Shown here one piece after another: positions 1-64,000 of a stretch of 64,000 nt of DNA. The DNA comes from Thermoplasmata archaeon (lineage in GTDB: Archaea; Thermoplasmatota; Thermoplasmata; Methanomassiliicoccales; Methanomethylophilaceae). The notes beneath the pieces are model-generated. The model was not told the origin of the DNA, did no database searches, and saw only the letters and a program-made list of their open reading frames with translations. The position numbers were made by a program, and so were the translations under genes. The first letter of the stretch is position 1. Each line of letters starts with the position of its first letter. The stretch is taken from NCBI GenBank assembly GCA_015063125.1, contig SUTB01000001.1:186001-250000 (forward strand). Direction: 5' to 3'.

Positions 1-3000
1 AAGCAGTGGATCAACTCTAACATCGACAACATCGACTGTCTAATCCGTGCGGTGGAGGAACTGGGAGGGAACCCCGTCGCCATGTTCTTCAACACCTACG
101 ACAACAAGGTGGACGGTTCCAAGGGGATCAAGAGGCTTCTGGAGGAGGAACTCACCATCGATGGGAAGCCAGTTCTAGATGCTGCGATCAACACGATGAG
201 CTTCAGTCAGACGCTCATCGCCACCCCTGGTGTGGGAGACCAGGTCTGCGAGGACAACTTCTATCTGAGGTACGGTGTCCCTATTATCCAAGCCATGACT
301 CTCACGGCCACGGAGGAGCACTGGCGCTCCCACTTGGAGGGATTGAATCCTGCAGAGGTTGCCTATGATGTCGTCCATCCGGAATTCGACGGACAGATCA
401 TCGGTGTTCCCAGCGCCAGCACAGAATCATCCTCCAAGGGAGTCTACTATTACAAGGGGATTAAGGACAGAGCCTATAGATTGGCCGACATGGCGATCAT
501 GTGGGCGAAGCTGCGCCACATCCAGAACAAGGATAGAAAGGTCGCGATCCTTCTCTATCAGTATCCGCCGAAGAACGCGGATGCCGGAGGGGCCGCAGGT
601 CTGGATACATTCGGCAGCGTCGTGAACATTCTAAGGAGGATGAAGGAGGATGGATACGATGTAGGGAACCACATCCCGGAGGATTCCAGAGAGTTGGTCG
701 AGATCATGCTCAACGGTCTGACCAATGATACGGAATGGATCTCCAAGGAGGAGGTGGAGAAGCGCTCTCTGGACCTGATAACCCCGGATAAGTACGACGG
801 ATGGTACCAGGAGTTATCAGAAACGGTGCAGGAGCACATCGAGAAGGACTGGGGAAAGCCTACCGGTGAATTCTATACGGTCGGTAAAGACATCATCGTC
901 CCCGGAACGATATTCGGGAACATCCTTGTCGGATTCCAGCCCGACAGGGGCAGGGACATTCAGGCGAACTACCACGATCCCAATGTCCTGCACCCCCATC
1001 AGTATTACGCTTACTACAAATGGCTGAGGAACGACTTCGGGGCCAACGCGGTGATTCACGTGGGCACCCACGGTACCCTGGAGTGGCTTCCGGGCAAATC
1101 GGTGGCGCTCAGCGGGGACTGTTGTCCCGATTACATCCAAACCTCGCTGCCGGACATCTACCCTTATGTGATAGGCAACCCCGGAGAGGGGGTTCAGGCC
1201 AAGAGGAGGGCCGCGGCGGTCATCATCGACCACATGATCCCCACCATGACCCGTGCCGGAGGCTACGATGACATCCTCGAACTGGAAGGCATCCTCCAGA
1301 ACTTCATGGCCGCAAAGACGCAGCAGCAGGACCAGAACCTGCCGTTGATAAGGTCGAAGCTCAGGGAGGTCCTGGCGAGGATGGACATGTACAACGACCT
1401 CAGGCTGGAGCCCGACTGTTCCGACGGGGAGCTCGACGATAAGTTCGACGACCTCTACGATTACGTCGTAGACATCAAGGAGAACCTGATCAAGGATGGA
1501 TTGCACATCCTCGGCGACGTCTCACAGGGCAGGAGGATGGAGGAGGACGTGTACAGTCTTGTCCGTGTGGACAACGGCGAGATACCGTCGCTCAGGAAGG
1601 CGATAGCCTCCGCGAAAGGATATGACATCCTCGACATCCAGAACCATGCTTCCGAGATCGATGAGAGGACTGGACTGATGAAAGGGCAGATACTGGAGGA
1701 TGTGGAGACTACGATGGAGACCATGATCTCCGAGATGATGGGATTCGGATTCGACAAGCAGCGTTGTATGTCCCTGGCGGATGGATACGGAAGTCCGGAG
1801 GACATGATGAAGGTCATATCATTCATCTGTGACGAGCTCCACCCCAATCTTCTGAAGATGGGCAAGGAGGTGGACAGTGTCATGGAGGCTCTCCAGGGAA
1901 GGTTCATCGAGCCCGGTCCATCGGGATGCCCGACCAGAGGAAGGGCGCAGATCCTGCCCACTGGAAGGAACTTCTATTCGATAGATCCGGACGCGGTCCC
2001 TTGGCATTCCAGCTGGGAGATCGGGAAGAGGATGGCCGACCAGATGCTGGAGAGATTCGTGGATGAACACGGAAGCTATCCGAAGAACATCGGAATCGTG
2101 ATGTGGGCCACGGATACCATGAAGACCGGCGGCGACGACACCGCATACGTCCTTTGGTTGATGGGGATTCGCCCCGTATGGACCGGTTACGCCGGTCGCG
2201 TGAAGGACTTGGAGGTCATCCCGGTCTCGGAGCTGGGAAGGCCGAGGATCGATGTGACCCTCAGGATAAGCGGATTGTTCAGGGACACGTTCCCCAATCT
2301 CGTGAGGATGATAGACCGGGCCGTGCGCATGGCCATGGAGCTGGACGAGACGGAGGAGGAGAACTACCTTCTCGCGAACCTCAGGAAGGACATAGTCACA
2401 TCGATTGAGGAAGGCATGCCCGAAGACCAGGCCAGGGAGGATGCGATGATACGCATCTTCGGCGATGCCCCGGGCAGCTACGGTTCTGGAACTAACATAC
2501 TGATCAGGACATCCGACTGGAAGGACCCTTCCGAGCTCGGAAAGATCTATCGCGACTACGGCGAGTATGCATACGGCATCGGCAGGTACGGGGAGAGGAA
2601 GTCCGATGCATTCAGGCACAGGCTCATGAGCATGGACGTCACGGTTAAGAACAGCGTCAGCAGGGAATACGACATGTTCGACAACGACGATGTCTACACA
2701 GACCTGGGAGGATTCAACGCAGCAGTGAAATCCGTCAAGGGGGAGCTTCCCATGTCGGTTATAGGCTTCTCCGCCGACACAAGCAACATTAAGACCAAGA
2801 CGATCGACGAAGAAGGCCGCTATATCTTCCGCAGCAAGATCAACAACCCGAAGTGGTTTGAGGGATTGAAGCCCCATGGATTCAAGGGTGCCCAGGAGAT
2901 ATCCAAGATGGCCGAGTACGTCTTCGGATGGGATGCCACCTCCGATATCATCGAAGGGTGGGAATACAAATCCATAGCCGACAATTTCCTGTTCAACAAG

Positions 3001-3174
3001 GAGAACGCCGAGTGGTTCAGGGACGCCAACCCATATGCGATGATGGAGGTCACCAGCAGGTTGCTGGAGGCCATCTACCGCAAGATGTGGGATGCGGACG
3101 ACGAGACTAGGGAGAGGCTCCTGCAACTGTACGAGGACCTGGAAGGGGAGCTGGAGGAGATCAATGACAGATGA
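1..3174 (+). CDS. cobN: CobN-type cobaltochelatase large subunit, 5' truncated by window edge
   Basis: The reading frame is open from base 1, so the gene starts upstream; 1,057 residues are visible, about 160-200 fewer than the two full paralogues in this window. CobN/BchH/ChlH proteins bind the tetrapyrrole and, with an AAA+ partner, insert Co or Mg. The family hallmarks are present: the GTHGTLEWLPGK block (about 1055-1100), an NPGEGVQAKRR block (about 1180-1215), the GPSGCPTRGRAQILP block (about 1910-1960) and the WATDTMKTGGDD block (about 2104-2140). The stop overlaps the start of an ABC ATPase by 11 bases, so the two are probably co-transcribed. No ChlI/ChlD-type ATPase partner is in the window. 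The metal is not determined by sequence; cobalt is inferred from the corrinoid genes elsewhere. Confidence 0.9.
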   Translation, partial: KQWINSNIDNIDCLIRAVEELGGNPVAMFFNTYDNKVDGSKGIKRLLEEELTIDGKPVLDAAINTMSFSQTLIATPGVGDQVCEDNFYLRYGVPIIQAMTLTATEEHWRSHLEGLNPAEVAYDVVHPEFDGQIIGVPSASTESSSKGVYYYKGIKDRAYRLADMAIMWAKLRHIQNKDRKVAILLYQYPPKNADAGGAAGLDTFGSVVNILRRMKEDGYDVGNHIPEDSRELVEIMLNGLTNDTEWISKEEVEKRSLDLITPDKYDGWYQELSETVQEHIEKDWGKPTGEFYTVGKDIIVPGTIFGNILVGFQPDRGRDIQANYHDPNVLHPHQYYAYYKWLRNDFGANAVIHVGTHGTLEWLPGKSVALSGDCCPDYIQTSLPDIYPYVIGNPGEGVQAKRRAAAVIIDHMIPTMTRAGGYDDILELEGILQNFMAAKTQQQDQNLPLIRSKLREVLARMDMYNDLRLEPDCSDGELDDKFDDLYDYVVDIKENLIKDGLHILGDVSQGRRMEEDVYSLVRVDNGEIPSLRKAIASAKGYDILDIQNHASEIDERTGLMKGQILEDVETTMETMISEMMGFGFDKQRCMSLADGYGSPEDMMKVISFICDELHPNLLKMGKEVDSVMEALQGRFIEPGPSGCPTRGRAQILPTGRNFYSIDPDAVPWHSSWEIGKRMADQMLERFVDEHGSYPKNIGIVMWATDTMKTGGDDTAYVLWLMGIRPVWTGYAGRVKDLEVIPVSELGRPRIDVTLRISGLFRDTFPNLVRMIDRAVRMAMELDETEEENYLLANLRKDIVTSIEEGMPEDQAREDAMIRIFGDAPGSYGSGTNILIRTSDWKDPSELGKIYRDYGEYAYGIGRYGERKSDAFRHRLMSMDVTVKNSVSREYDMFDNDDVYTDLGGFNAAVKSVKGELPMSVIGFSADTSNIKTKTIDEEGRYIFRSKINNPKWFEGLKPHGFKGAQEISKMAEYVFGWDATSDIIEGWEYKSIADNFLFNKENAEWFRDANPYAMMEVTSRLLEAIYRKMWDADDETRERLLQLYEDLEGELEEINDR

Positions 3175-4054
3175 TTTCATAATCAGCGGTAAGGGCATCA
3201 CTAAGAAGTTCGGGGATTTCACCGCAGTGGACAACATAGACGTCAACGTGAAGAGGGGGGAGATCTTCGGTTTCCTCGGTCCCAACGGTGCCGGTAAGAC
3301 CACCACCATCAGGGTCATGACCACCCTCACGCCTCCCACCTCCGGCAAGATAATCATCGAGGGCCATGAGGTCAAAGGTCTCGACGACCCGGTGAAGGAG
3401 AAGGTCGGGATCATACAGCAGCACATCGCTCTGGACAAGGATGTCTCCGTCAGGGAGAACATCGTGTACCATGCGATACTCCATCATATCCCGAAGAAGG
3501 AGGCCAAGGAGAGGATCGACAGATTGGTCGAGATAATGGGTCTGGGCCCGTACATGGACCATATGGCGATCAACCTCTCAGGAGGTTGGCAGAGGAGAGT
3601 CGCTATTGTCAGCGCTCTCATCCACAATCCGTCGATACTGGTCCTTGACGAGCCCACCGCCGGCTTGGACACGCAGTCCAGGCATATGCTGTGGGGACTT
3701 ATAAGGGAGCTGAATGCCAAGGGCACAACGATCTTCATCACCACTCATTACATGGACGAGGCCGAGGAACTGTGCGACAGGATCGCAATCCTCGATCACG
3801 GAAGGATCATAGCCGAGGGCTCCTCGGAGAAACTCTGCAATGACCTGGGCAGATGGACGGTCGAGTACAAGGCCGAAGGCGGCCAGAAAGAATATCGCTA
3901 TTTCCACGACCGTGAAGAGGCGAATGCGTTTAGGGATTCTCTCGATGAGAGCTGTACGGTTACATCAAGGATGACCGGCTTGGAGGACGTCTTCCTGGAG
4001 CTTACTGGAAGGGACAACACCAAAGCGACGCAGGAGGTGGAGTTCAGGGTATGA
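3164..4054 (+). CDS. ABC transporter ATP-binding protein, DrrA type (first pair)
   Basis: 296-residue ATPase of the daunorubicin-resistance (ABC-2) exporter class, expected to power the permease that follows. Seen: Walker A GPNGAGKTT (39-47), Q-loop IIQQ (83-86), signature LSGGW (138-142, W where Q or M is usual), Walker B ILVLDEP (158-164) and a TTHYMDEAEELCDR switch region. I chose ATG 3164, inside the cobN end, because a GGAGGAG-like ribosome site sits at about 3153-3159 and family alignment begins there; an ATG at 3092 would lie deep in cobN. Its stop overlaps the permease start (ATGA). The substrate is unknown; the tight link to cobN makes a tetrapyrrole or metal-related substrate possible, but this is inference. 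Confidence 0.9.
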   Translation: MTDDFIISGKGITKKFGDFTAVDNIDVNVKRGEIFGFLGPNGAGKTTTIRVMTTLTPPTSGKIIIEGHEVKGLDDPVKEKVGIIQQHIALDKDVSVRENIVYHAILHHIPKKEAKERIDRLVEIMGLGPYMDHMAINLSGGWQRRVAIVSALIHNPSILVLDEPTAGLDTQSRHMLWGLIRELNAKGTTIFITTHYMDEAEELCDRIAILDHGRIIAEGSSEKLCNDLGRWTVEYKAEGGQKEYRYFHDREEANAFRDSLDESCTVTSRMTGLEDVFLELTGRDNTKATQEVEFRV

Positions 4055-4797
4055 CTGTCATAGGAGACTCATTTCGTGTGGCCTGGATAGACCTGGTCTT
4101 CATCAAGAGGAACATAGCGGTTGTGCTGATCACATGCCTGGTGACTCCGCTGCTGTACATTGTCGCGTTCGGATACGGATTCGGAGCGGGAGCAGAGGTC
4201 GAGGGATTTGACTACATCGCTTTCATGATCCCGGGGGTCATCTCTATGTCCACCATGACGTCGTGCTTCAACAACGTCGCCGTGAAAGTCATGATACAAC
4301 GCACGTATTTCAGGAGCTTCGATGAGCTGTTCCTGTGTTCCATGAAACCTACGTCCATAATACTGGGAAAGGCATGGGCGGGAATGGTCCGCAGTCTGAT
4401 CAGCTGCGCGGTCCTGTACTCTATCGGCATGGCTCTCACCCCGGACATGCATCTGACGATTCAAGGTGTCCTGATGATTCCAATATGCTGTCTCACCTAT
4501 GCACTGCTCGGAGTAGTGGCGGGAATGCTGGCGAATTCCCATCTCACGATGAACCTGTTCACGACTTTGGTAATCACACCGATGTCGTTCCTTTCGGGGA
4601 CCATCTTCTCGCTCGATGCATTGCCAGATTTCGCGCAGTGGATATTGTACGCATTACCGCTCACACACTCGACCGCATGCATAAGGGCATCCATACTGGA
4701 CACTGAGTTCCCCTGGATATCTTTATGCATCATCATACTGTACGCTGTAGCGTTCGTGCTCATCAGCAGATATGTCGTGACGAAGGGGCGTAATTGA
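4051..4797 (+). CDS. ABC-2 type permease, DrrB type (first pair)
   Basis: 248 residues, about six hydrophobic membrane segments separated by short loops, with the conserved ABC-2 stretch MIPGVISMSTM near residue 55 and a TPMSFLSGTIF segment about residue 170, both typical of the DrrB/NodJ family. It overlaps the upstream ATPase by four bases (ATGA) and the next ATPase starts directly after its stop, so translation is coupled along the whole block. It is clearly similar to the second permease at 5655, for example in the FxSFDEL(F/L)LC and LPLTHxxxxxR segments, indicating tandem duplication of an ATPase-permease pair. Confidence 0.88.
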   Translation: MTVIGDSFRVAWIDLVFIKRNIAVVLITCLVTPLLYIVAFGYGFGAGAEVEGFDYIAFMIPGVISMSTMTSCFNNVAVKVMIQRTYFRSFDELFLCSMKPTSIILGKAWAGMVRSLISCAVLYSIGMALTPDMHLTIQGVLMIPICCLTYALLGVVAGMLANSHLTMNLFTTLVITPMSFLSGTIFSLDALPDFAQWILYALPLTHSTACIRASILDTEFPWISLCIIILYAVAFVLISRYVVTKGRN

Positions 4798-5658
4798 ATG
4801 GATAATATCATCGAAGTGAGGGACCTAGTGGTGAAGTTCGGAGACTTCGCCGCCGTAGACGGAATCAGCTTCGATGTCAAGGAGGGGGAGATCTTCGGTT
4901 TCCTCGGCCCCAACGGTGCGGGTAAGACCACATCCATTCGCACGATAACGACCATCCAGAAATACGTCACAGGATCCATCACCATCAGCGGATACGACAT
5001 CAAGACGGATTATCTCGAGGCCAGGAAGCTCATAGGCATGTCGCAGCAGAACATCTCGCTGGACAAAGACCTAACAGTGAGGCAGAACCTGAAGCACCAT
5101 GCGATTATGCACAAGATCCCCCGTAAGGACATCGACCGCATTGTGGAGGAGACGGCGGCCATACTGGAGCTGCAGGACCATATGGATAAGAAGGTCAGCG
5201 AACTATCCGGAGGGTGGAAGAGGAAGGCATCAATCATATGCGCCATCATCCATGAGCCCAAGATCCTTCTGCTGGACGAGCCCACCGCCGGTCTGGACAC
5301 CCGTTCCCGTCACATGCTGTGGGATCTGGTCAGCATGTTGAATTCCAGAGGGACCACCATATTCCTCACCACGCATTACATTGAAGAGGCGGAGTCCCTC
5401 TGCGACAGGGTGGCCATCATCGACAAGGGGAAGCTCATCGCCATAGGCACAGTGGATGAATTGAGAGACAGGATCGGGAGGATTACGGTCGATACCACCA
5501 ACGATGACGGAAAGCGCCGTGTCGAGTACTTCGGCACAATCCCTGAGGCCAAGGAGTTCTCACAGACTCTTGGAGACAGGATGTACAACATCAGGAGGAC
5601 GACCCTGGAGGACGTATTCCTGGAGCTCACCGGTGACAGAGGAGGCAGCATGCAATGA
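4798..5658 (+). CDS. ABC transporter ATP-binding protein, DrrA type (second pair)
   Basis: 286 residues, closely similar along its whole length to the ATPase at 3164 (shared EIFGFLGPNGAGKTT, LSGGW signature, AGLDTxSRHMLW, TTHY(M/I)(D/E)EAE). Walker A is at 37-45, signature about 136-140. It starts immediately after the preceding permease stop and overlaps its own permease by four bases (ATGA). Two ATPases and two permeases in alternation could form two homomeric exporters or one heteromeric exporter; sequence cannot decide. Cytoplasmic face of the membrane. Confidence 0.9.
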   Translation: MDNIIEVRDLVVKFGDFAAVDGISFDVKEGEIFGFLGPNGAGKTTSIRTITTIQKYVTGSITISGYDIKTDYLEARKLIGMSQQNISLDKDLTVRQNLKHHAIMHKIPRKDIDRIVEETAAILELQDHMDKKVSELSGGWKRKASIICAIIHEPKILLLDEPTAGLDTRSRHMLWDLVSMLNSRGTTIFLTTHYIEEAESLCDRVAIIDKGKLIAIGTVDELRDRIGRITVDTTNDDGKRRVEYFGTIPEAKEFSQTLGDRMYNIRRTTLEDVFLELTGDRGGSMQ

Positions 5659-6401
5659 GTGTGATCGACGAGACCTACCGTGTTGCCTGGGGTGACCTGG
5701 TGTACATGAAGGGCAATCTCATCGAGGTTCTGCTCTCATCGCTCGTAGGGCCGCTGTTGTATCTGCTCGCATTCGGTTTCGGTGTGGGAGGGAGCATGGA
5801 GGATCCGGCAGGGTATGTCAAGTACATCATACCCGGAATCATCGCCATGACGACTCTGTCCGCAACGTTCAGCACCGTGTCCATGAAAATTCTCGTCCAG
5901 AGGCTGTTCTACATGAGCTTCGACGAGCTCCTGCTATGCCCGCTGCATATATCCGCCATAATCCTGGGGAAGACCATACAGGGAGTGGCGAGGGCGCTCA
6001 TAAGCTGCACCATCCTTCTGGTGGTCAGTCGGCTCCTGTCGCCGGAGGTGGTGATCAGTCCGTGGATATTCGTACTGATCATCGTGGGAAGTCTCATGTT
6101 CTCGCTCCTCGGATTGCTGGCGGGAATGCTGACAAACAAGACGCAGAATCTCTCTCTTTTTACCAGCATTGTGATCATACCGATGACTTTCCTGTGCGGC
6201 ACGCTGTTCGATGCTAGTGCGCTGCCAGATTTCGCTGCCGCGGTGATCTACGCTCTACCTCTTACGCATGTGAGCATGGTGATGAGAGGCATAATGCTCC
6301 CCGACTACACGGTCGGCATGGACTCGATATTCATCATCGCGGTCTATACGGTGGCGCTGTTCGCAATATGCTATTATTTGATAAAGAGTAACAAATGCTG
6401 A
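5655..6401 (+). CDS. ABC-2 type permease, DrrB type (second pair)
   Basis: 248 residues, the same length as the first permease, about six membrane segments, with the ABC-2 motif YIIPGIIAMTTL near residue 55 and the IPMTFLCGTLF segment near 170. It overlaps the upstream ATPase (ATGA) and ends ten bases before the next start, so the operon probably runs from cobN through the cysteine hydrolase at 6412. Substrate not predictable. Confidence 0.88.
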   Translation: MSVIDETYRVAWGDLVYMKGNLIEVLLSSLVGPLLYLLAFGFGVGGSMEDPAGYVKYIIPGIIAMTTLSATFSTVSMKILVQRLFYMSFDELLLCPLHISAIILGKTIQGVARALISCTILLVVSRLLSPEVVISPWIFVLIIVGSLMFSLLGLLAGMLTNKTQNLSLFTSIVIIPMTFLCGTLFDASALPDFAAAVIYALPLTHVSMVMRGIMLPDYTVGMDSIFIIAVYTVALFAICYYLIKSNKC

Positions 6402-6411
6402 GGTGAATGAC

Positions 6412-6963
6412 ATGTCGGAATCAATGAAGCCTGTAGATAAGAAGGACAGGAAATTGGCACTGGTCATCGTTGATGTCCAGAAGAAGTTCATCATCGGGGC
6501 GGACGATTCCACTCTGGAATCAGCCAAACTCCATACCGAGACCATGAAGAAAGTCATCGATATGTTCAGGGAGGCCGGCAGGCCTGTGATCTGGATCCTA
6601 TACGAGGGTCCTACCTGTATGGAAGGTATCACCGATGATGCCATGCAGCTCCTGGACGGTTTCGAGATCAAGGATTCGGATTTTGTCGTGAGGAAGTATC
6701 ACATGAACTCATTCAATAACACCAACCTCTCCGACGTCATTCTGAAGAACGATTGTGATGCGGCTCTTATTATGGGGATGTTTGCCCAGCACTGTGTCGT
6801 GGCCACAAATTGGGGAGCCTTCGATAAGGAAGTCTCGCCTTACATGATGAGGGACGGCCTGATAAGCAACAAAGAAGACATGATAGAGCTGGTCTACGGA
6901 CTGTGTAAGACGTACGACCTCCAGGAACTCGAAGAGAACCTGGAGATCCACAAGAAGAAGTGA
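6412..6963 (+). CDS. Isochorismatase-family cysteine hydrolase
   Basis: 183 residues of the isochorismatase/nicotinamidase fold. The catalytic triad can be placed: Asp21 in VIVDVQ, Lys95 in VVRKYHMNSF and Cys128 in MGMFAQHCVVAT. Family members hydrolyse isochorismate, nicotinamide or other small amides; which one is not evident here. ATG 6412 is chosen over the GTG at 6403 because GAGGTGA at 6400-6406 is a good ribosome site five bases before 6412 and the GTG lies inside it. It follows the exporter block by ten bases and is probably its last gene. It ends exactly where a convergent gene ends. Confidence 0.8.
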   Translation: MSESMKPVDKKDRKLALVIVDVQKKFIIGADDSTLESAKLHTETMKKVIDMFREAGRPVIWILYEGPTCMEGITDDAMQLLDGFEIKDSDFVVRKYHMNSFNNTNLSDVILKNDCDAALIMGMFAQHCVVATNWGAFDKEVSPYMMRDGLISNKEDMIELVYGLCKTYDLQELEENLEIHKKK

Positions 6964-7431
6964 TTATGCCTTCTTCTTGACGTCGTTTATCTTGATGCTC
7001 TCAGCCTTGGGCTTCGCCTTCTTGGCGGGGGCCTTCCTGGGCTTGACTTCCTTGACGGGGATGTTCTGAACGAGGTCGTCCGCACCGGTTTTGACCACGT
7101 TGCGCACGGTCTTGTCGCGGGTCTCCTCCACTTTATCTACGAATTCCCTCGCCTCGGGCGATAGCGGTGCCGCGTTGATTACTGCTTCGAAGAAATGAAG
7201 GAATTCCAGACATCCGGTGATGAAATGCTTTTGGACATCGTCGTCCCCGACGATCTTGAAGATGCCGTCGCTGATGTCCATGGCTTTTGCCTTAGCGCGG
7301 TCGAGGTTCTCATCGACGAACTCCTCGGTCTTCTGCTTGGACTCCTTCAGATCATCCTTCAGAATCCTCTCTATTATCTCCCTGTTCTCCAGGATGAACC
7401 TCCTGAACTCCTCGGACTTGACATCTGTCAT
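6964..7431 (-). CDS. Hypothetical charged, helical protein with Lys/Ala/Pro tail
   Basis: 155 residues, not recognised. Mostly predicted helix with alternating acidic and basic residues. The last roughly 35 residues are a Lys-Pro-Ala rich tail (PRKAPAKKAKPKAES) resembling the disordered basic tails of nucleic-acid-binding proteins. No transmembrane segment, no cysteines in a metal-binding pattern. It ends in TAA directly against the convergent hydrolase. Its promoter probably lies in 7432-7460, shared with the divergent exporter. Function unknown. Confidence 0.65.
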   Translation of the reverse strand: MTDVKSEEFRRFILENREIIERILKDDLKESKQKTEEFVDENLDRAKAKAMDISDGIFKIVGDDDVQKHFITGCLEFLHFFEAVINAAPLSPEAREFVDKVEETRDKTVRNVVKTGADDLVQNIPVKEVKPRKAPAKKAKPKAESIKINDVKKKA

Positions 7432-7530
7432 AAGGTTCGGATGGGTTTATCCGTATTTACCGATAAGGGTCTCTTTTGTCGAACGGAGGAGGATTTAACA
7501 TCATGGAGGTCTTAGGTTGTTGACGGTAGT

Positions 7531-9282
7531 TTGAGCGGTATATTCTCCTTCGTCAGATTCTTCCGCAGGACGGAATGGGCCCTTTCTGTTCTAGTGGTCC
7601 TGATGATAGTCCTGCAGGTATGGTTCGAATTGGAGATACCAAACTACATGGCGGCCATCACAGATGTCATCACATCTCACGGAACGTCGGAGGAGGTCCT
7701 TGAGAAGTCGTTCGCCATGGTAGGTTGTGCTGTTGCCACGCTGATCATCGGGTTGCTTGTCAGCAGTACCGTGGGATGGATATCATCATCGACCGCCAAG
7801 ACCATCCGTCAGGCCGAGTTCGATCACGTCCAGAAGTTCTCCCTGTCGGAGATCGACAGGATCTCCACTTACAGTCTGATCACACGTTCCACCAATGATG
7901 TCAAGCAGGTACAGGATTTCATCGGAGTCGCATTGGAATCGCTCATCAGGGCGCCGATCATCTCCATATGGGCGATCCTCAGGATAAGTCAGAGCGATAT
8001 GACCTGGACCGTGGCCACGGTGATATCCATATTCGCGATGATCCTGCTGGTCATCACCATACTCCGCCTCACAGCACCTCTGTACAGGAAGGTGCAGAAA
8101 CTGAACGACGGGATCAATGCCGTGACCATGGAGATGCTGACCGGACAGAGGGTCATCAGGGCGTACAATGCGGACGATCTCGAGAGGGACAAGTTCGAAG
8201 CTGCCAACGATGCTCTGACACAGAACCACATCCGTGCAGCTAGGATCATGGGTTTCAACGTGCCCATGAACGGTTTCATAAGGAACGGCCTGGCCATGAC
8301 CATCTACTGGTTGGGAGCATTCATAATAGCCGGGACATCCTCGGAGCCCCTCCGCCTTGAGCTGTTCTCGGAGATGATCGTGTTCTCGACATATGCCATA
8401 CTGGCCCTGAACGGGTTCCGTACAATGGTGCAGATATTCAATGTGTTCCCGAGGGCCCAGGCATCCCTCGACCGTATCTTCGAGGTCTTGGATACCGATC
8501 TGACGATCGTCGGAGGTACGGTGACCGATGGCGATAGGAAAGGATCCATTTCCTTCAGGGATGTGAGCTTCCGTTACATGGGGTCATCAGCGGATGTCCT
8601 CAGCGGAATCAGTTTCGATGTGAATCCCGGTGAGACGGTGGCGGTGATCGGTGCAACGGGATGCGGCAAGACATCGCTTATGAACCTCATACCAAGATTC
8701 TACGATTGCAATGAAGGAAAGGTCCTAGTCGACGGAATCGATGTGAAGGAGTACGATCTGGATTCACTGCGTTCCAAGATAGGGTACGTCTCTCAGAGGC
8801 CCACCATCCTGTCCGGATCCGTAAGGGACAATGTCAATTATGGCAAGGGATCCGAGAACCGCACGGATGATGACATATGGTCAGCTCTGGAAACCGCCTG
8901 TATTAAGGATTTCATCGAGGACTCGGGAGGATTGGGCATTAACCTGTCCGAGGAGGGAAGGAACATCTCAGGAGGACAGAAGCAGAGGGTCGCTATCGCG
9001 AGGGCCATTTGCAAAGCTCCGGAGATCTACGTCTTCGACGACTGTTTCTCAGCCATAGATTTCCGTACCGATCTGGAGGTGAGGCGCAGGCTCAAGAGAC
9101 GTACCGAAGGTTCCACGGTGGTCCTTGTTACACAGAGGATCGGCACTGCCCGTGGTGCGGATAGGATCATCGTCCTGGATAAGGGACGGATCGTAGGTCA
9201 GGGTACCCATGAGGAGCTGCTCGACGGCTGCGTCCTCTACAGGGAGATCGCTGAATCCCAGAGAACAGGTGATGAGTTATGA
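7531..9282 (+). CDS. ABC exporter half-transporter (MdlA-like), degenerate-site subunit
   Basis: 583 residues: an N-terminal six-helix type-IV ABC transmembrane domain (about 15-310) and a nucleotide-binding domain with Walker A GATGCGKT (374-381), signature ISGGQKQR (479-486) and Walker B YVFDDCFSAID (500-510). The residue after the Walker B aspartate is Asp504 instead of the catalytic Glu, as in the degenerate half of heterodimeric exporters such as TM287/288 or MdlAB. The start is TTG 7531; no closer ATG fits the fold, and the GGAGGT at 7505-7510 is too distant to be convincing, so the exact start is uncertain. It overlaps the partner gene by four bases (ATGA). Confidence 0.85.
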   Translation: MSGIFSFVRFFRRTEWALSVLVVLMIVLQVWFELEIPNYMAAITDVITSHGTSEEVLEKSFAMVGCAVATLIIGLLVSSTVGWISSSTAKTIRQAEFDHVQKFSLSEIDRISTYSLITRSTNDVKQVQDFIGVALESLIRAPIISIWAILRISQSDMTWTVATVISIFAMILLVITILRLTAPLYRKVQKLNDGINAVTMEMLTGQRVIRAYNADDLERDKFEAANDALTQNHIRAARIMGFNVPMNGFIRNGLAMTIYWLGAFIIAGTSSEPLRLELFSEMIVFSTYAILALNGFRTMVQIFNVFPRAQASLDRIFEVLDTDLTIVGGTVTDGDRKGSISFRDVSFRYMGSSADVLSGISFDVNPGETVAVIGATGCGKTSLMNLIPRFYDCNEGKVLVDGIDVKEYDLDSLRSKIGYVSQRPTILSGSVRDNVNYGKGSENRTDDDIWSALETACIKDFIEDSGGLGINLSEEGRNISGGQKQRVAIARAICKAPEIYVFDDCFSAIDFRTDLEVRRRLKRRTEGSTVVLVTQRIGTARGADRIIVLDKGRIVGQGTHEELLDGCVLYREIAESQRTGDEL

Positions 9283-11090
9283 GCGGACGCGTCCCGTTGC
9301 TCACAGGAGGGTACTCGGAGAAGGGGGGCGTCCGTAAGGATACGCCCAAATCGATGAGGAATGCCTGGAGGATGATCCTCGGGTACGTCTACGAGGCCAG
9401 AGGGCTGTTCTTCCTGGCCATGTTCATGGTGTTCCTGGAGTCGGCCCTCACCGCCATAGCTCCTGAATTCGTCGGGAACATAACCGACCTGATATCAGAC
9501 GGCCTGTACACCGGTTCGATAGATCTGGGCAGCGTTTCCGTCAATGGTCTTATCGCGTTGCTCCTTTACCTCTCCGGCTCTCTGGCCATGTATGCCCGCC
9601 AGTACTGGATGGCGGGTATAGCGCAGACCGTGGCAAAGAACATGAGGTCGGATCTGGAGAGAAAGATGGAACGCCTTCCGCTGCGCTTCTACGATAACTG
9701 CAGGAAGGGCGATGTGATGAGCAGATTCACCAACGATGCCGACACCGTCGGTTCCGCATTGGCCAGGAGTCTCCCCATCTTCGCACACGGGATAATCCTG
9801 TTCTTCGTGTGTCTGTTCATGATGCTGGTCACCGACCTGAAGCTCGCTTTCGTCTCCATCATCGCAGCCTCCGGGGGCATGATCGTCAGCGCCCTCATAG
9901 TCAAGTACACTCAGAAGTACTACCGCAACCAGCAGAAGAACATCGGCAAGATGTACGGATTGATCTCCGAGCTGTACAGCACCCACGATATGGTGCTGGC
10001 TTATTCGGCTTCGGAGAAGAACAAGGAAACCTTCGATGGCATTAACGAATCTCTGAGGGCCAGCGGTTTCCGTTCCGAGGTCACCATGGGTCTGCTTCCC
10101 GCCATAATGCAGTTCTTCGGTAATCTGGGCTATGTGGCCGTGTGCATAGTCGGTTCGGTCATGGTCATCGAGGGGGAGATCACCATAGGCGTGGTCGTCG
10201 CATTCATACTGTACGTCAAGATGTTCATGGGTCCCTTGGACATGATAGCTCATTCCCTAGGCAACATGCAGGCCGCCGGAGCAGGTGCGGAGAGGATAGA
10301 GGAGTTCCTGAACTCGGAAGAGATGGCTGCCGACACGGCGGGAACAGTGCCCAAGGAGATCAGGGGCAAAGTGGAGTTCAGGGATGTTCATTTCGGTTAC
10401 TTCGACGGCGTGGATACGATCAAGGGGTTCTCTGCTGTCATAGAGCCTGGCCAGAAGGTAGCCATAGTCGGTGCCACCGGCGCGGGGAAGACCACGACCG
10501 TCAACCTCCTGATGAGGTTCTACGAGCCCAGCAGCGGGGACATCCTGGTTGACGGTGTGTCCGTTAAGGATATGACACGCAGGGATGTGCATGATCTGTT
10601 CTGCATGGTCCTTCAGGACACTTGGCTGTTCGAGGGCACGATAAGGGAAAACATTGCCTACTGCTCGGAAGCGACCGAGGACGATGTCATGGAGGCGTGT
10701 AGGAAGGTTGGTTTGGATCAGTTCATCTGTACCCTTCCCGACGGATTGGAGACCAGGATAGGTTCTAAGAGCTCGCTGTCGGAAGGTCAGAGACAGCAGA
10801 TATGCATCGCCCGCGCCCTTGTGGACCGTTCCCCGATGCTGATACTCGACGAGGCGACCAGTTCGGTCGACACCCGTACCGAGGTCGTCATCCAGAATGC
10901 CATCGATTCGATGATGCACGGGAGGACATGCTTCGTCATAGCCCACAGGTTGTCCACCGTACGCAACGCGGACATCATCCTGGTCATGAAGGACGGAAAC
11001 ATCGCCGAGAAGGGAACGCACTATGAGCTGCTGAGCAGGGGCGGGGTGTACGCAGACCTGTATCACTCCCAGTTCGAGAACGATGATTGA
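9279..11090 (+). CDS. ABC exporter half-transporter (MdlB-like), partner subunit
   Basis: 603 residues: six-helix transmembrane domain followed by an ATPase domain with Walker A GATGAGKT, signature LSEGQRQQ (Glu replaces the usual second Gly) and canonical Walker B MLILDEATSSVD with the catalytic Glu, then an AHRLSTV switch histidine. The complementary defects of the two subunits (Asp in the partner's Walker B, altered signature here) indicate one degenerate and one active ATP site in a heterodimer. Translation is coupled to the upstream gene by ATGA. Exported substrate unknown; multidrug or lipid-like compounds are usual for the family. Confidence 0.87.
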   Translation: MSGRVPLLTGGYSEKGGVRKDTPKSMRNAWRMILGYVYEARGLFFLAMFMVFLESALTAIAPEFVGNITDLISDGLYTGSIDLGSVSVNGLIALLLYLSGSLAMYARQYWMAGIAQTVAKNMRSDLERKMERLPLRFYDNCRKGDVMSRFTNDADTVGSALARSLPIFAHGIILFFVCLFMMLVTDLKLAFVSIIAASGGMIVSALIVKYTQKYYRNQQKNIGKMYGLISELYSTHDMVLAYSASEKNKETFDGINESLRASGFRSEVTMGLLPAIMQFFGNLGYVAVCIVGSVMVIEGEITIGVVVAFILYVKMFMGPLDMIAHSLGNMQAAGAGAERIEEFLNSEEMAADTAGTVPKEIRGKVEFRDVHFGYFDGVDTIKGFSAVIEPGQKVAIVGATGAGKTTTVNLLMRFYEPSSGDILVDGVSVKDMTRRDVHDLFCMVLQDTWLFEGTIRENIAYCSEATEDDVMEACRKVGLDQFICTLPDGLETRIGSKSSLSEGQRQQICIARALVDRSPMLILDEATSSVDTRTEVVIQNAIDSMMHGRTCFVIAHRLSTVRNADIILVMKDGNIAEKGTHYELLSRGGVYADLYHSQFENDD

Positions 11091-11091
11091 A

Positions 11092-11754
11092 TCATCCGCC
11101 AGTGAATGTGGAGATTATGGCGATTATGAGGGACATGCCCATCAGGAACACGCCGGTCACGTACCTGTTGACACCGATGCGAGGGCCAAGCTCATAACCG
11201 ACGAAGAACAGGATCGCCGATGCGAGTATCTTGGATGCCAGAAGAGCCTGTTGGAAATCCTCTATCAGGAGTATCGTCACGGCGAAGGGGATGACCGTCA
11301 ACAAACTGAATATGACGCATCCGATGGAGCTCATCAGGTACTCCTTCTTGCTCTCGCGGAACTCCTCATCGGATTCCAGCTTCCTGTCGAGCAGTCCTTC
11401 GCAAATTCTTTCCTTCTCATCGTCGGGAAGGACATCCAGGGGTGTACCGCTGAACTCGTCCACAAGCATCTCCCGTCTCTGATCCCTGCTGAGTTCGGTA
11501 TCGCCCGATATTATCTTCTTGTAACCGCGTTGGTCAAACTCCGCCATGTAATAGAAGATGATTGCATCGATGATTCCCCAGGTGGCATTCATGCCCAAGA
11601 TCACCAGCACGAACTCGACCGGACCCGAGAATGTAAGGAAACCGAAGCTGGCGGCATTCACGAATATCAGCGCCATGATGAATCCGTACAGTATCTCTTG
11701 GATAGCCGTCGACGGACCTGTCATGGAGACGAGGTTGTGAATGTGACCTGCCAT
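11092..11754 (-). CDS. VIT1/CCC1-like membrane protein
   Basis: 220 residues. Two N-terminal hydrophobic helices (EILYGFIMALIFV... and VEFVLVILGMNATWG...) are followed by a hydrophilic acidic region of roughly 70-90 residues, then three C-terminal helices. Five membrane helices with a cytosolic domain between helix 2 and 3 match the vacuolar iron transporter (VIT1/CCC1) topology, and the first helix begins with the family-like E-I-x-x-G pattern. Metal transport (Fe2+ or Mn2+) is inferred from this topology only. It is convergent with the exporter and ends two bases after it. Confidence 0.5.
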   Translation of the reverse strand: MAGHIHNLVSMTGPSTAIQEILYGFIMALIFVNAASFGFLTFSGPVEFVLVILGMNATWGIIDAIIFYYMAEFDQRGYKKIISGDTELSRDQRREMLVDEFSGTPLDVLPDDEKERICEGLLDRKLESDEEFRESKKEYLMSSIGCVIFSLLTVIPFAVTILLIEDFQQALLASKILASAILFFVGYELGPRIGVNRYVTGVFLMGMSLIIAIISTFTGG

Positions 11755-11790
11755 GCCTGGTAATTCAATTAGGGGTATATGTGACCGACG

Positions 11791-14700
11791 TCATTTGTCG
11801 GTGAGTTCCTCGATCCTCTCCTCGGCATCGATGTACATCTCCTCGAGGAGATCCCGGTATTCCTGAGTGGCATCCCAAAGACCTCTGTTGATGGCTTCCA
11901 TAAGGGTGTTCAGGATGTTCATCACCGCATACGGATTCACATCGTCCATCCAGTCGTGGACGTTCTTGTCCCTCAGGTAAGTGTCCACAAGGGATTCGTA
12001 CATCCAGTCCTCGGTAATGCCCGAGGTCGCCCCCCAGGCCATGGTATACTCGGTGATCTTGGCCATCTCGGATGCACCGCGGTATCCGTGTTCCATCAGG
12101 CCGTTGTTGAACTTGGGATTGGTGACCTTTGATCTAAAGAGGAAACGCAGCTCCTCCTGGGTGCTGCGGATCCTGGTCTTCTTCGGGTCGGAATTGTCTC
12201 CCATATATGTCAGGGCATCCTGTCTGCCGTAGGTCCTTACGAAGGAGTTCATCCCTCCGAGGTACTGGTAGACGTCGTCGATGTCCAGGATGTCGATCTC
12301 CCTGGTCGGAGCGTTCTTGATCGTAGCCTCGACCTTTCCGAAACGTCTCATGAACTCGTTCTTCATGGGTTTGCCGTATTCGCCTTTGGAGTAGCCGTAG
12401 CTGCACAGTGCGGCATACATGTCGGCTAGGTCCTTCGTCTCATCCCATTTGCCGGTCTCGATCAGTCTGCCTACACCGGTCCCGTAGGTCCCCAGTGCTT
12501 CTCCGAATATCCTCACGGAGTTCCTGGCGCGAGCCTCATCGGGGGACATGCCGTTCAGGACATCCTCCACGATATCCTTCCTCAGGTTGGCCGCAAGGGC
12601 GTTCTCCTCATCGGATTCGTCCAGTGCCGCCACCATCTTCACCGCATCGTCTAGAAGATCTATCGTCGCCGGGAACGTGTCCCTGAACAGTCCAGTTATG
12701 TTCAGGGTTACATCGACACGGGGCCTGCCGAGTTCCTTGACCGGTATGACCTCCAGGTCCACGACCTGCCCGCCCATTTTCGACCATACGGGTTTCACTC
12801 CCAGGAGCCAGAGGATGTATGCGGCATCGTCTCCGCCGGTCTTCATCATGTCCGTCGCCCAGATGACTATCCCGACCTCCCTCGGATAGGTCCCCTTGTC
12901 GGAAACGAAGCGCTCGATCATCTGGTCGGCCATTCTCTTCCCGATCTCCCATGAGGTCTTGGTGGGGACCTTCTCCGGATCAAGGCTGTAGAAGTTCCTT
13001 CCCATGGGGAGGATGTCAGCGCTTCCGCGCGTCGGTGCTCCCGACGGTCCGGGGATGACGAACCTGCCGTCCACCGCATCCATCATGTGGTCGAGCTCGT
13101 AGCTCATCCTGCGGATGTTGGGCACGATCCTCTCGCAGACATACCTTACGGATTCGGAGAGGTCTTCGGAGACCTTCCCGTATCTGTCCAGAAGGTATGA
13201 TTTGGCCTTCTCCGTATCATAATTGAATTCAGTCCTGAGCTTCTGGATGAATTCCCTTTCCTCTCCGTCGATCCTGCTCACCGTAACGGCATTCAGCTCG
13301 CCGTCAGTCTGTTCTCCGGACGGATCGTCTATGGCCGCCTGGAGGTCCACGCCCTGATTCTCCGAGAATGCATCCCTCAGGGATCTGATATCGCCGTTGT
13401 CCAATCTTGAAAGCGAATAGACCATCTCGTCGAAGTGGTCCCCTTTCGGTTCTCTGCCAATGATATGCAGGTCGGCCCTGACCAGCGTCTCCTGGACATC
13501 CTCCAGGTACTGATGTAGATCGATGATGTGGTCGGCGAATCCTTCCGGTCCCGGATCGTGATCCCCATCCAGGCCGAGGTCTTTCAGCAGATTGTTGGTT
13601 TTCACCGCTTCGTAGATCTGCCTCACCAGCTCTGTCTTCATCACATCGGATGCGCTGCCACGGTACTTGAAGTAATCCTGGAGCTGGACCTCTATCTCCA
13701 TCAGCTCCCCATGTGAATCGGCACGGGCCATGGTTGGGGGCATATGCCCGATCAGCACCGATTCCGCCCTCCTCTTGGCCTGCACACCCTCTCCCGGGTC
13801 GTTTACGATGTACGGATAGACGTTGGGGACCGCATCGAGCACATAATCCGGATTGCATTTCTCGGAAAGGCCCACGTTCAGTCCGGGGAGCCATTCCAGG
13901 GTCCCGTGGGTGCCCATGTGGAATATCATGTCCGCCTTGAACACGTTCTTGATCCACCAGTAGTAGGCATTGTACTGGTGCTGGGTGAACAGCATGGGGT
14001 CGTGGATGTTCTGCTCCATGTTCTCTGCCCAGCCCCTCATTGGCTGGTAGCAGACGAAGACGTTGCCCTTCATCAGGCCTGGGATGATTATCTTCCCTCT
14101 GTCGGTCATGAGCTCTCCGACGGGTTCCCCCCAGGACCTCTCGGTCATCATCCTGTCCCATTCTGGAATCTGGTCGTAATCCCTGACATAGTCATCCTTT
14201 GACACGAGGTCAACGGCCTTCTTCCTCACAGTTTCCAAAGATTGGTTGTCAAGATCGTTGGTGATGTTGTCCAGGATCTCGTCGATTAACTCCCTCCCCT
14301 GGGACGGACAGTTGTCTACCCTGTATCCGAGGTCCCTCATCCTCTTCAGTATGTCAGAGACGCTCTCCACGGTGTCCAGGCTGGCGGCAGAGCCGATCAT
14401 GCCCGAATTGGGGCGGGACTGCCACATCATAATTGCGACCTTCCTCTCGGTTACCGGTTTCCTCCTCAGTTTCCCCCAGGCCTCGGTGAGACGGCAGAGA
14501 TGGTCCATCCTCTCGGGGATGGGCTGGTTGATCTTCGGCTTCTCCTTAGATGTGAAAGATACGGGCGGTCCGAGCACATTACCGTCCAGTTCCGGATATA
14601 TCACGTTGGCTCCGAAATCTGATTTCCTCATGCCGGTCTTCTCCATCTCGAAGTCCAGGAAGGAGTTGTGGTAGGCCATGCCGAATATGACGGGCACGTC

Positions 14701-15573
14701 CAACAGCCTGCGCAGGCAGCTCTCCTCGTCTATGTTGGGGATGACCCCGTCGGCCCTGTTGATATTGGAGTATGCGGTCAGCGAGATTATGACGTCCACA
14801 ATCGGGCCGTTCTCATCCATGAAGTATGTGCGGAAGATGCTCTCCGTACCGCCGGGTTTCCTTGTGCATGCGAAAGAGCTCGATACGGGAATTGTCTGCA
14901 TCCCGCGTTCCTCCAGCATGTCGGTCAGCATATCGATGTACTTGGTGTTGTCATAGACCTTCTGACTGTCGGCGAACACCATCCCGACGGTGATCTTGGA
15001 TCTGTCCAGCCCGGACAGGTATTCCATGGTGTCAATCTTCCCGGGATATCTGTGGTGGTATATCTCGTGGTCGGGATGGGGTTCAGGTCCCGGGGGTTCC
15101 CTGTCGGTAAAGCCAAGGTGTCTTGCCGCCCACCAAAGGAAGCGGAAGTCGTTCTCTGGACACTTGTATACGATGTATGTCTCCAGGTCCTTGAGCTCCT
15201 CCATGGTGCCTGTGTAAAGGTCCTCTGTGAGCATATCCACTTCGATGTTCCCGGTGACCGGCGCTATGAACGCTTTGGATTTTCTGAGTACTTCGGAGTA
15301 GCGGTCGAATCTGCTGAATTTCCACGGATCCCCCATGCAGCGTATGTGCACCAAGTCGCAGTGCAAGGTATTCCTGCAGAGGTCCTCGTAAATCAGGGGG
15401 TCGTCCTCACAATCCTCTTTCGTATAACCTTTGAAGGAGACCTCTATCCCGAGTTCCTTCTTCAGTTTCAGACAGGATTCTTCCAGCATCTTCGGTGCCG
15501 TGGAATGGATCGAAAGATAGGCGATCCTGAATGTTTTGGACTTGTAAGAATCGACAGGTTCGTCCGAGGGCAT
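11791..15573 (-). CDS. cobN: CobN-type cobaltochelatase large subunit (second copy)
   Basis: 1,260 residues, full length for the family. Core blocks: MGTHGTLEWLPG, NDPGEGVQAKRR, GPSGAPTRGSADILP and WATDMMKTGGDDAAY. One difference from the other two copies: the Lys after WLPG is Leu (WLPGLNVGL). It is a single gene divergent from the universal stress gene. Its upstream region holds two copies of an element (15585-15594 and 15741-15750) also found twice before btuF, and a CTTTTTATCC box near 15600-15609 as a likely TATA element. The shared element suggests control by corrinoid or metal status. No AAA+ chelatase partner is adjacent. Confidence 0.9.
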   Translation of the reverse strand: MPSDEPVDSYKSKTFRIAYLSIHSTAPKMLEESCLKLKKELGIEVSFKGYTKEDCEDDPLIYEDLCRNTLHCDLVHIRCMGDPWKFSRFDRYSEVLRKSKAFIAPVTGNIEVDMLTEDLYTGTMEELKDLETYIVYKCPENDFRFLWWAARHLGFTDREPPGPEPHPDHEIYHHRYPGKIDTMEYLSGLDRSKITVGMVFADSQKVYDNTKYIDMLTDMLEERGMQTIPVSSSFACTRKPGGTESIFRTYFMDENGPIVDVIISLTAYSNINRADGVIPNIDEESCLRRLLDVPVIFGMAYHNSFLDFEMEKTGMRKSDFGANVIYPELDGNVLGPPVSFTSKEKPKINQPIPERMDHLCRLTEAWGKLRRKPVTERKVAIMMWQSRPNSGMIGSAASLDTVESVSDILKRMRDLGYRVDNCPSQGRELIDEILDNITNDLDNQSLETVRKKAVDLVSKDDYVRDYDQIPEWDRMMTERSWGEPVGELMTDRGKIIIPGLMKGNVFVCYQPMRGWAENMEQNIHDPMLFTQHQYNAYYWWIKNVFKADMIFHMGTHGTLEWLPGLNVGLSEKCNPDYVLDAVPNVYPYIVNDPGEGVQAKRRAESVLIGHMPPTMARADSHGELMEIEVQLQDYFKYRGSASDVMKTELVRQIYEAVKTNNLLKDLGLDGDHDPGPEGFADHIIDLHQYLEDVQETLVRADLHIIGREPKGDHFDEMVYSLSRLDNGDIRSLRDAFSENQGVDLQAAIDDPSGEQTDGELNAVTVSRIDGEEREFIQKLRTEFNYDTEKAKSYLLDRYGKVSEDLSESVRYVCERIVPNIRRMSYELDHMMDAVDGRFVIPGPSGAPTRGSADILPMGRNFYSLDPEKVPTKTSWEIGKRMADQMIERFVSDKGTYPREVGIVIWATDMMKTGGDDAAYILWLLGVKPVWSKMGGQVVDLEVIPVKELGRPRVDVTLNITGLFRDTFPATIDLLDDAVKMVAALDESDEENALAANLRKDIVEDVLNGMSPDEARARNSVRIFGEALGTYGTGVGRLIETGKWDETKDLADMYAALCSYGYSKGEYGKPMKNEFMRRFGKVEATIKNAPTREIDILDIDDVYQYLGGMNSFVRTYGRQDALTYMGDNSDPKKTRIRSTQEELRFLFRSKVTNPKFNNGLMEHGYRGASEMAKITEYTMAWGATSGITEDWMYESLVDTYLRDKNVHDWMDDVNPYAVMNILNTLMEAINRGLWDATQEYRDLLEEMYIDAEERIEELTDK

Positions 15574-15584
15574 CGGATGGTAAT

Positions 15585-15594
15585 ATCATCCAAC
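15585..15594 (-). promoter_or_regulatory. Shared element GTTGGATKAT, cobN-proximal copy
   Basis: Read on the minus strand, GTTGGATGATAT lies about 10-25 bases before the cobN ATG (15573), just after the probable TATA box. The same twelve bases occur upstream of btuF (63805-63816). The position between TATA box and start would suit repression. Role inferred. Confidence 0.55.
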
Positions 15595-15717
15595 CGGGGA
15601 TAAAAAGATTGTTCGACTGATTTTCCAGTAGTAGATGACAAAATGTCTGATTTCACCAGAGCGGTCGAACATCCTGTTGTTAGCTGGTAGTAAATAAAGA
15701 ATTCGTTTTTCACCCTA

Positions 15718-15750
15718 TTTGGTAAGAAAGATTTACCAAAATAATCCAAC
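15718..15750 (-). promoter_or_regulatory. Inverted repeat plus distal GTTGGATKAT copy upstream of cobN
   Basis: A perfect 8-base inverted repeat, TTTGGTAA - 7 bases - TTACCAAA (15718-15740), directly abuts a second element copy (GTTGGATTATT on the minus strand, 15740-15750). It lies in the 270-base divergent region between cobN and the universal stress gene, about 150 bases from cobN and 95 from the stress gene, so it could act on either. No other gene is seen in 15574-15844. Confidence 0.45.
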
Positions 15751-15801
15751 TAAATTGTGTTCAGGATAATCGTAGATAAAGTTTAGGTTCTTCTATGATG
15801 C

Positions 15802-15813
15802 TCTTTTAAATAC
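15802..15813 (+). promoter_or_regulatory. Probable TATA box of the universal stress gene
   Basis: TCTTTTAAATAC, an archaeal TATA-like box centred near 15808, would place transcription start near 15833-15836, so the message would have almost no leader. Confidence 0.5.
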
Positions 15814-15844
15814 TTACAAACCGAGTTTGAATCTGGTGATCCAG

Positions 15845-16276
15845 GTGTACAAGAATATCTTGCTGGCAGTAGATGGAAGTGAGAACAACAGCATTGCGGT
15901 AAAGGACGCAGTATGCATAGCGAAGTCCATGGGGGCCAAGCTCACAGCCATCCATGTAATGGCAGGAGCGGATCTCAAGCCCAATGCGTTCGGAGGAGAC
16001 GTCTCCGCATCGGAGAGGGCGGACATAGCCCAGAAATCGGCGAACGAGGCATTCAAAGAGGTCAAATACCTGAGTGAGAAGGCAGGAGTTGAAGTCAAGA
16101 TGATTACGGTCGGTGGCACCCCCGCGAACGAGATTGTGAAGATCTCCGATCAGTATGACCTCATCGTCTGCGGTTCTCTGGGAGCTACCGGACTTTCGAA
16201 GGTGTTCATGGGAAGCGTGTCCGAGGCACTTGTGAGGCATTCCAAGTGTGCTGTCCTTGTATCGAGGAGACCCTGA
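15845..16276 (+). CDS. Universal stress protein, UspA family
   Basis: 143 residues, one UspA domain. Seen: the N-terminal strand YKNILLAVDGSENN with the nucleotide-contacting Asp, and the C-terminal ATP-binding pattern CGSLGATGLSKVFMGSVS (G-x2-G-x9-GS), so it is of the ATP-binding subtype. GTG 15845 is chosen because GGTGAT stands five bases before it and homology begins with YKNIL; GTG 15836 is possible because the predicted transcription start is there (leaderless). It acts in the cytoplasm in stress survival; the specific signal is unknown. Divergent from cobN; the MscS gene follows after about 200 bases. Confidence 0.88.
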   Translation: MYKNILLAVDGSENNSIAVKDAVCIAKSMGAKLTAIHVMAGADLKPNAFGGDVSASERADIAQKSANEAFKEVKYLSEKAGVEVKMITVGGTPANEIVKISDQYDLIVCGSLGATGLSKVFMGSVSEALVRHSKCAVLVSRRP

Positions 16277-16462
16277 AACAATTCAATCATCTAAGGGAGG
16301 GAGGATCGGAGGTAACCAGCCAGTCTTGCCAGGGCGGTTCACCCCACCTCCCCTTCTCAAAAAACATTGAGAATTATCGGCCCACAGTGACCCGGTCATC
16401 TTCCGGACGAATGGCCACGGATTCCACGTATTTCGAAAATAGTTTGCAGCTGGACATTTCTG

Positions 16463-16516
16463 AGGAGGAGGTGCTCCCTTATGTTTTTCTATACTCCCGA
16501 CTATTCACCCACATGA
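16463..16516 (+). other. Ribosome site and 11-codon ORF coupled to the MscS start
   Basis: A strong Shine-Dalgarno-like AGGAGGAGGTG (16463-16473) is followed at good spacing by ATG 16481, which opens an 11-residue ORF (MFFYTPDYSPT) ending TGA at 16514-16516. That stop overlaps the MscS start ATG 16513 as ATGA. The MscS start itself has no ribosome site. The arrangement suggests translational coupling through a short leader peptide; a sequence-only inference. Confidence 0.4.
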
Positions 16517-18087
16517 GACAAAGGATGGCCGCCCTGACATTCGCTCTGATCGTGGCCGCAAGCTGTTTCGCACCGTTTCTCGTGAGTGAGGATTCGGATG
16601 CCATTTCAACGGAGGACTACACGATCTCCGTTCCTTTCCATCAGGTCACGAACCTCATACCCAGGATAGTGGGAAACGGGGAGTCCACTACCTACTCTGT
16701 CTACATAACAAACAATTCAGAACATGTCCTCGATGTTGCTTTCTCAGGCGAGAGCAACGTCACCTATCTGACTTGGGATCCTTTGGAACCCATAACCCTG
16801 ATGCCCGCCGGCGATCCGAAGAACGGTGATTTCGTCAAGGTCACGGTTACGATACACGTCGACGAAGTGATCCCTTCGTTGAAGGGAGGAATGTTCTTCC
16901 TCACCGTCAGCATCGCGGATGTGGAGGATTCTACGTTCACGATCTCGCCGGTCACATTCGCGATAGACGTCAATTCCAAATTGGACACTTCGGGAAGTTA
17001 CAACAAGTTCTTCGGTGTGATACCCAACACCCTCCAGGATCCTTTCAGCACCCCTGTCATACCGTTCCTTGTATCCATTCTTACTGTATTCCTGCTTGGA
17101 TTGTTCATAGGCAGGATACTGATTCCGTTATTCGCCAGGTATATCGATGAGGACAAGAAGAGATACAGCGGAGTCCTCTCATTGGCAGCCCCGATAATCG
17201 CGGTCTTGCTGTATCTGGGGAACGCACTCGAGATCGTCAGCACGGATCTGAACCTCATAGTGGACCTGGAGAAGATAGCCACAGCGGTTTTCATCATGCT
17301 GTTGGCCATGGTCGGATGGAAGATCTACGTCCTCATAGTGAAGACGTCGCTGACTAGACTAGGCAAGGTCCAGGACTCTCCACTCGACTTGTCTTTCCTT
17401 CCGATATTTACGATGCTGGGCAAGATAGTCCTGTGGGTCGGGTCGATCAGTGCCATACTGCATGTGTTCGGATTCGACCTCACCGCCATACTGATGAGCG
17501 CCGGAATAATCACTCTGGGGATCACATTGGGTGCCCAGAACGTCCTCTCGCAGCTGTTTAACGGTATCTCCCTTCTGCTCACCAGGCCTTTCAGGGAGGG
17601 CGATTACCTGATGATTAACAACGAGACCTACAAGGTTGTGCGCATCAGGCTCATGAACACCGAGTTAACCAACACGTACAACGACCGCATAATATCGTTC
17701 CCCAACAACGTCCTGGCCTCCCAGACCATCGTCAATATGAGCAAGAACGACAGGACGTTCACGATGAAGATCCTATTCCAGATCCCTTACGGGGACGATA
17801 TGGACCAGGTCGAGAAGGTCGTAATCGATATGGCGAACAAGAGCAAATATCTCGTCCACGATGGGAAATATGGCAAGCCGGAGGTAAAGCTCATGGAGTT
17901 CAAGAACACCGGATTGGAGATGAGCCTGGAAGCCACTGTCGTGGATTTCTCCTATGCGGACAACATCCTCTCGGATATGAAGAAGGAGCTCTACATCGCT
18001 CTGGCCGAAGCCGGTATCCAGATGCCCTACGAAAAGCTGAGGGTTGGCAGGCTGGATGAGGATGGCTCCTCTCCCCGCGACGGATGA
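16513..18087 (+). CDS. MscS-family mechanosensitive channel with N-terminal secreted domain
   Basis: About 524 residues from ATG 16513. An N-terminal signal-like helix (MRQRMAALTFALIVAASCF) leads to an extracellular beta-rich domain of about 150 residues, then four to five membrane helices. The MscS core follows: pore helix ILMSAGIITLGITLGAQNVLS, then the beta domain with RPFREGDYL and the FPNNVL motif, and the alpha/beta C-terminus. It releases solutes on hypo-osmotic shock. The frame stays open upstream to 16246, but that sequence is not secretory in character and overlaps the stress gene. A GTG at 16471 is in frame but lies inside the ribosome site of the leader ORF. Confidence 0.85.
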   Translation: MRQRMAALTFALIVAASCFAPFLVSEDSDAISTEDYTISVPFHQVTNLIPRIVGNGESTTYSVYITNNSEHVLDVAFSGESNVTYLTWDPLEPITLMPAGDPKNGDFVKVTVTIHVDEVIPSLKGGMFFLTVSIADVEDSTFTISPVTFAIDVNSKLDTSGSYNKFFGVIPNTLQDPFSTPVIPFLVSILTVFLLGLFIGRILIPLFARYIDEDKKRYSGVLSLAAPIIAVLLYLGNALEIVSTDLNLIVDLEKIATAVFIMLLAMVGWKIYVLIVKTSLTRLGKVQDSPLDLSFLPIFTMLGKIVLWVGSISAILHVFGFDLTAILMSAGIITLGITLGAQNVLSQLFNGISLLLTRPFREGDYLMINNETYKVVRIRLMNTELTNTYNDRIISFPNNVLASQTIVNMSKNDRTFTMKILFQIPYGDDMDQVEKVVIDMANKSKYLVHDGKYGKPEVKLMEFKNTGLEMSLEATVVDFSYADNILSDMKKELYIALAEAGIQMPYEKLRVGRLDEDGSSPRDG

Positions 18088-18188
18088 GGGTACCGTCGGA
18101 GAACAGTCGTAATTGGACTAATCCGGTCCGGGAAAGTGGCGATCCGCGCGGTCGCACTCAAAAACACATCTGGAAGAAGAAAGATGAG

Positions 18189-18261
18189 TGCAGCCGCCGG
18201 GATTCGAACCCGGGCAATGAGCTTGGAAGGCTCAGATCCTAACCAGCTAGATCACAGCTGC
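18189..18261 (-). tRNA. tRNA-Gly (anticodon TCC)
   Basis: Cloverleaf on the minus strand: acceptor GCAGCTG/CGGCTGC, anticodon loop CTTCCAA in a five-pair stem (TGAGC/GCTCA), T-arm with GGTTCGAATCC. Discriminator A; CCA is not encoded (CTC follows). A GTTATATACTT box about 25 bases upstream (near 18292) is a plausible promoter. No intron. Confidence 0.93.
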
Positions 18262-18299
18262 ACTGAAACTCCCTTATTGGAGAGAAGTATATAACTCTA

Positions 18300-18468
18300 T
18301 CCAACGGCTCCGAGGAGGATCCAGAATCGGAGCAACCATTGCTCAATTGGCATCATCCTCTTTGATTCTCTATTCGTATGCTACGACTGGTATGTTGTTA
18401 TAAAGATCATATAAATTGTACTTTTTAATTCACTAAATAATATAAATATACAATATTATGAAGATAAC
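18300..18468. promoter_or_regulatory. AT-rich intergenic region with inverted repeats before the methyltransferase
   Basis: Gene-free stretch. It holds an inverted repeat GCTCCGA - 13 bases - TCGGAGC (18307-18333) of unknown role. Further on, a TATAAATATA box (18441-18450) is framed by ATAATAT and ATATTAT (18437-18459). The box is spaced for a leaderless start at ATG 18469. The symmetry around the box could be an operator. The bases 18088-18188, between MscS and the tRNA, show nothing recognisable. Confidence 0.45.
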
Positions 18469-19125
18469 ATGGAATCCGAGACTACCCAGGAGATCGGGAT
18501 GTCCAAGAGGATAACCGACTATTATTCACTAAGGGAATCGATTCCCAATCTGGTAGCAGAGAGGATCGGGGAACCGGAGAGATGGCTGGACATCGGTTGC
18601 GGAATGGGCGGCTCCATAAGGAAGTCTCTTGAAAGGTTCCCGGGAGCAGCATTCACATTGGTCGATCCTTCTGAGGATAACCTTTCGGTCGCCAAGGATT
18701 CCATCGGGGATTGGCAGGGATGCGAGTTCATTCGGTCCACATCCGATGCGCTCAGGCTTGAAGACGGATCTTTTGACGTCATCTCCTGCATCTTGTCACA
18801 TCATTACTACAGCGACATGGATCTGAAGCTAGAAGCGGTGAGGAACTGCTTCAGGATGCTCAGGAGCGGAGGAGTATTCATCACAGTGGAGCACACCAGA
18901 TACGATTCATCCCAGCCTGAGAAGGATGCCGAGTGGGTGGATTATATGAGGGGCATGGGCCTTGAGGAGGAATCGATCAAGGAGATGCTCGACCGCAGAG
19001 GGACCTTCTATTACCCTTTGACCGAGGAGGAGCATATCTGTCTCATGGAGAAGGCAGGATTCTGTGACATCCAGGTATTCTGGAGGACCTGTTCCGACAT
19101 AGGTCTGGTGGCGACCAAGCGGTGA
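18469..19125 (+). CDS. Class I SAM-dependent methyltransferase
   Basis: 218 residues. Motif I WLDIGCGMGGS (39-49) binds SAM; the acidic residue ending strand 2 is in FTLVDPSEDN; motif post-II/III is SFDVISCILSHHYY and a LRSGGVFITVEH strand follows, the order of the UbiE/small-molecule class. The acceptor is not predictable. ATG 18469 fits a leaderless transcript from the TATA box at 18441; an in-frame ATG at 18499 is the alternative. It stands alone, with the TPR gene 33 bases downstream behind its own TATA-like box. Confidence 0.8.
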   Translation: MESETTQEIGMSKRITDYYSLRESIPNLVAERIGEPERWLDIGCGMGGSIRKSLERFPGAAFTLVDPSEDNLSVAKDSIGDWQGCEFIRSTSDALRLEDGSFDVISCILSHHYYSDMDLKLEAVRNCFRMLRSGGVFITVEHTRYDSSQPEKDAEWVDYMRGMGLEEESIKEMLDRRGTFYYPLTEEEHICLMEKAGFCDIQVFWRTCSDIGLVATKR

Positions 19126-19158
19126 AACCGTTATACGTCCGTAATCAATTCATCCCCT

Positions 19159-22100
19159 ATGGACAACCTGCCCGTATTCGGAAGTTCTGAGGAGTACCGC
19201 ACATGGAAGGTGCTCAACGGCAAGCTGTCCGATAAGAGGTTGGACTCGATCCATTCAAAGATCCTAGAGGCAGACGGTTACGTCCATCCTGCGATCCTAA
19301 TCGCTCTCATGGATGCGCTGCTGAAGGTCTATGGGTCCGTTTCGGAAACGACCATGAAGTCGATCGTCTCCAAGGCCCGTCCTCAGGACTGTTCGCCTGC
19401 CATCAGGGCGACGGAGATATTGGTGTCCGAGGGTGAGATCACTGCAGCGGCGCAGATACTCTCGAGGAACAGCTCCAAGGATATGTTCCACCGCTATCTG
19501 GCCGAAGCGGAGCTCTATCACGGTGAAGGGGACAGGCTCAATTCCGTCACAAGCGCCAAGAAAGGCCTCGATCTGGACCCTTCGAGCAGAAGGCTCTATG
19601 ATATCCTCAAGGAGGATGATCCCATGGGCCAATGGGCGGACAGGGAAGCGGTCCAAAGCGCCTATGAGGGCAAACAGGCCGATGAGCCCAGCGATGTGAG
19701 GCTGAGGCAGCTGTACAGGGTATACAGCTCCTGGTTCAGCGGTTACAAGGACAGGGCGACCGAACTCCTGGTATCTTCTGAATTCTACAAGGACGGCGAC
19801 TGGGAGTTCCAACTGGCCTCCGCCAGGTTATCTGTAGACGAGAAGGATTGGATATCAGCGAAGATGGTCTACGACAAGATAGCGAAGAAGGCTCCCGCAT
19901 ACGTATCCTATGAAGCGGCGGAGACCTATGTTTCCGGTCACGATCCAAGCAGGGCCCTGGACATCTACGATGAGCTGGACCAGATATCTGTCAGGTCGAT
20001 GAAGGGCAGGATAGCCGCATACGCGCAGCTGGGCTCGGCAAACGATCTGATGAACGCCTTCCATGATTATCTCGATAATGAGTATTCGGGTACCAAGGAG
20101 TATTCCGACATCATAGATATGCTGGTATCCACGGGCAACCAGGATCAGGCAAAGGTCTTTCTGGACCGCATGGCTGATTCCAACAGGAAGGACCCGTCTT
20201 ATCTTGTATCCTATTCCAACTATCTGCTCTCAAGAGGCGATATCCGCGGGGCCAAGAAAGCATCCAAAGAGGCCATGCACCGTGCAAAGGATGATTCCGC
20301 GGTCAGGGTCATGGCTGCGAGGATCAAGCTGATCTCTGACGATCTCAAGGGAGCCGAGAGGGACTGCGACAAGGTCCTGTCTGATGATCCGGACGACTGG
20401 GAGGCCCTGATGCTGAAGAAGGACATCCTGGTCAAGAAGGAGGACGTCTCCGGAGCTCTGGAAGTCTGCAGGCGCATCCTGGAGCTGGATTCCAACGATG
20501 TGAGCACGATGCTCGACCTTTCCAACGCCCTCAGCAGTTCAGGTGACATGAACGGTGCGATGCTGAATCTGAGGAACGTCCTGCGCATCCAGCCCAGCAG
20601 GGAGAACGTGGTCGCCGTAGTAGGCTCCATGATAGAATCCGGGATGTACAAGGAGGCGATGTACCTCTGCTACGACCTGGAGAAGGACATACCCGCAGAT
20701 CCTGTCGTAAGAAGGCTCAGGGGGAACGCGGAGTATTGTTTGGGTGATTACACGAAGTCATCCGTATCGTATGCGGCGGCAGCGGAGCTGTCCCCGTACG
20801 ACCCCGTGATTTGGCATTCCAAAGGGATGGCCGACGAGGCCAGAGGGGACCTGGAGTCCGCTGAGGAATCATACAACCGCGCGGTCCTTCTGGATCTCAA
20901 CGAATCAGAATATTGGATATCGAAGGCAGCCATCCAGGAGAAGTTCGAGGACCCCTACGGAGCGATCGAATCACTTAACCGTGCTATCGAGCTGGATCCA
21001 GAATCGATCTACCCGATGGTACGCAAGGCAGCAATCCTGGAGAAGGCCGGCAGATACGAGGAGGCGATGTACTTCCTCGACCTCTGTTCGGTGACGCAGC
21101 CTGACAACGTGGATGTCGCACTGATGATCTGCAGGGTCTTGAGGGAATCCGGTCAGGAGGAAAAGGCCCTGGAGAGGGCACAGGAGATCCACAACAAGGT
21201 CAAATCAGACGATTCCGCAATAGAATTGGCGTCGTGCTATCTGGCTAACGGCCAAAGGACAGGAGCAGTCAGGATAATAGAGGCCGCTATGGAGAAGAGC
21301 GATTCGTCCAGTCTGAGGTTGGCCTTGGATGCCATAGAGGGAGGTTCATCAGCCATCGAGACGGAGCCCGAGGAGTTCGTGGAAGAAGTGTCCATGGATG
21401 ATGCTCCAGCGGCCGCGGCCATAGCGGAATCGCTGCTCGCTGTCGGTGATTACAAGGGTGCACTGAGATCCATCGATAGGGCTATCGCCATCGCCGGTGA
21501 GGAGACAGGATACATCTGCATCAAATGCACGATCCTGCTTACTATGGGCGAGCCAAGGACGGCAGAGGATCTCATGACCGATGCCATCAGGAAGGACGAG
21601 AAGAACCCGTTGCTCCACGAGGCCATGGGTGATGTGAAGTACCATAAATCCGAGTACAGGGCGGCCTTGCAGGAATACGAGAAGGCGATCAGCCTAGGAC
21701 TGGCGCTGCCCGAGATCCTCATCAAGAAAGGAGATGCCCAGCAGGGACTGGGTTACTATGACAGGGCCATAGACAGTTACACCATGGCGGTCAACAGGGA
21801 CACGGGCAACCTGGAGATGAGACTGGCCCTGGCGGAGAAGCTCTTCGACAGAGGATATCTGTCCCGTGCGGACAAGCAGGTGGACATCATACTGGAGCGC
21901 AATCCAGGTTATGTGGATGCCATCATACTGATGGCTAGGATCAAGAGCAACCTCAGGAAGGATGCCGGAGTTAGTGAGGCTTACGACAGGTTCAGGATAT
22001 GCACCGAGGTGACCGATGAGCAGAACAGCGAGATGATCGAGGTTCTGGAAAGGGCAGGACACGACGCCGAGGCCAACAGGCTCAGGAAGGTTGAACCGGA

Positions 22101-22593
22101 GAAGCCGGAGAGCACCAAGGTCAAGAGGGATGCAGAGAAGGTCCTGCGCCGCGCATACGTCTCAAGATCGTCTCCCACCGATGATGACTTCCTCAATTCT
22201 CTGGGATTCGAGGGACAGGCCATGGAGGATGTCAAGAGGTACATACTCAAGGATGCGCCATACGGAGATATCGTTCCCGGTTCCACGGAATTCCAGAAGC
22301 AGGAGCGTGCCTCGAACGAGATCATCCTGAAGCTCAACTGGAGGGACCTCGAGACCAGACCTAAGCTGCCGTTGGCGGCTGTGTTCGTATCAGGCTCGTT
22401 CAGGGATGTGGACGAGGCAAAGAGGTTGGTGTCGTACATCAACAAGGCGATGAATGCGGATGTGATCCGCGACGATTCTCTGAAGATGGTCCTGGGTAGG
22501 GTCCAGGGAACTTCACTGTTCGAGATAATCAGGGCCTGCAAGGTCGGCATCTATCAGGCCAGGCAGATACAGCTGCTGATGGGGATTCAGTAA
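19159..22593 (+). CDS. Very large TPR-repeat protein
   Basis: 1,144 residues, almost entirely degenerate tetratricopeptide repeats (many copies of the A-x2-GD(Y/L)-x-GA/EA helix-turn pattern and L-x-LDP/IQP spacers), so a protein-interaction scaffold. No signal peptide or membrane helix. The last roughly 160 residues are different: a charged linker, then an alpha/beta module (AAVFVSGSFRDVDEAKRLVS...) that I do not recognise. Leaderless start likely (TATA-like GTTATACG about 26 bases upstream). It ends TAA, overlapping the convergent truD by seven bases. No function beyond scaffolding can be assigned. Confidence 0.8.
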   Translation: MDNLPVFGSSEEYRTWKVLNGKLSDKRLDSIHSKILEADGYVHPAILIALMDALLKVYGSVSETTMKSIVSKARPQDCSPAIRATEILVSEGEITAAAQILSRNSSKDMFHRYLAEAELYHGEGDRLNSVTSAKKGLDLDPSSRRLYDILKEDDPMGQWADREAVQSAYEGKQADEPSDVRLRQLYRVYSSWFSGYKDRATELLVSSEFYKDGDWEFQLASARLSVDEKDWISAKMVYDKIAKKAPAYVSYEAAETYVSGHDPSRALDIYDELDQISVRSMKGRIAAYAQLGSANDLMNAFHDYLDNEYSGTKEYSDIIDMLVSTGNQDQAKVFLDRMADSNRKDPSYLVSYSNYLLSRGDIRGAKKASKEAMHRAKDDSAVRVMAARIKLISDDLKGAERDCDKVLSDDPDDWEALMLKKDILVKKEDVSGALEVCRRILELDSNDVSTMLDLSNALSSSGDMNGAMLNLRNVLRIQPSRENVVAVVGSMIESGMYKEAMYLCYDLEKDIPADPVVRRLRGNAEYCLGDYTKSSVSYAAAAELSPYDPVIWHSKGMADEARGDLESAEESYNRAVLLDLNESEYWISKAAIQEKFEDPYGAIESLNRAIELDPESIYPMVRKAAILEKAGRYEEAMYFLDLCSVTQPDNVDVALMICRVLRESGQEEKALERAQEIHNKVKSDDSAIELASCYLANGQRTGAVRIIEAAMEKSDSSSLRLALDAIEGGSSAIETEPEEFVEEVSMDDAPAAAAIAESLLAVGDYKGALRSIDRAIAIAGEETGYICIKCTILLTMGEPRTAEDLMTDAIRKDEKNPLLHEAMGDVKYHKSEYRAALQEYEKAISLGLALPEILIKKGDAQQGLGYYDRAIDSYTMAVNRDTGNLEMRLALAEKLFDRGYLSRADKQVDIILERNPGYVDAIILMARIKSNLRKDAGVSEAYDRFRICTEVTDEQNSEMIEVLERAGHDAEANRLRKVEPEKPESTKVKRDAEKVLRRAYVSRSSPTDDDFLNSLGFEGQAMEDVKRYILKDAPYGDIVPGSTEFQKQERASNEIILKLNWRDLETRPKLPLAAVFVSGSFRDVDEAKRLVSYINKAMNADVIRDDSLKMVLGRVQGTSLFEIIRACKVGIYQARQIQLLMGIQ

Positions 22594-23894
22594 TCGCGCA
22601 TCTCCGACTTCATGAACTCCCTGAGGAGGCATGTGGCGTAGTTGCCCTTCGGAAGGTTGAACTTTAGGGTATAGCCATCGTCGTTGAGGTTGTAATCGAT
22701 GGTCTTCAGAGGGCAGAGGATCTCTCTCCTGCTTCCCTTCGAAGTGCATCTGGAAAGCTCCGGGATAACGAAGTCGTCATGCTTGAGTCTGTTCTCCTCG
22801 ATGACCTTGCGTTCGATCTCCCCCATCTCTCCCTCGGCCAGTTCCCCATCGGAACCGAAGAGGGTGATGGTGACGAACGCCCTTCCTGCCCTGGCCTGTC
22901 TGGTGACAAGATCTATGTTCTTAGCGGTGGTCAGAATAGGGTTCTCGTGCTGGGGGATCTTGTTCGCATCCAGAGGGATGATTATGTCCCCTTCGACAGG
23001 TGCATTGAGCGGGAGTCCCGCATCCATCCTCCTGCTGAGCATCTCGTTGAAAAGCCATGATTGGTAGGCGTGCACGAACATCATCTGAAGGTTCGTTGGG
23101 ACGATCTCTATGGCGCCCACCCAGTTCTCTGGGTCGTCTATCAATACTCCGACCATCATCTTCTCGAAAGCCATGGCCGGCGGTATCGTCGGGAAGATAG
23201 ATTTCCATTCGCTGATGTCGGTCTCTTCCAACTCCTTCCTCTTGAGGCGGAGTTCCTCGGCCTCCTCTTCCGTGGTGAATGATATGTAAGTCCTGACAGC
23301 GCCTTCGATGTCGCCGCGGACCAGCCTTTCTCCGACCAGGTGGGTCACAGGCCTCACCGCTCCGAACCTTTGGACGCCGAAGTAGTTGGGGAATCCGCCG
23401 GTCTTCTTTATGGTGGCGATGTCCGCATCGACGGTCTCTTTGATGAGCGAGGGGTCCATCGTGCAGTCCTTCACGGTGATCTCGAAATCATTTCCTATGA
23501 GATCCCCAATCTGTATGCCTCTGGCGCCTCTGAACACGTCCTTCACTTCTATGTCCTTCAGGTCCACCTTCTCCCAGAGGTCAGGTGTACCGTAGACGGA
23601 CATGAGCTGAGTGGTTACCGCCCTCTTGTCCTTGGTCCCTGCGAATCCGATGCGATCCCTGGACACGCCCATGCATCTGGACATGAGCCTGACCATACGG
23701 TTGGTCTCCCAGTTGCGTGCCGTGACAGTCGCTATAGAATAGTCCCCGTTGTCCTTCTGTCTCGGGGGATCGGAGACCTCCCTGACGATGAAGTCCTCAG
23801 GGAGAGTCTTGAGATGGCCGCCGGTACCATCGGTGTCGCACAGGTAGTTGTGGAGACCGATGCCGTTCTCGGCCGTGATGCACTTGCGGTACAT
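22587..23894 (-). CDS. truD: tRNA pseudouridine(13) synthase TruD
   Basis: 435 residues, normal for archaeal TruD, which isomerises U13 in tRNA. The catalytic motif GFAGTKDKRAV places the nucleophilic Asp at about residue 89; the TruD insertion domain and the late ILTTAKN/NIDLVTRQARAGRAFV region follow. The start lies ten bases after the rpoL stop, so rpoL-truD is probably a two-gene transcript. Cytoplasmic. Confidence 0.92.
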   Translation of the reverse strand: MYRKCITAENGIGLHNYLCDTDGTGGHLKTLPEDFIVREVSDPPRQKDNGDYSIATVTARNWETNRMVRLMSRCMGVSRDRIGFAGTKDKRAVTTQLMSVYGTPDLWEKVDLKDIEVKDVFRGARGIQIGDLIGNDFEITVKDCTMDPSLIKETVDADIATIKKTGGFPNYFGVQRFGAVRPVTHLVGERLVRGDIEGAVRTYISFTTEEEAEELRLKRKELEETDISEWKSIFPTIPPAMAFEKMMVGVLIDDPENWVGAIEIVPTNLQMMFVHAYQSWLFNEMLSRRMDAGLPLNAPVEGDIIIPLDANKIPQHENPILTTAKNIDLVTRQARAGRAFVTITLFGSDGELAEGEMGEIERKVIEENRLKHDDFVIPELSRCTSKGSRREILCPLKTIDYNLNDDGYTLKFNLPKGNYATCLLREFMKSEMRDY

Positions 23895-23904
23895 CAGAAT
23901 CAGT

Positions 23905-24150
23905 TCACATCGTGTAATAATCGGACACCGACTTCGCAGCCTTCTCGATGGCCTTCATGGGGTCGCCCTTCTTGACCTGGACGTAGAGCGCACGGTCCAC
24001 GAGCTCGGGGTGCTTGTCGATGTACCTAACGAGAACGACGTTGGAATCCTCGTTGAGCGCCTTCATAAGGGGCGTGATCAGCGTGAGGTTCGCTTCTTTG
24101 AATCCGAGCTTAACGGATGTCTTGTCCTTCTCGATGACATAGGTCTGCAT
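23905..24150 (-). CDS. rpoL: DNA-directed RNA polymerase subunit L
   Basis: 81 residues, typical of archaeal RpoL (Rpb11 homologue), which dimerises with RpoD in the polymerase assembly platform. The core pattern ANLTLITPLMKAL ... YIDKHPELVDRALYV matches the family 'L-x-NPL ... HPL ... L-x-V' layout. First gene of a probable unit with truD. Short, conserved, housekeeping. Confidence 0.85.
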   Translation of the reverse strand: MQTYVIEKDKTSVKLGFKEANLTLITPLMKALNEDSNVVLVRYIDKHPELVDRALYVQVKKGDPMKAIEKAAKSVSDYYTM

Positions 24151-24205
24151 GAGGGTTGTGATATGCTTGTCCTATAAAAGCACTTGTCGTGTATGCGCGC
24201 GAATA

Positions 24206-24976
24206 TCAGCCCAGGAACGTCTGCATGACCAGTATCGTGTCGGTCACGGTCTTCATCTTTTTGGCCTCTTCGACGTCAGCCCAAACGTATGCCTCGTTCT
24301 CCTCGTTGATCACGGGCTCCTGATCTCCTGCGTCGAAGTGGAAGACGTGGACCTTGAACAAGACCTTCCCCTCGCGTACGTACAGCGGGCCCATCGTGCC
24401 GAGGGGTTCCCCGACCTTGATGGACGTCTCCTCGAGGATCTCCCTGCGAGCCGCATCGACAGGAGACTCTCCTTCCTCGACCTTCCCGGCCACGAGCGAC
24501 CAGTGTCCGGGGAACGAGCGGTTGGTATCGGGGCGTTTCTCAAGGATGCATTTTCCGTTCCTTGAGACAACAGAGGACACGACCTCCTTCAGGACTATCC
24601 CCTCGATATCGACAGTGCCTTCTGTGGCATCCACTGTGACGATGTCCCCGTCCTCGAACAATCTGACCGAGGGGATCTGATCCACCATGGGGATGGAAGA
24701 GATGACGGCACCAGTGGCGACGATGGTCTCTGCGGATTCATTGATCACCGCGGCAGGCTCTTTACCGTGAACCATCAGGTCGTACATCACATAGGAACCG
24801 ACGGTGCTGCCCTTCCCTTTGGGGAAGACCAGGATCTTCCCGGCAACGTTGCCGTCCCTCACGCGGAGGTCTCCGGTGGAGCCGTCGACGCCTCCGAGGA
24901 AGCTCAGGGGCTCCTCGAGCTTGATCACCTCTCCTTTGGCCTCGCCCCTGCAGATGCAGCGTCCATTGAAGATCAC
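24206..24976 (-). CDS. Phosphomevalonate dehydratase small subunit (AcnX swivel) fused to a Nudix hydrolase
   Basis: About 256 residues from GTG 24976. The N-terminal 125 or so residues are the DUF126/aconitase-X small subunit (GRCICRGEAKGEV..., FPKGKGSTVGSYVMYDL, PMVDQ), which with the next gene upstream dehydrates mevalonate 5-phosphate in the archaeal mevalonate pathway. The C-terminal half is a Nudix domain with the complete box GKVEEGESPVDAARREILEE. GTG is chosen because it overlaps the large-subunit stop by four bases (GTGA) and begins the conserved fold. The Nudix substrate is unknown; a nucleotide or a prenyl/mevalonate phosphate are both possible. Stand-alone small subunits are usually about 130 residues, so this is a true fusion with no stop between. 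Confidence 0.85.
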   Translation of the reverse strand: MIFNGRCICRGEAKGEVIKLEEPLSFLGGVDGSTGDLRVRDGNVAGKILVFPKGKGSTVGSYVMYDLMVHGKEPAAVINESAETIVATGAVISSIPMVDQIPSVRLFEDGDIVTVDATEGTVDIEGIVLKEVVSSVVSRNGKCILEKRPDTNRSFPGHWSLVAGKVEEGESPVDAARREILEETSIKVGEPLGTMGPLYVREGKVLFKVHVFHFDAGDQEPVINEENEAYVWADVEEAKKMKTVTDTILVMQTFLG

Positions 24977-26148
24977 ATTACCAACTCCATGAGTGCGGAG
25001 ATGTCCCTGCACATGGCCTTCTGTGAACAGAGCGTAGGCAGGTAGTTTCCGGCCTTGGCCGAATTGGTGGCCGTTCTCTGGAATGTGCCCTCTATCGGTG
25101 CAACGACCATACAGGTGTCGGCAAGGACTGGACCGAATTTCTCCATTATCTTGACATCCTCTGCGCACTTCTCCCTGATCTCGGTCGATGTGCAGAACCA
25201 TACCTCGATGTCCTTGTTCCTCTTCTCCTTGCCCTTCAGGAAGGATGCGATCTGATGCATCTCCTTCTCGGTAAGGTGAGGGCAGCCGATGGCGATCAGC
25301 TGGACATCGTCCGTCTTGTTGAGCTTGTCATAGGCGTCCTGGAGTTCCTTCTCTCCGATGTGGATCACCTCGAGATCGGATACATCGAAGTTCCCCGCTT
25401 CGGGAGTCACGCCGTCCACATGGTAGAGCGCTATGGAACCTGATGCGGCCATCGCAGCGCAAAGAGCCTTGGCTTCCTCCACTTCGGGAGAGATGTTCTT
25501 GAAGAACGGTATGCCGGAACCGATGGCCATTCCCACGGCCTGTCCTAGCAGTGAATATGAGAATACCGAGCCATCGATGTCCGCGTCGATGACCACGGTG
25601 GGCTTCCTCTTCTCGTCGAGATGGAGCCCGTAATTGGCGGTCTTCCCGAGGATGGCCGCAGCGAGGGCACCGGGACCGCCTTCCCTGTTGGTCCTAGCTC
25701 CGATGTACGAGTTGACGAAGCTTAGCGCGGAGGACTCCGCCCAGGCCACATGATCGCCCATCGACGGTACGTTCGGACCGACGTAGGGTGTACAAGAGCA
25801 GGTCTTTTTGATCCCCATCTGACCGTAGAGGTCGATGATCCTCAGCTGCTTCTTGGCGAACTCCTCGGAGATATGCATCTCCTTCCATCTGGTCCTGTCC
25901 ATTCCGACAGGGTTCAATGTGGAAGGCACCGATACCGTTGCGCCTCCACCGACCAGATCTTCCAGGTACTTCAGCCCGCCATCCCCTATGGTCTTGTAGG
26001 ATGCTCCCGAGAGATGGGCGGATGTGATATCGATCAGACTGTCAGCGCCGTATATCTTCCCAAGCGCTGTGACCAGTTCCATGGCCTTCTGCTTGCCTTC
26101 GCCCTGTTCGCCGTTCAGTATGGCTTCCTCTTCTCTTGTGAGATCCAT
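24973..26148 (-). CDS. Phosphomevalonate dehydratase large subunit (aconitase X)
   Basis: 391 residues of the aconitase-X catalytic family. Seen: SAHLSGASYKTIGDGGLKYL near the N-terminus, the cluster-binding type cysteine region KKTCSCTPYVG, and ESSALSFVNSYIGARTNREGG. With the downstream small subunit it forms trans-anhydromevalonate 5-phosphate for isoprenoid lipid synthesis. Leaderless start likely: a CTTTAATATAG box lies about 25 bases upstream of ATG 26148. Coupled to the small subunit by overlap. Confidence 0.87.
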   Translation of the reverse strand: MDLTREEEAILNGEQGEGKQKAMELVTALGKIYGADSLIDITSAHLSGASYKTIGDGGLKYLEDLVGGGATVSVPSTLNPVGMDRTRWKEMHISEEFAKKQLRIIDLYGQMGIKKTCSCTPYVGPNVPSMGDHVAWAESSALSFVNSYIGARTNREGGPGALAAAILGKTANYGLHLDEKRKPTVVIDADIDGSVFSYSLLGQAVGMAIGSGIPFFKNISPEVEEAKALCAAMAASGSIALYHVDGVTPEAGNFDVSDLEVIHIGEKELQDAYDKLNKTDDVQLIAIGCPHLTEKEMHQIASFLKGKEKRNKDIEVWFCTSTEIREKCAEDVKIMEKFGPVLADTCMVVAPIEGTFQRTATNSAKAGNYLPTLCSQKAMCRDISALMELVM

Positions 26149-26239
26149 GCTTCGGCATCTACTTGGTCTATATTAAAGAGAAGACGGAGGAGTCCGACAA
26201 GCGCCGAACCAGAGCAGGCATGTCAAAGATAAATCCGAG

Positions 26240-26548
26240 ATGTGCAATCGAGATGCCATGATAGTCGGTTTGTTCGAGGCGGCGATGCTTGTTTGCTTCG
26301 CCGCATCTTGGCCATTCAACCTTGTGAAAGCGTACCGTGCACGCACGAACGTAGGGACCAGCATACTGTTCATGCTGATCATCCTGATGGGGTATCTGTT
26401 CGGCGTTGCCAACAAGATCGTCAGCGACGACATCAACTATGTCCTGTGCTTCTATCTGCTGGACATATTCCTTGTCAGCACCGGTGTGCTGATCTACATC
26501 AGGAACAGGATCATCGATACTAACAATGCGAAAAAACAGACAAACTGA
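26240..26548 (+). CDS. Small three-helix membrane protein, PQ-loop/SemiSWEET-like
   Basis: 102 residues with three hydrophobic segments. Segment 1 ends in WPFNLVKAYRARTNVGTS, which resembles the PQ-loop pattern P-x-(I/L)-x-K-x-x-(R/K)-x-x-G-x-S with F in place of Q. A single three-helix bundle would dimerise like SemiSWEET sugar carriers. No transport substrate can be named. Start ATG 26240 is uncertain; ATG 26258 sits at leaderless distance from a GATAAATC box. Confidence 0.5.
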   Translation: MCNRDAMIVGLFEAAMLVCFAASWPFNLVKAYRARTNVGTSILFMLIILMGYLFGVANKIVSDDINYVLCFYLLDIFLVSTGVLIYIRNRIIDTNNAKKQTN

Positions 26549-26587
26549 AGATAGGTTTAATATCAGTGTCAGCCTACACACTTCCTA

Positions 26588-28396
26588 ATGCAATCCTTAG
26601 AGCAATTGACTTCTATGGCTGAAGCGGGGGACGTGCAGTCCTGCTTCGAGCTTGGGCAGATTTTTGCTATCGGAGAGGGAGCGGAGCAGAGCGATTCTGC
26701 TGCGTTCGACTGGTATCTGAAGGCAGCACAGAAGGGACATCCTTTAGCAGCCTCCGTTATCGGTATCTGTTACAACAATGGCATCGTCGTTGCACAGGAT
26801 GCGGATGAGGCCGCTATGTGGTTCTTCCGCGCTTCTCTGAAAGGAAACCTGGATTCATATCTGGAGCTGCTCAACTACTACAAAACGCACGATACGCCCG
26901 AAGACGGAGCGGTTTTCGAATATTTCTTAAAGAAATCCGAGGAGGATGCTGATGCAGCATTCATTCTCGGAAGACTCTACGAGTTCGGAGTGGGAACATC
27001 CTTCGATCCCGAGAAGGCCCTTGAGGCCTACAGGAAGTCCGAATCCATGGGTAACAGCAACGGTGCCTGCCAGGCAGCGGTCTGCATCCTCAACGGAACA
27101 GGAATCAAGAGGGACCGTCCAGAGGGAGCAAAGCTCTTGCAGGGGCTCGTTGACAAGAAGATCGTTCCAGCATACCTGGCGCTCGCGAAGTGCTATGAGT
27201 ACGGATTCGGCGTCGAGCGTGACCAGAAGAAGACATTCGCTCTGTATGACGAGGCCGTCAGCCTCGGATCCGTGGAAGCCATGTACAACCTTGGAAGGTG
27301 TTACATGGATGCTATCGGGGTCGACAAGGACGGCAACTATTCCAATGCATGGTACACGGCTGCAGCGATGAGGGGGTCCCGCGACGGGATCTACGGACTC
27401 GCAAGATGCTTCCTCGGCGGAGTCGGGGAGGACAAGAACAGGGACAAGGGAATCCAGTACCTGGAGGCAGCAGCATCCTACGGACAGACCGATGCGATGA
27501 TCATGCTTGGACAGCTCTATGCTAAAGGCAAACAGGTCCCCAAGAACACCAAGACCTCCGCCGAGTGGTTCAAGAAGGCGGCGGACATGGGCGACGGATA
27601 TGCCCAGCTGGTGACCGGAGACAACTACGCAGAGGGAACGGGATTCAAGAAGGATGCCAAGACTGCCCTCGAGTACTACAGGATGTCCGCGGCCCACGGC
27701 AACACCATCGCCTGCTACAACATCGGTACCGCTTACGCTCTCGGAAGGGGCGTGGAGAAGAACAACGAGCTCTCGTTCGATTGGCTGAACCGCGCTGCCG
27801 AGGACAACTTCATGAAGGCCATGTTCTCCGTCGCAGAGGCATACTCCAAGGGAAGGGGAACAGCCAAGAATGCCGAGAAGGCCTTCGAGCTCCACAAGAA
27901 GCTGGCAGACAACGGATTCGGAAAGTCGCAGTACCATGTCGCATACTCCTATTTCGAGGGAGTCGGCGTGGAGAAGAACGATAAGCTGGCCTATGAGTGG
28001 TTCTCCAAAGGTGCGGAGAACGGAAACGTCCTCTGTCAGTATTACACGGGATACTGCCTCGCCAACGGAATCGGAACAAAGTCCGATGAGAAGAAGGCAC
28101 TCATATGGTACACCCGCGCTGCCGAACAGGGACACGTCGTGTCCAGGGAGATCGTGGAAGGAGCCACCGGCAAGAGGATCGAGCTGAAAGGCGACGAGTC
28201 GCCGTTCCAATCCTATCTGTTCTCCGCCAACAACGGCGACCCCGATGCGATGTTCATCGTAGGGCGCTGCTACCTGGACGGAGTCGGGACCGAGAAGGAT
28301 CTCGAAGAGGCCAGAAAGTGGTTCAACAAAGGAGCCGCAGCGGGCAACCTCGCATCCAAGAGGGCGCTCATGCAGCTGAGGAATTCCGGAAACTGA
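26588..28396 (+). CDS. Sel1-repeat (SEL1-like TPR) protein
   Basis: 602 residues built of roughly 14-15 Sel1 units of about 36 residues, recognisable by repeats such as LG(R/Q)xYxxGxGVExxxxKAxExYxKAA. No signal peptide or membrane helix. Sel1 proteins are solenoid scaffolds for protein-protein contacts; the partner here is unknown. Preceded by a TTTAATAT box near 26555-26562 and followed by a clear hairpin-T terminator, so it is a single-gene transcript. Confidence 0.85.
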   Translation: MQSLEQLTSMAEAGDVQSCFELGQIFAIGEGAEQSDSAAFDWYLKAAQKGHPLAASVIGICYNNGIVVAQDADEAAMWFFRASLKGNLDSYLELLNYYKTHDTPEDGAVFEYFLKKSEEDADAAFILGRLYEFGVGTSFDPEKALEAYRKSESMGNSNGACQAAVCILNGTGIKRDRPEGAKLLQGLVDKKIVPAYLALAKCYEYGFGVERDQKKTFALYDEAVSLGSVEAMYNLGRCYMDAIGVDKDGNYSNAWYTAAAMRGSRDGIYGLARCFLGGVGEDKNRDKGIQYLEAAASYGQTDAMIMLGQLYAKGKQVPKNTKTSAEWFKKAADMGDGYAQLVTGDNYAEGTGFKKDAKTALEYYRMSAAHGNTIACYNIGTAYALGRGVEKNNELSFDWLNRAAEDNFMKAMFSVAEAYSKGRGTAKNAEKAFELHKKLADNGFGKSQYHVAYSYFEGVGVEKNDKLAYEWFSKGAENGNVLCQYYTGYCLANGIGTKSDEKKALIWYTRAAEQGHVVSREIVEGATGKRIELKGDESPFQSYLFSANNGDPDAMFIVGRCYLDGVGTEKDLEEARKWFNKGAAAGNLASKRALMQLRNSGN

Positions 28397-28399
28397 TTC

Positions 28400-28433
28400 A
28401 ATCGGGGCATCGCCCCGATTCTCTTTTGTTTTA
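28400..28433 (+). terminator. Hairpin-T terminator after the Sel1 gene
   Basis: AATCGGGG - CATCG - CCCCGATT stem (28400-28420; eight pairs) followed by TCTCTTTTGTTTT, four bases after the Sel1 stop. Confidence 0.7.
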
Positions 28434-28544
28434 CGATTTTGCCTTAAAAGAAATTCATTCGCTGTCAGCTTTGCGACTGACCAGCACAGCTAGCACTAGA
28501 TGATTGATAGGTTCCTTGCGGAACAGGTACGATCCCGGGCGGAA

Positions 28545-28649
28545 TCACTGTGTCAAAACGAAAATGACACCGATGGCAGCGATAACGAGGAATGCCAGGA
28601 AAGGCATGGCGTTAACGATCTTGTCCTGTGTCGACATTTTGCCCTGCAT
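28545..28649 (-). CDS. Very short single-span membrane protein
   Basis: 34 residues from ATG 28649 (or 30 from ATG 28637). A polar N-terminus (MQGKMSTQDKIVNA) is followed by one hydrophobic helix (PFLAFLVIAAIGVIFVL) and TQ. A TTTATAT box at 28671-28677 stands at the spacing seen for leaderless genes, putting the transcript start at the ATG. No family recognised; single-span subunits of larger membrane complexes have this shape. The opposite-strand ORF covering 28504-28731 has no such support. Confidence 0.5.
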   Translation of the reverse strand: MQGKMSTQDKIVNAMPFLAFLVIAAIGVIFVLTQ

Positions 28650-28721
28650 GATGTCTGGAAAGTCGTTCCAATATAAATCGTCATCGTGTTATATGGCTAG
28701 TCTGTTAGGGGTATTGTTCAC

Positions 28722-29186
28722 ATGTGCTTAGTCAACGTCCTTTTCGTCTGTTACGGGAACATATGCCGCAGCCCACTGGCCGAGTTCGTCTTCAAGGACA
28801 TGGTCGAGAAAGAGGGGCTCGGCGGGAAGATCGATGTCGCATCCGCAGGGACCAGCGGAGAGCATATAGGCGATCCGGTGGACAGGCGTTCTGCCGAGGT
28901 GTTGAAGAGGCACGGGATATCATGCGCCGGCAAGAGGAGCAGGCAGCTGGTCCTCAGCGACTTCACTGATTACGATTACGTTATCGGCATGGATTATCAG
29001 AACATGCGCCACATGGCCGCCATTTGCCCCAATCCCGGAAGCTGCACCGTGAGACTCCTTATGGACTACGCCGACGGAGGCATAGTCGACGACCCTTACT
29101 TCACTCTCGATTTCGACAAGGCGTACGATGACATCGAGAGAGGATGCAGGGGACTTCTGGAAGACGTCAAGAAGAGGATCCAATGA
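28722..29186 (+). CDS. Low-molecular-weight protein tyrosine phosphatase / arsenate reductase-like
   Basis: 154 residues. The P-loop CYGNICRS (Cys10, Arg16; CX5R) is the catalytic motif and VDDPYF supplies the general acid (about Asp124), both in the right order for the LMW-PTP fold. It dephosphorylates phosphotyrosine or small phosphate esters; an arsenate reductase role is possible for the fold but lacks the usual extra thiols. It overlaps the ThpR gene by four bases (ATGA), forming a two-gene unit. Confidence 0.88.
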   Translation: MCLVNVLFVCYGNICRSPLAEFVFKDMVEKEGLGGKIDVASAGTSGEHIGDPVDRRSAEVLKRHGISCAGKRSRQLVLSDFTDYDYVIGMDYQNMRHMAAICPNPGSCTVRLLMDYADGGIVDDPYFTLDFDKAYDDIERGCRGLLEDVKKRIQ

Positions 29187-29734
29187 AGATCAGGATGTTC
29201 CTTTCCATACCGGTGAAGGACCCTTCGGTTCTGAAGGGTGTTCTCGAGGATGTCGGCCGCATGCAGAATGTGAAGGCATCGCCCATCTCTCAGATGCATA
29301 TCACCGTGAGATTCATCGGTGACATCGACGACGGCAAGACCAAGAAGGTGGTGAGATGCATCCAGGATGCTGTGGCATCCACGGAGCCCTTCACAGTGAC
29401 CATCGCCGGAGCAGGCTGTTTCCCCAACGCGAACAGGCCGTCCGTCATATGGATCGGTGCCAAGCCTGAGGGTGTCCTCAAGGGCATCGCGGACAGGATA
29501 TCGGCCAACCTCAAGGCTGCGAACATACAGTTCGACGAGAAGCCTTTCAAAAGTCACATCACAGTAGGAAGATGCAAAGGCCCCTCGGATGTGAGCGGTT
29601 TCCTCGAGAAGTATTCCGCCTCGGAGTTCCAATCCTTTCTCTGTGATGAGGTCCTCGTCATGAGGTCGGAGCTCGGCCCGAAGGGTGCTAAGCACACTGT
29701 TCTAGAGAGGGTCCCGATCGGAAAGTCAGCATGA
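29183..29734 (+). CDS. thpR: RNA 2',3'-cyclic phosphodiesterase ThpR
   Basis: 183 residues of the 2H phosphoesterase family (LigT/ThpR). Both HxT motifs are present: HITVRF (His39) and HITVGR (His125). The enzyme opens 2',3'-cyclic phosphates on RNA and is associated with tRNA splicing in archaea. ATG 29183 overlaps the phosphatase stop; the frame is open further upstream but without homology. Confidence 0.9.
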   Translation: MKIRMFLSIPVKDPSVLKGVLEDVGRMQNVKASPISQMHITVRFIGDIDDGKTKKVVRCIQDAVASTEPFTVTIAGAGCFPNANRPSVIWIGAKPEGVLKGIADRISANLKAANIQFDEKPFKSHITVGRCKGPSDVSGFLEKYSASEFQSFLCDEVLVMRSELGPKGAKHTVLERVPIGKSA

Positions 29735-29788
29735 CTTCTACACGATATCTTTTATTCTGTTCCGTAAAAATCATCTTCCGGTGACAAT

Positions 29789-30229
29789 TTGCATTGGAAT
29801 TTGGCAGGTAACAGGAGAGGAGGGATAGAGGGTCTCCCGCTGCAGCTCATGATAGTCATAATGGTGGCGACCATGGGCAGTGCGGTGATAATGGGGTGGA
29901 TGGGAGGCATCGATACTCCGCATTACATCCATTCCCTCGGAATAGAGGAGAATGTCGTAGTGATAGAGGATGGGAAGATACCGGACATCCACGTATGTGT
30001 CCTGGATGAGAATGACGAGCCGCTGAAAGGGGTCAGCGTTGTGATCTCCAACAAGCAGGTTTCCGGACCCGTGGATTATGTCGTCACCGACGGAGACGGA
30101 AAGGCGACGTTAAGCGGCTGGACACTATCTAGCTATCCCAAGGACACGATAAGATTGACCGTAACCGCATATCTGGCAGGCTACAACGAATACTCGGAGC
30201 AGGTGGAGGGGCTGATCAGATGGCGTTGA
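29789..30229 (+). CDS. Secreted pilin-like protein with Ig/CarboxypepD_reg-like domain
   Basis: 146 residues. A basic N-terminus (NRRGGIEGLPLQ) directly precedes one hydrophobic helix, the layout of archaeal type IV pilin (class III) signals. A beta-rich domain then starts with PDIHVCVLDENDEPLKGVSV and GDGKATL, typical of carboxypeptidase-regulatory-like folds. TTG 29789 is chosen because GGTGA (29780-29784) lies just before it; TTG 29801 is an alternative. Overlaps the next gene by ten bases. First of three small exported proteins. Role in pilus or surface structure is inference. Confidence 0.55.
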   Translation: MHWNLAGNRRGGIEGLPLQLMIVIMVATMGSAVIMGWMGGIDTPHYIHSLGIEENVVVIEDGKIPDIHVCVLDENDEPLKGVSVVISNKQVSGPVDYVVTDGDGKATLSGWTLSSYPKDTIRLTVTAYLAGYNEYSEQVEGLIRWR

Positions 30230-30627
30230 ACTGCAAGGGGATAATCAGTCTCCCCATCAAGCTCACCGTGTCCTTCCTGATAATCTCCCTCATGGTCCCG
30301 CCCATGGTGATGGCGGTGGACAACATACAGCAAGATATCGACCGCAGAGAGATGGCGACCGTTGCAGAACATCTGGCGGATTGGATAGACCGTACGGGGG
30401 CCAAGGGGAGCGGTTACTCTACGCACATAGACCTGAGCATCCCGTCAGGCGGATACATCATGCTCGGAGGGAACGAGGGGTATGTAGTCAGGGTATACAT
30501 GGGGGACAATCAGGTGGACCGTGTGATCCTGGACAGTCCGGTCCTTGGGAACGACATTGTGCTCTACGGTGATGTGATCCTTGAGATGAGAGGGTTCGAT
30601 TACGGTGTAGAGGTCAAGGAGATATGA
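30220..30627 (+). CDS. Pilin-like membrane-anchored protein, second of three
   Basis: 135 residues. N-terminus MALNCKGIISLPIKL followed by a hydrophobic helix (TVSFLIISLMVPPMVMAV) again resembles a type IV pilin signal (basic residue, Gly, then the hydrophobic core). The rest (NIQQDIDRREMATVAEHLADW ... GGYIMLGGNEGYVVRV) is a small alpha/beta domain as in archaeal minor pilin-like proteins. Coupled to both neighbours by overlaps. Confidence 0.55.
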   Translation: MALNCKGIISLPIKLTVSFLIISLMVPPMVMAVDNIQQDIDRREMATVAEHLADWIDRTGAKGSGYSTHIDLSIPSGGYIMLGGNEGYVVRVYMGDNQVDRVILDSPVLGNDIVLYGDVILEMRGFDYGVEVKEI

Positions 30628-30983
30628 TCGAATTCACTCTGTCAAGGGTGGTGCTGTGCATATCAGGCATCGTTCTCCTGGCCTCTGTGGCCGGAGGATT
30701 ATCAGGGATATACGACATGGAGTGCGGTTCCATGGATGACAATCTGGTGGAACGGATCGGATACATGCTTGACGTATTCGAATCATCTAACAGTGACGAG
30801 CTCATACTGGATGGGACGATGATTCTTCCGGAAGGCTACAGTCTGTATGTTCACGACCACTTCGTTGAGATGTCGTTCGGTTATAGGACGCATATCGCAG
30901 AGACGGAATACGGCGGAAGCTTCAGTCTGCAATGGAATGAGGCTAAGAGGATCACTCGCCGAAGGTCTCGGCGATCTTCCTGA
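30624..30983 (+). CDS. Small exported protein, third of the pilin-like set
   Basis: 119 residues with one N-terminal hydrophobic helix (VVLCISGIVLLASVAGGLSG) and a short soluble domain containing LILDGTMILPEGYSLYV, similar in plan to the preceding protein's IMLGGNEGYVVRVY region. It overlaps the preceding stop by four bases (ATGA). The last ten codons overlap the convergent cysteine desulfurase gene, giving an Arg/Ser-rich end (ITRRRSRRSS) that may be little constrained. No processing motif as clear as in the first two. Confidence 0.5.
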   Translation: MIEFTLSRVVLCISGIVLLASVAGGLSGIYDMECGSMDDNLVERIGYMLDVFESSNSDELILDGTMILPEGYSLYVHDHFVEMSFGYRTHIAETEYGGSFSLQWNEAKRITRRRSRRSS

Positions 30984-32157
30984 CCGTGGATGTGAAGATG
31001 TCCATCTCCTCAGGCGTGTTGTAGAGATAAGTGGAGGCTCTGGCGCTTCCGTCGACCGCCCTGGAGACATAGAAGGGATGTGCGCAGTGCATTCCGCTGC
31101 GGATCATCACGTTGGACATGCTGTCGAGCATCATGGCGATGTCATGGGATACCAGACCGTCTATGTTGAACGACAGGACTCCGCACCTCTTGCCAGGCTG
31201 CTCGGGGCCGACGTAATGGAGTCCCTTGATATCCTCCAGATTGCCCATCGCTCTCTTCATGAGCTCGGTGTCCCATTTCTCCACGTTGTCCATCCCGACT
31301 TTGGAGAGATACTCTAATGCCGCTTTCGTCCCGATGATCCCGGCATAGTTCAGGAGACCTGCCTCGAACCTGTCCGGAATGGGAGCAAGGGCGACATCCT
31401 CATAAGTGGCCAAACCCACTGTGCCTCCTCCCAGGGTCAGGGGCTGCATCCTCTCGAGGACCTCTCTCTTGCCGTACATCACGCCCATTCCCGAGGGTCC
31501 GAGCATCTTGTGCATGGAGAAACAGTAGATGTCCGCATCGATCTTCTTGAGGTCCACAGGCATGTGCGGAGCGGCTTGAGCACCGTCGATGATAACGGTG
31601 GCCCCGTAGTCGTGAGCGATCTCCGTGACAGCCTTGACTGGCACAGAGCAGCCGGTGACATTGTTGGAATGTTGGACGGATACCACTTTCACCCTTTTAT
31701 CCATGCAGGATTTGAAGGATTCGATATCGAACTCACCCGTGTTCCCCGACTTGGAGAAACGGCGCTCGATACCTACCGTGTCCCTTAGCTTCAACCAAGG
31801 GACATGATTGGAGTTGTGTTCCGCATCCGTGGTGACGACGACATCTCCTTTCTTCAGACCTAGTCCGAAGGCAGCTGTGTTGATCCCCTCGGTGGTGTTC
31901 TTGGTGAACACATAGCATTCCGGATCGGAAGTGCCGAAGAACGATGCCAATTCGGATCTGGTATCGTCGATGGCTAGAGAAACCTTGGTGGCCATCGCAT
32001 GGACGCTGCGCCCGCCGCATGCAGGGTAATCCTCATAGTACTCGTCCATGGCCCTGATCACCTGGTCGGGTCTCAGGGTCTGACATGCACTGTCGAGGTA
32101 AATCCCAACCTTCTTGCGGATGGTGGGAAAGTCCTGACGGAAAGGCTCCATGTCCAT
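30952..32157 (-). CDS. sufS: Cysteine desulfurase, SufS type
   Basis: 401 residues, PLP-dependent class V aminotransferase fold. The PLP lysine is in FSMHKMLGPSGMGV, the sulfur-carrying cysteine in MIRSGMHCAHP and the SufS-type arginine near SARASTYLYNT. It mobilises sulfur from cysteine for Fe-S clusters or thiolation. ATG 32157 is chosen because a GTTAATAAATGG TATA box lies about 25 bases upstream (leaderless); the TTG at 32166 is weaker. No SufBC or scaffold gene adjoins it. Confidence 0.88.
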   Translation of the reverse strand: MDMEPFRQDFPTIRKKVGIYLDSACQTLRPDQVIRAMDEYYEDYPACGGRSVHAMATKVSLAIDDTRSELASFFGTSDPECYVFTKNTTEGINTAAFGLGLKKGDVVVTTDAEHNSNHVPWLKLRDTVGIERRFSKSGNTGEFDIESFKSCMDKRVKVVSVQHSNNVTGCSVPVKAVTEIAHDYGATVIIDGAQAAPHMPVDLKKIDADIYCFSMHKMLGPSGMGVMYGKREVLERMQPLTLGGGTVGLATYEDVALAPIPDRFEAGLLNYAGIIGTKAALEYLSKVGMDNVEKWDTELMKRAMGNLEDIKGLHYVGPEQPGKRCGVLSFNIDGLVSHDIAMMLDSMSNVMIRSGMHCAHPFYVSRAVDGSARASTYLYNTPEEMDIFTSTVRKIAETFGE

Positions 32158-32243
32158 GTTTCTCAATCCATGGGGCCATTTATTAACCTTGCTTCACGCG
32201 CGGGGACGGACAGACTAATATTGATGGACTGTATCGGTCAAGC

Positions 32244-33149
32244 ATGGTATCCTTGAAGACGGAGATCGGAAGCATCACCCTGCAGAAGCCGGGCATGATC
32301 GCTTCCGGAATTATGGACGAGACCGGAGACTCCCTGGTCCGCGTATTGGAATCGGGAGCCGGAGCGGCGGTCACGAAATCCATCGGTATGGAGCCGAACC
32401 CCGGTCATGACAATCCATGCTTCATGGAGGTCAAGGGAGGATACGTCAATGCGATGGGCCTCCCCAACCCCGGAATCGAACTCTTCAGGGACGAGATGAG
32501 GATTGCAACCTCCAAGGGAAAGATCATCGGTTCCATCTATGGAGCCGGGCCCAACGACTTCTCGACCTTGGCAGGGAAGATGGAGGACTACGGTGCTTGT
32601 GCGGTGGAGCTCAATCTGTCCTGTCCTCATGCCAAAGGATACGGCATGGAGGTCGGTACCGACCCCGTCATGGTCAAGAACATCGTCTCTGCGGTCAAGT
32701 CCGCCGTATCGATACCGGTATGGGCGAAGCTCACGCCCAACACGCACATCCTCACGCAGATCGGACAGGCTGTCCAGGATGCGGGCGGGGATGCGATAGT
32801 AGCTATCAACACACTCAAGGCCATGGTCATCTCTCCCGAATTCGCCAGGCCGATAATGAGCAACAAGTTCTGCGGCCTCTCGGGGGAAGCCGTCAAACCA
32901 GTGGGAGTCAGGGCGATCTATGATCTGAAGACCGCATTGGACATTCCCTTGATAGGAGTCGGAGGGATCTCCGATTGGAGGGATGCCGCAGAGTACATAA
33001 TGGCCGGTGCATGCGCTTTCCAGATCGGAAGCGCAGTCGGCACCAGAGGGCTGGAGGTCTTCCAGGAGATCAACCAGGGATTGTCGGATTTCATGGAGGA
33101 GTACGGCTACTCCTCAATCGCTTCGATGGTAGGTGCTGCCCATGAGTGA
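32244..33149 (+). CDS. pyrD: Dihydroorotate dehydrogenase B, catalytic subunit
   Basis: 301 residues, FMN TIM barrel of class 1B DHODs. Seen: ASGIMDETGDSL near the start, NLSCPHAKGYG, KLTPNTHI and the phosphate-binding GVGGISDWRDAAEYI ... GACAFQIGSA. It oxidises dihydroorotate to orotate in pyrimidine synthesis and passes electrons to PyrK, encoded next with an eight-base overlap. TTGATGG-type AT-rich box about 25 bases upstream fits a leaderless start at ATG 32244. Confidence 0.92.
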   Translation: MVSLKTEIGSITLQKPGMIASGIMDETGDSLVRVLESGAGAAVTKSIGMEPNPGHDNPCFMEVKGGYVNAMGLPNPGIELFRDEMRIATSKGKIIGSIYGAGPNDFSTLAGKMEDYGACAVELNLSCPHAKGYGMEVGTDPVMVKNIVSAVKSAVSIPVWAKLTPNTHILTQIGQAVQDAGGDAIVAINTLKAMVISPEFARPIMSNKFCGLSGEAVKPVGVRAIYDLKTALDIPLIGVGGISDWRDAAEYIMAGACAFQIGSAVGTRGLEVFQEINQGLSDFMEEYGYSSIASMVGAAHE

Positions 33150-33909
33150 AGTTGTTCAGATCAAGGAGATCATCGAGGAGGCCTATGACACCAAGACCTT
33201 TGTTTTCGATTGGGAGGCCAAGGTGAAGCCCGGACAGTTCATAATGATCTGGATCCCGGGAACCGATGAGATCCCGATGTCCGTATCGGGCATTTCGGAG
33301 CACACCAAGAGCATAACCGTCAAGGCCATCGGAGATGCGACCAAGAAGCTGCACGAGTACAAGGTGGGAGACAGACTCTCCATCAGAGGTCCGTTCGGCA
33401 ACGGATTCGATCTCAGCAGCAACAACATACTGATCATCGGAGGCGGTGTGGGTACCGCCGCCATAATGCCTGCGGTCGTCGAGACCGGTGCAGACACTAT
33501 CATCGCAGCCCGTTCCAACAACGACCTCATCATGCTCGATACGGCCAGGAAGCACACTTCCAATCTGATGCTCGCAACAGATGACGGCAGTATGGGGTTC
33601 CACGGCAACGCGGTACAGCTCATGAGAGAGGTCCTGAAGGAGAGGTCCTACGACTATGTCATAGCTTGCGGACCAGAGGTGATGCTCTACTTCATGTTCA
33701 AGGCCTGCGAGGAGCTCGACCAGGACTGCCAACTCTCTCTGGAGAGGTACATGAAGTGTGGTGCCGGAGTATGCGGATGCTGCGTCATGGATGACAAGCG
33801 CATCTGCAAGGACGGACCGGTTTTCACCAAGGATCAGATAGCCGAGCTCAAGGAGTTCGGAGTCTCCAGAAGGGACGAGTGCGGGCGCATCGTCAAGTTC
33901 AGGCCATGA
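33142..33909 (+). CDS. pyrK: Dihydroorotate dehydrogenase B, electron-transfer subunit
   Basis: 255 residues. Ferredoxin-reductase fold with FAD/NAD domains (PGQFIMIWIPG, IIGGGVGTAAI) and a C-terminal [2Fe-2S] cysteine cluster, C-x4-C-x2-C ... C in MKCGAGVCGCCVMDDKRIC. It links PyrD to NAD. ATG 33142 overlaps the pyrD end and has a GGTAGGTG site before it. Overlaps the next gene as ATGA. Confidence 0.92.
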   Translation: MSEVVQIKEIIEEAYDTKTFVFDWEAKVKPGQFIMIWIPGTDEIPMSVSGISEHTKSITVKAIGDATKKLHEYKVGDRLSIRGPFGNGFDLSSNNILIIGGGVGTAAIMPAVVETGADTIIAARSNNDLIMLDTARKHTSNLMLATDDGSMGFHGNAVQLMREVLKERSYDYVIACGPEVMLYFMFKACEELDQDCQLSLERYMKCGAGVCGCCVMDDKRICKDGPVFTKDQIAELKEFGVSRRDECGRIVKFRP

Positions 33910-34325
33910 CACAAGCAGATCACATTACAGTCATCCACGGAAGCATGACCGTGGATGTTCCCCGTAAGATTTTCAAGGGCAGGGAATGCACAATCGATTG
34001 GGACGAGGTGGAGCCTTTCAAGAGGATCACCCAAAGCAGATATCCTTGGATATCGGATAACGCCATCAAGGTCATCATAAACAAAGCACAGATGGAGATG
34101 ATGAGGGTAAGGGACGAGGAGACCAACGGTCGCGAGTACAGCAAGACCCTTGCGGAGAAGGGAAAACTCGATGATGCTATAGCGCACTTGAAGCTCCGTT
34201 TGGAGCTGAATCCCAACGATGCCAAAGCTTGGTACGATCTCGGTGAGCTGCTGTTCAAGAAGGGCGATGCCAAGGGCGGTTTCGACGCTTTCAAGAAGGG
34301 CGATGAGCTGTACAAAAAACGCTGA
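33906..34325 (+). CDS. Small TPR-containing protein
   Basis: 139 residues. The C-terminal 60 or so form two TPR-like helices pairs (LDDAIAHLKLRLELNPNDAKAWYDLGELLFKKGD). The N-terminal half (VIHGSMTVDVPRKIFKGRECTIDWDE) is not recognised. It is coupled to pyrK by ATGA, so it is the third gene of the pyrDK unit; a role in pyrimidine synthesis is not implied by sequence. Confidence 0.7.
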   Translation: MTQADHITVIHGSMTVDVPRKIFKGRECTIDWDEVEPFKRITQSRYPWISDNAIKVIINKAQMEMMRVRDEETNGREYSKTLAEKGKLDDAIAHLKLRLELNPNDAKAWYDLGELLFKKGDAKGGFDAFKKGDELYKKR

Positions 34326-34362
34326 TTAGTATTATATATCCCGAACCAATCCTACTGCCAGC

Positions 34363-34436
34363 GTCGGGGTAACACAGTGGCTATGTGGCGGACTGCAGAT
34401 CCGCATACGGGGGTTCGATCCCCTCTCCCGACCCCA
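34363..34436 (+). tRNA. tRNA-Cys (anticodon GCA), CCA encoded
   Basis: Acceptor GTCGGGG/TCCCGAC, anticodon loop CTGCAGA in stem GCGGA/TCCGC, T-arm GGGGGTTCGATCCCCTC with a G-T pair. The body runs 34363-34433 and CCA is encoded at 34434-34436. The base at the discriminator position reads C, where tRNA-Cys normally has U, and the D-stem has a C-A mismatch at its inner pair. A TTATATAT box lies at about 34331-34338. Confidence 0.88.
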
Positions 34437-34558
34437 TTCTTCTTCAACGATAAACAGGATTCAAGGGTCACGTTTGCATACACGATCCTTCAAAAAATAG
34501 TAAGTAAAATTCTGTTCTTACATTTTTTTTACCCATTTCTAGTATGTAAACTCTCAAT
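34437..34558 (+). other. AT-rich spacer with possible terminator
   Basis: No gene seen. GTAAG - 12 bases - CTTAC followed closely by eight T (around 34500-34530) could end transcripts from either side (tRNA-Cys on the plus strand, cobN on the minus). Confidence 0.3.
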
Positions 34559-37500
34559 TTACCTGTCGGTGATCTCTTCGATCTTGCCTTCGAGATCCAT
34601 ATAGATGTCCTCGAGCTTCTCCTTCATCTCGTCGTCGGCATCCCACATCTCTCTTGCGATCGCTTCTTCGAGGATCTTGACCACGTTCATGGCAGCGAAG
34701 GGATTCTCATCGTGCATCCATTTATACACCTCAGGATCCAACAGATAGGATTCCGCAAGGCCGTCGTACATCCATTTCTCCATGGTCTTAGATGTGGCAT
34801 CCCATCCGAAGAGGTAGCCTGTGAACTTGGACACTTCGTTGGCTCCTGCGTAACCGTGCCTCATCAGACCCTGTATGAACTTGGGGTTCTGAATCTGACT
34901 CCTGAATGTGAGCTTCAGCGCATCGGACGAAGACCTGACCTTGATGTCCGAGCTGTCTGAAGTATCGCCTACATATGCCGAGACTTCCTCATTGCCCGAT
35001 GACTTGACGAATGCCGTCAGACCGCCGAGGTAACCATAGACATCGTCCATGTCGACAAGACCGATCTCCTTGTCGGGCATGTTCTTTACGATTGCCTCGC
35101 TGGCAGCGAAGCGCTTCTTGAATTGTTTGGTCATCTGTTTACCTTCGATGCCCCTTCCGTAGGCGAAGGACCCCCAGTCGGAGTACTGCTTAGCCAGGTC
35201 ACTGAGGTCCTTCCAGTCGCTGCTCTCAATGGACTTGTTCATTCCCGAACCGTACGCTCCCGGAGGGCATCCGAATATCCTTATCGATGCGTTCCTGCGT
35301 GCCTCGTCCTCGGCGAGGCCGGATGCAATGCTCTCGGTGACCTCCCTGCGGTAGTTGGCGGCGATGGCGTTGTTCTCGTCGTCCTCATCCAATTCGGACA
35401 CCAGCGATACGGCGTCATCAAGGAGTTCGATCAGGTTGTGGAAGACGTCCCTGAACAGTCCGGTTATGCGTATGGATACGTCGATCCTGGGCCTTCCGAG
35501 TTCGGATATCGGGATGACCTCCAGGCCGCTGACAGTGGTACCTGTCCAGACAGGCCTGACACCCATCAGCCATAACGCATATCCAATGTCCTCTCCGTTT
35601 GTCTTGAGCGTGTCCGTGGCCCATACTATGAGTCCGACATGTCTTGGATATGCGCCTTTCTCGGATCTGTACTTCTCCAGCATGATGTCGGCGTTCTTCT
35701 TCCCGACCTCCCAGGCCGACTGACTGGGGACGGTGGCGGGATCCAATCCGTAGTAGTTCCTTCCGGGCGGGAGGATGTCTGGGCCGCTGCGAGTTGGTGC
35801 TCCGGATGGTCCGGGCATAACATATTGTCCGTCCAATGCCTCGACGACCGCATCCAATTCCTCCTCAGTGGCATCCAGTTTGTCTTGGAGCTGTGCACAT
35901 ATGTACGATACTATCACATCAAGGCCTGCGGTTGGCGATGGTACCGATCCTCTTGCTTTGGAGATACATTCGTCGTAATCGTATCCTAGTTCCGAGAAAG
36001 ATGATATGAGGTCCCTTGCCAGCCGGATTTCGTCACCCGTGTATCCTGAATCTTTGAGTGCTCCGGGTAACGAAGGTCTATTGGCGAAACCGATCCTCGT
36101 GAAGGAGTTGACATATTCCTCCCTCATCGTTCCCTCGGGGATCCTTCCCAGGATGTGGAGCCCATCGCGGATCAGTTCGTTCCCTGCCTCCTGTATACGG
36201 TCGTTGAGTTCCGGCAGGTCTTTTATCACTTGTTCATCGGAGACATCCTCGCCCCATCCCAGGTCCTCGGCCATGGATGTTTTGAATGCTAGTTCCTTCA
36301 TCCTGTCGATGAGCACCCTCTTCCTGTCCCCTGTGATGTTCTCCTTGTTCTTCAGGTACTCTTGGAGCAACCCTTCCAGTATAGCGGCATCGCCATAGCT
36401 GTCAGCCTTGACCATAGGGGTGCAGGTGTATCCCACCAGGACAGCTTCCGATCTTCTCTTGGCTTGCAGACCCTCTCCCGGGTCGTCCATCTGGAACGGG
36501 TAGATGTTAGGTATGCCGTTCAGCACGATATCGGGACAACATTTGCCGGATAGTGAACCACCCTTGCCCGGAAGCCATTCTAGGGTGCCGTGGGTGCCGA
36601 GGTGGATCACGGCGTTCACGCCGAATCCCTCCTTCAGCCATCTGTAGAATGCTACATATTGATGAGGCATGACCAGCTCGGGATCGTGTATCATGGAGTC
36701 GCAGGCATCCAACCAGGACCTCATCGGCTGGACGGTGATCAGGATGTTGCCGTTGACAACACCGGGGATGATGGCCTTGCCCTTCTCGACCATGACGTCG
36801 CCCATGGGTTCGCCCCATTTCTCCTCCATCTTTTCTCTGATGAAATCGGGAATCGACGAATACCATTCGGCATAGTCCGTCTTAGGTATGAGGGCGACAG
36901 AATTCTTCGCCACATTCTCCGAGGTTGTCCAGTCCAGATTGTTGGTGACGTTGTCGAGCATCTCCTCGATCAGAGCCTTTCCGTCCTCGGGAATGTGGTC
37001 GAGGGTGTAACCTTCTTCCTTCAGTCTCTTGAGTATCCTAACGGCGCTTTCAGGGCCGTCCAGTCCGGCGGCGCTGCCTATGGCTCCGAAGTCTGGCCTA
37101 GATTGGTACATTATGATGGCGATCCTCTTGTCCTTCCTGGGTGTCCTCCTGAGGTCCGTCCAATTGCCTACGAGGGTCAGAAGATGGTCGATGCGGTCGT
37201 CAAGGGGGATGTTGACTCTCTTCCCAGACTTGTCCTTGACGGTCTGTGCTATGGGGACGCTGATGATCTCACCGTCCATCTCAGCCCAGGAGCTCTGGAA
37301 GGCGAATTCCTTCGAAGCACCTCCTTTGGAAATGGCCTCGTAATCCTTGAATTCGCCGTTGATCAGCATGGCATTGATGACGGGAACATTGAGGACCCTG
37401 CGGTAGAAGTTGAACTCGATCTCGTAGGAGCTGTCCGTCTGGCTGAAGGGTGTGTTCATCACAAGCGTGTCGATTATGACGATCCCATCCTCGGTAAAGT

Positions 37501-38209
37501 AGTTCCTGACGATCTCCGGAGTCTCCTTTCCTGTGAGGCCGGATGTGGATTCGAAGAACACCGGTATTATATTCAGATCGTTCTCCTCCGCTCTGCGGAT
37601 GAACGAGTCGATGTGCCTCAGGTTCCTGTAAACCCAGTAGGTGGCTACGAAAAGCAATCCGATAGTGGGCTTTCCGGGAACCAAATGTTTCTTGTAATCC
37701 TCTAGCGAGACATCGATAGGGAAATCAGGATGGTACACGCCGTGCTTCCTGGGGGTCTTCGGATCAGGGATCTTTCCCTTCACCAGGCCCATATGGTTCA
37801 GCAGCCAGTATATGATGCCGACATCATTGTCGAATCCGCGGTTCGACGCGTATTCGAACAGCAGTTGGAAGTCCTCGTCGGACCCGTTGAAGTACTTGCG
37901 GGTCAGCTGTGCCACGTCCGGAGTGGGGCAGAATACCATGACGCATTTGCACCCGGGGAGTCTGGTCTCGATCTTCTTGAAGAACTCGTCATCGAAAGGG
38001 TCCTTCTGACATCTGATGAGAACGAAATCCGCTTCCAGCATCCTATTTATGATCTCATGCTGGGCAAGTATGTCGTTCTTTATCTCGTCCGCTCTGCCGC
38101 AGCTCACTGCAATCGGGATGCTCTCTGTCTCGGAGACCTTGGCAGCAGGTTCTATGAACGTTGTCGGATCCATCATCCCGAAGGAGACGTGTACGATGTT
38201 GACTGTCAT
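34559..38209 (-). CDS. cobN: CobN-type cobaltochelatase large subunit (third copy)
   Basis: 1,216 residues with all CobN blocks: HLGTHGTLEWLPGK, DDPGEGLQAKRR, GPSGAPTRSGPDILPPG, WATDTLKTNGEDIGY. It follows an adenosyltransferase and an FMN reductase gene on the same strand with a 61-base gap, so it looks like the last gene of a corrinoid operon. ATG 38209 (MTVNIVHVSFG) is chosen over a TTG at 38233, because alignment with the second copy starts there. An inverted repeat CAGAG...CTCTG with GGATTATTA inside (38235-38253) lies just upstream. Ends TAA. Confidence 0.9.
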   Translation of the reverse strand: MTVNIVHVSFGMMDPTTFIEPAAKVSETESIPIAVSCGRADEIKNDILAQHEIINRMLEADFVLIRCQKDPFDDEFFKKIETRLPGCKCVMVFCPTPDVAQLTRKYFNGSDEDFQLLFEYASNRGFDNDVGIIYWLLNHMGLVKGKIPDPKTPRKHGVYHPDFPIDVSLEDYKKHLVPGKPTIGLLFVATYWVYRNLRHIDSFIRRAEENDLNIIPVFFESTSGLTGKETPEIVRNYFTEDGIVIIDTLVMNTPFSQTDSSYEIEFNFYRRVLNVPVINAMLINGEFKDYEAISKGGASKEFAFQSSWAEMDGEIISVPIAQTVKDKSGKRVNIPLDDRIDHLLTLVGNWTDLRRTPRKDKRIAIIMYQSRPDFGAIGSAAGLDGPESAVRILKRLKEEGYTLDHIPEDGKALIEEMLDNVTNNLDWTTSENVAKNSVALIPKTDYAEWYSSIPDFIREKMEEKWGEPMGDVMVEKGKAIIPGVVNGNILITVQPMRSWLDACDSMIHDPELVMPHQYVAFYRWLKEGFGVNAVIHLGTHGTLEWLPGKGGSLSGKCCPDIVLNGIPNIYPFQMDDPGEGLQAKRRSEAVLVGYTCTPMVKADSYGDAAILEGLLQEYLKNKENITGDRKRVLIDRMKELAFKTSMAEDLGWGEDVSDEQVIKDLPELNDRIQEAGNELIRDGLHILGRIPEGTMREEYVNSFTRIGFANRPSLPGALKDSGYTGDEIRLARDLISSFSELGYDYDECISKARGSVPSPTAGLDVIVSYICAQLQDKLDATEEELDAVVEALDGQYVMPGPSGAPTRSGPDILPPGRNYYGLDPATVPSQSAWEVGKKNADIMLEKYRSEKGAYPRHVGLIVWATDTLKTNGEDIGYALWLMGVRPVWTGTTVSGLEVIPISELGRPRIDVSIRITGLFRDVFHNLIELLDDAVSLVSELDEDDENNAIAANYRREVTESIASGLAEDEARRNASIRIFGCPPGAYGSGMNKSIESSDWKDLSDLAKQYSDWGSFAYGRGIEGKQMTKQFKKRFAASEAIVKNMPDKEIGLVDMDDVYGYLGGLTAFVKSSGNEEVSAYVGDTSDSSDIKVRSSSDALKLTFRSQIQNPKFIQGLMRHGYAGANEVSKFTGYLFGWDATSKTMEKWMYDGLAESYLLDPEVYKWMHDENPFAAMNVVKILEEAIAREMWDADDEMKEKLEDIYMDLEGKIEEITDR

Positions 38210-38234
38210 GATTGCATTGGATGTATGGTTCAAA

Positions 38235-38253
38235 CAGAGATAATAATCCTCTG
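38235..38253 (-). promoter_or_regulatory. Inverted repeat upstream of third cobN
   Basis: On the minus strand CAGAGGATTATTATCTCTG, a near-perfect palindrome 26 bases before the cobN ATG. Its GGATTATTA core equals the core of the element copy next to btuF (63775-63784), though the GTT prefix is missing. Confidence 0.35.
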
Positions 38254-38270
38254 TGCCAGAGTATTACTTT

Positions 38271-38837
38271 TCAGTTTTCGGTATGTTCTTTCAGCATCGC
38301 TGCCTGTACCTTCAGAGCATCTTTCACGTCGTCACCAGGTTCCCATATGTTCTCGGCGAATGCCCTTCTATCCAAAGCGAATCCGCAGCCGTCTCCGCCG
38401 ATGACCTCCATACCTATGAAGGATAGCATCTCGTCGAGGGCCTTGCGGGAGAATTCGGTCTTCTTCCCGCCACCTGCACCGCAGATGATGGCCTTCTTTC
38501 CTTTCACTGCAGACACCCTGTCGGGATCCTGTGGATCCAGAGGACGGCTGAGCCAATCCATGGCATTCTTCAGGGGACCAGGGATGGAATGGTTGTATTC
38601 CGGGGTGAATATCCAAACCGCATCGCATTCCGCCAACTGTTTCCGCGCTTCCGATACAGCGGATGGAGCAGGGAACTCGACATCTTGATTCATAAGCGGA
38701 AAGGTAGAGATATCCATGTAATCCACCACAGCCCAGTCCTTGACGATATCCGCCGCCATCGATGACAGCTGACGGTTGAACGATCCTTTCCGTATCGAAC
38801 CCACTATGAACAAAAGTCTCCTCATGTTATCACTCAA
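38271..38837 (-). CDS. NADPH-dependent FMN reductase-like flavoprotein
   Basis: 188 residues, flavodoxin-like. FMN phosphate loop GSIRKGSFNRQL near residue 13 and the isoalloxazine-contacting TPEYNHSIPGPLKNAMDWLSR are both clear. The start overlaps the adenosyltransferase stop by four bases. Members reduce FMN or quinones with NAD(P)H. Between a corrinoid adenosyltransferase and cobN, it may deliver the electron that makes Co(I) for adenosylation; this is inference from context. Confidence 0.85.
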   Translation of the reverse strand: MSDNMRRLLFIVGSIRKGSFNRQLSSMAADIVKDWAVVDYMDISTFPLMNQDVEFPAPSAVSEARKQLAECDAVWIFTPEYNHSIPGPLKNAMDWLSRPLDPQDPDRVSAVKGKKAIICGAGGGKKTEFSRKALDEMLSFIGMEVIGGDGCGFALDRRAFAENIWEPGDDVKDALKVQAAMLKEHTEN

Positions 38838-39370
38838 TATTCGATCCCTTTGCGGGCATCGATCCCCTTGTCCATAGGGTGTTTGATAAGCTTCATCTCG
38901 GTGATAAGGTCCGCGTATTCCTCGAGTTCCGGAGTCATCCCTCTGCCTGTGAGAACGATCTCCACATGCTTAGGTCTCTTCTCCAAGGAATCGATCAGTT
39001 CCTGCGATGTGATCAATCCTAAACGTACCGCATTCATGGCCTCGTCCAGGACGGCTATGTCGTACTTTCCGGAGGAGATCAATTCCTCTGATTTCCTCAG
39101 TGCCTCATGAGCCGCGTCGATGTCTTCCTGTTTGGGCTTATTGCCGACGAAATGGGCCAATCCCATGGATACCACGGTGATGTTCTTGAGGCAGGAGCAG
39201 GCCATCTGCTCCCCGTATCCCGCGTCGGGTTTCAGGAACTGCAGGAAAAGAACCTTCAATCCTCTTCCGGATGCCCTCAAAGACAGTCCGAGGGCGGCTG
39301 TTGTTTTGCCTTTTCCGTTGCCTGTGTAGATCTGCACAAGCCCGAGCTCTTTGCGGATATCCTCGTCCAT
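38834..39370 (-). CDS. cobA: Cob(I)alamin / cob(I)yrinic acid a,c-diamide adenosyltransferase
   Basis: 178 residues, CobA/CobO/BtuR family. The P-loop GNGKGKTTAALGLSLR (17-32) is the family signature for ATP used as adenosyl donor; EAMNAVRLGLI and the VEIVLTGRGMTPELEEYADLITEM segment follow. It makes the adenosyl-cobalt bond in corrinoid synthesis or salvage. First gene of the unit with the FMN reductase and cobN; a GATAAAACG box lies about 30 bases upstream. Confidence 0.9.
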   Translation of the reverse strand: MDEDIRKELGLVQIYTGNGKGKTTAALGLSLRASGRGLKVLFLQFLKPDAGYGEQMACSCLKNITVVSMGLAHFVGNKPKQEDIDAAHEALRKSEELISSGKYDIAVLDEAMNAVRLGLITSQELIDSLEKRPKHVEIVLTGRGMTPELEEYADLITEMKLIKHPMDKGIDARKGIEY

Positions 39371-39422
39371 ATGATCACCGAGAAAAGATGGCCCGGTGAG
39401 GATAAAACGATATGGTTAAGGG

Positions 39423-39440
39423 GCTGGGGTCTCCCCCAGC
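39423..39440 (-). terminator. Hairpin at the end of the guaA ATPase-subunit gene
   Basis: GCTGGGG - TCTC - CCCCAGC perfect seven-pair stem just after the stop at 39448, also next to the cobA promoter. The T-run is weak, so a terminator role is tentative. Confidence 0.4.
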
Positions 39441-39447
39441 TGAAGAA

Positions 39448-40428
39448 TCATTCCCACTCGATGGTGGCGCAGGGTTTGGGAGAGAGGTCGTAAAGTACAC
39501 GGTTGACGCCCTTGACCTCGGTCAGGATCCTCTGCGTGATCTTGTTGAGGAGCGGCCAGGGGACCTCCTCTACTGTGGCGGTCATGGCATCCTTGGTGTT
39601 GACCGCACGGATGATTACAGGCCAGTCCCAAAGGCGCTTCCCATCCTTGACTCCGGTGGAGCGGTAGTCCGGGACGACGGTGAAGTACTGCCACACTTTG
39701 CCCTCGAGTCCTGCCTTGGCGAACTCCTCGCGGAGGATCGCATCAGATTCGCGTACTGCCTCCAGACGATCCCTTGTGATGGCCCCGGTGCATCTGACAC
39801 CGAGTCCGGGTCCGGGGAAGGGCTGCCTGTAGACCATGTTGTCAGGTAGGCCCAGCTGTTTACCGACCACACGGACCTCGTCCTTGAACAGCAGCTTCAC
39901 AGGCTCGACGAGCTCGAATCCGAACTTCTCGGGAAGCCCTCCGACATTGTGGTGCGCCTTGACTCCATGACTCTCAAGGATGTCGGGGTAGATCGTTCCC
40001 TGTCCGAGGAACTTGCATCCCTCTACCTTCTTGGCCTCCTCTTCGAAGACATCGATGAATTCCTTTCCGATGATCTTCCTCTTCTGCTCGGGGTCGGAGA
40101 CTCCTGCGAGCTTGTCGAGGAACCTGTCCGTGGCATCCACGTAGACCAGGTTGGCCTGCATCTGGTTGCGGAACACGTCGATGACCTGCTCGGCCTCCCC
40201 TTTCCTGAGGAGTCCGTGGTTGACGTGGACGCATGTGAGGTTCTTTCCGATGGCCTTGATGAGAAGCGCTGCGACTACAGAGGAGTCGACCCCTCCGGAT
40301 AGTGCAAGGAGCACCTTTCCGTCGCCGATCTGTTTCTGCAGGGCTGCGACCTGTTCCTTGATGAATGCATCCGCGAGTTCGGGCGTTGTGATACGTTCCA
40401 TAGAATCCGGGCGTACGTTGCTGTCCAT
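39448..40428 (-). CDS. guaAB: GMP synthase, ATP-pyrophosphatase subunit
   Basis: 326 residues. N-type PP-loop LALSGGVDSS (41-50), IYPDILES, GGLPEKFGFELVEPVK and the GMP-synthase dimerisation end ITQRILTEVKGVNRVLYDLSPKP...TIEWE. In many archaea the glutaminase is a separate protein, and none is adjacent here, as expected for the split form. It aminates XMP to GMP. ATG 40428 is chosen because GAAGGTGA stands five bases before it; the upstream GTG lies inside that site. Confidence 0.92.
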   Translation of the reverse strand: MDSNVRPDSMERITTPELADAFIKEQVAALQKQIGDGKVLLALSGGVDSSVVAALLIKAIGKNLTCVHVNHGLLRKGEAEQVIDVFRNQMQANLVYVDATDRFLDKLAGVSDPEQKRKIIGKEFIDVFEEEAKKVEGCKFLGQGTIYPDILESHGVKAHHNVGGLPEKFGFELVEPVKLLFKDEVRVVGKQLGLPDNMVYRQPFPGPGLGVRCTGAITRDRLEAVRESDAILREEFAKAGLEGKVWQYFTVVPDYRSTGVKDGKRLWDWPVIIRAVNTKDAMTATVEEVPWPLLNKITQRILTEVKGVNRVLYDLSPKPCATIEWE

Positions 40429-40510
40429 TTGTTTCACCTTCAGTGAACTGATGGGAGGTGGACTGCATTAATTGTTTTTAGTATGTATTGTGCCGGACGA
40501 ATGTTCGAAA

Positions 40511-40801
40511 TCATTTCCTGAGTTCGGGTACCATGGCCATGACGACTTTCTTCAGAAGTTCTTCGTCATATGGCTCGGAGAACAGTATCATCTCTCCTCC
40601 GCCGTCATAGGGTAATGCGGAATCGTATTCCTTGAGCATGGTGGACGAGGCTTTGGTGATCTTCAGGAGTAGCCTGTCATCATAGATGCCGCCGAACAGG
40701 ATTCCGTCCATGTACAGGAGGTACTCGCCCATCATCTTGCGGGCAGTTATCTCGGGGAGTACGGATCTGACCTTTTCCAGAGAATTTGCGCCGGATGGCA
40801 T
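40511..40801 (-). CDS. TfoX N-terminal domain protein
   Basis: 96 residues. Pattern ARKMMGEYLLYMDGILFGGIYDDRLLLKIT is the TfoX N-terminal fold (KxMFGxxxxYxxGxxFA). In bacteria the full-length TfoX regulates competence; stand-alone domains like this are of unknown function and are patchily distributed, so acquisition from bacteria is possible. ATG 40801 follows the PHP stop by two bases; an earlier in-frame ATG at 40834 would overlap the PHP gene. Confidence 0.75.
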   Translation of the reverse strand: MPSGANSLEKVRSVLPEITARKMMGEYLLYMDGILFGGIYDDRLLLKITKASSTMLKEYDSALPYDGGGEMILFSEPYDEELLKKVVMAMVPELRK

Positions 40802-40803
40802 GT

Positions 40804-41463
40804 TCACATCTTCTTGAAGCCGCGGAGCATCCATTGGCTGATGGATTTTCCGCCGTACCTGAGGGTCTGATCGAAATGACGGCTGTGGCTGTGAGGCTCC
40901 TTGATCTCCCCGGACATGATGTAATCCACGGCCTCTCTCCAGTTGGCGATGGTATCAGGTAACTCCACATATCCCCATCCTATGCGTCCGGGCGTGTGTG
41001 CATCGGATCCGGCTGTTATCGGCTTGCCAATCTTCTTGGCAAGCCTCTCCGATTTGATGTTCGCCGAAGGGATCGAGCGTGCATTCCTCGCCTCGATTCC
41101 GTCGAAGGGATATTTCATCGTGTTTTTCTCCCCGAGGCCGGACCACCATCTGTAAGGGTGGGCGGCTATGGCGTATCCTCCGGCTTCATGGATCATATCG
41201 ATGGTCTCCTGGATGGAATACCCGCGGGGAATCAGTCTGTCTATGCCGAGTGCGACTATGTGTCCTTCCTTGGAAGATACCTCCTCGGCAGGGATGATTA
41301 TGACGTCCTTGTTATCCTTCAGCAGATCGTATGCCTTGAACTCGTTGTGATCGGTGACCGCGATGCAACCAATCCCATGAGCTTTCGCTGTCTCGACCAG
41401 CTGCTCCATGGTCGTGTACCCGTCAGGGGAGAACTCGGTATGCACGTGAAGGTCCGCTTTCAT
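40804..41463 (-). CDS. PHP-domain metal-dependent phosphoesterase
   Basis: 219 residues. PHP motif I DLHVHTEFSPDG, motif II AVTDHNEF, and later GYAIAAHPYRW and TAGSDAHTPGRIG give the metal-binding His/Asp/Glu set. The family hydrolyses small phosphates or nucleotides; the substrate is unknown. Its start overlaps the metG stop by four bases (ATGA), so metG-PHP-TfoX is one transcript. Confidence 0.85.
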   Translation of the reverse strand: MKADLHVHTEFSPDGYTTMEQLVETAKAHGIGCIAVTDHNEFKAYDLLKDNKDVIIIPAEEVSSKEGHIVALGIDRLIPRGYSIQETIDMIHEAGGYAIAAHPYRWWSGLGEKNTMKYPFDGIEARNARSIPSANIKSERLAKKIGKPITAGSDAHTPGRIGWGYVELPDTIANWREAVDYIMSGEIKEPHSHSRHFDQTLRYGGKSISQWMLRGFKKM

Positions 41464-43709
41464 CTCACGTCTGCTCCATCGATGATACCCGAATCATCAT
41501 CGATGGTTATAACGCAATCCTTTCCGTCGCCGAACGGGATGACGTTGTCTCCATCGACTATCGCCGTTACCATTCTCGGGGGGTTTGCAGGGAGCTTGAT
41601 GTCCTTGCCCATGAATTTGCCGTCCTTTATGGACGAGACCTTGATCGTCACAGCTTCGAACTGCTTCAGCTCGATCCTCGAGGACGAGTTCTCCATTCCG
41701 CAGTTGAGCTTCGTTCCGTTGGGGACATCGATGTTAGGCTTCAGGAGGGCCAGGTGGTTTCCGCCTACGGCCTCGTCGTCCGCAGCCATGAGCATTCCGA
41801 ATGATTCCACGCCGCGGAACTTGGCCTTCTTGAGGTTGGTGATGACCAGGAGCCTCCTGCCCATCATGTAGTCCTTGGGGAAGATGGATTTGATGTTCGT
41901 GACCAGCTGCCTGGGGCCGTCCTCTTCTGCGAGATCGACCTTCAGGACGTACAGCTTCTCCGCCTCGGGGTGGTCCTCGACGGACACTATGGTTCCGACG
42001 CGGATGTCCAGTTTCCTGAAGTCCGCGAAGGGCCCTGTGAAGTTGGCAGGCTGCTGTTCGTTGCTCTGCTTCTTCTGCTCCTGCTTGAGCTCGGGGATGT
42101 CCAGTTTCTTGAAAACAGGGACGGAGTCGTTCAGAGTCTGACCGACCTTCATTCCCTTGAGTGCGCCATCGATGCCAGCTGCCTCAATGGTACCTTCGTT
42201 GCCCAGGAATCCCCATACCTTCTCCGCAGCTGCGGGGACGTAGGGCCAGGACAGCACGCAAAGCGCCTGAACGATCCTGAGAACGTTATAGATGACCTTT
42301 CCGCAGGCCTCCTTGTCCTCCTTGACCAGTTTCCAGGGCGCTGCATCGTTGAAGTACTTGTTACCGAAGGATGACAGGTTCATGACGGCCTTGAGTCCCT
42401 TCTTGAAGTCGCAGTGGCTGAGGCACTCGTTGAACTCCTTGAGAGCATCCTCTATGGCCTTGGTGACTTCGGGGTCATCCTCTCCTGCAGGGATGGTTCC
42501 GAAGTTCTTCTTGGAGAAGTCCAGTGACCTGTGGAAGAAGTTACCGAGGTTGGCGACCAGTTCCGTGTTTGTCTTGGTCTGGAAGTCCTCCCATGTGAAC
42601 TCTGAATCGTGGGTGTCCGGCATAACGGCAGACAGGTAGTACCTGACGATGTCCGCATCGTACTTCTCGAGAACGCTGGGGATGTCGATGGCCCCTCCGC
42701 GACTCTTGGAGAGCTTTCCTCCGCCGATCATGAGGTACTCGTTGGCGGGGATGTCGTAAGGCAGATTCATTCCGCCGACACCCATGAGGATGGCGGGCCA
42801 GATGATGGAATGGAAAGGTATGTTGTCCTTTCCGATGAAATAGTAGTGCTTGCACTCCGGGTTCTGCCAGAACTCCTTCCAGTAGTCTGGCTTGCCAATC
42901 TGCCTGGAGTACTCTACGGATGCCGAGAGGTAACCGATGACGGCCTCGAACCAAACGTAGATGACCTTATCCTCCCAGCCCTCCATCGGGATGGGGACTC
43001 CCCAGGACATGTCCCTGGTGATGGCCCTGTCGGTAAGGCCCTCGCCCTGCAGCCAGTTCTGAGTGAAGGTCTTGACGTTGGATCTCCAGTAGTCCTTGTC
43101 CTTGACGTAATCGATGAGCCTGTCCGTGAAGGCGCTGAGCTTCAGGAAGAAGTGCTTGGTGGGCCTGATCTCAGGGGTGGAGCCGCACAGTGTGCAGTAT
43201 GGTTCCTTGAGATCGCCGGGTTCGAAGGTGGTGCCGCATGCATCGCACTGGTCTGAACGCGATTTCTCTGCTCCGCATTTGGGACAGATTCCCTCGACGT
43301 ACCTGTCGGGGAGGAAGCGGTTGCATTTGGGACAGAAGTACTGCTCTGTCTCCTTCACATAGACGTAGCCGTTGTCCATGAGTTTCTTGAAGATCTTCTG
43401 GGTGACCTCGAAGTGCACTGGGCAGTGCGTCTTGTTGAAGAAGTAGTGTATGTTCAGGTCCTCGATCGCTTTCTTGTTGATCTCGTGGTATTTGTCGGCA
43501 TACTGCTCAGGGGTCATGCCAGCCTTCTCAGCGGAGATCGTGATGGGTGTTCCGTGCTGATCGGATCCTCCCACCATGAGGACTTCGTTACCGAGGAGGA
43601 GGTTGTATCTCCTGAATATGTCTGGAGGCAGGAGGGATCCCGCCACGTGTCCGAGATGGATTGGCCCATTGGCGTACGGCCAAGCGATGTTGATGCAAAC
43701 CTTCGACAT
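41460..43709 (-). CDS. metG: Methionyl-tRNA synthetase with C-terminal tRNA-binding domain and extra tail
   Basis: 749 residues. HIGH-type PYANGPIHLGH (11-21), KMSKS-type KLSKSRG, and four CxxC zinc-finger pairs between about 125 and 185. An EMAP/Trbp111-like tRNA-binding domain begins about residue 560 (ADFRKLDIRVGTI) and would normally end near 665. Roughly 80 further residues follow (SSRIELKQFEAVTI...DDDSGIIDGADVR) that I do not recognise. Charges tRNA-Met for translation. Confidence 0.92.
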   Translation of the reverse strand: MSKVCINIAWPYANGPIHLGHVAGSLLPPDIFRRYNLLLGNEVLMVGGSDQHGTPITISAEKAGMTPEQYADKYHEINKKAIEDLNIHYFFNKTHCPVHFEVTQKIFKKLMDNGYVYVKETEQYFCPKCNRFLPDRYVEGICPKCGAEKSRSDQCDACGTTFEPGDLKEPYCTLCGSTPEIRPTKHFFLKLSAFTDRLIDYVKDKDYWRSNVKTFTQNWLQGEGLTDRAITRDMSWGVPIPMEGWEDKVIYVWFEAVIGYLSASVEYSRQIGKPDYWKEFWQNPECKHYYFIGKDNIPFHSIIWPAILMGVGGMNLPYDIPANEYLMIGGGKLSKSRGGAIDIPSVLEKYDADIVRYYLSAVMPDTHDSEFTWEDFQTKTNTELVANLGNFFHRSLDFSKKNFGTIPAGEDDPEVTKAIEDALKEFNECLSHCDFKKGLKAVMNLSSFGNKYFNDAAPWKLVKEDKEACGKVIYNVLRIVQALCVLSWPYVPAAAEKVWGFLGNEGTIEAAGIDGALKGMKVGQTLNDSVPVFKKLDIPELKQEQKKQSNEQQPANFTGPFADFRKLDIRVGTIVSVEDHPEAEKLYVLKVDLAEEDGPRQLVTNIKSIFPKDYMMGRRLLVITNLKKAKFRGVESFGMLMAADDEAVGGNHLALLKPNIDVPNGTKLNCGMENSSSRIELKQFEAVTIKVSSIKDGKFMGKDIKLPANPPRMVTAIVDGDNVIPFGDGKDCVITIDDDSGIIDGADVR

Positions 43710-43748
43710 TTTGAATCGGCACTCAATCGTGCATGCCTTATTTATGGC

Positions 43749-45125
43749 TTAACACGCGGGCGAGGCCTGAGTTTCACGCTTGGCCACCCTTTCCAGCACT
43801 ATCTTGCCGTGGATGATCATGGCGATTCCGCCCAGACTCTCCACAATGATCAGCGCTATTCCGATGCCGAAGAGGCTGCAGACCGTTATGGAGACTATCC
43901 AATACGCAATGGTGACAAAGACGTTCCTGAGGAGGGTGTTGACCATGGCGTGGCCCGCCTTTTCCACCGATTGCATCAGAGAGGATCCGACGAAGGTCAT
44001 CGAGAACGGAGGCAGGAAGATCGCCATCAGGTAGGTGAACATGACCATCTCGTCGTGCATGAATTCCATGTCCTCTGTGCGGATGAAAACGTCCGCAAGT
44101 ACGCCTGCCAACAAGGCGAATACCAGGTTCAGTGCCAGCAGCATGATTAATGAACGCTTAATCGCGAATCTGTAAGCATCGCGGATCATGTCGAATTCCT
44201 TCATGCCGTACTCTGCGGAACAGATGGCGACGAGCGCACCTCCCATGGCCTGCGCCGGGATGACCGTTAGGTATCCTATCCTCCAGACCATGGTGTAGAC
44301 CGCAAGTCCCGCGGTTCCCGCACACACCACTACGAAGATGTTCAGGAATATGTTGAAGAAATTCATCACCGTCAGCTCAATTGATTCGGGAAGACCAACG
44401 TTGAGGATCTCCTTCTGGAGCTTTGTGCTGAATCTGAAGTTCTTCTTCTCGAAGCGCACGTACATGCTGTTCGTATTGAGATACCAGTAGAACGCCATCA
44501 GCGATGATATCACGAATGCGATGACGGTGGCCCATGCGGCTCCTGCTACACCCATATCCATCCAGAAGATCATGATGGGGTCCAGGACGATGTTGATCGC
44601 TGCGCCGACGACCTGGATGGCCATCGAGCGTCTGGCCGCTCCTTCTCCGCGGAGCATTCCGGACATGACTCCGCTCAGGATGATGAAGAACGATCCGAGG
44701 TATATCGGGAGACCATAGGACAGACATTCCTCCACCATCTCTCCCCCGCCCATCAGAACGATGACGGGTTCGGCCGTGATCACTAGGAATACGGTGAGCA
44801 CTACAGATATCACCAATGTTGTCAGAAGTCCCTGTGCGGCGACACCGTTGGCGTTGTCATGATTCTTCATACCGATATTGCGCGCTATTGCGGCTGAAAC
44901 CCCGATTCCCAAACCGTTTCCGATACCGATGAGGATGCAGTAAACGGGATATACGATTCCCAAGGATGCCATGGCATTCTGTCCGAGATCGGAAACCCAG
45001 AAACTATCAACGATGTTGTTCAGGTTCTGAACGAAGAGGGCTATCGCTATGGGGATGCTGAGGGCAAGCACGCCCTTCCTCTGATCACCTAGCAGGACTT
45101 TTACGCCCTCCGTTCCGTCAGCCAT
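43749..45125 (-). CDS. MATE-family efflux transporter
   Basis: 458 residues with about 12 membrane helices in two similar halves. Family marks: NNIVDSFWVSDLGQNAMASLGIVYP near the first helices and the matching MALNLVFALLAGVLADVF/ESLGGIAM region later. Exports drugs or metabolites with Na+ or H+. A CTATATTAAT box (45148-45157) fits a leaderless start at ATG 45125; ATG 45137 is the alternative. Ends TAA. Confidence 0.88.
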   Translation of the reverse strand: MADGTEGVKVLLGDQRKGVLALSIPIAIALFVQNLNNIVDSFWVSDLGQNAMASLGIVYPVYCILIGIGNGLGIGVSAAIARNIGMKNHDNANGVAAQGLLTTLVISVVLTVFLVITAEPVIVLMGGGEMVEECLSYGLPIYLGSFFIILSGVMSGMLRGEGAARRSMAIQVVGAAINIVLDPIMIFWMDMGVAGAAWATVIAFVISSLMAFYWYLNTNSMYVRFEKKNFRFSTKLQKEILNVGLPESIELTVMNFFNIFLNIFVVVCAGTAGLAVYTMVWRIGYLTVIPAQAMGGALVAICSAEYGMKEFDMIRDAYRFAIKRSLIMLLALNLVFALLAGVLADVFIRTEDMEFMHDEMVMFTYLMAIFLPPFSMTFVGSSLMQSVEKAGHAMVNTLLRNVFVTIAYWIVSITVCSLFGIGIALIIVESLGGIAMIIHGKIVLERVAKRETQASPAC

Positions 45126-45137
45126 AAAACTCTCCAT

Positions 45138-45387
45138 TGACGACGCCTATATTAATCCTCTTAATCTCCGAGCATCGTCACACAGAGGACGTATTCTTTC
45201 GAAATTCGTAGGCCCAGATACGAGTATTTGAACGATTCGGACAAGGATTTGACTAAAGAGAGCATACGATGTCTGAATCCAGACATTATGATTAGTGGTG
45301 TTAAGTTGACTTTTAACTCCAATGAACGCCGTTTCGGATGTCTTTCTTCTCTCACCTTATTTATATTAAGAGTGAATCGGCAACCCT
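45138..45387. promoter_or_regulatory. Divergent intergenic region between MATE and ABCE1 genes
   Basis: Holds the MATE TATA box near 45150 (minus strand) and, on the plus strand, TTATTTATATTAAG (45356-45369) about 25 bases before the ABCE1 ATG. Small ORFs crossing the region on both strands show no coding character. Nothing else seen. Confidence 0.5.
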
Positions 45388-47178
45388 ATGCGGATAGCAG
45401 CGGTCCTGATAGACAGGTGTCAGAACAGGAAATGCAACCACGAATGCGAGAAGTTTTGTCCCCTCAACAGGACTGGGGTGGAGTGCGTCACTTTTGGAGA
45501 GAAGGGCAAGCCCATAATCTCCGAGGAACTCTGCCAAGGCTGCGGTATCTGCATCAACAAGTGCACCTTCGATGCGATCAAAATCATCGGTCTGGCCGAT
45601 GAGCTGAAGGAGCAGATGATCCACCAATACGGAGAGAACAGCTTCCGCCTGTACAGGCTGCCGGTGCCCAAGAAGGGTTTCGTGACCGGTATCCTCGGAC
45701 CCAACGGAATCGGTAAGTCCACAGCGATCAAGATGCTCTCCGGAACGGAGATCCCCAACCTTGGTAACTACGAGAACCCCCCGACCAAGGAAGAGGTCCT
45801 GAAGCATTTCGCCGGCACGGAGCTGCACGACTACCTGAAGAACGTCTATGAGGGAAAGGTCAAGACCGCGATCAAACCGCAGTACGTCGACCTTCTTCCT
45901 AAGGCATCCAATGGTGTCGTCAGGGATCTGCTGAACAAGGTGCAGGAGCGCATGACCGTGGAGGAGGCCGCCGAGATATTCGATCTGACCGAGGTCTTGG
46001 ACAGGGAACTGTCCAAGCTGTCGGGAGGAGAGCTTCAGCGTCTCGCGATGGCAGCCACCATGATGAAGGAGGCCGACGTTTACTTCTTCGATGAGCCCAC
46101 ATCCTACCTGGACATCTATCAGAGGGTGAAGATGGCGAGACTGATCAAGGAGCTGAGCGTAGAGAAGCAGGTCATGGTCATCGAGCACGATCTGGCGATC
46201 CTCGATTTCCTAGCGGACAACGTCAACGTCGTCTACGGTACCGAGGGAGCATACGGAGTGTTCACCATGGCTAGGCAGGTCAGGACAGCCATCAACGTCT
46301 ATCTGGATGGATACCTTCCCGAGGAGAACATCAGGTTCAGGGACAGGCCCATCGAGTTCGAGGCATCGCCTCCCAGGGCAGACTGGCAGACTGCTGACAT
46401 CATCTCTTTCAAGGATCTCAAGAAGGACTTCGGAGAGTTCAAGCTGGACATCTCCGGAGGCGCTGTGAAGATCGGTGAATCCGTCGGAATCGTAGGTCCC
46501 AATGCGACCGGAAAGACAACGTTCGTAAAGATGCTGGCCGGTGCCGTGGAACCCGATTCGGGAGATATGGACAACAAGGTCAAGGTGGCCTACAAGCCCC
46601 AGTACATCTCAGCGGATTTCGACGGTACGGTTCAGGACCTTCTCTTAATGAAGTACTACGACACGGTCAATACGAGCTTCTTCAACGGTGAGGTGCTGGA
46701 GCCCCTGGGCATCAAGCATCTCATGGACAAACAGGTCAAGAACCTCTCCGGAGGAGAACTGCAGCGTGTCGCCATCACAATGTGCCTGGCGACCGAGGCG
46801 GACATGTACCTCTTCGATGAGCCCTCGGCATATCTGGATTCCAACCAGAGGATGAATGCCGCGAAGACCATCAGGAGGATGATGGAGAAGACCGGACGCA
46901 GCGGAATGATCGTCGACCATGACATCTACTTCCTTGACATGGTCTCGGATTCGATGATGGTATTCGGCGGCGATCCAGGGCATCACGGTATAGGTGAAGG
47001 GCCTTTCGACATGCGCGACGGAATGAACAAGTTCCTCGCTGCAGTGGACATAACATTCAGGAGGGATGCGGATTCGCACCGTCCGAGGATCAACAAGCCC
47101 GAGTCCAGGCTGGACAGGGAACAGAAATCCAAGGGCGAGTACTACTATTCCGACGCTCTCCAGCAGACAAATCAGTAA
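45388..47178 (+). CDS. Ribosome-recycling ATPase ABCE1/Rli1
   Basis: 596 residues. The N-terminal two [4Fe-4S] cluster domain is seen in RCQNRKCNHECEKFCP and CQGCGICINKC, then two ABC domains: Walker A GPNGIGKST and GPNATGKTT, signatures LSGGELQR (twice), Walker B YFFDEPTSYLD and YLFDEPSAYLD. It splits ribosomes after termination and is essential in archaea. Leaderless start at ATG 45388. Ends TAA, 13 bases before the next gene. Confidence 0.95.
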   Translation: MRIAAVLIDRCQNRKCNHECEKFCPLNRTGVECVTFGEKGKPIISEELCQGCGICINKCTFDAIKIIGLADELKEQMIHQYGENSFRLYRLPVPKKGFVTGILGPNGIGKSTAIKMLSGTEIPNLGNYENPPTKEEVLKHFAGTELHDYLKNVYEGKVKTAIKPQYVDLLPKASNGVVRDLLNKVQERMTVEEAAEIFDLTEVLDRELSKLSGGELQRLAMAATMMKEADVYFFDEPTSYLDIYQRVKMARLIKELSVEKQVMVIEHDLAILDFLADNVNVVYGTEGAYGVFTMARQVRTAINVYLDGYLPEENIRFRDRPIEFEASPPRADWQTADIISFKDLKKDFGEFKLDISGGAVKIGESVGIVGPNATGKTTFVKMLAGAVEPDSGDMDNKVKVAYKPQYISADFDGTVQDLLLMKYYDTVNTSFFNGEVLEPLGIKHLMDKQVKNLSGGELQRVAITMCLATEADMYLFDEPSAYLDSNQRMNAAKTIRRMMEKTGRSGMIVDHDIYFLDMVSDSMMVFGGDPGHHGIGEGPFDMRDGMNKFLAAVDITFRRDADSHRPRINKPESRLDREQKSKGEYYYSDALQQTNQ

Positions 47179-47191
47179 ACGGGGGATAATA

Positions 47192-48139
47192 ATGGGAAAA
47201 GCCGACACACATCTGCACACTCAGTACTCTGGGTTCTCGAAGCTCGGGGTCATGAAGTTCCCGGAGTCTGTGATTTCTCCGGCGATGCAGGTGGACAAGG
47301 GAAGGGAGAACGGGATGGACGTCATCGCCATCACCGACCACGACGAGACCAGAGCAGCGTTCATCGCTCAGGAGTACGCGAAGAAGTACGACGACATCGA
47401 GGTCATCGTCGGAGAGGAGATAACCACTCATGACGGGGAGGTCATAGGACTCTTCCTCAATGAGAGGATCCCTGAGGACCTTCCGATCGAAGAGACCATA
47501 GACATCATCCGTGAGCAGGACGGGATCGTTATCGCCCCCCATCCCTTCAGTTACCATGTTTTCGGACTGAAGGAACAGATCCTCACCCTGGACATCGACG
47601 GATTCGAGACAATCAACGGAGGGCACCCAGATGCCTACTCCAACATGTTCGCCAAGATGGTCATGGACAAGTATCCCAAGAGATGGGCGGAGATGTCCGG
47701 TTCGGATGCGCACTCGTTGTACACATCAGGCTACAACTGGACGGAGTTCGAGGGGACCACCGCGGAAGATTTCAGGAAATCCATTCTCAACAGGACTACC
47801 AAGGCCATGGGAGTTCCTGCACCCGTCCTTGGACAGGTGCAGTGGAGCATAGAGGTCGCACTAGGAGGCGCTAAGCTCCTCAAGCAGGCTCTAGCAGGAA
47901 AGCTGGAGCAGCCCGAGGACGACCATCTCATCGAGAAGATCCTCAGTATAAACGATCTCAAGAAGGTCACCGGGATATTCGCGGCTTATGCGTATACCAC
48001 TCCATGGATGAGCGGACTAGCAACCACGCTAAGCACGGCCTACCTCCACAGAGGTGCCAAGAAGATGATAAAGCAGATACCGGAGCGTCTGGCGGAAATC
48101 GACCGCATCATCAGAGAATATGACGCAAGCAAAGCCTGA
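47192..48139 (+). CDS. PHP-domain phosphoesterase with C-terminal extension
   Basis: 315 residues. Motifs ADTHLHTQYSG, AITDHDE, VIVGEEITTHDGEVIGLFL, IAPHPFSYHVFG and SGSDAHSLYT give the PHP active site. After about residue 215 comes an extension without PHP motifs, ending in a basic helix. ATG 47192 is chosen because GGGGGAT stands just before it. It overlaps the next gene as ATGA-like coupling (20 bases). Substrate unknown. Confidence 0.83.
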   Translation: MGKADTHLHTQYSGFSKLGVMKFPESVISPAMQVDKGRENGMDVIAITDHDETRAAFIAQEYAKKYDDIEVIVGEEITTHDGEVIGLFLNERIPEDLPIEETIDIIREQDGIVIAPHPFSYHVFGLKEQILTLDIDGFETINGGHPDAYSNMFAKMVMDKYPKRWAEMSGSDAHSLYTSGYNWTEFEGTTAEDFRKSILNRTTKAMGVPAPVLGQVQWSIEVALGGAKLLKQALAGKLEQPEDDHLIEKILSINDLKKVTGIFAAYAYTTPWMSGLATTLSTAYLHRGAKKMIKQIPERLAEIDRIIREYDASKA

Positions 48140-48518
48140 CATCTACAAGATCGGAGTTAATGTCCCCGCGGAGTTCCTTCAGGGTCTGATGGATTCGATA
48201 AATGAGGTCATGGAGCCCATCTATCCGAACTATGACCGTGTATTCTCCTACTGGCCGGTAAAGGGGACATGGAGACCACTCAAAGGATCCAATCCCTATC
48301 TCGGAGAGATTGGAAAGGTCGAGGTCGCAGACGAGATGAGGCTGGAGTTCGCTGTGAAGGAAAAGGATCTCGAGGCGGTAATCAGCACGATGGCCGAACA
48401 TCACCCCTATCAGGAGCCCGCCATCGATATCATTCCGATGATATCCTGGAAGAGTGTCATTCCTTCGGACGCATCGAGAAAACGTTATCGAAGGTCCTCT
48501 GCATCTTGTGGATCTTAA
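48120..48518 (+). CDS. NIF3/YqfO-like (CutA-fold) protein
   Basis: 132 residues resembling the YqfO insertion domain of NIF3-family proteins: YKIGVNVPAEFLQGLMDSINE, SYWPVKGTWRPLKGSNPYLG, VEVADEMRLEFAV and HPYQEPAIDIIP. The function of this stand-alone module is unknown. The last 20 or so residues (after ISWKSV) are Arg/Ser-rich and overlap the convergent gene by 62 bases. Ends TAA. Confidence 0.7.
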   Translation: MTQAKPDIYKIGVNVPAEFLQGLMDSINEVMEPIYPNYDRVFSYWPVKGTWRPLKGSNPYLGEIGKVEVADEMRLEFAVKEKDLEAVISTMAEHHPYQEPAIDIIPMISWKSVIPSDASRKRYRRSSASCGS

Positions 48519-49035
48519 GGCTCTGCTTCCTGTAGGGGAGCTCATCGGGCTCCAGTATGCCGATCTCCACGAAGTCATCCAATGCCTCTATCGCGCCTTC
48601 ATAGTCTGCATAGACTCCGACCATAACGTCGATCAACCTGTTACGGCAGTGGATGACCTTGGGCAGTACCCCTCCATTATCCTCCAGGAATCTGTCCTTG
48701 ATGCTGGGGAAGAGGTCCAGATTATCGCAGCACGCTTTGTTGAGCTCATCGTATTGCTCGGCACCGAACAGTCCCTCGATGTAAGATTCTGTGACGATGA
48801 ATCTGTCATAATCCGATAGGTCTTGGGACAGGGCATACTCACCGATCTTGACAGCTAGCTTGTAGTTATGGTCCTCGCTAGTACGGTTCATGAGATCTAC
48901 TAGGAAGTTCTGCTTCGACGTGGTGTCTATGCAGCCCAGATACCTCTTAACCTTGACCTTGTCTAGGTCGTTGAACGAATCGTACCAGTCGTCCAGTCCG
49001 ACTGCTGTTATCTCCGCAGGGATGTCCTGTGCCAT
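48457..49035 (-). CDS. Hypothetical helical protein downstream of CDF transporter
   Basis: 192 residues, soluble, largely helical and acidic, with TPR-like spacing (LAVKIGEYALSQD, YDELNKACCDNLDLFP) but no clear repeat. Not recognised. It begins nine bases after the CDF transporter stop and so is probably its co-transcribed partner. Its 3' end overlaps the convergent NIF3-like gene by 62 bases. Confidence 0.65.
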   Translation of the reverse strand: MAQDIPAEITAVGLDDWYDSFNDLDKVKVKRYLGCIDTTSKQNFLVDLMNRTSEDHNYKLAVKIGEYALSQDLSDYDRFIVTESYIEGLFGAEQYDELNKACCDNLDLFPSIKDRFLEDNGGVLPKVIHCRNRLIDVMVGVYADYEGAIEALDDFVEIGILEPDELPYRKQSLKIHKMQRTFDNVFSMRPKE

Positions 49036-49044
49036 GGCAGTGAA

Positions 49045-50085
49045 TCAGTCTTTCGTCTTTAAAGAATCGTCGATGGTTATGAGCCTCGGAGGAGTGTGCA
49101 TCTCAGGAGTCATCAGCATCTCCGCCGTCCATACAAGGTAATGCTGGAAGTCCTCATTCCTGTTGAAGCAGTTCCTGTTGCAGAATCTGCACATCAGCTC
49201 ATTGCATGGCGTGGGGGTGATGGAGATGTCAACCGTTTCACCGAATTTCCATTTGATCGCTTCGGCGAGTTGCGTTTCCTCTTCGTAGGTATGGGTGACC
49301 GTCATATCCTGAGGCAATATCAGATGGAGGTCCACGAACAGTCCATGCCCGTACTTGATCATCCTAAGCCTGTAAACATCGATCCAATCGTCGTGCCTGT
49401 ACTCGTTGAGAAGATCGGCCAGACTGGCCATCAGCTCCTCATCGTTCTTGTCCATGGAATCGTCGATGCTTTCTCTGATGACCTTGAGTCCGGTGTATCC
49501 TATGATAACACCGAAGACGATTGCGATGGATGAGTCGAGCCAAGCCGCATCGTAACCCATGGCCAAGGCGGCGTAGACAACCAGCAGACCTAAGATGATC
49601 CCTATCGAAGAGTAGGTGTCTGAGCAGAGGTGCTTTCCGCTTGCAACCAGTGCCGGCGAGCGCGTCTTCTTCCCTTTACGGATGGCAGCTTTTCCTACTG
49701 CATAGTTGACTCCAGCGGCCAGAGCGACGATGACCAGTCCGATGTCCAGCTGTCTAATTTCACCTGGGTTGAAGAATGACAATATGGACTCGTAGATGAT
49801 CAATGCACCAGCGATGAGAATCATCGTTCCTTCTATGGTGGCCGATACGTTCTCGATCTTACCGTGTCCGAACGGATGGCTTCTGTCAGGCGGCTGGGCA
49901 GATAGATTAAGGGCGTACAATCCTACGAAAGCAGCTACCACGTTGACGATGGATTCCAATGCGTCGGTAAGGATGGCCATAGAACCCGTCAGATAATAAG
50001 CGACGAATTTGATCGCCATCAACGAGAATCCAACAACTGCGATTATCTTCTGGAAATCGTAGTTGCTTTTGGCAGCCGCATCCAT
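49045..50085 (-). CDS. Cation diffusion facilitator (CDF) transporter with Cys-rich tail
   Basis: 346 residues. Six-helix CDF core with the metal site Asp in ILTDALESIVN, HPFGHGKIE, and the cytosolic beta-alpha-beta domain (ending about residue 290). It exports Zn, Mn, Fe or similar divalent metals. Beyond the usual end are about 55 residues with C-x4-C-x2-C-x3-C (PCNELMCRFCNRNC), a potential metal-binding tail. A GATTTATAG box about 25 bases upstream suits a leaderless start at ATG 50085. Confidence 0.88.
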   Translation of the reverse strand: MDAAAKSNYDFQKIIAVVGFSLMAIKFVAYYLTGSMAILTDALESIVNVVAAFVGLYALNLSAQPPDRSHPFGHGKIENVSATIEGTMILIAGALIIYESILSFFNPGEIRQLDIGLVIVALAAGVNYAVGKAAIRKGKKTRSPALVASGKHLCSDTYSSIGIILGLLVVYAALAMGYDAAWLDSSIAIVFGVIIGYTGLKVIRESIDDSMDKNDEELMASLADLLNEYRHDDWIDVYRLRMIKYGHGLFVDLHLILPQDMTVTHTYEEETQLAEAIKWKFGETVDISITPTPCNELMCRFCNRNCFNRNEDFQHYLVWTAEMLMTPEMHTPPRLITIDDSLKTKD

Positions 50086-50137
50086 ATGGAAAGTATTCTA
50101 AACCGACTATAAATCGATTGTTTTTAACAAGTCTTAT

Positions 50138-51520
50138 TTAAAATTTTTTAGGCGTTCCTCTAAATGCCGAAGTGATGGTGCCTATGATGCACATTATCAG
50201 GCAGACAGTCATGGATGTGCTCATTACCTGCAGGAACAGATCGTACGTCTCTGGCCCGAGGTTATCAGTGGAACCCATTATGGTGGTGATGAAGTACATC
50301 GCTATGCCCATGCTCAGCATCATACCGGTCTGCCTCATGACCGCTAGGACTGCAGAGGCCTCGCTGCTGTGCTCTCTCGGTACGGAAGACATTATGAGTG
50401 TGGTGTTGGGGGCGGAGAACATCGAGAATCCGATACCGCCTATAGTCATAGATATCAGGACCATCGTGATCGAGGTGTTCAGATCATAGAAGATGTATGT
50501 GGCGATGCTGATTGCAGTTATCGCCATACCGACAGTGGGCAGAACGATCTTGTTTTGCATCTTGTCCGTGACCTTTCCCCAGATGGGCGAGAATATGCAT
50601 TGGACAACAGGTTGGGTGATCATTAGAAAACCTGCCTCCGTGGCCGAAAGTTGACCGATACTCTGCAGATACAAAGCAAGAAAGAACGAGATGGAATACG
50701 ATGAGCCGTAGCTCATGAAGGCAGCAAGATTGGATCCAGAGAACTGCCAGTTCTTGAAAAGCCCCATGTTCAGAATGCATTCATCGTTGCCTATCTGCGT
50801 CTGGACGAAGAGCGCTAGGAGGACCAGGCCGATGACTGTGCATATTATCGCCCAGGTCTGGGGCAGATTCATTATTCCCGCCATTGACAGCAATATGGCG
50901 ATACCGTAGATGACCGAAGATCTGGTATCGAACAGGCCTTCTGGATCGGCATATATCTCGCGGCGGAACCCTTTGACCATAAGCAGTATAGAGATGACTG
51001 CAAGAGGAACGGTCAGTAGGAAGAGAAGTCTCCAACCGATGAGGTCGTTCAGAGTTCCTCCGATTGCCGGACCAAGGGACAATCCCATGTAGATGAACAT
51101 GGTGTTGTATCCCATGACGGTACCGCGCCTCTCCTTCGGGGTGACATCTGTGATCAAGGCGATGCTCATCGTCGCAAGGGATGCGGCGCCCATCCCGATG
51201 ATGCTTCTACCGAGGACGACCACCCAGAAGTTAGGCGCCAAGCATGCCACGAAGCATCCTACAACGATGATCAGCAACCCTATGACGAACATCTTCTTCT
51301 TTCCGATGATGTCCGCGAGCCTTGCGAAGGGGACCATGAAGATCACCGAAGCAAGGAGGAAAGCGGAATTGATGTAGGCCAGATCATGGGATCCTGTGCC
51401 AAATTCCTCTCCTATGTTGATCAAAGAGAGATTCATCATGGTACTCAGAAGCGGAGCTATGAAGCCTGATATGTAGCACGCCAGCACTACGGCCCTTGCC
51501 TCCTTATCCGAGTAGTCCAT
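50138..51520 (-). CDS. MFS drug:H+ antiporter, 14-helix (DHA2/EmrB-QacA) type
   Basis: 460 residues with about 14 hydrophobic helices. Motif A as LADIIGKKKMFVIG and motif C-like GPAIGGTLNDLIGWRLLFLLTVP mark the DHA2 family. Exports lipophilic compounds. ATG 51520 is chosen because the AATTAATTATAATAG box (51543-51557) lies at leaderless distance; an earlier in-frame start at 51541 is inside that region. Divergent from the cysteine synthase gene. Ends TAA. Confidence 0.87.
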   Translation of the reverse strand: MDYSDKEARAVVLACYISGFIAPLLSTMMNLSLINIGEEFGTGSHDLAYINSAFLLASVIFMVPFARLADIIGKKKMFVIGLLIIVVGCFVACLAPNFWVVVLGRSIIGMGAASLATMSIALITDVTPKERRGTVMGYNTMFIYMGLSLGPAIGGTLNDLIGWRLLFLLTVPLAVISILLMVKGFRREIYADPEGLFDTRSSVIYGIAILLSMAGIMNLPQTWAIICTVIGLVLLALFVQTQIGNDECILNMGLFKNWQFSGSNLAAFMSYGSSYSISFFLALYLQSIGQLSATEAGFLMITQPVVQCIFSPIWGKVTDKMQNKIVLPTVGMAITAISIATYIFYDLNTSITMVLISMTIGGIGFSMFSAPNTTLIMSSVPREHSSEASAVLAVMRQTGMMLSMGIAMYFITTIMGSTDNLGPETYDLFLQVMSTSMTVCLIMCIIGTITSAFRGTPKKF

Positions 51521-51586
51521 GTAGGTTAGTAGTCCACCCACCTATTATAATTAATTATCAAATAGGCCCAATCTGATTACGGTACC

Positions 51587-52492
51587 ATGGCAGTCTTCAA
51601 GAACATCATCGAGACAATCGGTGAGACGCCAATCGTGCGCCTTAACAAGCTCCCCGTAAAAGGGGCCAAGGTCTATGTGAAGATAGAGAGGGGCAACCCT
51701 GGCGGATCGATAAAGGATCGCGCTGTTCTGTCGATGATAGACGATGCGGAGGCCAGAGGCGTTCTGAAGACAAACGGTACCATCGTTGAGCCCACTTCAG
51801 GTAACACAGGTATTGCCATAGCGATGATCGCAGCGGTCCGCGGATACAAGGCAATCATCGTCATGCCAGATACGATGTCTCTGGAGCGTCGCCAGGCCAT
51901 CCGTGCATATGGTGCGGAGATAGTTCTCACACCTGGTGCAGAGGGGATGGGAGGGGCTGTGAAGAAGGCCGAGGAGATCGCCAATGAAACCGGCGGATGG
52001 ATCTGCGGACAGTTCGACAATCCTCTAAATGCCGTCGCACACCGTGTGAGCACTGGCAAGGAGATACTCCGTGACCTGCCAGATGTGGATTATGTGTTCG
52101 CAGGTTTCGGAACAGCGGGAACCGTATGCGGCTTGGCAATGGCATTCAAGGATGCCGGTTCCAAGGCGAAGGTCATAGGTGTGGAGCCCGCGGAGAGTCC
52201 TCTTGTTTCCGAAGGTAAGGCCGGCCCTCACAAGATTCAGGGGATCGGAGCGAACTTCGTACCAAAGATCTTCGAAAAGGACCTCCTCGCCGAGGTGTTC
52301 ACAGTCAAGGGAGACGATGCCATCGCCACCACTGTCAGGATGGCCAGGGAAGAGGGCATATTCTGCGGGATATCATCCGGAGCAGCCGTTTATGCCGCAT
52401 TGGAAAGGGCCAAGCAGGAACCAGATAAGGTGATACTGGCGATACTTCCTGATGGTGGCGAGAAGTACATGAGCACAGGAATATTCGATTGA
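51587..52492 (+). CDS. cysK: Cysteine synthase
   Basis: 301 residues, fold-type II PLP enzyme. PLP lysine Lys43 in GGSIKDRAV, phosphate and substrate loop TSGNTG (70-75), GTAGTVCGLA and CGISSGAAV. Makes cysteine from O-acetylserine or O-phosphoserine plus sulfide; the archaeal donor is not decided by sequence. The gene ends TGA, four bases from the convergent radical SAM gene's end. Confidence 0.9.
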   Translation: MAVFKNIIETIGETPIVRLNKLPVKGAKVYVKIERGNPGGSIKDRAVLSMIDDAEARGVLKTNGTIVEPTSGNTGIAIAMIAAVRGYKAIIVMPDTMSLERRQAIRAYGAEIVLTPGAEGMGGAVKKAEEIANETGGWICGQFDNPLNAVAHRVSTGKEILRDLPDVDYVFAGFGTAGTVCGLAMAFKDAGSKAKVIGVEPAESPLVSEGKAGPHKIQGIGANFVPKIFEKDLLAEVFTVKGDDAIATTVRMAREEGIFCGISSGAAVYAALERAKQEPDKVILAILPDGGEKYMSTGIFD

Positions 52493-52495
52493 TGC

Positions 52496-53623
52496 TTATT
52501 GGCTGATGGTCTTGGGATTGATCAGCTTGTTGACGATTACTTCCTTGATGTAAGGGTTGTAGACGTCCATATCGGGTTTCTCATCCAGTATCTTCTGTAT
52601 CTCCGATGATACGTGTGCGAAGATCGCTTTGTAAGCGCGGCAAGAGGCCCCGTCATTCTCCTCGAGGCCGTTCTCATAGCATGCATCCACGCTGCATCCT
52701 CCGTTGCAGAACTTGAAGATCTCGCAGGATGCGCATTTGTCACGCCTCTTGATGGATCCGACCAGGATGTTCCTGAACCCTTCCGACTGGAAGGCATCAG
52801 CTATTGAGTCGATATGATCTACGTTGCCCATGCAGAATTCCTTGGGGCACGCTTTGGCGCAGGGATACAGCGAACCGTCAGGATACATGCATATCCATTT
52901 GGTCAGGCATGACGTATGCGCACAGTCCGATGGAACCGGTTCGCCCAGATAGTTCTGGATGTACTGGAAGAAGGGCATCAGAGGAACCCTTGCGGTCTTA
53001 TCGTACAGCCATTCATCGAAAGCCTCGATGCTTCCTTTGATGAACTCGTCCGTGTCAGGGACGAAGCATTTCCCGCATCCCGCTGGGATGACCGGGGTCA
53101 GCGAGACGCTGATGTCCTTGTCCCTGAAGAAGCGGTATATCTCCTTCTGCTTGTCTGCGGTGTCTTTGGAGATGGTCGCACCCACGGTGTACATGTTCTC
53201 CTTCGCGGACAGCGTGTTGAGGGTCTTCTCCACGTCTCCTTCCCTCAGGATGCTGTTGTAAGGGCCTTCGTAGGACACTCCAACATTGATCTTCTTCTCC
53301 CTGCAGTAAGCCATCAGCCTCTTGTTCAGAAGGATTCCGTTGGTGTTGATGGTGTTGCCGTACCTCATGGAGTCCTTTCCGAAGTACTTCTCCTCGAAAC
53401 CGATGACCTCCTTGTAGAATGACATCGGCAAAGTGAGCGGTTCTCCTCCATGCCAGATGAACCAAGCTGTCTGGTATTCCTGGGAAGCCATCTTGATAAG
53501 CTTCTCGACCCTGTCGAGAGGGATCTCTGTTTTCACTCTGTCCTCGGGAACATGGTAGCAGTGCTTGCAATCGATGTTGCAGAAAAGTGTGGGTTTGATA
53601 ACGATGGTGATGTGTGGTTTCAT
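52496..53623 (-). CDS. Radical SAM/SPASM peptide-modifying enzyme
   Basis: 375 residues. Radical SAM motif CNIDCKHC (Cys15, Cys19, Cys22; C-x3-C-x2-C) near the N-terminus, HGGEPL (SAM-binding GGE) and NTNGILL later, then a C-terminal SPASM region with about ten cysteines (CxxxC..CMYPDG..PCAKACP..C and CASC..FCNGGC..C) for two extra Fe-S clusters. This layout is that of sulfatase-maturase-like (anSME) and RiPP-maturing enzymes. No sulfatase is in the window. The gene directly upstream encodes a Cys-rich small protein, the most likely substrate. ATG 53623 is preferred over GTG 53641, which would place the intergenic hairpin inside the coding region. Ends TAA. Confidence 0.87.
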   Translation of the reverse strand: MKPHITIVIKPTLFCNIDCKHCYHVPEDRVKTEIPLDRVEKLIKMASQEYQTAWFIWHGGEPLTLPMSFYKEVIGFEEKYFGKDSMRYGNTINTNGILLNKRLMAYCREKKINVGVSYEGPYNSILREGDVEKTLNTLSAKENMYTVGATISKDTADKQKEIYRFFRDKDISVSLTPVIPAGCGKCFVPDTDEFIKGSIEAFDEWLYDKTARVPLMPFFQYIQNYLGEPVPSDCAHTSCLTKWICMYPDGSLYPCAKACPKEFCMGNVDHIDSIADAFQSEGFRNILVGSIKRRDKCASCEIFKFCNGGCSVDACYENGLEENDGASCRAYKAIFAHVSSEIQKILDEKPDMDVYNPYIKEVIVNKLINPKTISQ

Positions 53624-53633
53624 GTTGGTTGAA

Positions 53634-53661
53634 TCCGCCACGGACGATGCACCGTGGCGGA
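53634..53661 (-). promoter_or_regulatory. Perfect 10-bp hairpin between Cys-rich small gene and radical SAM gene
   Basis: TCCGCCACGG - 8 bases - CCGTGGCGGA. It lies 13 bases after the small gene's stop (53675) and 10 bases before the enzyme's ATG. No T-run follows, so an mRNA processing or stability element, or partial attenuator, is likelier than a full terminator. It would let the small protein be made in excess over the enzyme. Confidence 0.65.
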
Positions 53662-53674
53662 GTTGAATGTAAAA

Positions 53675-53983
53675 TCAGAAGGGCCAATAGGGCCAGGCTC
53701 CGAAGAACCCGTCTGTCGCGTAACAGCAGCACGCCAGAAGAATGACGACGCTTCCGATGACACAGAGGTGCCATCCCCATGAGTTGCAGTATCCCTTGTC
53801 GCTGCAGCAGCAGTAGTCGCAGGGTGAGAGCTCGCTGTGCTCTGCATCGGCTCCCTTGTCGAAGCGCTCTGCGTGCTCGTTGTCCTGAGGAAGTCCCTCC
53901 ATGGAGAATGCGATGAATGCATTGGGGGACTGGTTCTCGTACATTGCTGTCAGTTTGTCGATGGATTCTGCATCGTAGGACAT
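53675..53983 (-). CDS. Cys- and aromatic-rich small protein, candidate RiPP precursor
   Basis: 102 residues. The first 50 or so are acidic and soluble with no cysteine, like a leader. All nine cysteines are in the second half: Cys55, 58-60, 66, 74 and 85-87. A short hydrophobic run (73-84, CVIGSVVILLA) lies between the cysteine groups, and the end is rich in aromatics and prolines (FFGAWPYWPF). It lies 51 bases upstream of a radical SAM/SPASM gene on the same strand. ATG 53983 has AGGTGA five bases before it; the GTG at 53992 lies in that site. Alternative: a tail-anchored metal-binding membrane protein. Not recognised as a known family. Confidence 0.65.
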   Translation of the reverse strand: MSYDAESIDKLTAMYENQSPNAFIAFSMEGLPQDNEHAERFDKGADAEHSELSPCDYCCCSDKGYCNSWGWHLCVIGSVVILLACCCYATDGFFGAWPYWPF

Positions 53984-53988
53984 GAAAT

Positions 53989-54042
53989 TCACCTTATCAG
54001 TGGGGTTCTGATAGGTTGGCTAAGAAGTTGCCACTATATAAT
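53989..54042 (-). promoter_or_regulatory. Promoter and leader hairpin of the Cys-rich small gene
   Basis: TATA box ATTATATA (54035-54042) predicts a transcript start near 54013. The leader of about 30 bases folds as TATCAG - AACCCCA - CTGATA (53995-54013), directly followed by the AGGTGA ribosome site (53989-53994). The hairpin borders the ribosome site and could influence translation. Confidence 0.45.
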
Positions 54043-54126
54043 TATTGATGGGTGGCTGACATCCAGCGAACCAATCTGGAATGGCCTCTGGGCTAAATCT
54101 TTATCATTTGTCATCGATGGTCGTAT

Positions 54127-55038
54127 ATGCTCGGGTACACCCTGCCTTACTACAACAGGCTCTCCCCTGCGGACAACAAGATCTACCGCAGGTACTACTG
54201 CGAGGGCTGCCACCAGTTGAAGGCAGGTTTCGGTGTCACGAGCACGCTGACCGTCAATTACGACATGACGTTCAACACAATTCTCCTCAACGGGATTGCC
54301 GGGGACGTATTGAATTTCGAAGGTACGAGGAAGAGGATCTGCGTGCTAGATAAGCCGAAAGCCGATTCCGATCTCATGAGGGCGATGGCCGCGTACACGC
54401 TGATTCTCACCAAATGGGAGCTTCACGACGATGATACCGACAAACCCTCGATGAAATCGAAGCTCGCCTCCACTGCTCTGGGGAAGGGAATCTCCAAGGC
54501 GGTATCCATGTACCCCGAGTACGACCGTATGGTCGGAGTGGGGTTCGAGAACCTCCACAAGTTGGAAACGGAGGGCAGCAAGGATGCAGTCCTCATGGGA
54601 AGGACCTTCGGAGAAGGTCTCATCGGTGCTCTCAGGGACATAGCCGGGGAGCATGCCAGCGATGATCTCGACAACGTCTTCAGGCAATTGAGCACCGTCG
54701 TGTACCTGATGGACTGCATAGACGATCTGGACGAGGATTTCATGGAAGGCACCTACAACCCCCTTCTTCCGGAATCCGGTTTCAAGAACGCTGCGGATTT
54801 CAGGATGAAGAAGGTCTACGACCTCACGGCCATGCTGAATTCCGAGATCGGATCCCTGCAGGAATCGTATTCAAGGGTCCGCCCTCAGCTCCGTGCCGGA
54901 ACTGGCATTTGCGACAACATCGTCTACTTCGGGATCCCAGACTCGGCAAAGAAGGTCATGATGGGCAGTTCGACTGCCAAGACCAGTGTCAAGAATGTCC
55001 TGTCCAATCGCAGGCAGAGGATGTCAGAGGGAACCTGA
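54127..55038 (+). CDS. DUF5685-like helical protein
   Basis: 303 residues, mainly helical. The N-terminus (MLGYTLPYYNRLSPADNKIYRRYYCEGCHQL..., YDMTFNTILLNG) matches the plan of DUF5685 proteins known from Firmicutes and Actinobacteria: a short start, an early CxxC pair and a TxxYD strand. An acidic DCIDDLDEDFMEG motif at about residue 200 is also typical. The function of the family is not established. Leaderless start likely (TTTATC box near 54099). Divergent from the Cys-rich/radical SAM pair, so possibly co-regulated; a role in that system is unproven. Confidence 0.6.
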   Translation: MLGYTLPYYNRLSPADNKIYRRYYCEGCHQLKAGFGVTSTLTVNYDMTFNTILLNGIAGDVLNFEGTRKRICVLDKPKADSDLMRAMAAYTLILTKWELHDDDTDKPSMKSKLASTALGKGISKAVSMYPEYDRMVGVGFENLHKLETEGSKDAVLMGRTFGEGLIGALRDIAGEHASDDLDNVFRQLSTVVYLMDCIDDLDEDFMEGTYNPLLPESGFKNAADFRMKKVYDLTAMLNSEIGSLQESYSRVRPQLRAGTGICDNIVYFGIPDSAKKVMMGSSTAKTSVKNVLSNRRQRMSEGT

Positions 55039-55260
55039 GGGATCGTATTCGGTGCAGACGTCCAGTTCGTACTTCTCCTCGCCGGTGCGGGAGCATACGC
55101 CTTTGGAGAAGAATCCGCAGTTCTCGCAGCAGCCGGGGCGGTACCTGTCACAGGTGGATTCTGGTGCCGTGTTCTTCACATTGACTACGCAGATCCACAT
55201 ACCGTCCTTGTGATTGCAGAACCTGCAGGTCTTGCATTTGCGGTACGCCTCGTTGGTCAT
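55024..55260 (-). CDS. Cysteine-rich mini-protein with two similar metal-binding-type halves
   Basis: 78 residues with 11 cysteines. Each half follows the same plan, C-x2-C ... C ... C-x2-(Y)-x-P: first CKTCRFC ... WIC ... STCDRYRP, then CENCGFF ... GVC ... DVCTEYDP. This indicates internal duplication and a Zn- or Fe-binding fold. No signal peptide. Not recognised. Convergent with the DUF5685-like gene, overlapping its last five codons. Confidence 0.65.
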   Translation of the reverse strand: MTNEAYRKCKTCRFCNHKDGMWICVVNVKNTAPESTCDRYRPGCCENCGFFSKGVCSRTGEEKYELDVCTEYDPSGSL

Positions 55261-55300
55261 GGTTCAGAATATATGTAGGTAGGACTTATCCTTTGGCATC

Positions 55301-55843
55301 ATGAGCGATGTTTCCGATGCCATCGAGCAGGACCTGCGCAGCCTGGATGAGATCCTCAAGGAGCTGAACAAGGAGGCCTTGAAGCACAAGACCGAGAGGG
55401 ACAAGTTCCATCAGCAGGCCGATGTCCTGGCCGAGAAGAGGGACAAGCTCCAAGAGAGGGCCAGGAGGCTTTCCGCCGAAGCTAGGTCGTACAAGGACCA
55501 GAGGGATGATATGAATCTCTCCGCGTCGGAGGCCAGGCAGAAGCGCGACGAATGGAACGACAAGGCTAGGATGATGCGTGAGCGCGGCGGTTTGGGGGAT
55601 ATCAACGGCGCGAAGCAGATGGCCGACACCTATCATCAGAAGATGGTGAAGTACAACACCAGCGGCCAGACCCTACATGAGAAGATGCACTCGCTCTATG
55701 AGGAAGCGGACAAGCTCAGGGAGCAGGCGCAGGTCTGCCACAATCAGTTCCTGGACTGCAAGAAGGCCGCTGATGCAGAGCACGAGAAGTACATCCAAGT
55801 CGTGAAAAGGATAAACAGCGTGAAGGACAACCTTCCCGACTGA
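55301..55843 (+). CDS. Archaeal coiled-coil protein
   Basis: 180 residues, almost wholly heptad-patterned coiled coil (LDEILKELNKEALKHKTERD..., ADVLAEKRDKLQERARRL), highly charged, one short break near 95-105 (RGGLGDINGAKQMAD). It resembles the widespread archaeal cytoplasmic coiled-coil proteins of unknown function. Ends immediately before the convergent hydrolase homologue. Confidence 0.75.
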   Translation: MSDVSDAIEQDLRSLDEILKELNKEALKHKTERDKFHQQADVLAEKRDKLQERARRLSAEARSYKDQRDDMNLSASEARQKRDEWNDKARMMRERGGLGDINGAKQMADTYHQKMVKYNTSGQTLHEKMHSLYEEADKLREQAQVCHNQFLDCKKAADAEHEKYIQVVKRINSVKDNLPD

Positions 55844-56353
55844 TCACATAACTTCTATCCCGAGACCTCTCATTATATCGCTGGCCTCGTCGGCCATAAG
55901 CGAGTCCCTGGACGCCACACAGTTCTGTCTGACGATTATCCTGGCGTTGGGATTGGAGGATCTGGCGATTATCGCATTTGCAATGATGTCCTTATCAGTC
56001 TCCACGCCACAGAGCTCGATCTCACCGTAATGTCTGAGCCTTCCGAAAAGCTCCTCGCATCCGGGAGTGTCCTTGCGGAGGATCTTCGCCTTAGAGACGT
56101 AGTTGTTCATCTTACCGAAAAGCTCCTGGCCAGCTGTTCCTCTGATACAGTGTTTGATCGGGTTCCTCTTGCCTTCAGGGGTCTGGAGGTAATCCTCGTT
56201 GAACATGTCCATGACGAAGTACACGTCCCCGCCGGCCTTGAGTGTCTCCTCGATCCTTTGGCAGATGTTGCCCTCTATCATCTGGGTGAACCTGGTGCTG
56301 AGGGGACCGACCACATAGTCGTTCTGATAATCGATGACGACCAATGCTCTCAT
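55844..56353 (-). CDS. Isochorismatase-fold protein lacking the catalytic cysteine
   Basis: 169 residues. Catalytic-type Asp8 in VVIDYQND and Lys94 in ILRKDTPGCEEL are in place. At the nucleophile position the usual G-x-x-T-x-x-C becomes G-V-E-T-D-K-D, so Asp122 replaces Cys; the nearest cysteine is Cys115, one residue before the glycine. The protein may be a non-hydrolytic binder or use another mechanism. ATG 56353 starts the fold; the frame is open 26 codons further without homology. Differs from the active-site-complete homologue at 6412. Confidence 0.7.
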   Translation of the reverse strand: MRALVVIDYQNDYVVGPLSTRFTQMIEGNICQRIEETLKAGGDVYFVMDMFNEDYLQTPEGKRNPIKHCIRGTAGQELFGKMNNYVSKAKILRKDTPGCEELFGRLRHYGEIELCGVETDKDIIANAIIARSSNPNARIIVRQNCVASRDSLMADEASDIMRGLGIEVM

Positions 56354-56576
56354 TGGACGACTGATGTGATTACATCTACAAATATGCTGGTTTGCGCGTG
56401 TGAAAGTACATGAGACCGCGCATCTAGTCATTGTCTGAAATCACATGGTCTAGACGGCTTTGACCAATGTATCCGTGTTCAGAAAACCCTTTTTAAAGTG
56501 TATTTATATTACATATCATTGCGGATGGATCGAATTGACATTTTTTGATGTCCCCGATAGGATGCGTGCCTGAGAT
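56354..56576. promoter_or_regulatory. Divergent intergenic region before CNNM/CorC gene
   Basis: About 220 bases without a gene. A GTATTTATATTAC box (56500-56512) is a clear plus-strand TATA element and would give the CNNM/CorC message a leader of about 45 bases, longer than most neighbours. A CATATTTGTAG box near 56384 serves the minus-strand gene. Confidence 0.45.
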
Positions 56577-57863
56577 ATGGACACGGTAGTCATACTGTAC
56601 AGTCTAGCGATCGTAGTGCTGATTGCGGTATCTGCGTTCTTCTCGATGTCCGAGACCGCTTTCACAAGCGTCAATGACATCAAGCTGAAGAAGATGGCCA
56701 ATGACGGTAACAAGAAGGCCCAGAGGACCCTAAACATCCTCGAAACATACGACAAGTTCCTGACAACCATCCTGATCGGTAACAATCTGGTGAACATCGC
56801 CGGAACATCCATTGCGACAACCATGTTCGCATTGCTTTTGGGAGCGAAGACCGGAGCGATCGCATCAACCGTGGTCATGACTCTGCTCTTGCTGATATTC
56901 GGTGAGATCACTCCCAAATCGTTCGCCAAGAAGCATCCTGAAAAGACATGCATGGCAGTATGCACTGTGATCCATTGGATAATCATCCTCTTCTCGCCGC
57001 TGTCATGGCTGTTCCTGAAACTGACCAATCTTGTCGGCAGTTCCAACGATCAGCTCATTACCGAGGACGAGCTGGAGGTCATGATCGACGAGATCCAATC
57101 CGACGGTGTACTGGAGAAGAGCGAGAGCGAGCTGATCAAGAACGCCATGAGGCTTGACGACATAGCCGTCTCGGAGGTCTACGTGCACCGCGTGGACATA
57201 GTCGCCATCGAGGTGGATGAGCCGATCGAGGAGCTGGGGAAGAAGTTCGTGACGTCCGGATTCTCTAGGATACCCGTTTACGACGACACCATAGACAACA
57301 TAATCGGAGTGGTCTATTCCAAGACCTACTTCACCAATTCAGCATTGGGTGTGAGGTTCTCGATTCGCGATATCCTGATGCCTGTGAAGTACATCCCTGA
57401 GACCGTTACCGTAGCTAGCGCACTGAATGAGATGCAGAGGTCCAAGATCCATATGGCCGTGATTTTAGATTCATACGGAGGGACCAGGGGCATCATCACG
57501 CTGGAGGATCTAATCGAAGAACTGGTAGGTGAGATCTGGGATGAGAGCGACGCTGTCCAGCAGGATGTCAGCGCTGCAGAGGGCGGACGTTACATCGTGA
57601 AAGGCATGGCCGACATCGATGATGTCATGGACAAGGTCGGGATCTTCATCGACCGTGAGGATTACGACGAGCCTTCCATGGCCGGATTCATCATGTACAA
57701 GCTCCAGAGAGCGCCAACCAAAGGTGACGTAGTCGAACTGGATAACGCTACAATAACAGTTACCAGCGTCAAGGGACACCGCGTGCTGGAATGCGCATTG
57801 GTGGTCAAGAACGAGCCGATGGAGGAGACCGGATTGCCTGAAGGAACTCCTCTAGAACCTTGA
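56577..57863 (+). CDS. CNNM/CorC-type transporter (DUF21, CBS pair, CorC_HlyC)
   Basis: 428 residues. DUF21 membrane domain with about four helices and the SMSETAFTSVNDIKLKKMA motif, the GEITPKSFAK segment, two CBS domains (about 215-335), and a C-terminal CorC_HlyC domain (YIVKGMADIDDV...). The family exports or regulates Mg2+ or Co2+. The final 19 or so residues overlap the convergent RNA-binding gene. Confidence 0.88.
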   Translation: MDTVVILYSLAIVVLIAVSAFFSMSETAFTSVNDIKLKKMANDGNKKAQRTLNILETYDKFLTTILIGNNLVNIAGTSIATTMFALLLGAKTGAIASTVVMTLLLLIFGEITPKSFAKKHPEKTCMAVCTVIHWIIILFSPLSWLFLKLTNLVGSSNDQLITEDELEVMIDEIQSDGVLEKSESELIKNAMRLDDIAVSEVYVHRVDIVAIEVDEPIEELGKKFVTSGFSRIPVYDDTIDNIIGVVYSKTYFTNSALGVRFSIRDILMPVKYIPETVTVASALNEMQRSKIHMAVILDSYGGTRGIITLEDLIEELVGEIWDESDAVQQDVSAAEGGRYIVKGMADIDDVMDKVGIFIDREDYDEPSMAGFIMYKLQRAPTKGDVVELDNATITVTSVKGHRVLECALVVKNEPMEETGLPEGTPLEP

Positions 57864-58260
57864 CGGCCACATCCTTTCTTGCCGGATGCGCCTGCACCTT
57901 GCCGAATATCGAAATCACGTCGCCGTGATGGGCGACCTCATAGATGCCCTGAACGGCCTTCTGCTTGTCCAAGCGCAGGTAGAACATGTCATCCTCATCG
58001 ACACGGTTGTCGATGTCATCGAGGATGTAATCCAGGACATCGTCGCCGAGCTTAGAGAACAGGTCAGTGAACTCTCTCTGCTTCGTTATGCGGGTCTCCA
58101 GGATCATCATGGTGTTCCCGTGCTCGCTCTCGGTGATCTCCTCTTCGAACTCTATGTCCCCGAGGAGCTCCTTCAGCGTATCCTCGATGAGGTCCTGTCT
58201 CTCGGTGGCGTAGCAGAATGTCTGGACCCTTACCCAATGGAATGTGACCTGCAAGCTCAT
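57805..58260 (-). CDS. Archaeal RNA-binding protein, COG1325 (exosome-associated family)
   Basis: 151 residues. VTFHWVRVQTFCYATERQDLIEDTL, EHGNTMMILETRI and DDMFYLRLDKQKAVQG match the COG1325 pattern, earlier called a predicted exosome subunit. RNA binding is the likely role. The 3' 59 bases overlap the CNNM/CorC gene. Start overlaps the upstream PH-domain gene as ATGA. Confidence 0.75.
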   Translation of the reverse strand: MSLQVTFHWVRVQTFCYATERQDLIEDTLKELLGDIEFEEEITESEHGNTMMILETRITKQREFTDLFSKLGDDVLDYILDDIDNRVDEDDMFYLRLDKQKAVQGIYEVAHHGDVISIFGKVQAHPARKDVAVKVLEEFLQAIRSPPSARS

Positions 58261-58724
58261 TCCTCCTTGGGAAGGAGAGCCGCGATGGCCTCAGGATCCT
58301 TTGTGGACATGTAGTACACCCTCTTGCCGGTGACCTTCAGTCCGATGCCAAGGTCTTCCCCTACGGCGGAGAATGTCCTGTACCTCACACCTTTCAGGTT
58401 CCAAGCCGAGTAGTTCTTGATGAGGTTCAGCTCACCGGTTCTGGTATCGATGATCTCCGGAACGGGGATCACGGTCTTCGATACAATGTACCAAATCTCC
58501 ACCCTGTCCTCGTAGACCGAGATGTTGTACTTCATGGCAAAGATCAGAACCGAGGCTATAGCGGTGATGATTCCGAATCCGTAGACCGCTAGCATCGGGA
58601 TCCCGTCGTAGTAAGTCATTTTGGTAACCAGGAACGACAACCATGTGATAATCAGGACCGCTACCAGCATTATAGCTAGGTTCTTGGGTAAAAGCATGCG
58701 GGATTCCTGATAGGCTGGCTCCAT
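58257..58724 (-). CDS. Membrane protein with bacterial-PH-like domain
   Basis: 155 residues. Two hydrophobic helices (about 10-55) are followed by a beta-rich domain (YNISVYEDRVEIWYIVSKTVIPVPEI ... VTGKRVYYMSTKDPEAI) of the bPH/DUF304 type. Function unknown. ATG 58724 sits at leaderless distance from a GATTTATATTC box (58743-58753). Coupled to the RNA-binding gene downstream. Confidence 0.65.
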   Translation of the reverse strand: MEPAYQESRMLLPKNLAIMLVAVLIITWLSFLVTKMTYYDGIPMLAVYGFGIITAIASVLIFAMKYNISVYEDRVEIWYIVSKTVIPVPEIIDTRTGELNLIKNYSAWNLKGVRYRTFSAVGEDLGIGLKVTGKRVYYMSTKDPEAIAALLPKEE

Positions 58725-58817
58725 GCCAGGCCATCTATTTCTGAATATAAATCGGTTCCCTGGCCGTCGGACCATTACCCAAACTTTATATGTGACCTAT
58801 CTATCCTGGGGTATGTT

Positions 58818-58892
58818 GGTCCCGTAGCTTAGCACGGTTTGAGCGTCCGGCTGATAACCGGAAGGTCCTGAGTTCAAATCTCAGCGGGACCA
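58818..58892 (+). tRNA. tRNA-Ile (anticodon GAT)
   Basis: Acceptor GGTCCCG/CGGGACC, anticodon loop CTGATAA in stem TCCGG/CCGGA, T-arm CTGAGTTCAAATCTCAG, discriminator A. CCA not encoded (CTC follows). A CTTTATATG box lies about 27 bases upstream. Confidence 0.95.
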
Positions 58893-58940
58893 CTCATCTT
58901 TTCTACAATTCACAATCCGATGGACGGAGTCTTTCCGTCA

Positions 58941-58968
58941 GAAAAGGAAAGGGTCCCTTGCGGGACCC
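58941..58968 (-). terminator. Hairpin-T terminator of the zinc-ribbon gene
   Basis: On the minus strand GGGTCCC - GCAA - GGGACCC, followed by TTTCCTTTTC. It lies six bases after the stop of the minus-strand gene at 58975. Confidence 0.7.
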
Positions 58969-58974
58969 AAGGTT

Positions 58975-60249
58975 TCAATCGTTGCTTATACGCCTTGAGG
59001 ACAGTTCCTTATGATCGAACTCGTCGGTGCTTATCCTGATTTTCATGCTGCCGCTGCGGTAGTAGTTCGAAGCGCCGTGCTGGAAGCTGACCGTTCTCAA
59101 CGACCCTTTGAAGTGAGAGTAGAAAACAGCTGCTGCGATTCCGCCGACTATAAGTCCGAAGATCGCACCGCCTACGAAGTCGTCGGCCATGAGGCCCAAT
59201 GCCAAGGTGCCAAGGACGAATATCGCAGCGAAGATCCCCGCGGTGGCACCGCCGAGTTTCAGCATGTCCGCCGGCAGATTTCCTACCATCTTGCCTGTCT
59301 GGCCGTTCATGGCGAATATGAATTTCCTGCCTTCCCAATCCGTGTTCATGAGCCAAACTGGGTAGAGTACATAATCCACCGTGGAGCTCTTTGCGGAGAT
59401 CTCCACGTTACGGGTCTTCACCTGATCGTAGCCGTTGACTGTCGTCCTGAACTGGTCGGATGTGCCCTCCTGCAGTCTCTTCCTTACCCTGGGGCGGACG
59501 GTATCCTGGTCGAGGTCGTATTTGTCCGCGACGTATCCTGAGAGGTATGCGGTCGTGAAATCCTCGGCCTTACCGAAATCGAACGGTTCGATGGATTCCA
59601 TCAGGTCATCGGGCATTTTGGAGGAACCATCGGCCGGAACATGGTCGAATGACAATTCTCCAGCTCTCCTGACGTTGTAGTACTTCCTCTCGGTGTACTC
59701 GGTGTTCCCGGAGGTCCAGGTGCGCTCGTTGACGCATTCGTACATCACGTCGCCGTCAAGGTCGGCGTTGTACACCCAGAACGGGACATACAGCCCTTTG
59801 ATCTCCTCCAGCTTGTTGTTGAGGAGGAACTTCTTGGGGACGAACCTCTTACCTCCGCAATGCTCCTCCAGCCCGGCCAGGGCTCTCTCCTTGGTCATCT
59901 GGAAGGGTATGACCTTATCGGGCTTCAGGACACCGCTGAGGCGCCCTTTCAGCATGACGGCGTTCCCGCAATACGGGCACAGGGTGGCGGATGTGTTCTC
60001 ATCCGAATAGATGTTCCCTCCGCACGATTCGCATTGATACTCCGAGATACCGTAAAGCTCGGCATCCTTCCATTCGATACCCCCGTTGTCTGCCAATTCG
60101 AAATCCGCTGTCAGATCCCCGTCATTGGATGCGACTTCAGACACATCGAACTCGCTGTCGCAGTACGGGCATTTGACCCTTTGGGATCTGATATCGAACT
60201 CTAGGGTCGCTCCGCAGCTCGGGCATTTATGGTTGATCACTTCTGACAT
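58975..60249 (-). CDS. TFIIB-type zinc-ribbon membrane protein
   Basis: 424 residues. Two zinc ribbons at the N-terminus: CPSCG...CPYCD (about 9-31) and CESCG...CPYCG (about 73-95). A middle beta-rich domain (GLYVPFWVYNADLDGDVMYE) and two hydrophobic helices about 335-375 precede a short C-tail. Such proteins are often mislabelled as helicases; no helicase motif is present. Function unknown, probably membrane-associated. Confidence 0.7.
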   Translation of the reverse strand: MSEVINHKCPSCGATLEFDIRSQRVKCPYCDSEFDVSEVASNDGDLTADFELADNGGIEWKDAELYGISEYQCESCGGNIYSDENTSATLCPYCGNAVMLKGRLSGVLKPDKVIPFQMTKERALAGLEEHCGGKRFVPKKFLLNNKLEEIKGLYVPFWVYNADLDGDVMYECVNERTWTSGNTEYTERKYYNVRRAGELSFDHVPADGSSKMPDDLMESIEPFDFGKAEDFTTAYLSGYVADKYDLDQDTVRPRVRKRLQEGTSDQFRTTVNGYDQVKTRNVEISAKSSTVDYVLYPVWLMNTDWEGRKFIFAMNGQTGKMVGNLPADMLKLGGATAGIFAAIFVLGTLALGLMADDFVGGAIFGLIVGGIAAAVFYSHFKGSLRTVSFQHGASNYYRSGSMKIRISTDEFDHKELSSRRISND

Positions 60250-60358
60250 AGCATCGCCTGTCCAGTGTCCTCTGTATCGTGTACTTGCAATAAAACTGAT
60301 TGTCCAATCATTAGTTTTTTCTATCAGTAGGACTAGCCAAATCTGAGGCGTTTGTGAG

Positions 60359-60769
60359 ATGGATATGAAGTTAATAGCTGGGATATCGGTCCTGGCGGTG
60401 GTTCTGGTCCTGTTCGGGACATTCTATCCTAGTACAGCGGACTCGCAGGGTGATGACATGGATTTCACAATGCTGGAGGGATCCGGGGACAAGACCGTCA
60501 AGGTTGGAGAGGAGTTCACCGTCGGATTGCGCGGAAACGTGACCACCGGGTACGATTGGGTACTGGTCTCTGATGGAGGCATCGCTTTGGTAGACGACCT
60601 GTATCGTGTGGACGATCCAGGCAACCCTCCGAGGGTGGGGGTCGGCGGAATCCATTATTTCACTCTGAAGGCGGAGAAAGCAGGAACCTATGAGGTCGAT
60701 TTTGATTACCAGCGCGTCTGGATGGGGTCAGAAGGCAACACCGTGACCCTTAAGATCACGGCGGAATGA
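60359..60769 (+). CDS. Chagasin-family cysteine-protease inhibitor (I42)
   Basis: 136 residues: an N-terminal hydrophobic anchor or signal (LIAGISVLAVVLVLFG), then an Ig-like chagasin domain with its three inhibitory loops visible: NVTTGYDW (60-67, loop 1), GVGG (94-97, loop 2) and RVW (119-121, loop 3). It would inhibit papain-like cysteine proteases outside the cell. Convergent with the corrinoid importer genes. Preceded by an AT-rich stretch; no clear TATA chosen. Confidence 0.83.
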   Translation: MDMKLIAGISVLAVVLVLFGTFYPSTADSQGDDMDFTMLEGSGDKTVKVGEEFTVGLRGNVTTGYDWVLVSDGGIALVDDLYRVDDPGNPPRVGVGGIHYFTLKAEKAGTYEVDFDYQRVWMGSEGNTVTLKITAE

Positions 60770-60771
60770 GT

Positions 60772-61578
60772 TTACTGTATGTTCATGGTGGAACCTGTCG
60801 GAAGGATGTAGAGTGTGTCGTTGCACTCCACAAGCTCAACCTCAATGCCGAAAACCTCCCTGATGGATTCTTTAGTAACTACATCCTTGGCGAGGCCGCA
60901 GTCAAGGATCTTCCCCTTTGAGAGAAGCATTATGCGGTCGCAGAATCTGGTCAGCAGATTGATGTCGTGAGATGCTATCAGCACGGTCAATCCAGTTCTT
61001 CTGGTAAGGTCCTTGAGGATTTCCATAACCTGGACCTTGTATTTGATGTCAAGGTGTGCACTTGGTTCATCAACCAACATCAGCTTCGGAGTCTGGACGA
61101 CCCCCTTTGCTAGCAGAACACGTGCTCTTTCTCCGCTGCTCAGTTCATGGAGTCTTCTCTCAGAGTATTTAGTGATGCCGAGGTCCCACATGGCCTTGTC
61201 GACTATCGCCTCATCCTCATCGCTTTCCCACCATAGAGAGTTGATGAAGGGCGTGCGTCCAAGGGATACGAAATCCCTTACCGTTAGTGCGAAGTCCAAG
61301 GGGGTGTCCGCAGGGACCGTCGTGCAGATCTTGGCGATGTCTTCCATGGTCATTGAAAGGATATCGTCACCATCTATGTTCACCGAACCGTTATTGATCT
61401 TCATGACCTTGTTGATACAGCGCATCAGTGTGGTCTTACCCGATCCGTTGGGTCCCATCAAAGCCACGAATTCACCTGGCTTGATAAGCATCTCAATGCA
61501 TTTTAGAGTCTCCTCATCGGTGTAACTGAACGCCAGGTCTTTTACATCCAACATCGGTTTCTCATCGTCACATGGCAT
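60772..61578 (-). CDS. btuD: ABC importer ATPase, BtuD/FecE type
   Basis: 268 residues. Walker A GPNGSGKTT, signature LSSGERARV, Walker B LMLVDEPSAHLD, H-loop ASHD. Class of cobalamin and Fe-siderophore importers. Last of a btuF-btuC-btuD run, overlapping btuC by 11 bases. Corrinoid rather than siderophore is inferred from the promoter element shared with cobN. Confidence 0.88.
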   Translation of the reverse strand: MPCDDEKPMLDVKDLAFSYTDEETLKCIEMLIKPGEFVALMGPNGSGKTTLMRCINKVMKINNGSVNIDGDDILSMTMEDIAKICTTVPADTPLDFALTVRDFVSLGRTPFINSLWWESDEDEAIVDKAMWDLGITKYSERRLHELSSGERARVLLAKGVVQTPKLMLVDEPSAHLDIKYKVQVMEILKDLTRRTGLTVLIASHDINLLTRFCDRIMLLSKGKILDCGLAKDVVTKESIREVFGIEVELVECNDTLYILPTGSTMNIQ

Positions 61579-62641
61579 ATCTCTTACCCTCCTTCATCAT
61601 CAGGTAGATAAAGAACGGAACTCCGACAACCGAGGTGATTGCACCGATTGGTAGTTCCCCGATGGGTCCGGATTTACATATCACATCAGCAACCATTAGG
61701 ACGACGGAACCGACGATGATGCTAGAGGGGATCAGTACCCTGTGATCGCCGCCGACCACCATTCTGCACAGGTGCGGGACGATGAGTCCTACGAAACCAA
61801 TGACTCCGCAGTATGCAACACAGAATGCAGTCAATACAGCGGTAAGCATCAGCATGTTCCTCTTGTACTTCCTAGAATCGAGACCGAGGTACTGTGCTTG
61901 GCTCTCTCCCAGAAGCATAACGTTCAGTTTCCTTGCTTCCAGTAGGACTACGATCAATATGGCGATAATCGGGATGGCTATGATGCAGACGTCAGCCCAT
62001 TCGATGTCTGCGAAACTTCCGAACATCCACCCGGTTATGCTGTGGATTTTATCGGCTGTCAAAGACATTATGATCGTTGTGGCAGAGCTTAGGCCCGCTG
62101 CGATAATCACCCCGCCTAGGACATAGCTCATAGCTTTTCCGCCTGCTGCTTCTGCCACGACCATAGTGGCGAAAAAAGCACCCACCGCTCCTGCGATGGC
62201 CCCGATCGGTGCAAGCATGAATGAGAATGCCCATCCTGTAAGCGATCCACCCAAGGTAAATAGGACGACCCCGAACGATGCACCCGATGACACACCGGTC
62301 ACGTACGGATCTACCAAAGGGTTGTGGATCATAGCCTGCATAACGGCTCCAGCGATGGCTAGGCCAGCACCAACAAGTATGACTGCAATGGCACGTGGAA
62401 TCCTGAGGTTTAAGATGACCTTGCCGCTCATGTCTTCTGGATTGCCCCCTGTTATTATGATCTGCCAAATCTGATGAATCGCATCACCAATCTCGATAGG
62501 ATACGCACCTACATTTAGGGAGATCAAGAAGAGAAAGAACAGTGAGATTATTCCTGAAATGACGATAAGTGTAGCTCTTCTGCGCGTCTTTTTGACGCCA
62601 GTGAGCTCCTGCGGATTATTAGAAATCGCTGAATCATTCAT
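61568..62641 (-). CDS. btuC: ABC importer permease, BtuC/FecCD type
   Basis: 357 residues, about ten helices. FecCD marks: RIPRAIAVILVGAGLAIAGAVMQAMIHNPLVDPYVTG, here with GVSSGASFGV, and the C-terminal GFVGLIVPHLCRMVVG. ATG 62641 (MNDSAISNN) is preferred over 62701, which falls in the btuF region and lacks homology. A strong hairpin (62659-62676) separates it from btuF. Confidence 0.88.
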   Translation of the reverse strand: MNDSAISNNPQELTGVKKTRRRATLIVISGIISLFFLFLISLNVGAYPIEIGDAIHQIWQIIITGGNPEDMSGKVILNLRIPRAIAVILVGAGLAIAGAVMQAMIHNPLVDPYVTGVSSGASFGVVLFTLGGSLTGWAFSFMLAPIGAIAGAVGAFFATMVVAEAAGGKAMSYVLGGVIIAAGLSSATTIIMSLTADKIHSITGWMFGSFADIEWADVCIIAIPIIAILIVVLLEARKLNVMLLGESQAQYLGLDSRKYKRNMLMLTAVLTAFCVAYCGVIGFVGLIVPHLCRMVVGGDHRVLIPSSIIVGSVVLMVADVICKSGPIGELPIGAITSVVGVPFFIYLMMKEGKRYAM

Positions 62642-62652
62642 ATTATCATCTA

Positions 62653-62676
62653 GAAAAGGTCGGGCCGAGGCCCGAC
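62653..62676 (-). terminator. Attenuator-like hairpin between btuF and btuC
   Basis: Minus strand: GTCGGGCC - TC - GGCCCGAC (perfect eight pairs) followed by CTTTTC, seven bases after the btuF stop. Partial termination here would make more binding protein than permease, usual for such importers. Confidence 0.6.
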
Positions 62677-62682
62677 TTGGTT

Positions 62683-63762
62683 TCAGTATTCGTCGAGCCA
62701 CTGGATGTAGTTTTCCCAGTCTTTGCTGGTGACGATGTTGGGGACTTCAACTCCGGTGTCCTCAGGGTTTATCATTGCAGCGATGAGTGCGGCACCGTTA
62801 ATGAGGTGGACGGTATTGTATCCGCAAGCTTGGAAGGGCTTGTATTCGAGGCACCAGAACATATCGTTTTTGATGCAATCGACCTCTCCAAGGACGGGGT
62901 CCGCTTTCCATCCTGCAACCACTGTTGCCCAATCAAGACCCATTGACATATCGTCGAGAATTATGAAGTCGGGGTTTGCTTTTGCCAATTCCTCCTGGAA
63001 TTGGATCTTGGTTGTGGCATTAACAGGCATGGAGTTGACAAATCCGACACTGTTTAGCAAGGTGATGATCATGTGGTTCTTGTAAATGTAGAATCCATAG
63101 CTTCCGCTGTCGCAGATGTATGCATACTTTTTACCTGCTAGATCAGACTTGGCAGCGACCTCTTTGATCTTTTCGAATGCACTGGTCATGGCATCTGTGA
63201 TTTTCTTGGTCATGCTCTGCTTTCCGAGGATCTTACCAAGAAGACTGTAGTTGTCAAGACTGTCCTGGAATCCGTACTCGTTATTGAGGACGATGACGGT
63301 GATTCCGAGGGTCTGAAGCTGTGTCATTTTAGAGGTGTCCGAAGAAATCTGTTCTTTGGAGATGATGACAATATCAGGTTCGCATGCCGCGACCGCATCT
63401 GCAGTCCAGTTGTAGTATGAACCCACGATCGCGACCTTTCCAGATTCGATATCTGCTACTAAGTTTCCAGGGTAGTCTAAGTCCAGATCAATTCCAACTA
63501 TATCGGACGAAACATCGAATACACTAGCGTAGGATGAAACTCCGACGATGGCCTTATTGTATCCAAGGTCAGAAACGATTTCTGCACCGACAACGTCTGT
63601 ACAGACAATTCTTGTGGGGTCCTTTGTCAGTTCAATGACGTTTCCTGCGTAATCTGTAACACCTTCCTTCTGATCATGGGGTACCATGAAAACGGCTATT
63701 GCAGCTACTGCGACAACCGCAATCACAAGGATTCCGATAATAGACATCGTCTTTTTGTCCAT
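62683..63762 (-). CDS. btuF: Corrinoid/metal-chelate binding protein, BtuF type
   Basis: 359 residues. An N-terminal hydrophobic anchor (MSIIGILVIAVVAVAAIAV; no lipobox Cys) and a periplasmic-binding fold of class III: RIVCTDVVGAEIVSDLG, VDLDLDYPGNLVADIE, ACEPDIVIISKEQ. It captures the ligand outside the cell and delivers it to BtuCD. Promoter: TATTTAAATA (63791-63800) flanked by two GTTGGATKAT copies. Confidence 0.87.
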   Translation of the reverse strand: MDKKTMSIIGILVIAVVAVAAIAVFMVPHDQKEGVTDYAGNVIELTKDPTRIVCTDVVGAEIVSDLGYNKAIVGVSSYASVFDVSSDIVGIDLDLDYPGNLVADIESGKVAIVGSYYNWTADAVAACEPDIVIISKEQISSDTSKMTQLQTLGITVIVLNNEYGFQDSLDNYSLLGKILGKQSMTKKITDAMTSAFEKIKEVAAKSDLAGKKYAYICDSGSYGFYIYKNHMIITLLNSVGFVNSMPVNATTKIQFQEELAKANPDFIILDDMSMGLDWATVVAGWKADPVLGEVDCIKNDMFWCLEYKPFQACGYNTVHLINGAALIAAMINPEDTGVEVPNIVTSKDWENYIQWLDEY

Positions 63763-63774
63763 GTTATCGGACTA

Positions 63775-63816
63775 ATAATCCAACTCTCGGTATTTAAATA
63801 GGATATATCATCCAAC
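63775..63816 (-). promoter_or_regulatory. btuF promoter: TATA box between two GTTGGATKAT elements
   Basis: On the minus strand: GTTGGATGATATATCC (63801-63816), then TATTTAAATA (63791-63800), then GTTGGATTATTAGTCC (63769-63784), then ATG 63762. The distal copy is upstream of the TATA box; the proximal one covers the predicted transcript start. Same elements precede cobN at 15573. Confidence 0.65.
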
Positions 63817-63849
63817 TAAACTATTTTTTCATGCTGGCAATGTATGTCG

Positions 63850-64000
63850 TCAATTATCGAACTGATAGGAGATACTTGCCTTATCTCCGTTTACATCAAA
63901 AGTTACTTTTGCACCGTTTATGAACGTCATTCTTGGTCCTTTATGGCCTACATCCGCACCGAACACCTTCGGTACGTTGAATTCTTCGAGGCAATCACAA
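63850..64000 (-). CDS. S66 peptidase (LdcA/MccF-like), C-terminal fragment at window edge
   Basis: About 49 codons are visible, open to the window edge and ending TGA at 63850. The end VPKVFGADVGHKGPRMTF...NGAKVTFDV resembles the C-terminus of S66 carboxypeptidases (pattern xGxDxGHxxP...GxxxxxD, with the catalytic His in GH). The N-terminal part is outside the window. Assignment rests on this short stretch. Same strand as btuF and 87 bases upstream of it. Confidence 0.55.
   Translation of the reverse strand, partial: CDCLEEFNVPKVFGADVGHKGPRMTFINGAKVTFDVNGDKASISYQFDN

Follow-up and report, generated by a model that had tools for sequence, protein, structure and literature searches.

Candidate three-gene protein-modification system of Methanomethylophilaceae linking a small cysteine-tail protein, a radical SAM/SPASM enzyme, and DUF5685

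Introduction

Cysteine string proteins of eukaryotes (DNAJC5) are co-chaperones that become lipid modified through DHHC palmitoylation. In archaea, the attachment of an isoprenoid-derived lipid to protein cysteines, as in lipoproteins carrying archaeol, is established chemistry according to work cited in PMC13290415. ComQ, ChrPC, and PalQ are peptide prenyltransferases with an isoprenoid-synthase fold that all act on tryptophan, and enzymes of this type carry a glutamine right before their second Asp motif, which supports tryptophan recognition (PMC13290415). Among radical SAM enzymes with a SPASM region, the anaerobic sulfatase maturase anSME has been described with a set of eight SPASM cysteines (PMC5491770) similar to that of the enzyme reported here. 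In the literature that we searched, DUF5685 was mentioned in a single paper, and nothing was found on radical SAM RiPPs of Methanomassiliicoccales or Methanomethylophilaceae or on bacterial cysteine-string J proteins.

Here, we analyzed a 64,000-nt stretch of a Methanomethylophilaceae genome (contig SUTB01000001.1 of assembly GCA_015063125.1, positions 186,001 to 250,000), which is referred to below as the window. It encodes a small protein with a cysteine-rich tail, a radical SAM/SPASM enzyme, and a DUF5685 protein (Table 1). We propose, with a probability of about 0.5, that these three genes constitute one protein-modification system. The gene set and the partners are established with high confidence; what we infer from them is which protein is the substrate, in what sequence the steps occur, and which chemistry each enzyme performs. 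A first-pass annotation of the same DNA had drawn attention to the small protein and the SPASM enzyme, and the divergent DUF5685 gene, a likely transmembrane helix (residues ~69 to 89 of the small protein), and a covarying RNA hairpin were all absent from it.

Table 1. Features of the locus, in window coordinates
Feature	Position	Strand	Remarks
Small Cys-tail protein	53675..53983	-	102 aa from ATG
Small-protein alternative GTG start	53992	-	ORF 53675-53992, 105 aa
Radical SAM/SPASM enzyme	52496..53623	-	375 aa from ATG; alternative GTG at 53641
DUF5685 protein (PF18937)	54127..55038	+	303 aa; divergent from the small-protein/enzyme pair
Intergenic RNA hairpin (small protein/enzyme)	53631..53663	-	10-bp covarying stem
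Divergent intergenic region	53984..54126	.	143 bp; candidate TATA-like ctatataatt near 54034-54044

A small cysteine-tail protein encoded directly upstream of a SPASM enzyme

The first-pass annotation had described a 102-residue protein with nine cysteines in its second half and a FFGAWPYWPF tail, located just 5′ of a full radical SAM/SPASM enzyme on the same strand, and both descriptions were borne out. The ATG start of the small protein (53983) is preferred over the GTG because a ribosome-binding-like AAGGTG lies just 5′ of it and because the ATG start is aligned in relatives, while the ATG of the enzyme is preferred because the alternative GTG falls inside the RNA hairpin. The first half of the small protein is free of cysteines, the nine residues being found at positions 55, 58, 59, 60, 66, 74, 85, 86, and 87. 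Its acidic leader (residues 1 to 54) carries L11, Y15, Q18, and S19 and is followed by a CxxCCC...GxC stretch (residues 55 to 66) and by the C-terminal tail CCCYATDGFFGAWPYWPF, which ends in FFGAWPYWPF. The small protein matched no solved structure. Known precursor families were rejected for it since scans against NCBIfam and Pfam gave nothing relevant, in agreement with the earlier remark that its hydrophobic core is unlike such families.

Across 31 diverse small proteins, Y15, Q18, C55, C59, C60, C86, Y88, W100, and P101 are invariant. Mean column entropy was 1.88 for the leader and 1.28 for the core, falling to 0.90 over the 18 C-terminal residues; the leader is thus less conserved than the core, and the tail with its YWPF end is the most conserved part, which is the reverse of the conserved leader and variable core for which a check had been suggested. 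Residues ~69 to 89 form a membrane-like helix with a mean hydropathy of 2.1, a value typical for a transmembrane segment to which the cysteines contribute in part. This is also the sole confidently predicted helix of the protein (block pLDDT of up to 85, with a whole-model mean of only 61), and it is likely to be a transmembrane helix. Unlike archaeal lipoproteins, the small protein shows no signal-peptide lipobox upon inspection.

The enzyme is present in 79 of the 102 family genomes surveyed (80 matches minus G045, where the match is merely to a distant paralogue). Directly upstream of it, close relatives of the small protein were found in 71 (72 matches minus one spurious). In the most divergent genera, a small ORF located by inspection retains the CY.CC motif, the hydrophobic stretch, CC.Y, and the WPF end. 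The small ORF lies directly 5′ of the enzyme gene wherever the contig extends that far, nearly all family genomes have one enzyme-linked copy, and in a sample of 300 genomes from the class the small protein was confined to this family. The adjacency, for which a search of archaeal genomes had been suggested, holds in ~70 genomes plus the divergent genera. In one locus (L076, genome G021), the small-protein frame lacks a stop codon behind YWPF and extends, in a different frame, across the start of the enzyme gene, owing to either a lost stop or a sequencing error.

These observations bear on the view that the small protein is the precursor of a classical RiPP. On this view, the SPASM enzyme would introduce crosslinks of the sactipeptide, ranthipeptide, or cyclophane type into the Cys-rich core, which would then be released by cleavage and exported to act as a signal or bacteriocin, and DUF5685 would be a tailoring enzyme. 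A small ORF adjoining a SPASM enzyme, its Cys-free acidic N-terminal part and Cys-rich second half, the hairpin between the presumed precursor and enzyme genes, and the nearest enzyme profile, which is that of the peptide maturase DynA, are all consistent with such a pathway. We nevertheless consider it unlikely since the core is more conserved than the leader, the protein occurs as a single enzyme-linked copy in nearly all family genomes, a membrane-like helix lies within the core, and no transporter, exporter, or peptidase was conserved around the pair in the related loci compared. The precursor/maturase relationship that the first-pass annotation had proposed is thus retained in part: adjacency, obligate pairing, and correlated divergence speak for it, and the classical RiPP picture is not supported.

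In genus g1, an RNA hairpin specific to this genus separates the small-protein and enzyme genes. In an alignment of 13 sequences (the window and loci L011 to L018, L020, L022, L025, and L027), its 10 pairs were 96.9% paired, and 20 cells had changed on both sides versus 7.4 in shuffles and at most 5 in slid controls. The GCATCG loop is invariant in all 13 sequences, the hairpin has a single match in the genome, and no match to Rfam was obtained. The hairpin may determine how much small protein is made relative to enzyme, and its position between the genes fits what would be expected if a substrate is made in excess of its enzyme.

The SPASM enzyme scores below the cutoffs of characterized families

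The enzyme was assigned to the radical SAM/SPASM superfamily with 41.7 bits against PF04055 (cutoff, 29.5) and 38.7 bits against TIGR04085 (cutoff, 27). It carries a C-x3-C-x2-C motif along with eight SPASM cysteines (C237, C242, C258, C300, C303, C309, C313, and C331 in alignment numbering) that are invariant in 28 relatives. The best NCBIfam model was DynA NF041298, with 157.9 bits for a cutoff of 450, and the scores against the methanogen peptide-modifying family TIGR04083 (114 bits; cutoff, 300) and the SCIFF/ranthipeptide family TIGR03974 (60.5 bits; cutoff, 425) were also below threshold. The enzyme resembles the SPASM peptide maturases (DynA, TIGR04083, GrrM, and anSME) in combining a radical SAM domain with a SPASM region and two predicted auxiliary clusters and in its adjoining small protein with cysteine and aromatic residues. 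It differs from them by scores far under the curated cutoffs, by a conserved C-terminal extension past the DynA-aligned region, and by its partner, a conserved membrane-type protein.

The nearest solved structures are those of anSME (E value of 4e-22), and the likeness of the eight SPASM cysteines to those of anSME (PMC5491770) could likewise suggest formylglycine formation in the manner of an anaerobic sulfatase maturase. However, the enzyme reached only 146 bits against TIGR03942, the model for this family, for a cutoff of 349. The absence of a nearby sulfatase, already pointed out in the first-pass annotation, was found to extend to the whole genome. In addition, the position matching Asp277, which we take to be the catalytic Asp of anSME, is occupied by A, G, or S in 28/28 enzymes. 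Because of this substitution and of the genome-wide absence of a sulfatase gene, a formylglycine role is scarcely credible.

The CxxxCxxC motif of the radical SAM domain is missing from the enzyme of one genome (G001, genus g2) and retained in the other 27/27. In G001, the small-protein and DUF5685 genes are intact beside the altered enzyme, and the residue preceding the invariant Trp of the small protein is Q in this genome only, compared to an aromatic residue in 65/67 proteins and Cys in 1. At most, this single genome hints that the aromatic end of the small protein is the radical target. The same enzyme (locus L107, 5600-6700, minus strand) has also lost its GGEP motif and kept its SPASM cysteines. 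At a separate locus (L108, G033:C6), a paralogous SPASM enzyme occurs without a small Cys protein or DUF5685, and a further ORF following it contains CNANCDYCY, a motif of the radical SAM-like type.

DUF5685 co-occurs with the pair and has a predicted fold like that of isoprenoid synthases

The divergent gene matched PF18937 with 141.9 bits, well above the gathering score of 26.7. According to blast searches with the window ORFs, DUF5685 is divergent from the pair and adjoins or lies near it in the 39 loci examined, which cover all genera with the pair; an insert of ~2 to 4 kb separates them in L075 and L080. In L080 (genus g9), the intervening DNA includes a gene that looks by eye like a nitrogenase component. 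A whole-genome profile search of the 102 family genomes found DUF5685 in 81, with DUF5685 and the enzyme both present in 78 genomes and neither in 20. The four mismatches (DUF5685 only in G004, G027, and G072; enzyme only in G041) concern genes that lie on a short contig or at the very end of one, and within these contig limits the two genes are all-or-none across the family. The linkage is strong but not absolute, since in G077 a distance of ~20 kb on one contig separates DUF5685 from the pair. Pairwise distances of the three proteins gave Mantel correlations of 0.80 to 0.88, values that vertical descent in common could produce alone.

This separation in G077, together with the opposite orientation of the gene, would be compatible with DUF5685 being merely a conserved neighbor of a two-gene SPASM pair. 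Such an arrangement seems quite improbable in view of the all-or-none pattern, of the persistence of DUF5685 by the pair in all genera despite the inserts, and of a parallel pairing with Cys tails in Clostridia (see below).

The motifs of DUF5685 consist of a Dx3D (D101/D105), a D196x3D200x3D204, and a Y24-C25-x2-C28 accompanied by C72, and all of these aspartates and cysteines (D101, D105, D196, D200, D204, C25, C28, and C72) are common to the archaeal and bacterial proteins. AlphaFold2 applied to the family alignment returned an all-helical model (pLDDT of 89.7), for which the top Foldseek matches in the PDB were mostly isoprenyl diphosphate synthases and terpene synthases (probability of 1.00, best E value of 0.01, and TM scores of 0.45 to 0.49, i.e., under 0.5). 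A profile comparison with squalene/phytoene synthases (SQS_PSY) based on six sequences was not significant; the best local alignment sets the second Asp motif in register, with a score of 21.4 versus 12.7 for the reversed control. From the predicted fold, DUF5685 appears to be an isoprenoid-synthase-like enzyme, although this is not proven. It would share with ComQ, ChrPC, and PalQ (PMC13290415) the isoprenoid-synthase fold, two Asp-rich motifs, and a small peptide partner. In contrast to these enzymes, it has C25, C28, and C72, lacks a Gln before D196 of the second motif (Y193 being invariant), and has partners with Cys-rich tails in common instead of a single Trp.

The invariant C55, C59, C60, and C86 of the small protein and C25, C28, and C72 of DUF5685 could instead point to metal binding. 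Here, the Cys tails would hold a metal or Fe-S cluster, the small protein, loaded by DUF5685, would carry electrons in the membrane or act as a metal scaffold, and the SPASM enzyme would be an electron-transfer partner. The G001 enzyme, with its radical SAM motif lost and its SPASM cysteines kept, is what would be expected if the auxiliary clusters matter more. On the other hand, DUF5685 has kept the Asp motifs of isoprenoid synthases, the CxxxCxxC motif persists in every other enzyme, and the invariant WP(F) end is left unexplained, so that a metal-binding role is improbable in our assessment.

DUF5685 accompanies cysteine-rich tails in Clostridia

Two plasmid matches to DUF5685 first pointed to J-domain proteins with Cys-rich ends, and scanning of genome contigs then yielded 80 DUF5685 loci from Clostridia. 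In 70 of these, the product of the adjacent gene is a J-domain protein that has 5 or more Cys among its 40 C-terminal residues (69/70 under a stricter rule), the typical end being ...CADCCCECMGGDLISCC. The background frequency of such ends is 11% of ORFs and is itself raised by these genes. Neighbors with ten-Cys tails in L246 and L249 were missed by the J-motif rule, and in L197 the Cys-tail protein is one gene further away. Overall, 73/75 evaluable loci, all chosen by their DUF5685 gene and excluding five that end too soon (L200, L224, L237, L241, and L243), carry a J-domain-type Cys-tail protein; L195 and L248 do not. In 50 Clostridia loci, the J-domain Cys-tail gene is followed by a gene for a small membrane protein (e.g., L219, 7718-8251) that had no match in Pfam or NCBIfam.

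No relative of the SPASM enzyme was found within up to 6 kb on either side of the Clostridia DUF5685 genes, and the enzyme is limited to the archaeal version of the system. In a genome from another family of the same order (G116; L275, 7290-10599), a bacterial-type DUF5685 precedes, in this order, a J-domain protein whose short end is rich in Cys (MACIFCCHEGC) and DnaK. The presence of this locus in G116 may reflect gene transfer or contamination.

Profile-profile alignment of the archaeal and bacterial Cys tails detected no homology, the reversed control scoring no worse, and the likeness between them is therefore one of composition. With the archaeal small protein on one side and the J-domain proteins of Clostridia on the other, the association of DUF5685 with Cys-rich tails spans two domains of life. 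The Clostridia partner resembles DNAJC5 in being a J-domain protein that ends in a Cys string, which makes eukaryotic cysteine string proteins a plausible analogy for it. However, it is bacterial and has a TPR-like region, and its genetic partner is isoprenoid-synthase-like rather than a DHHC palmitoylation enzyme, while the archaeal small protein has no J domain at all.

A possible route for modification of the cysteine-rich tail

In the three-gene system that we propose, the small protein would be a resident, membrane-inserted protein and not a secreted peptide antibiotic. Its N-terminal Lx3Yx2QSPxAF would likely serve as a docking site, and the Cys/aromatic C-terminal region (CxxxCC, helix, CC(C)Yx(T/S)..G..YWPF) would likely be the part that is modified. 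The SPASM enzyme, of which the small protein is probably the substrate, would add a radical modification to the tail, most likely a crosslink or oxidation at Cys and/or at the aromatic YWPF end. There is about an even chance that DUF5685 acts on the same tail. Cysteine is favored as its putative target because the Gln is absent, the cysteines are conserved, and the partners share Cys, and the reaction would most likely be the joining of an isoprenoid or related lipid to Cys; lipidation as such is a tentative suggestion.

The computed evidence for this system comprises the gene set and its all-or-none occurrence, residue conservation, the fold predicted for DUF5685, and the pairing in Clostridia. 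Against it count the tails without profile homology, the Foldseek TM scores, the nonsignificant SQS_PSY comparison, and the absent Gln, as do the G001 enzyme without its CxxxCxxC and the distant DUF5685 of G077. In a wider and equally tentative reading, DUF5685 is a family of prokaryotic lipid transferases whose members prenylate cysteine-string tails or lipidate them in some other way. Their targets would be the tails of J-domain co-chaperones in Clostridia and that of a small membrane protein in these methanogens, the latter receiving a second modification from a SPASM radical enzyme. If this reading is true, the J-domain co-chaperones of Clostridia would be a bacterial counterpart of the eukaryotic cysteine string proteins.

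The pairing of DUF5685 with Cys tails points to an undescribed way to modify cysteine-rich protein tails. It is also a hint that such cysteine-string proteins may exist, and be modified, outside eukaryotes. A family so far lacking an assigned function, with members in Clostridia and in the majority of genomes from this methanogen family, thereby gains a testable function, and a SPASM enzyme family without assignment is added, with an unusual conserved membrane-protein partner. Should the modification be real, both enzymes would perform new chemistry on Cys- and aromatic-rich tails.

Another cysteine-rich protein near DUF5685

A further Cys-rich protein of 78 aa is encoded at 55024-55260 on the minus strand, tail-to-tail with DUF5685 and overlapping the end of its gene. 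This protein is also found near DUF5685 in 18 further loci from four other genera.
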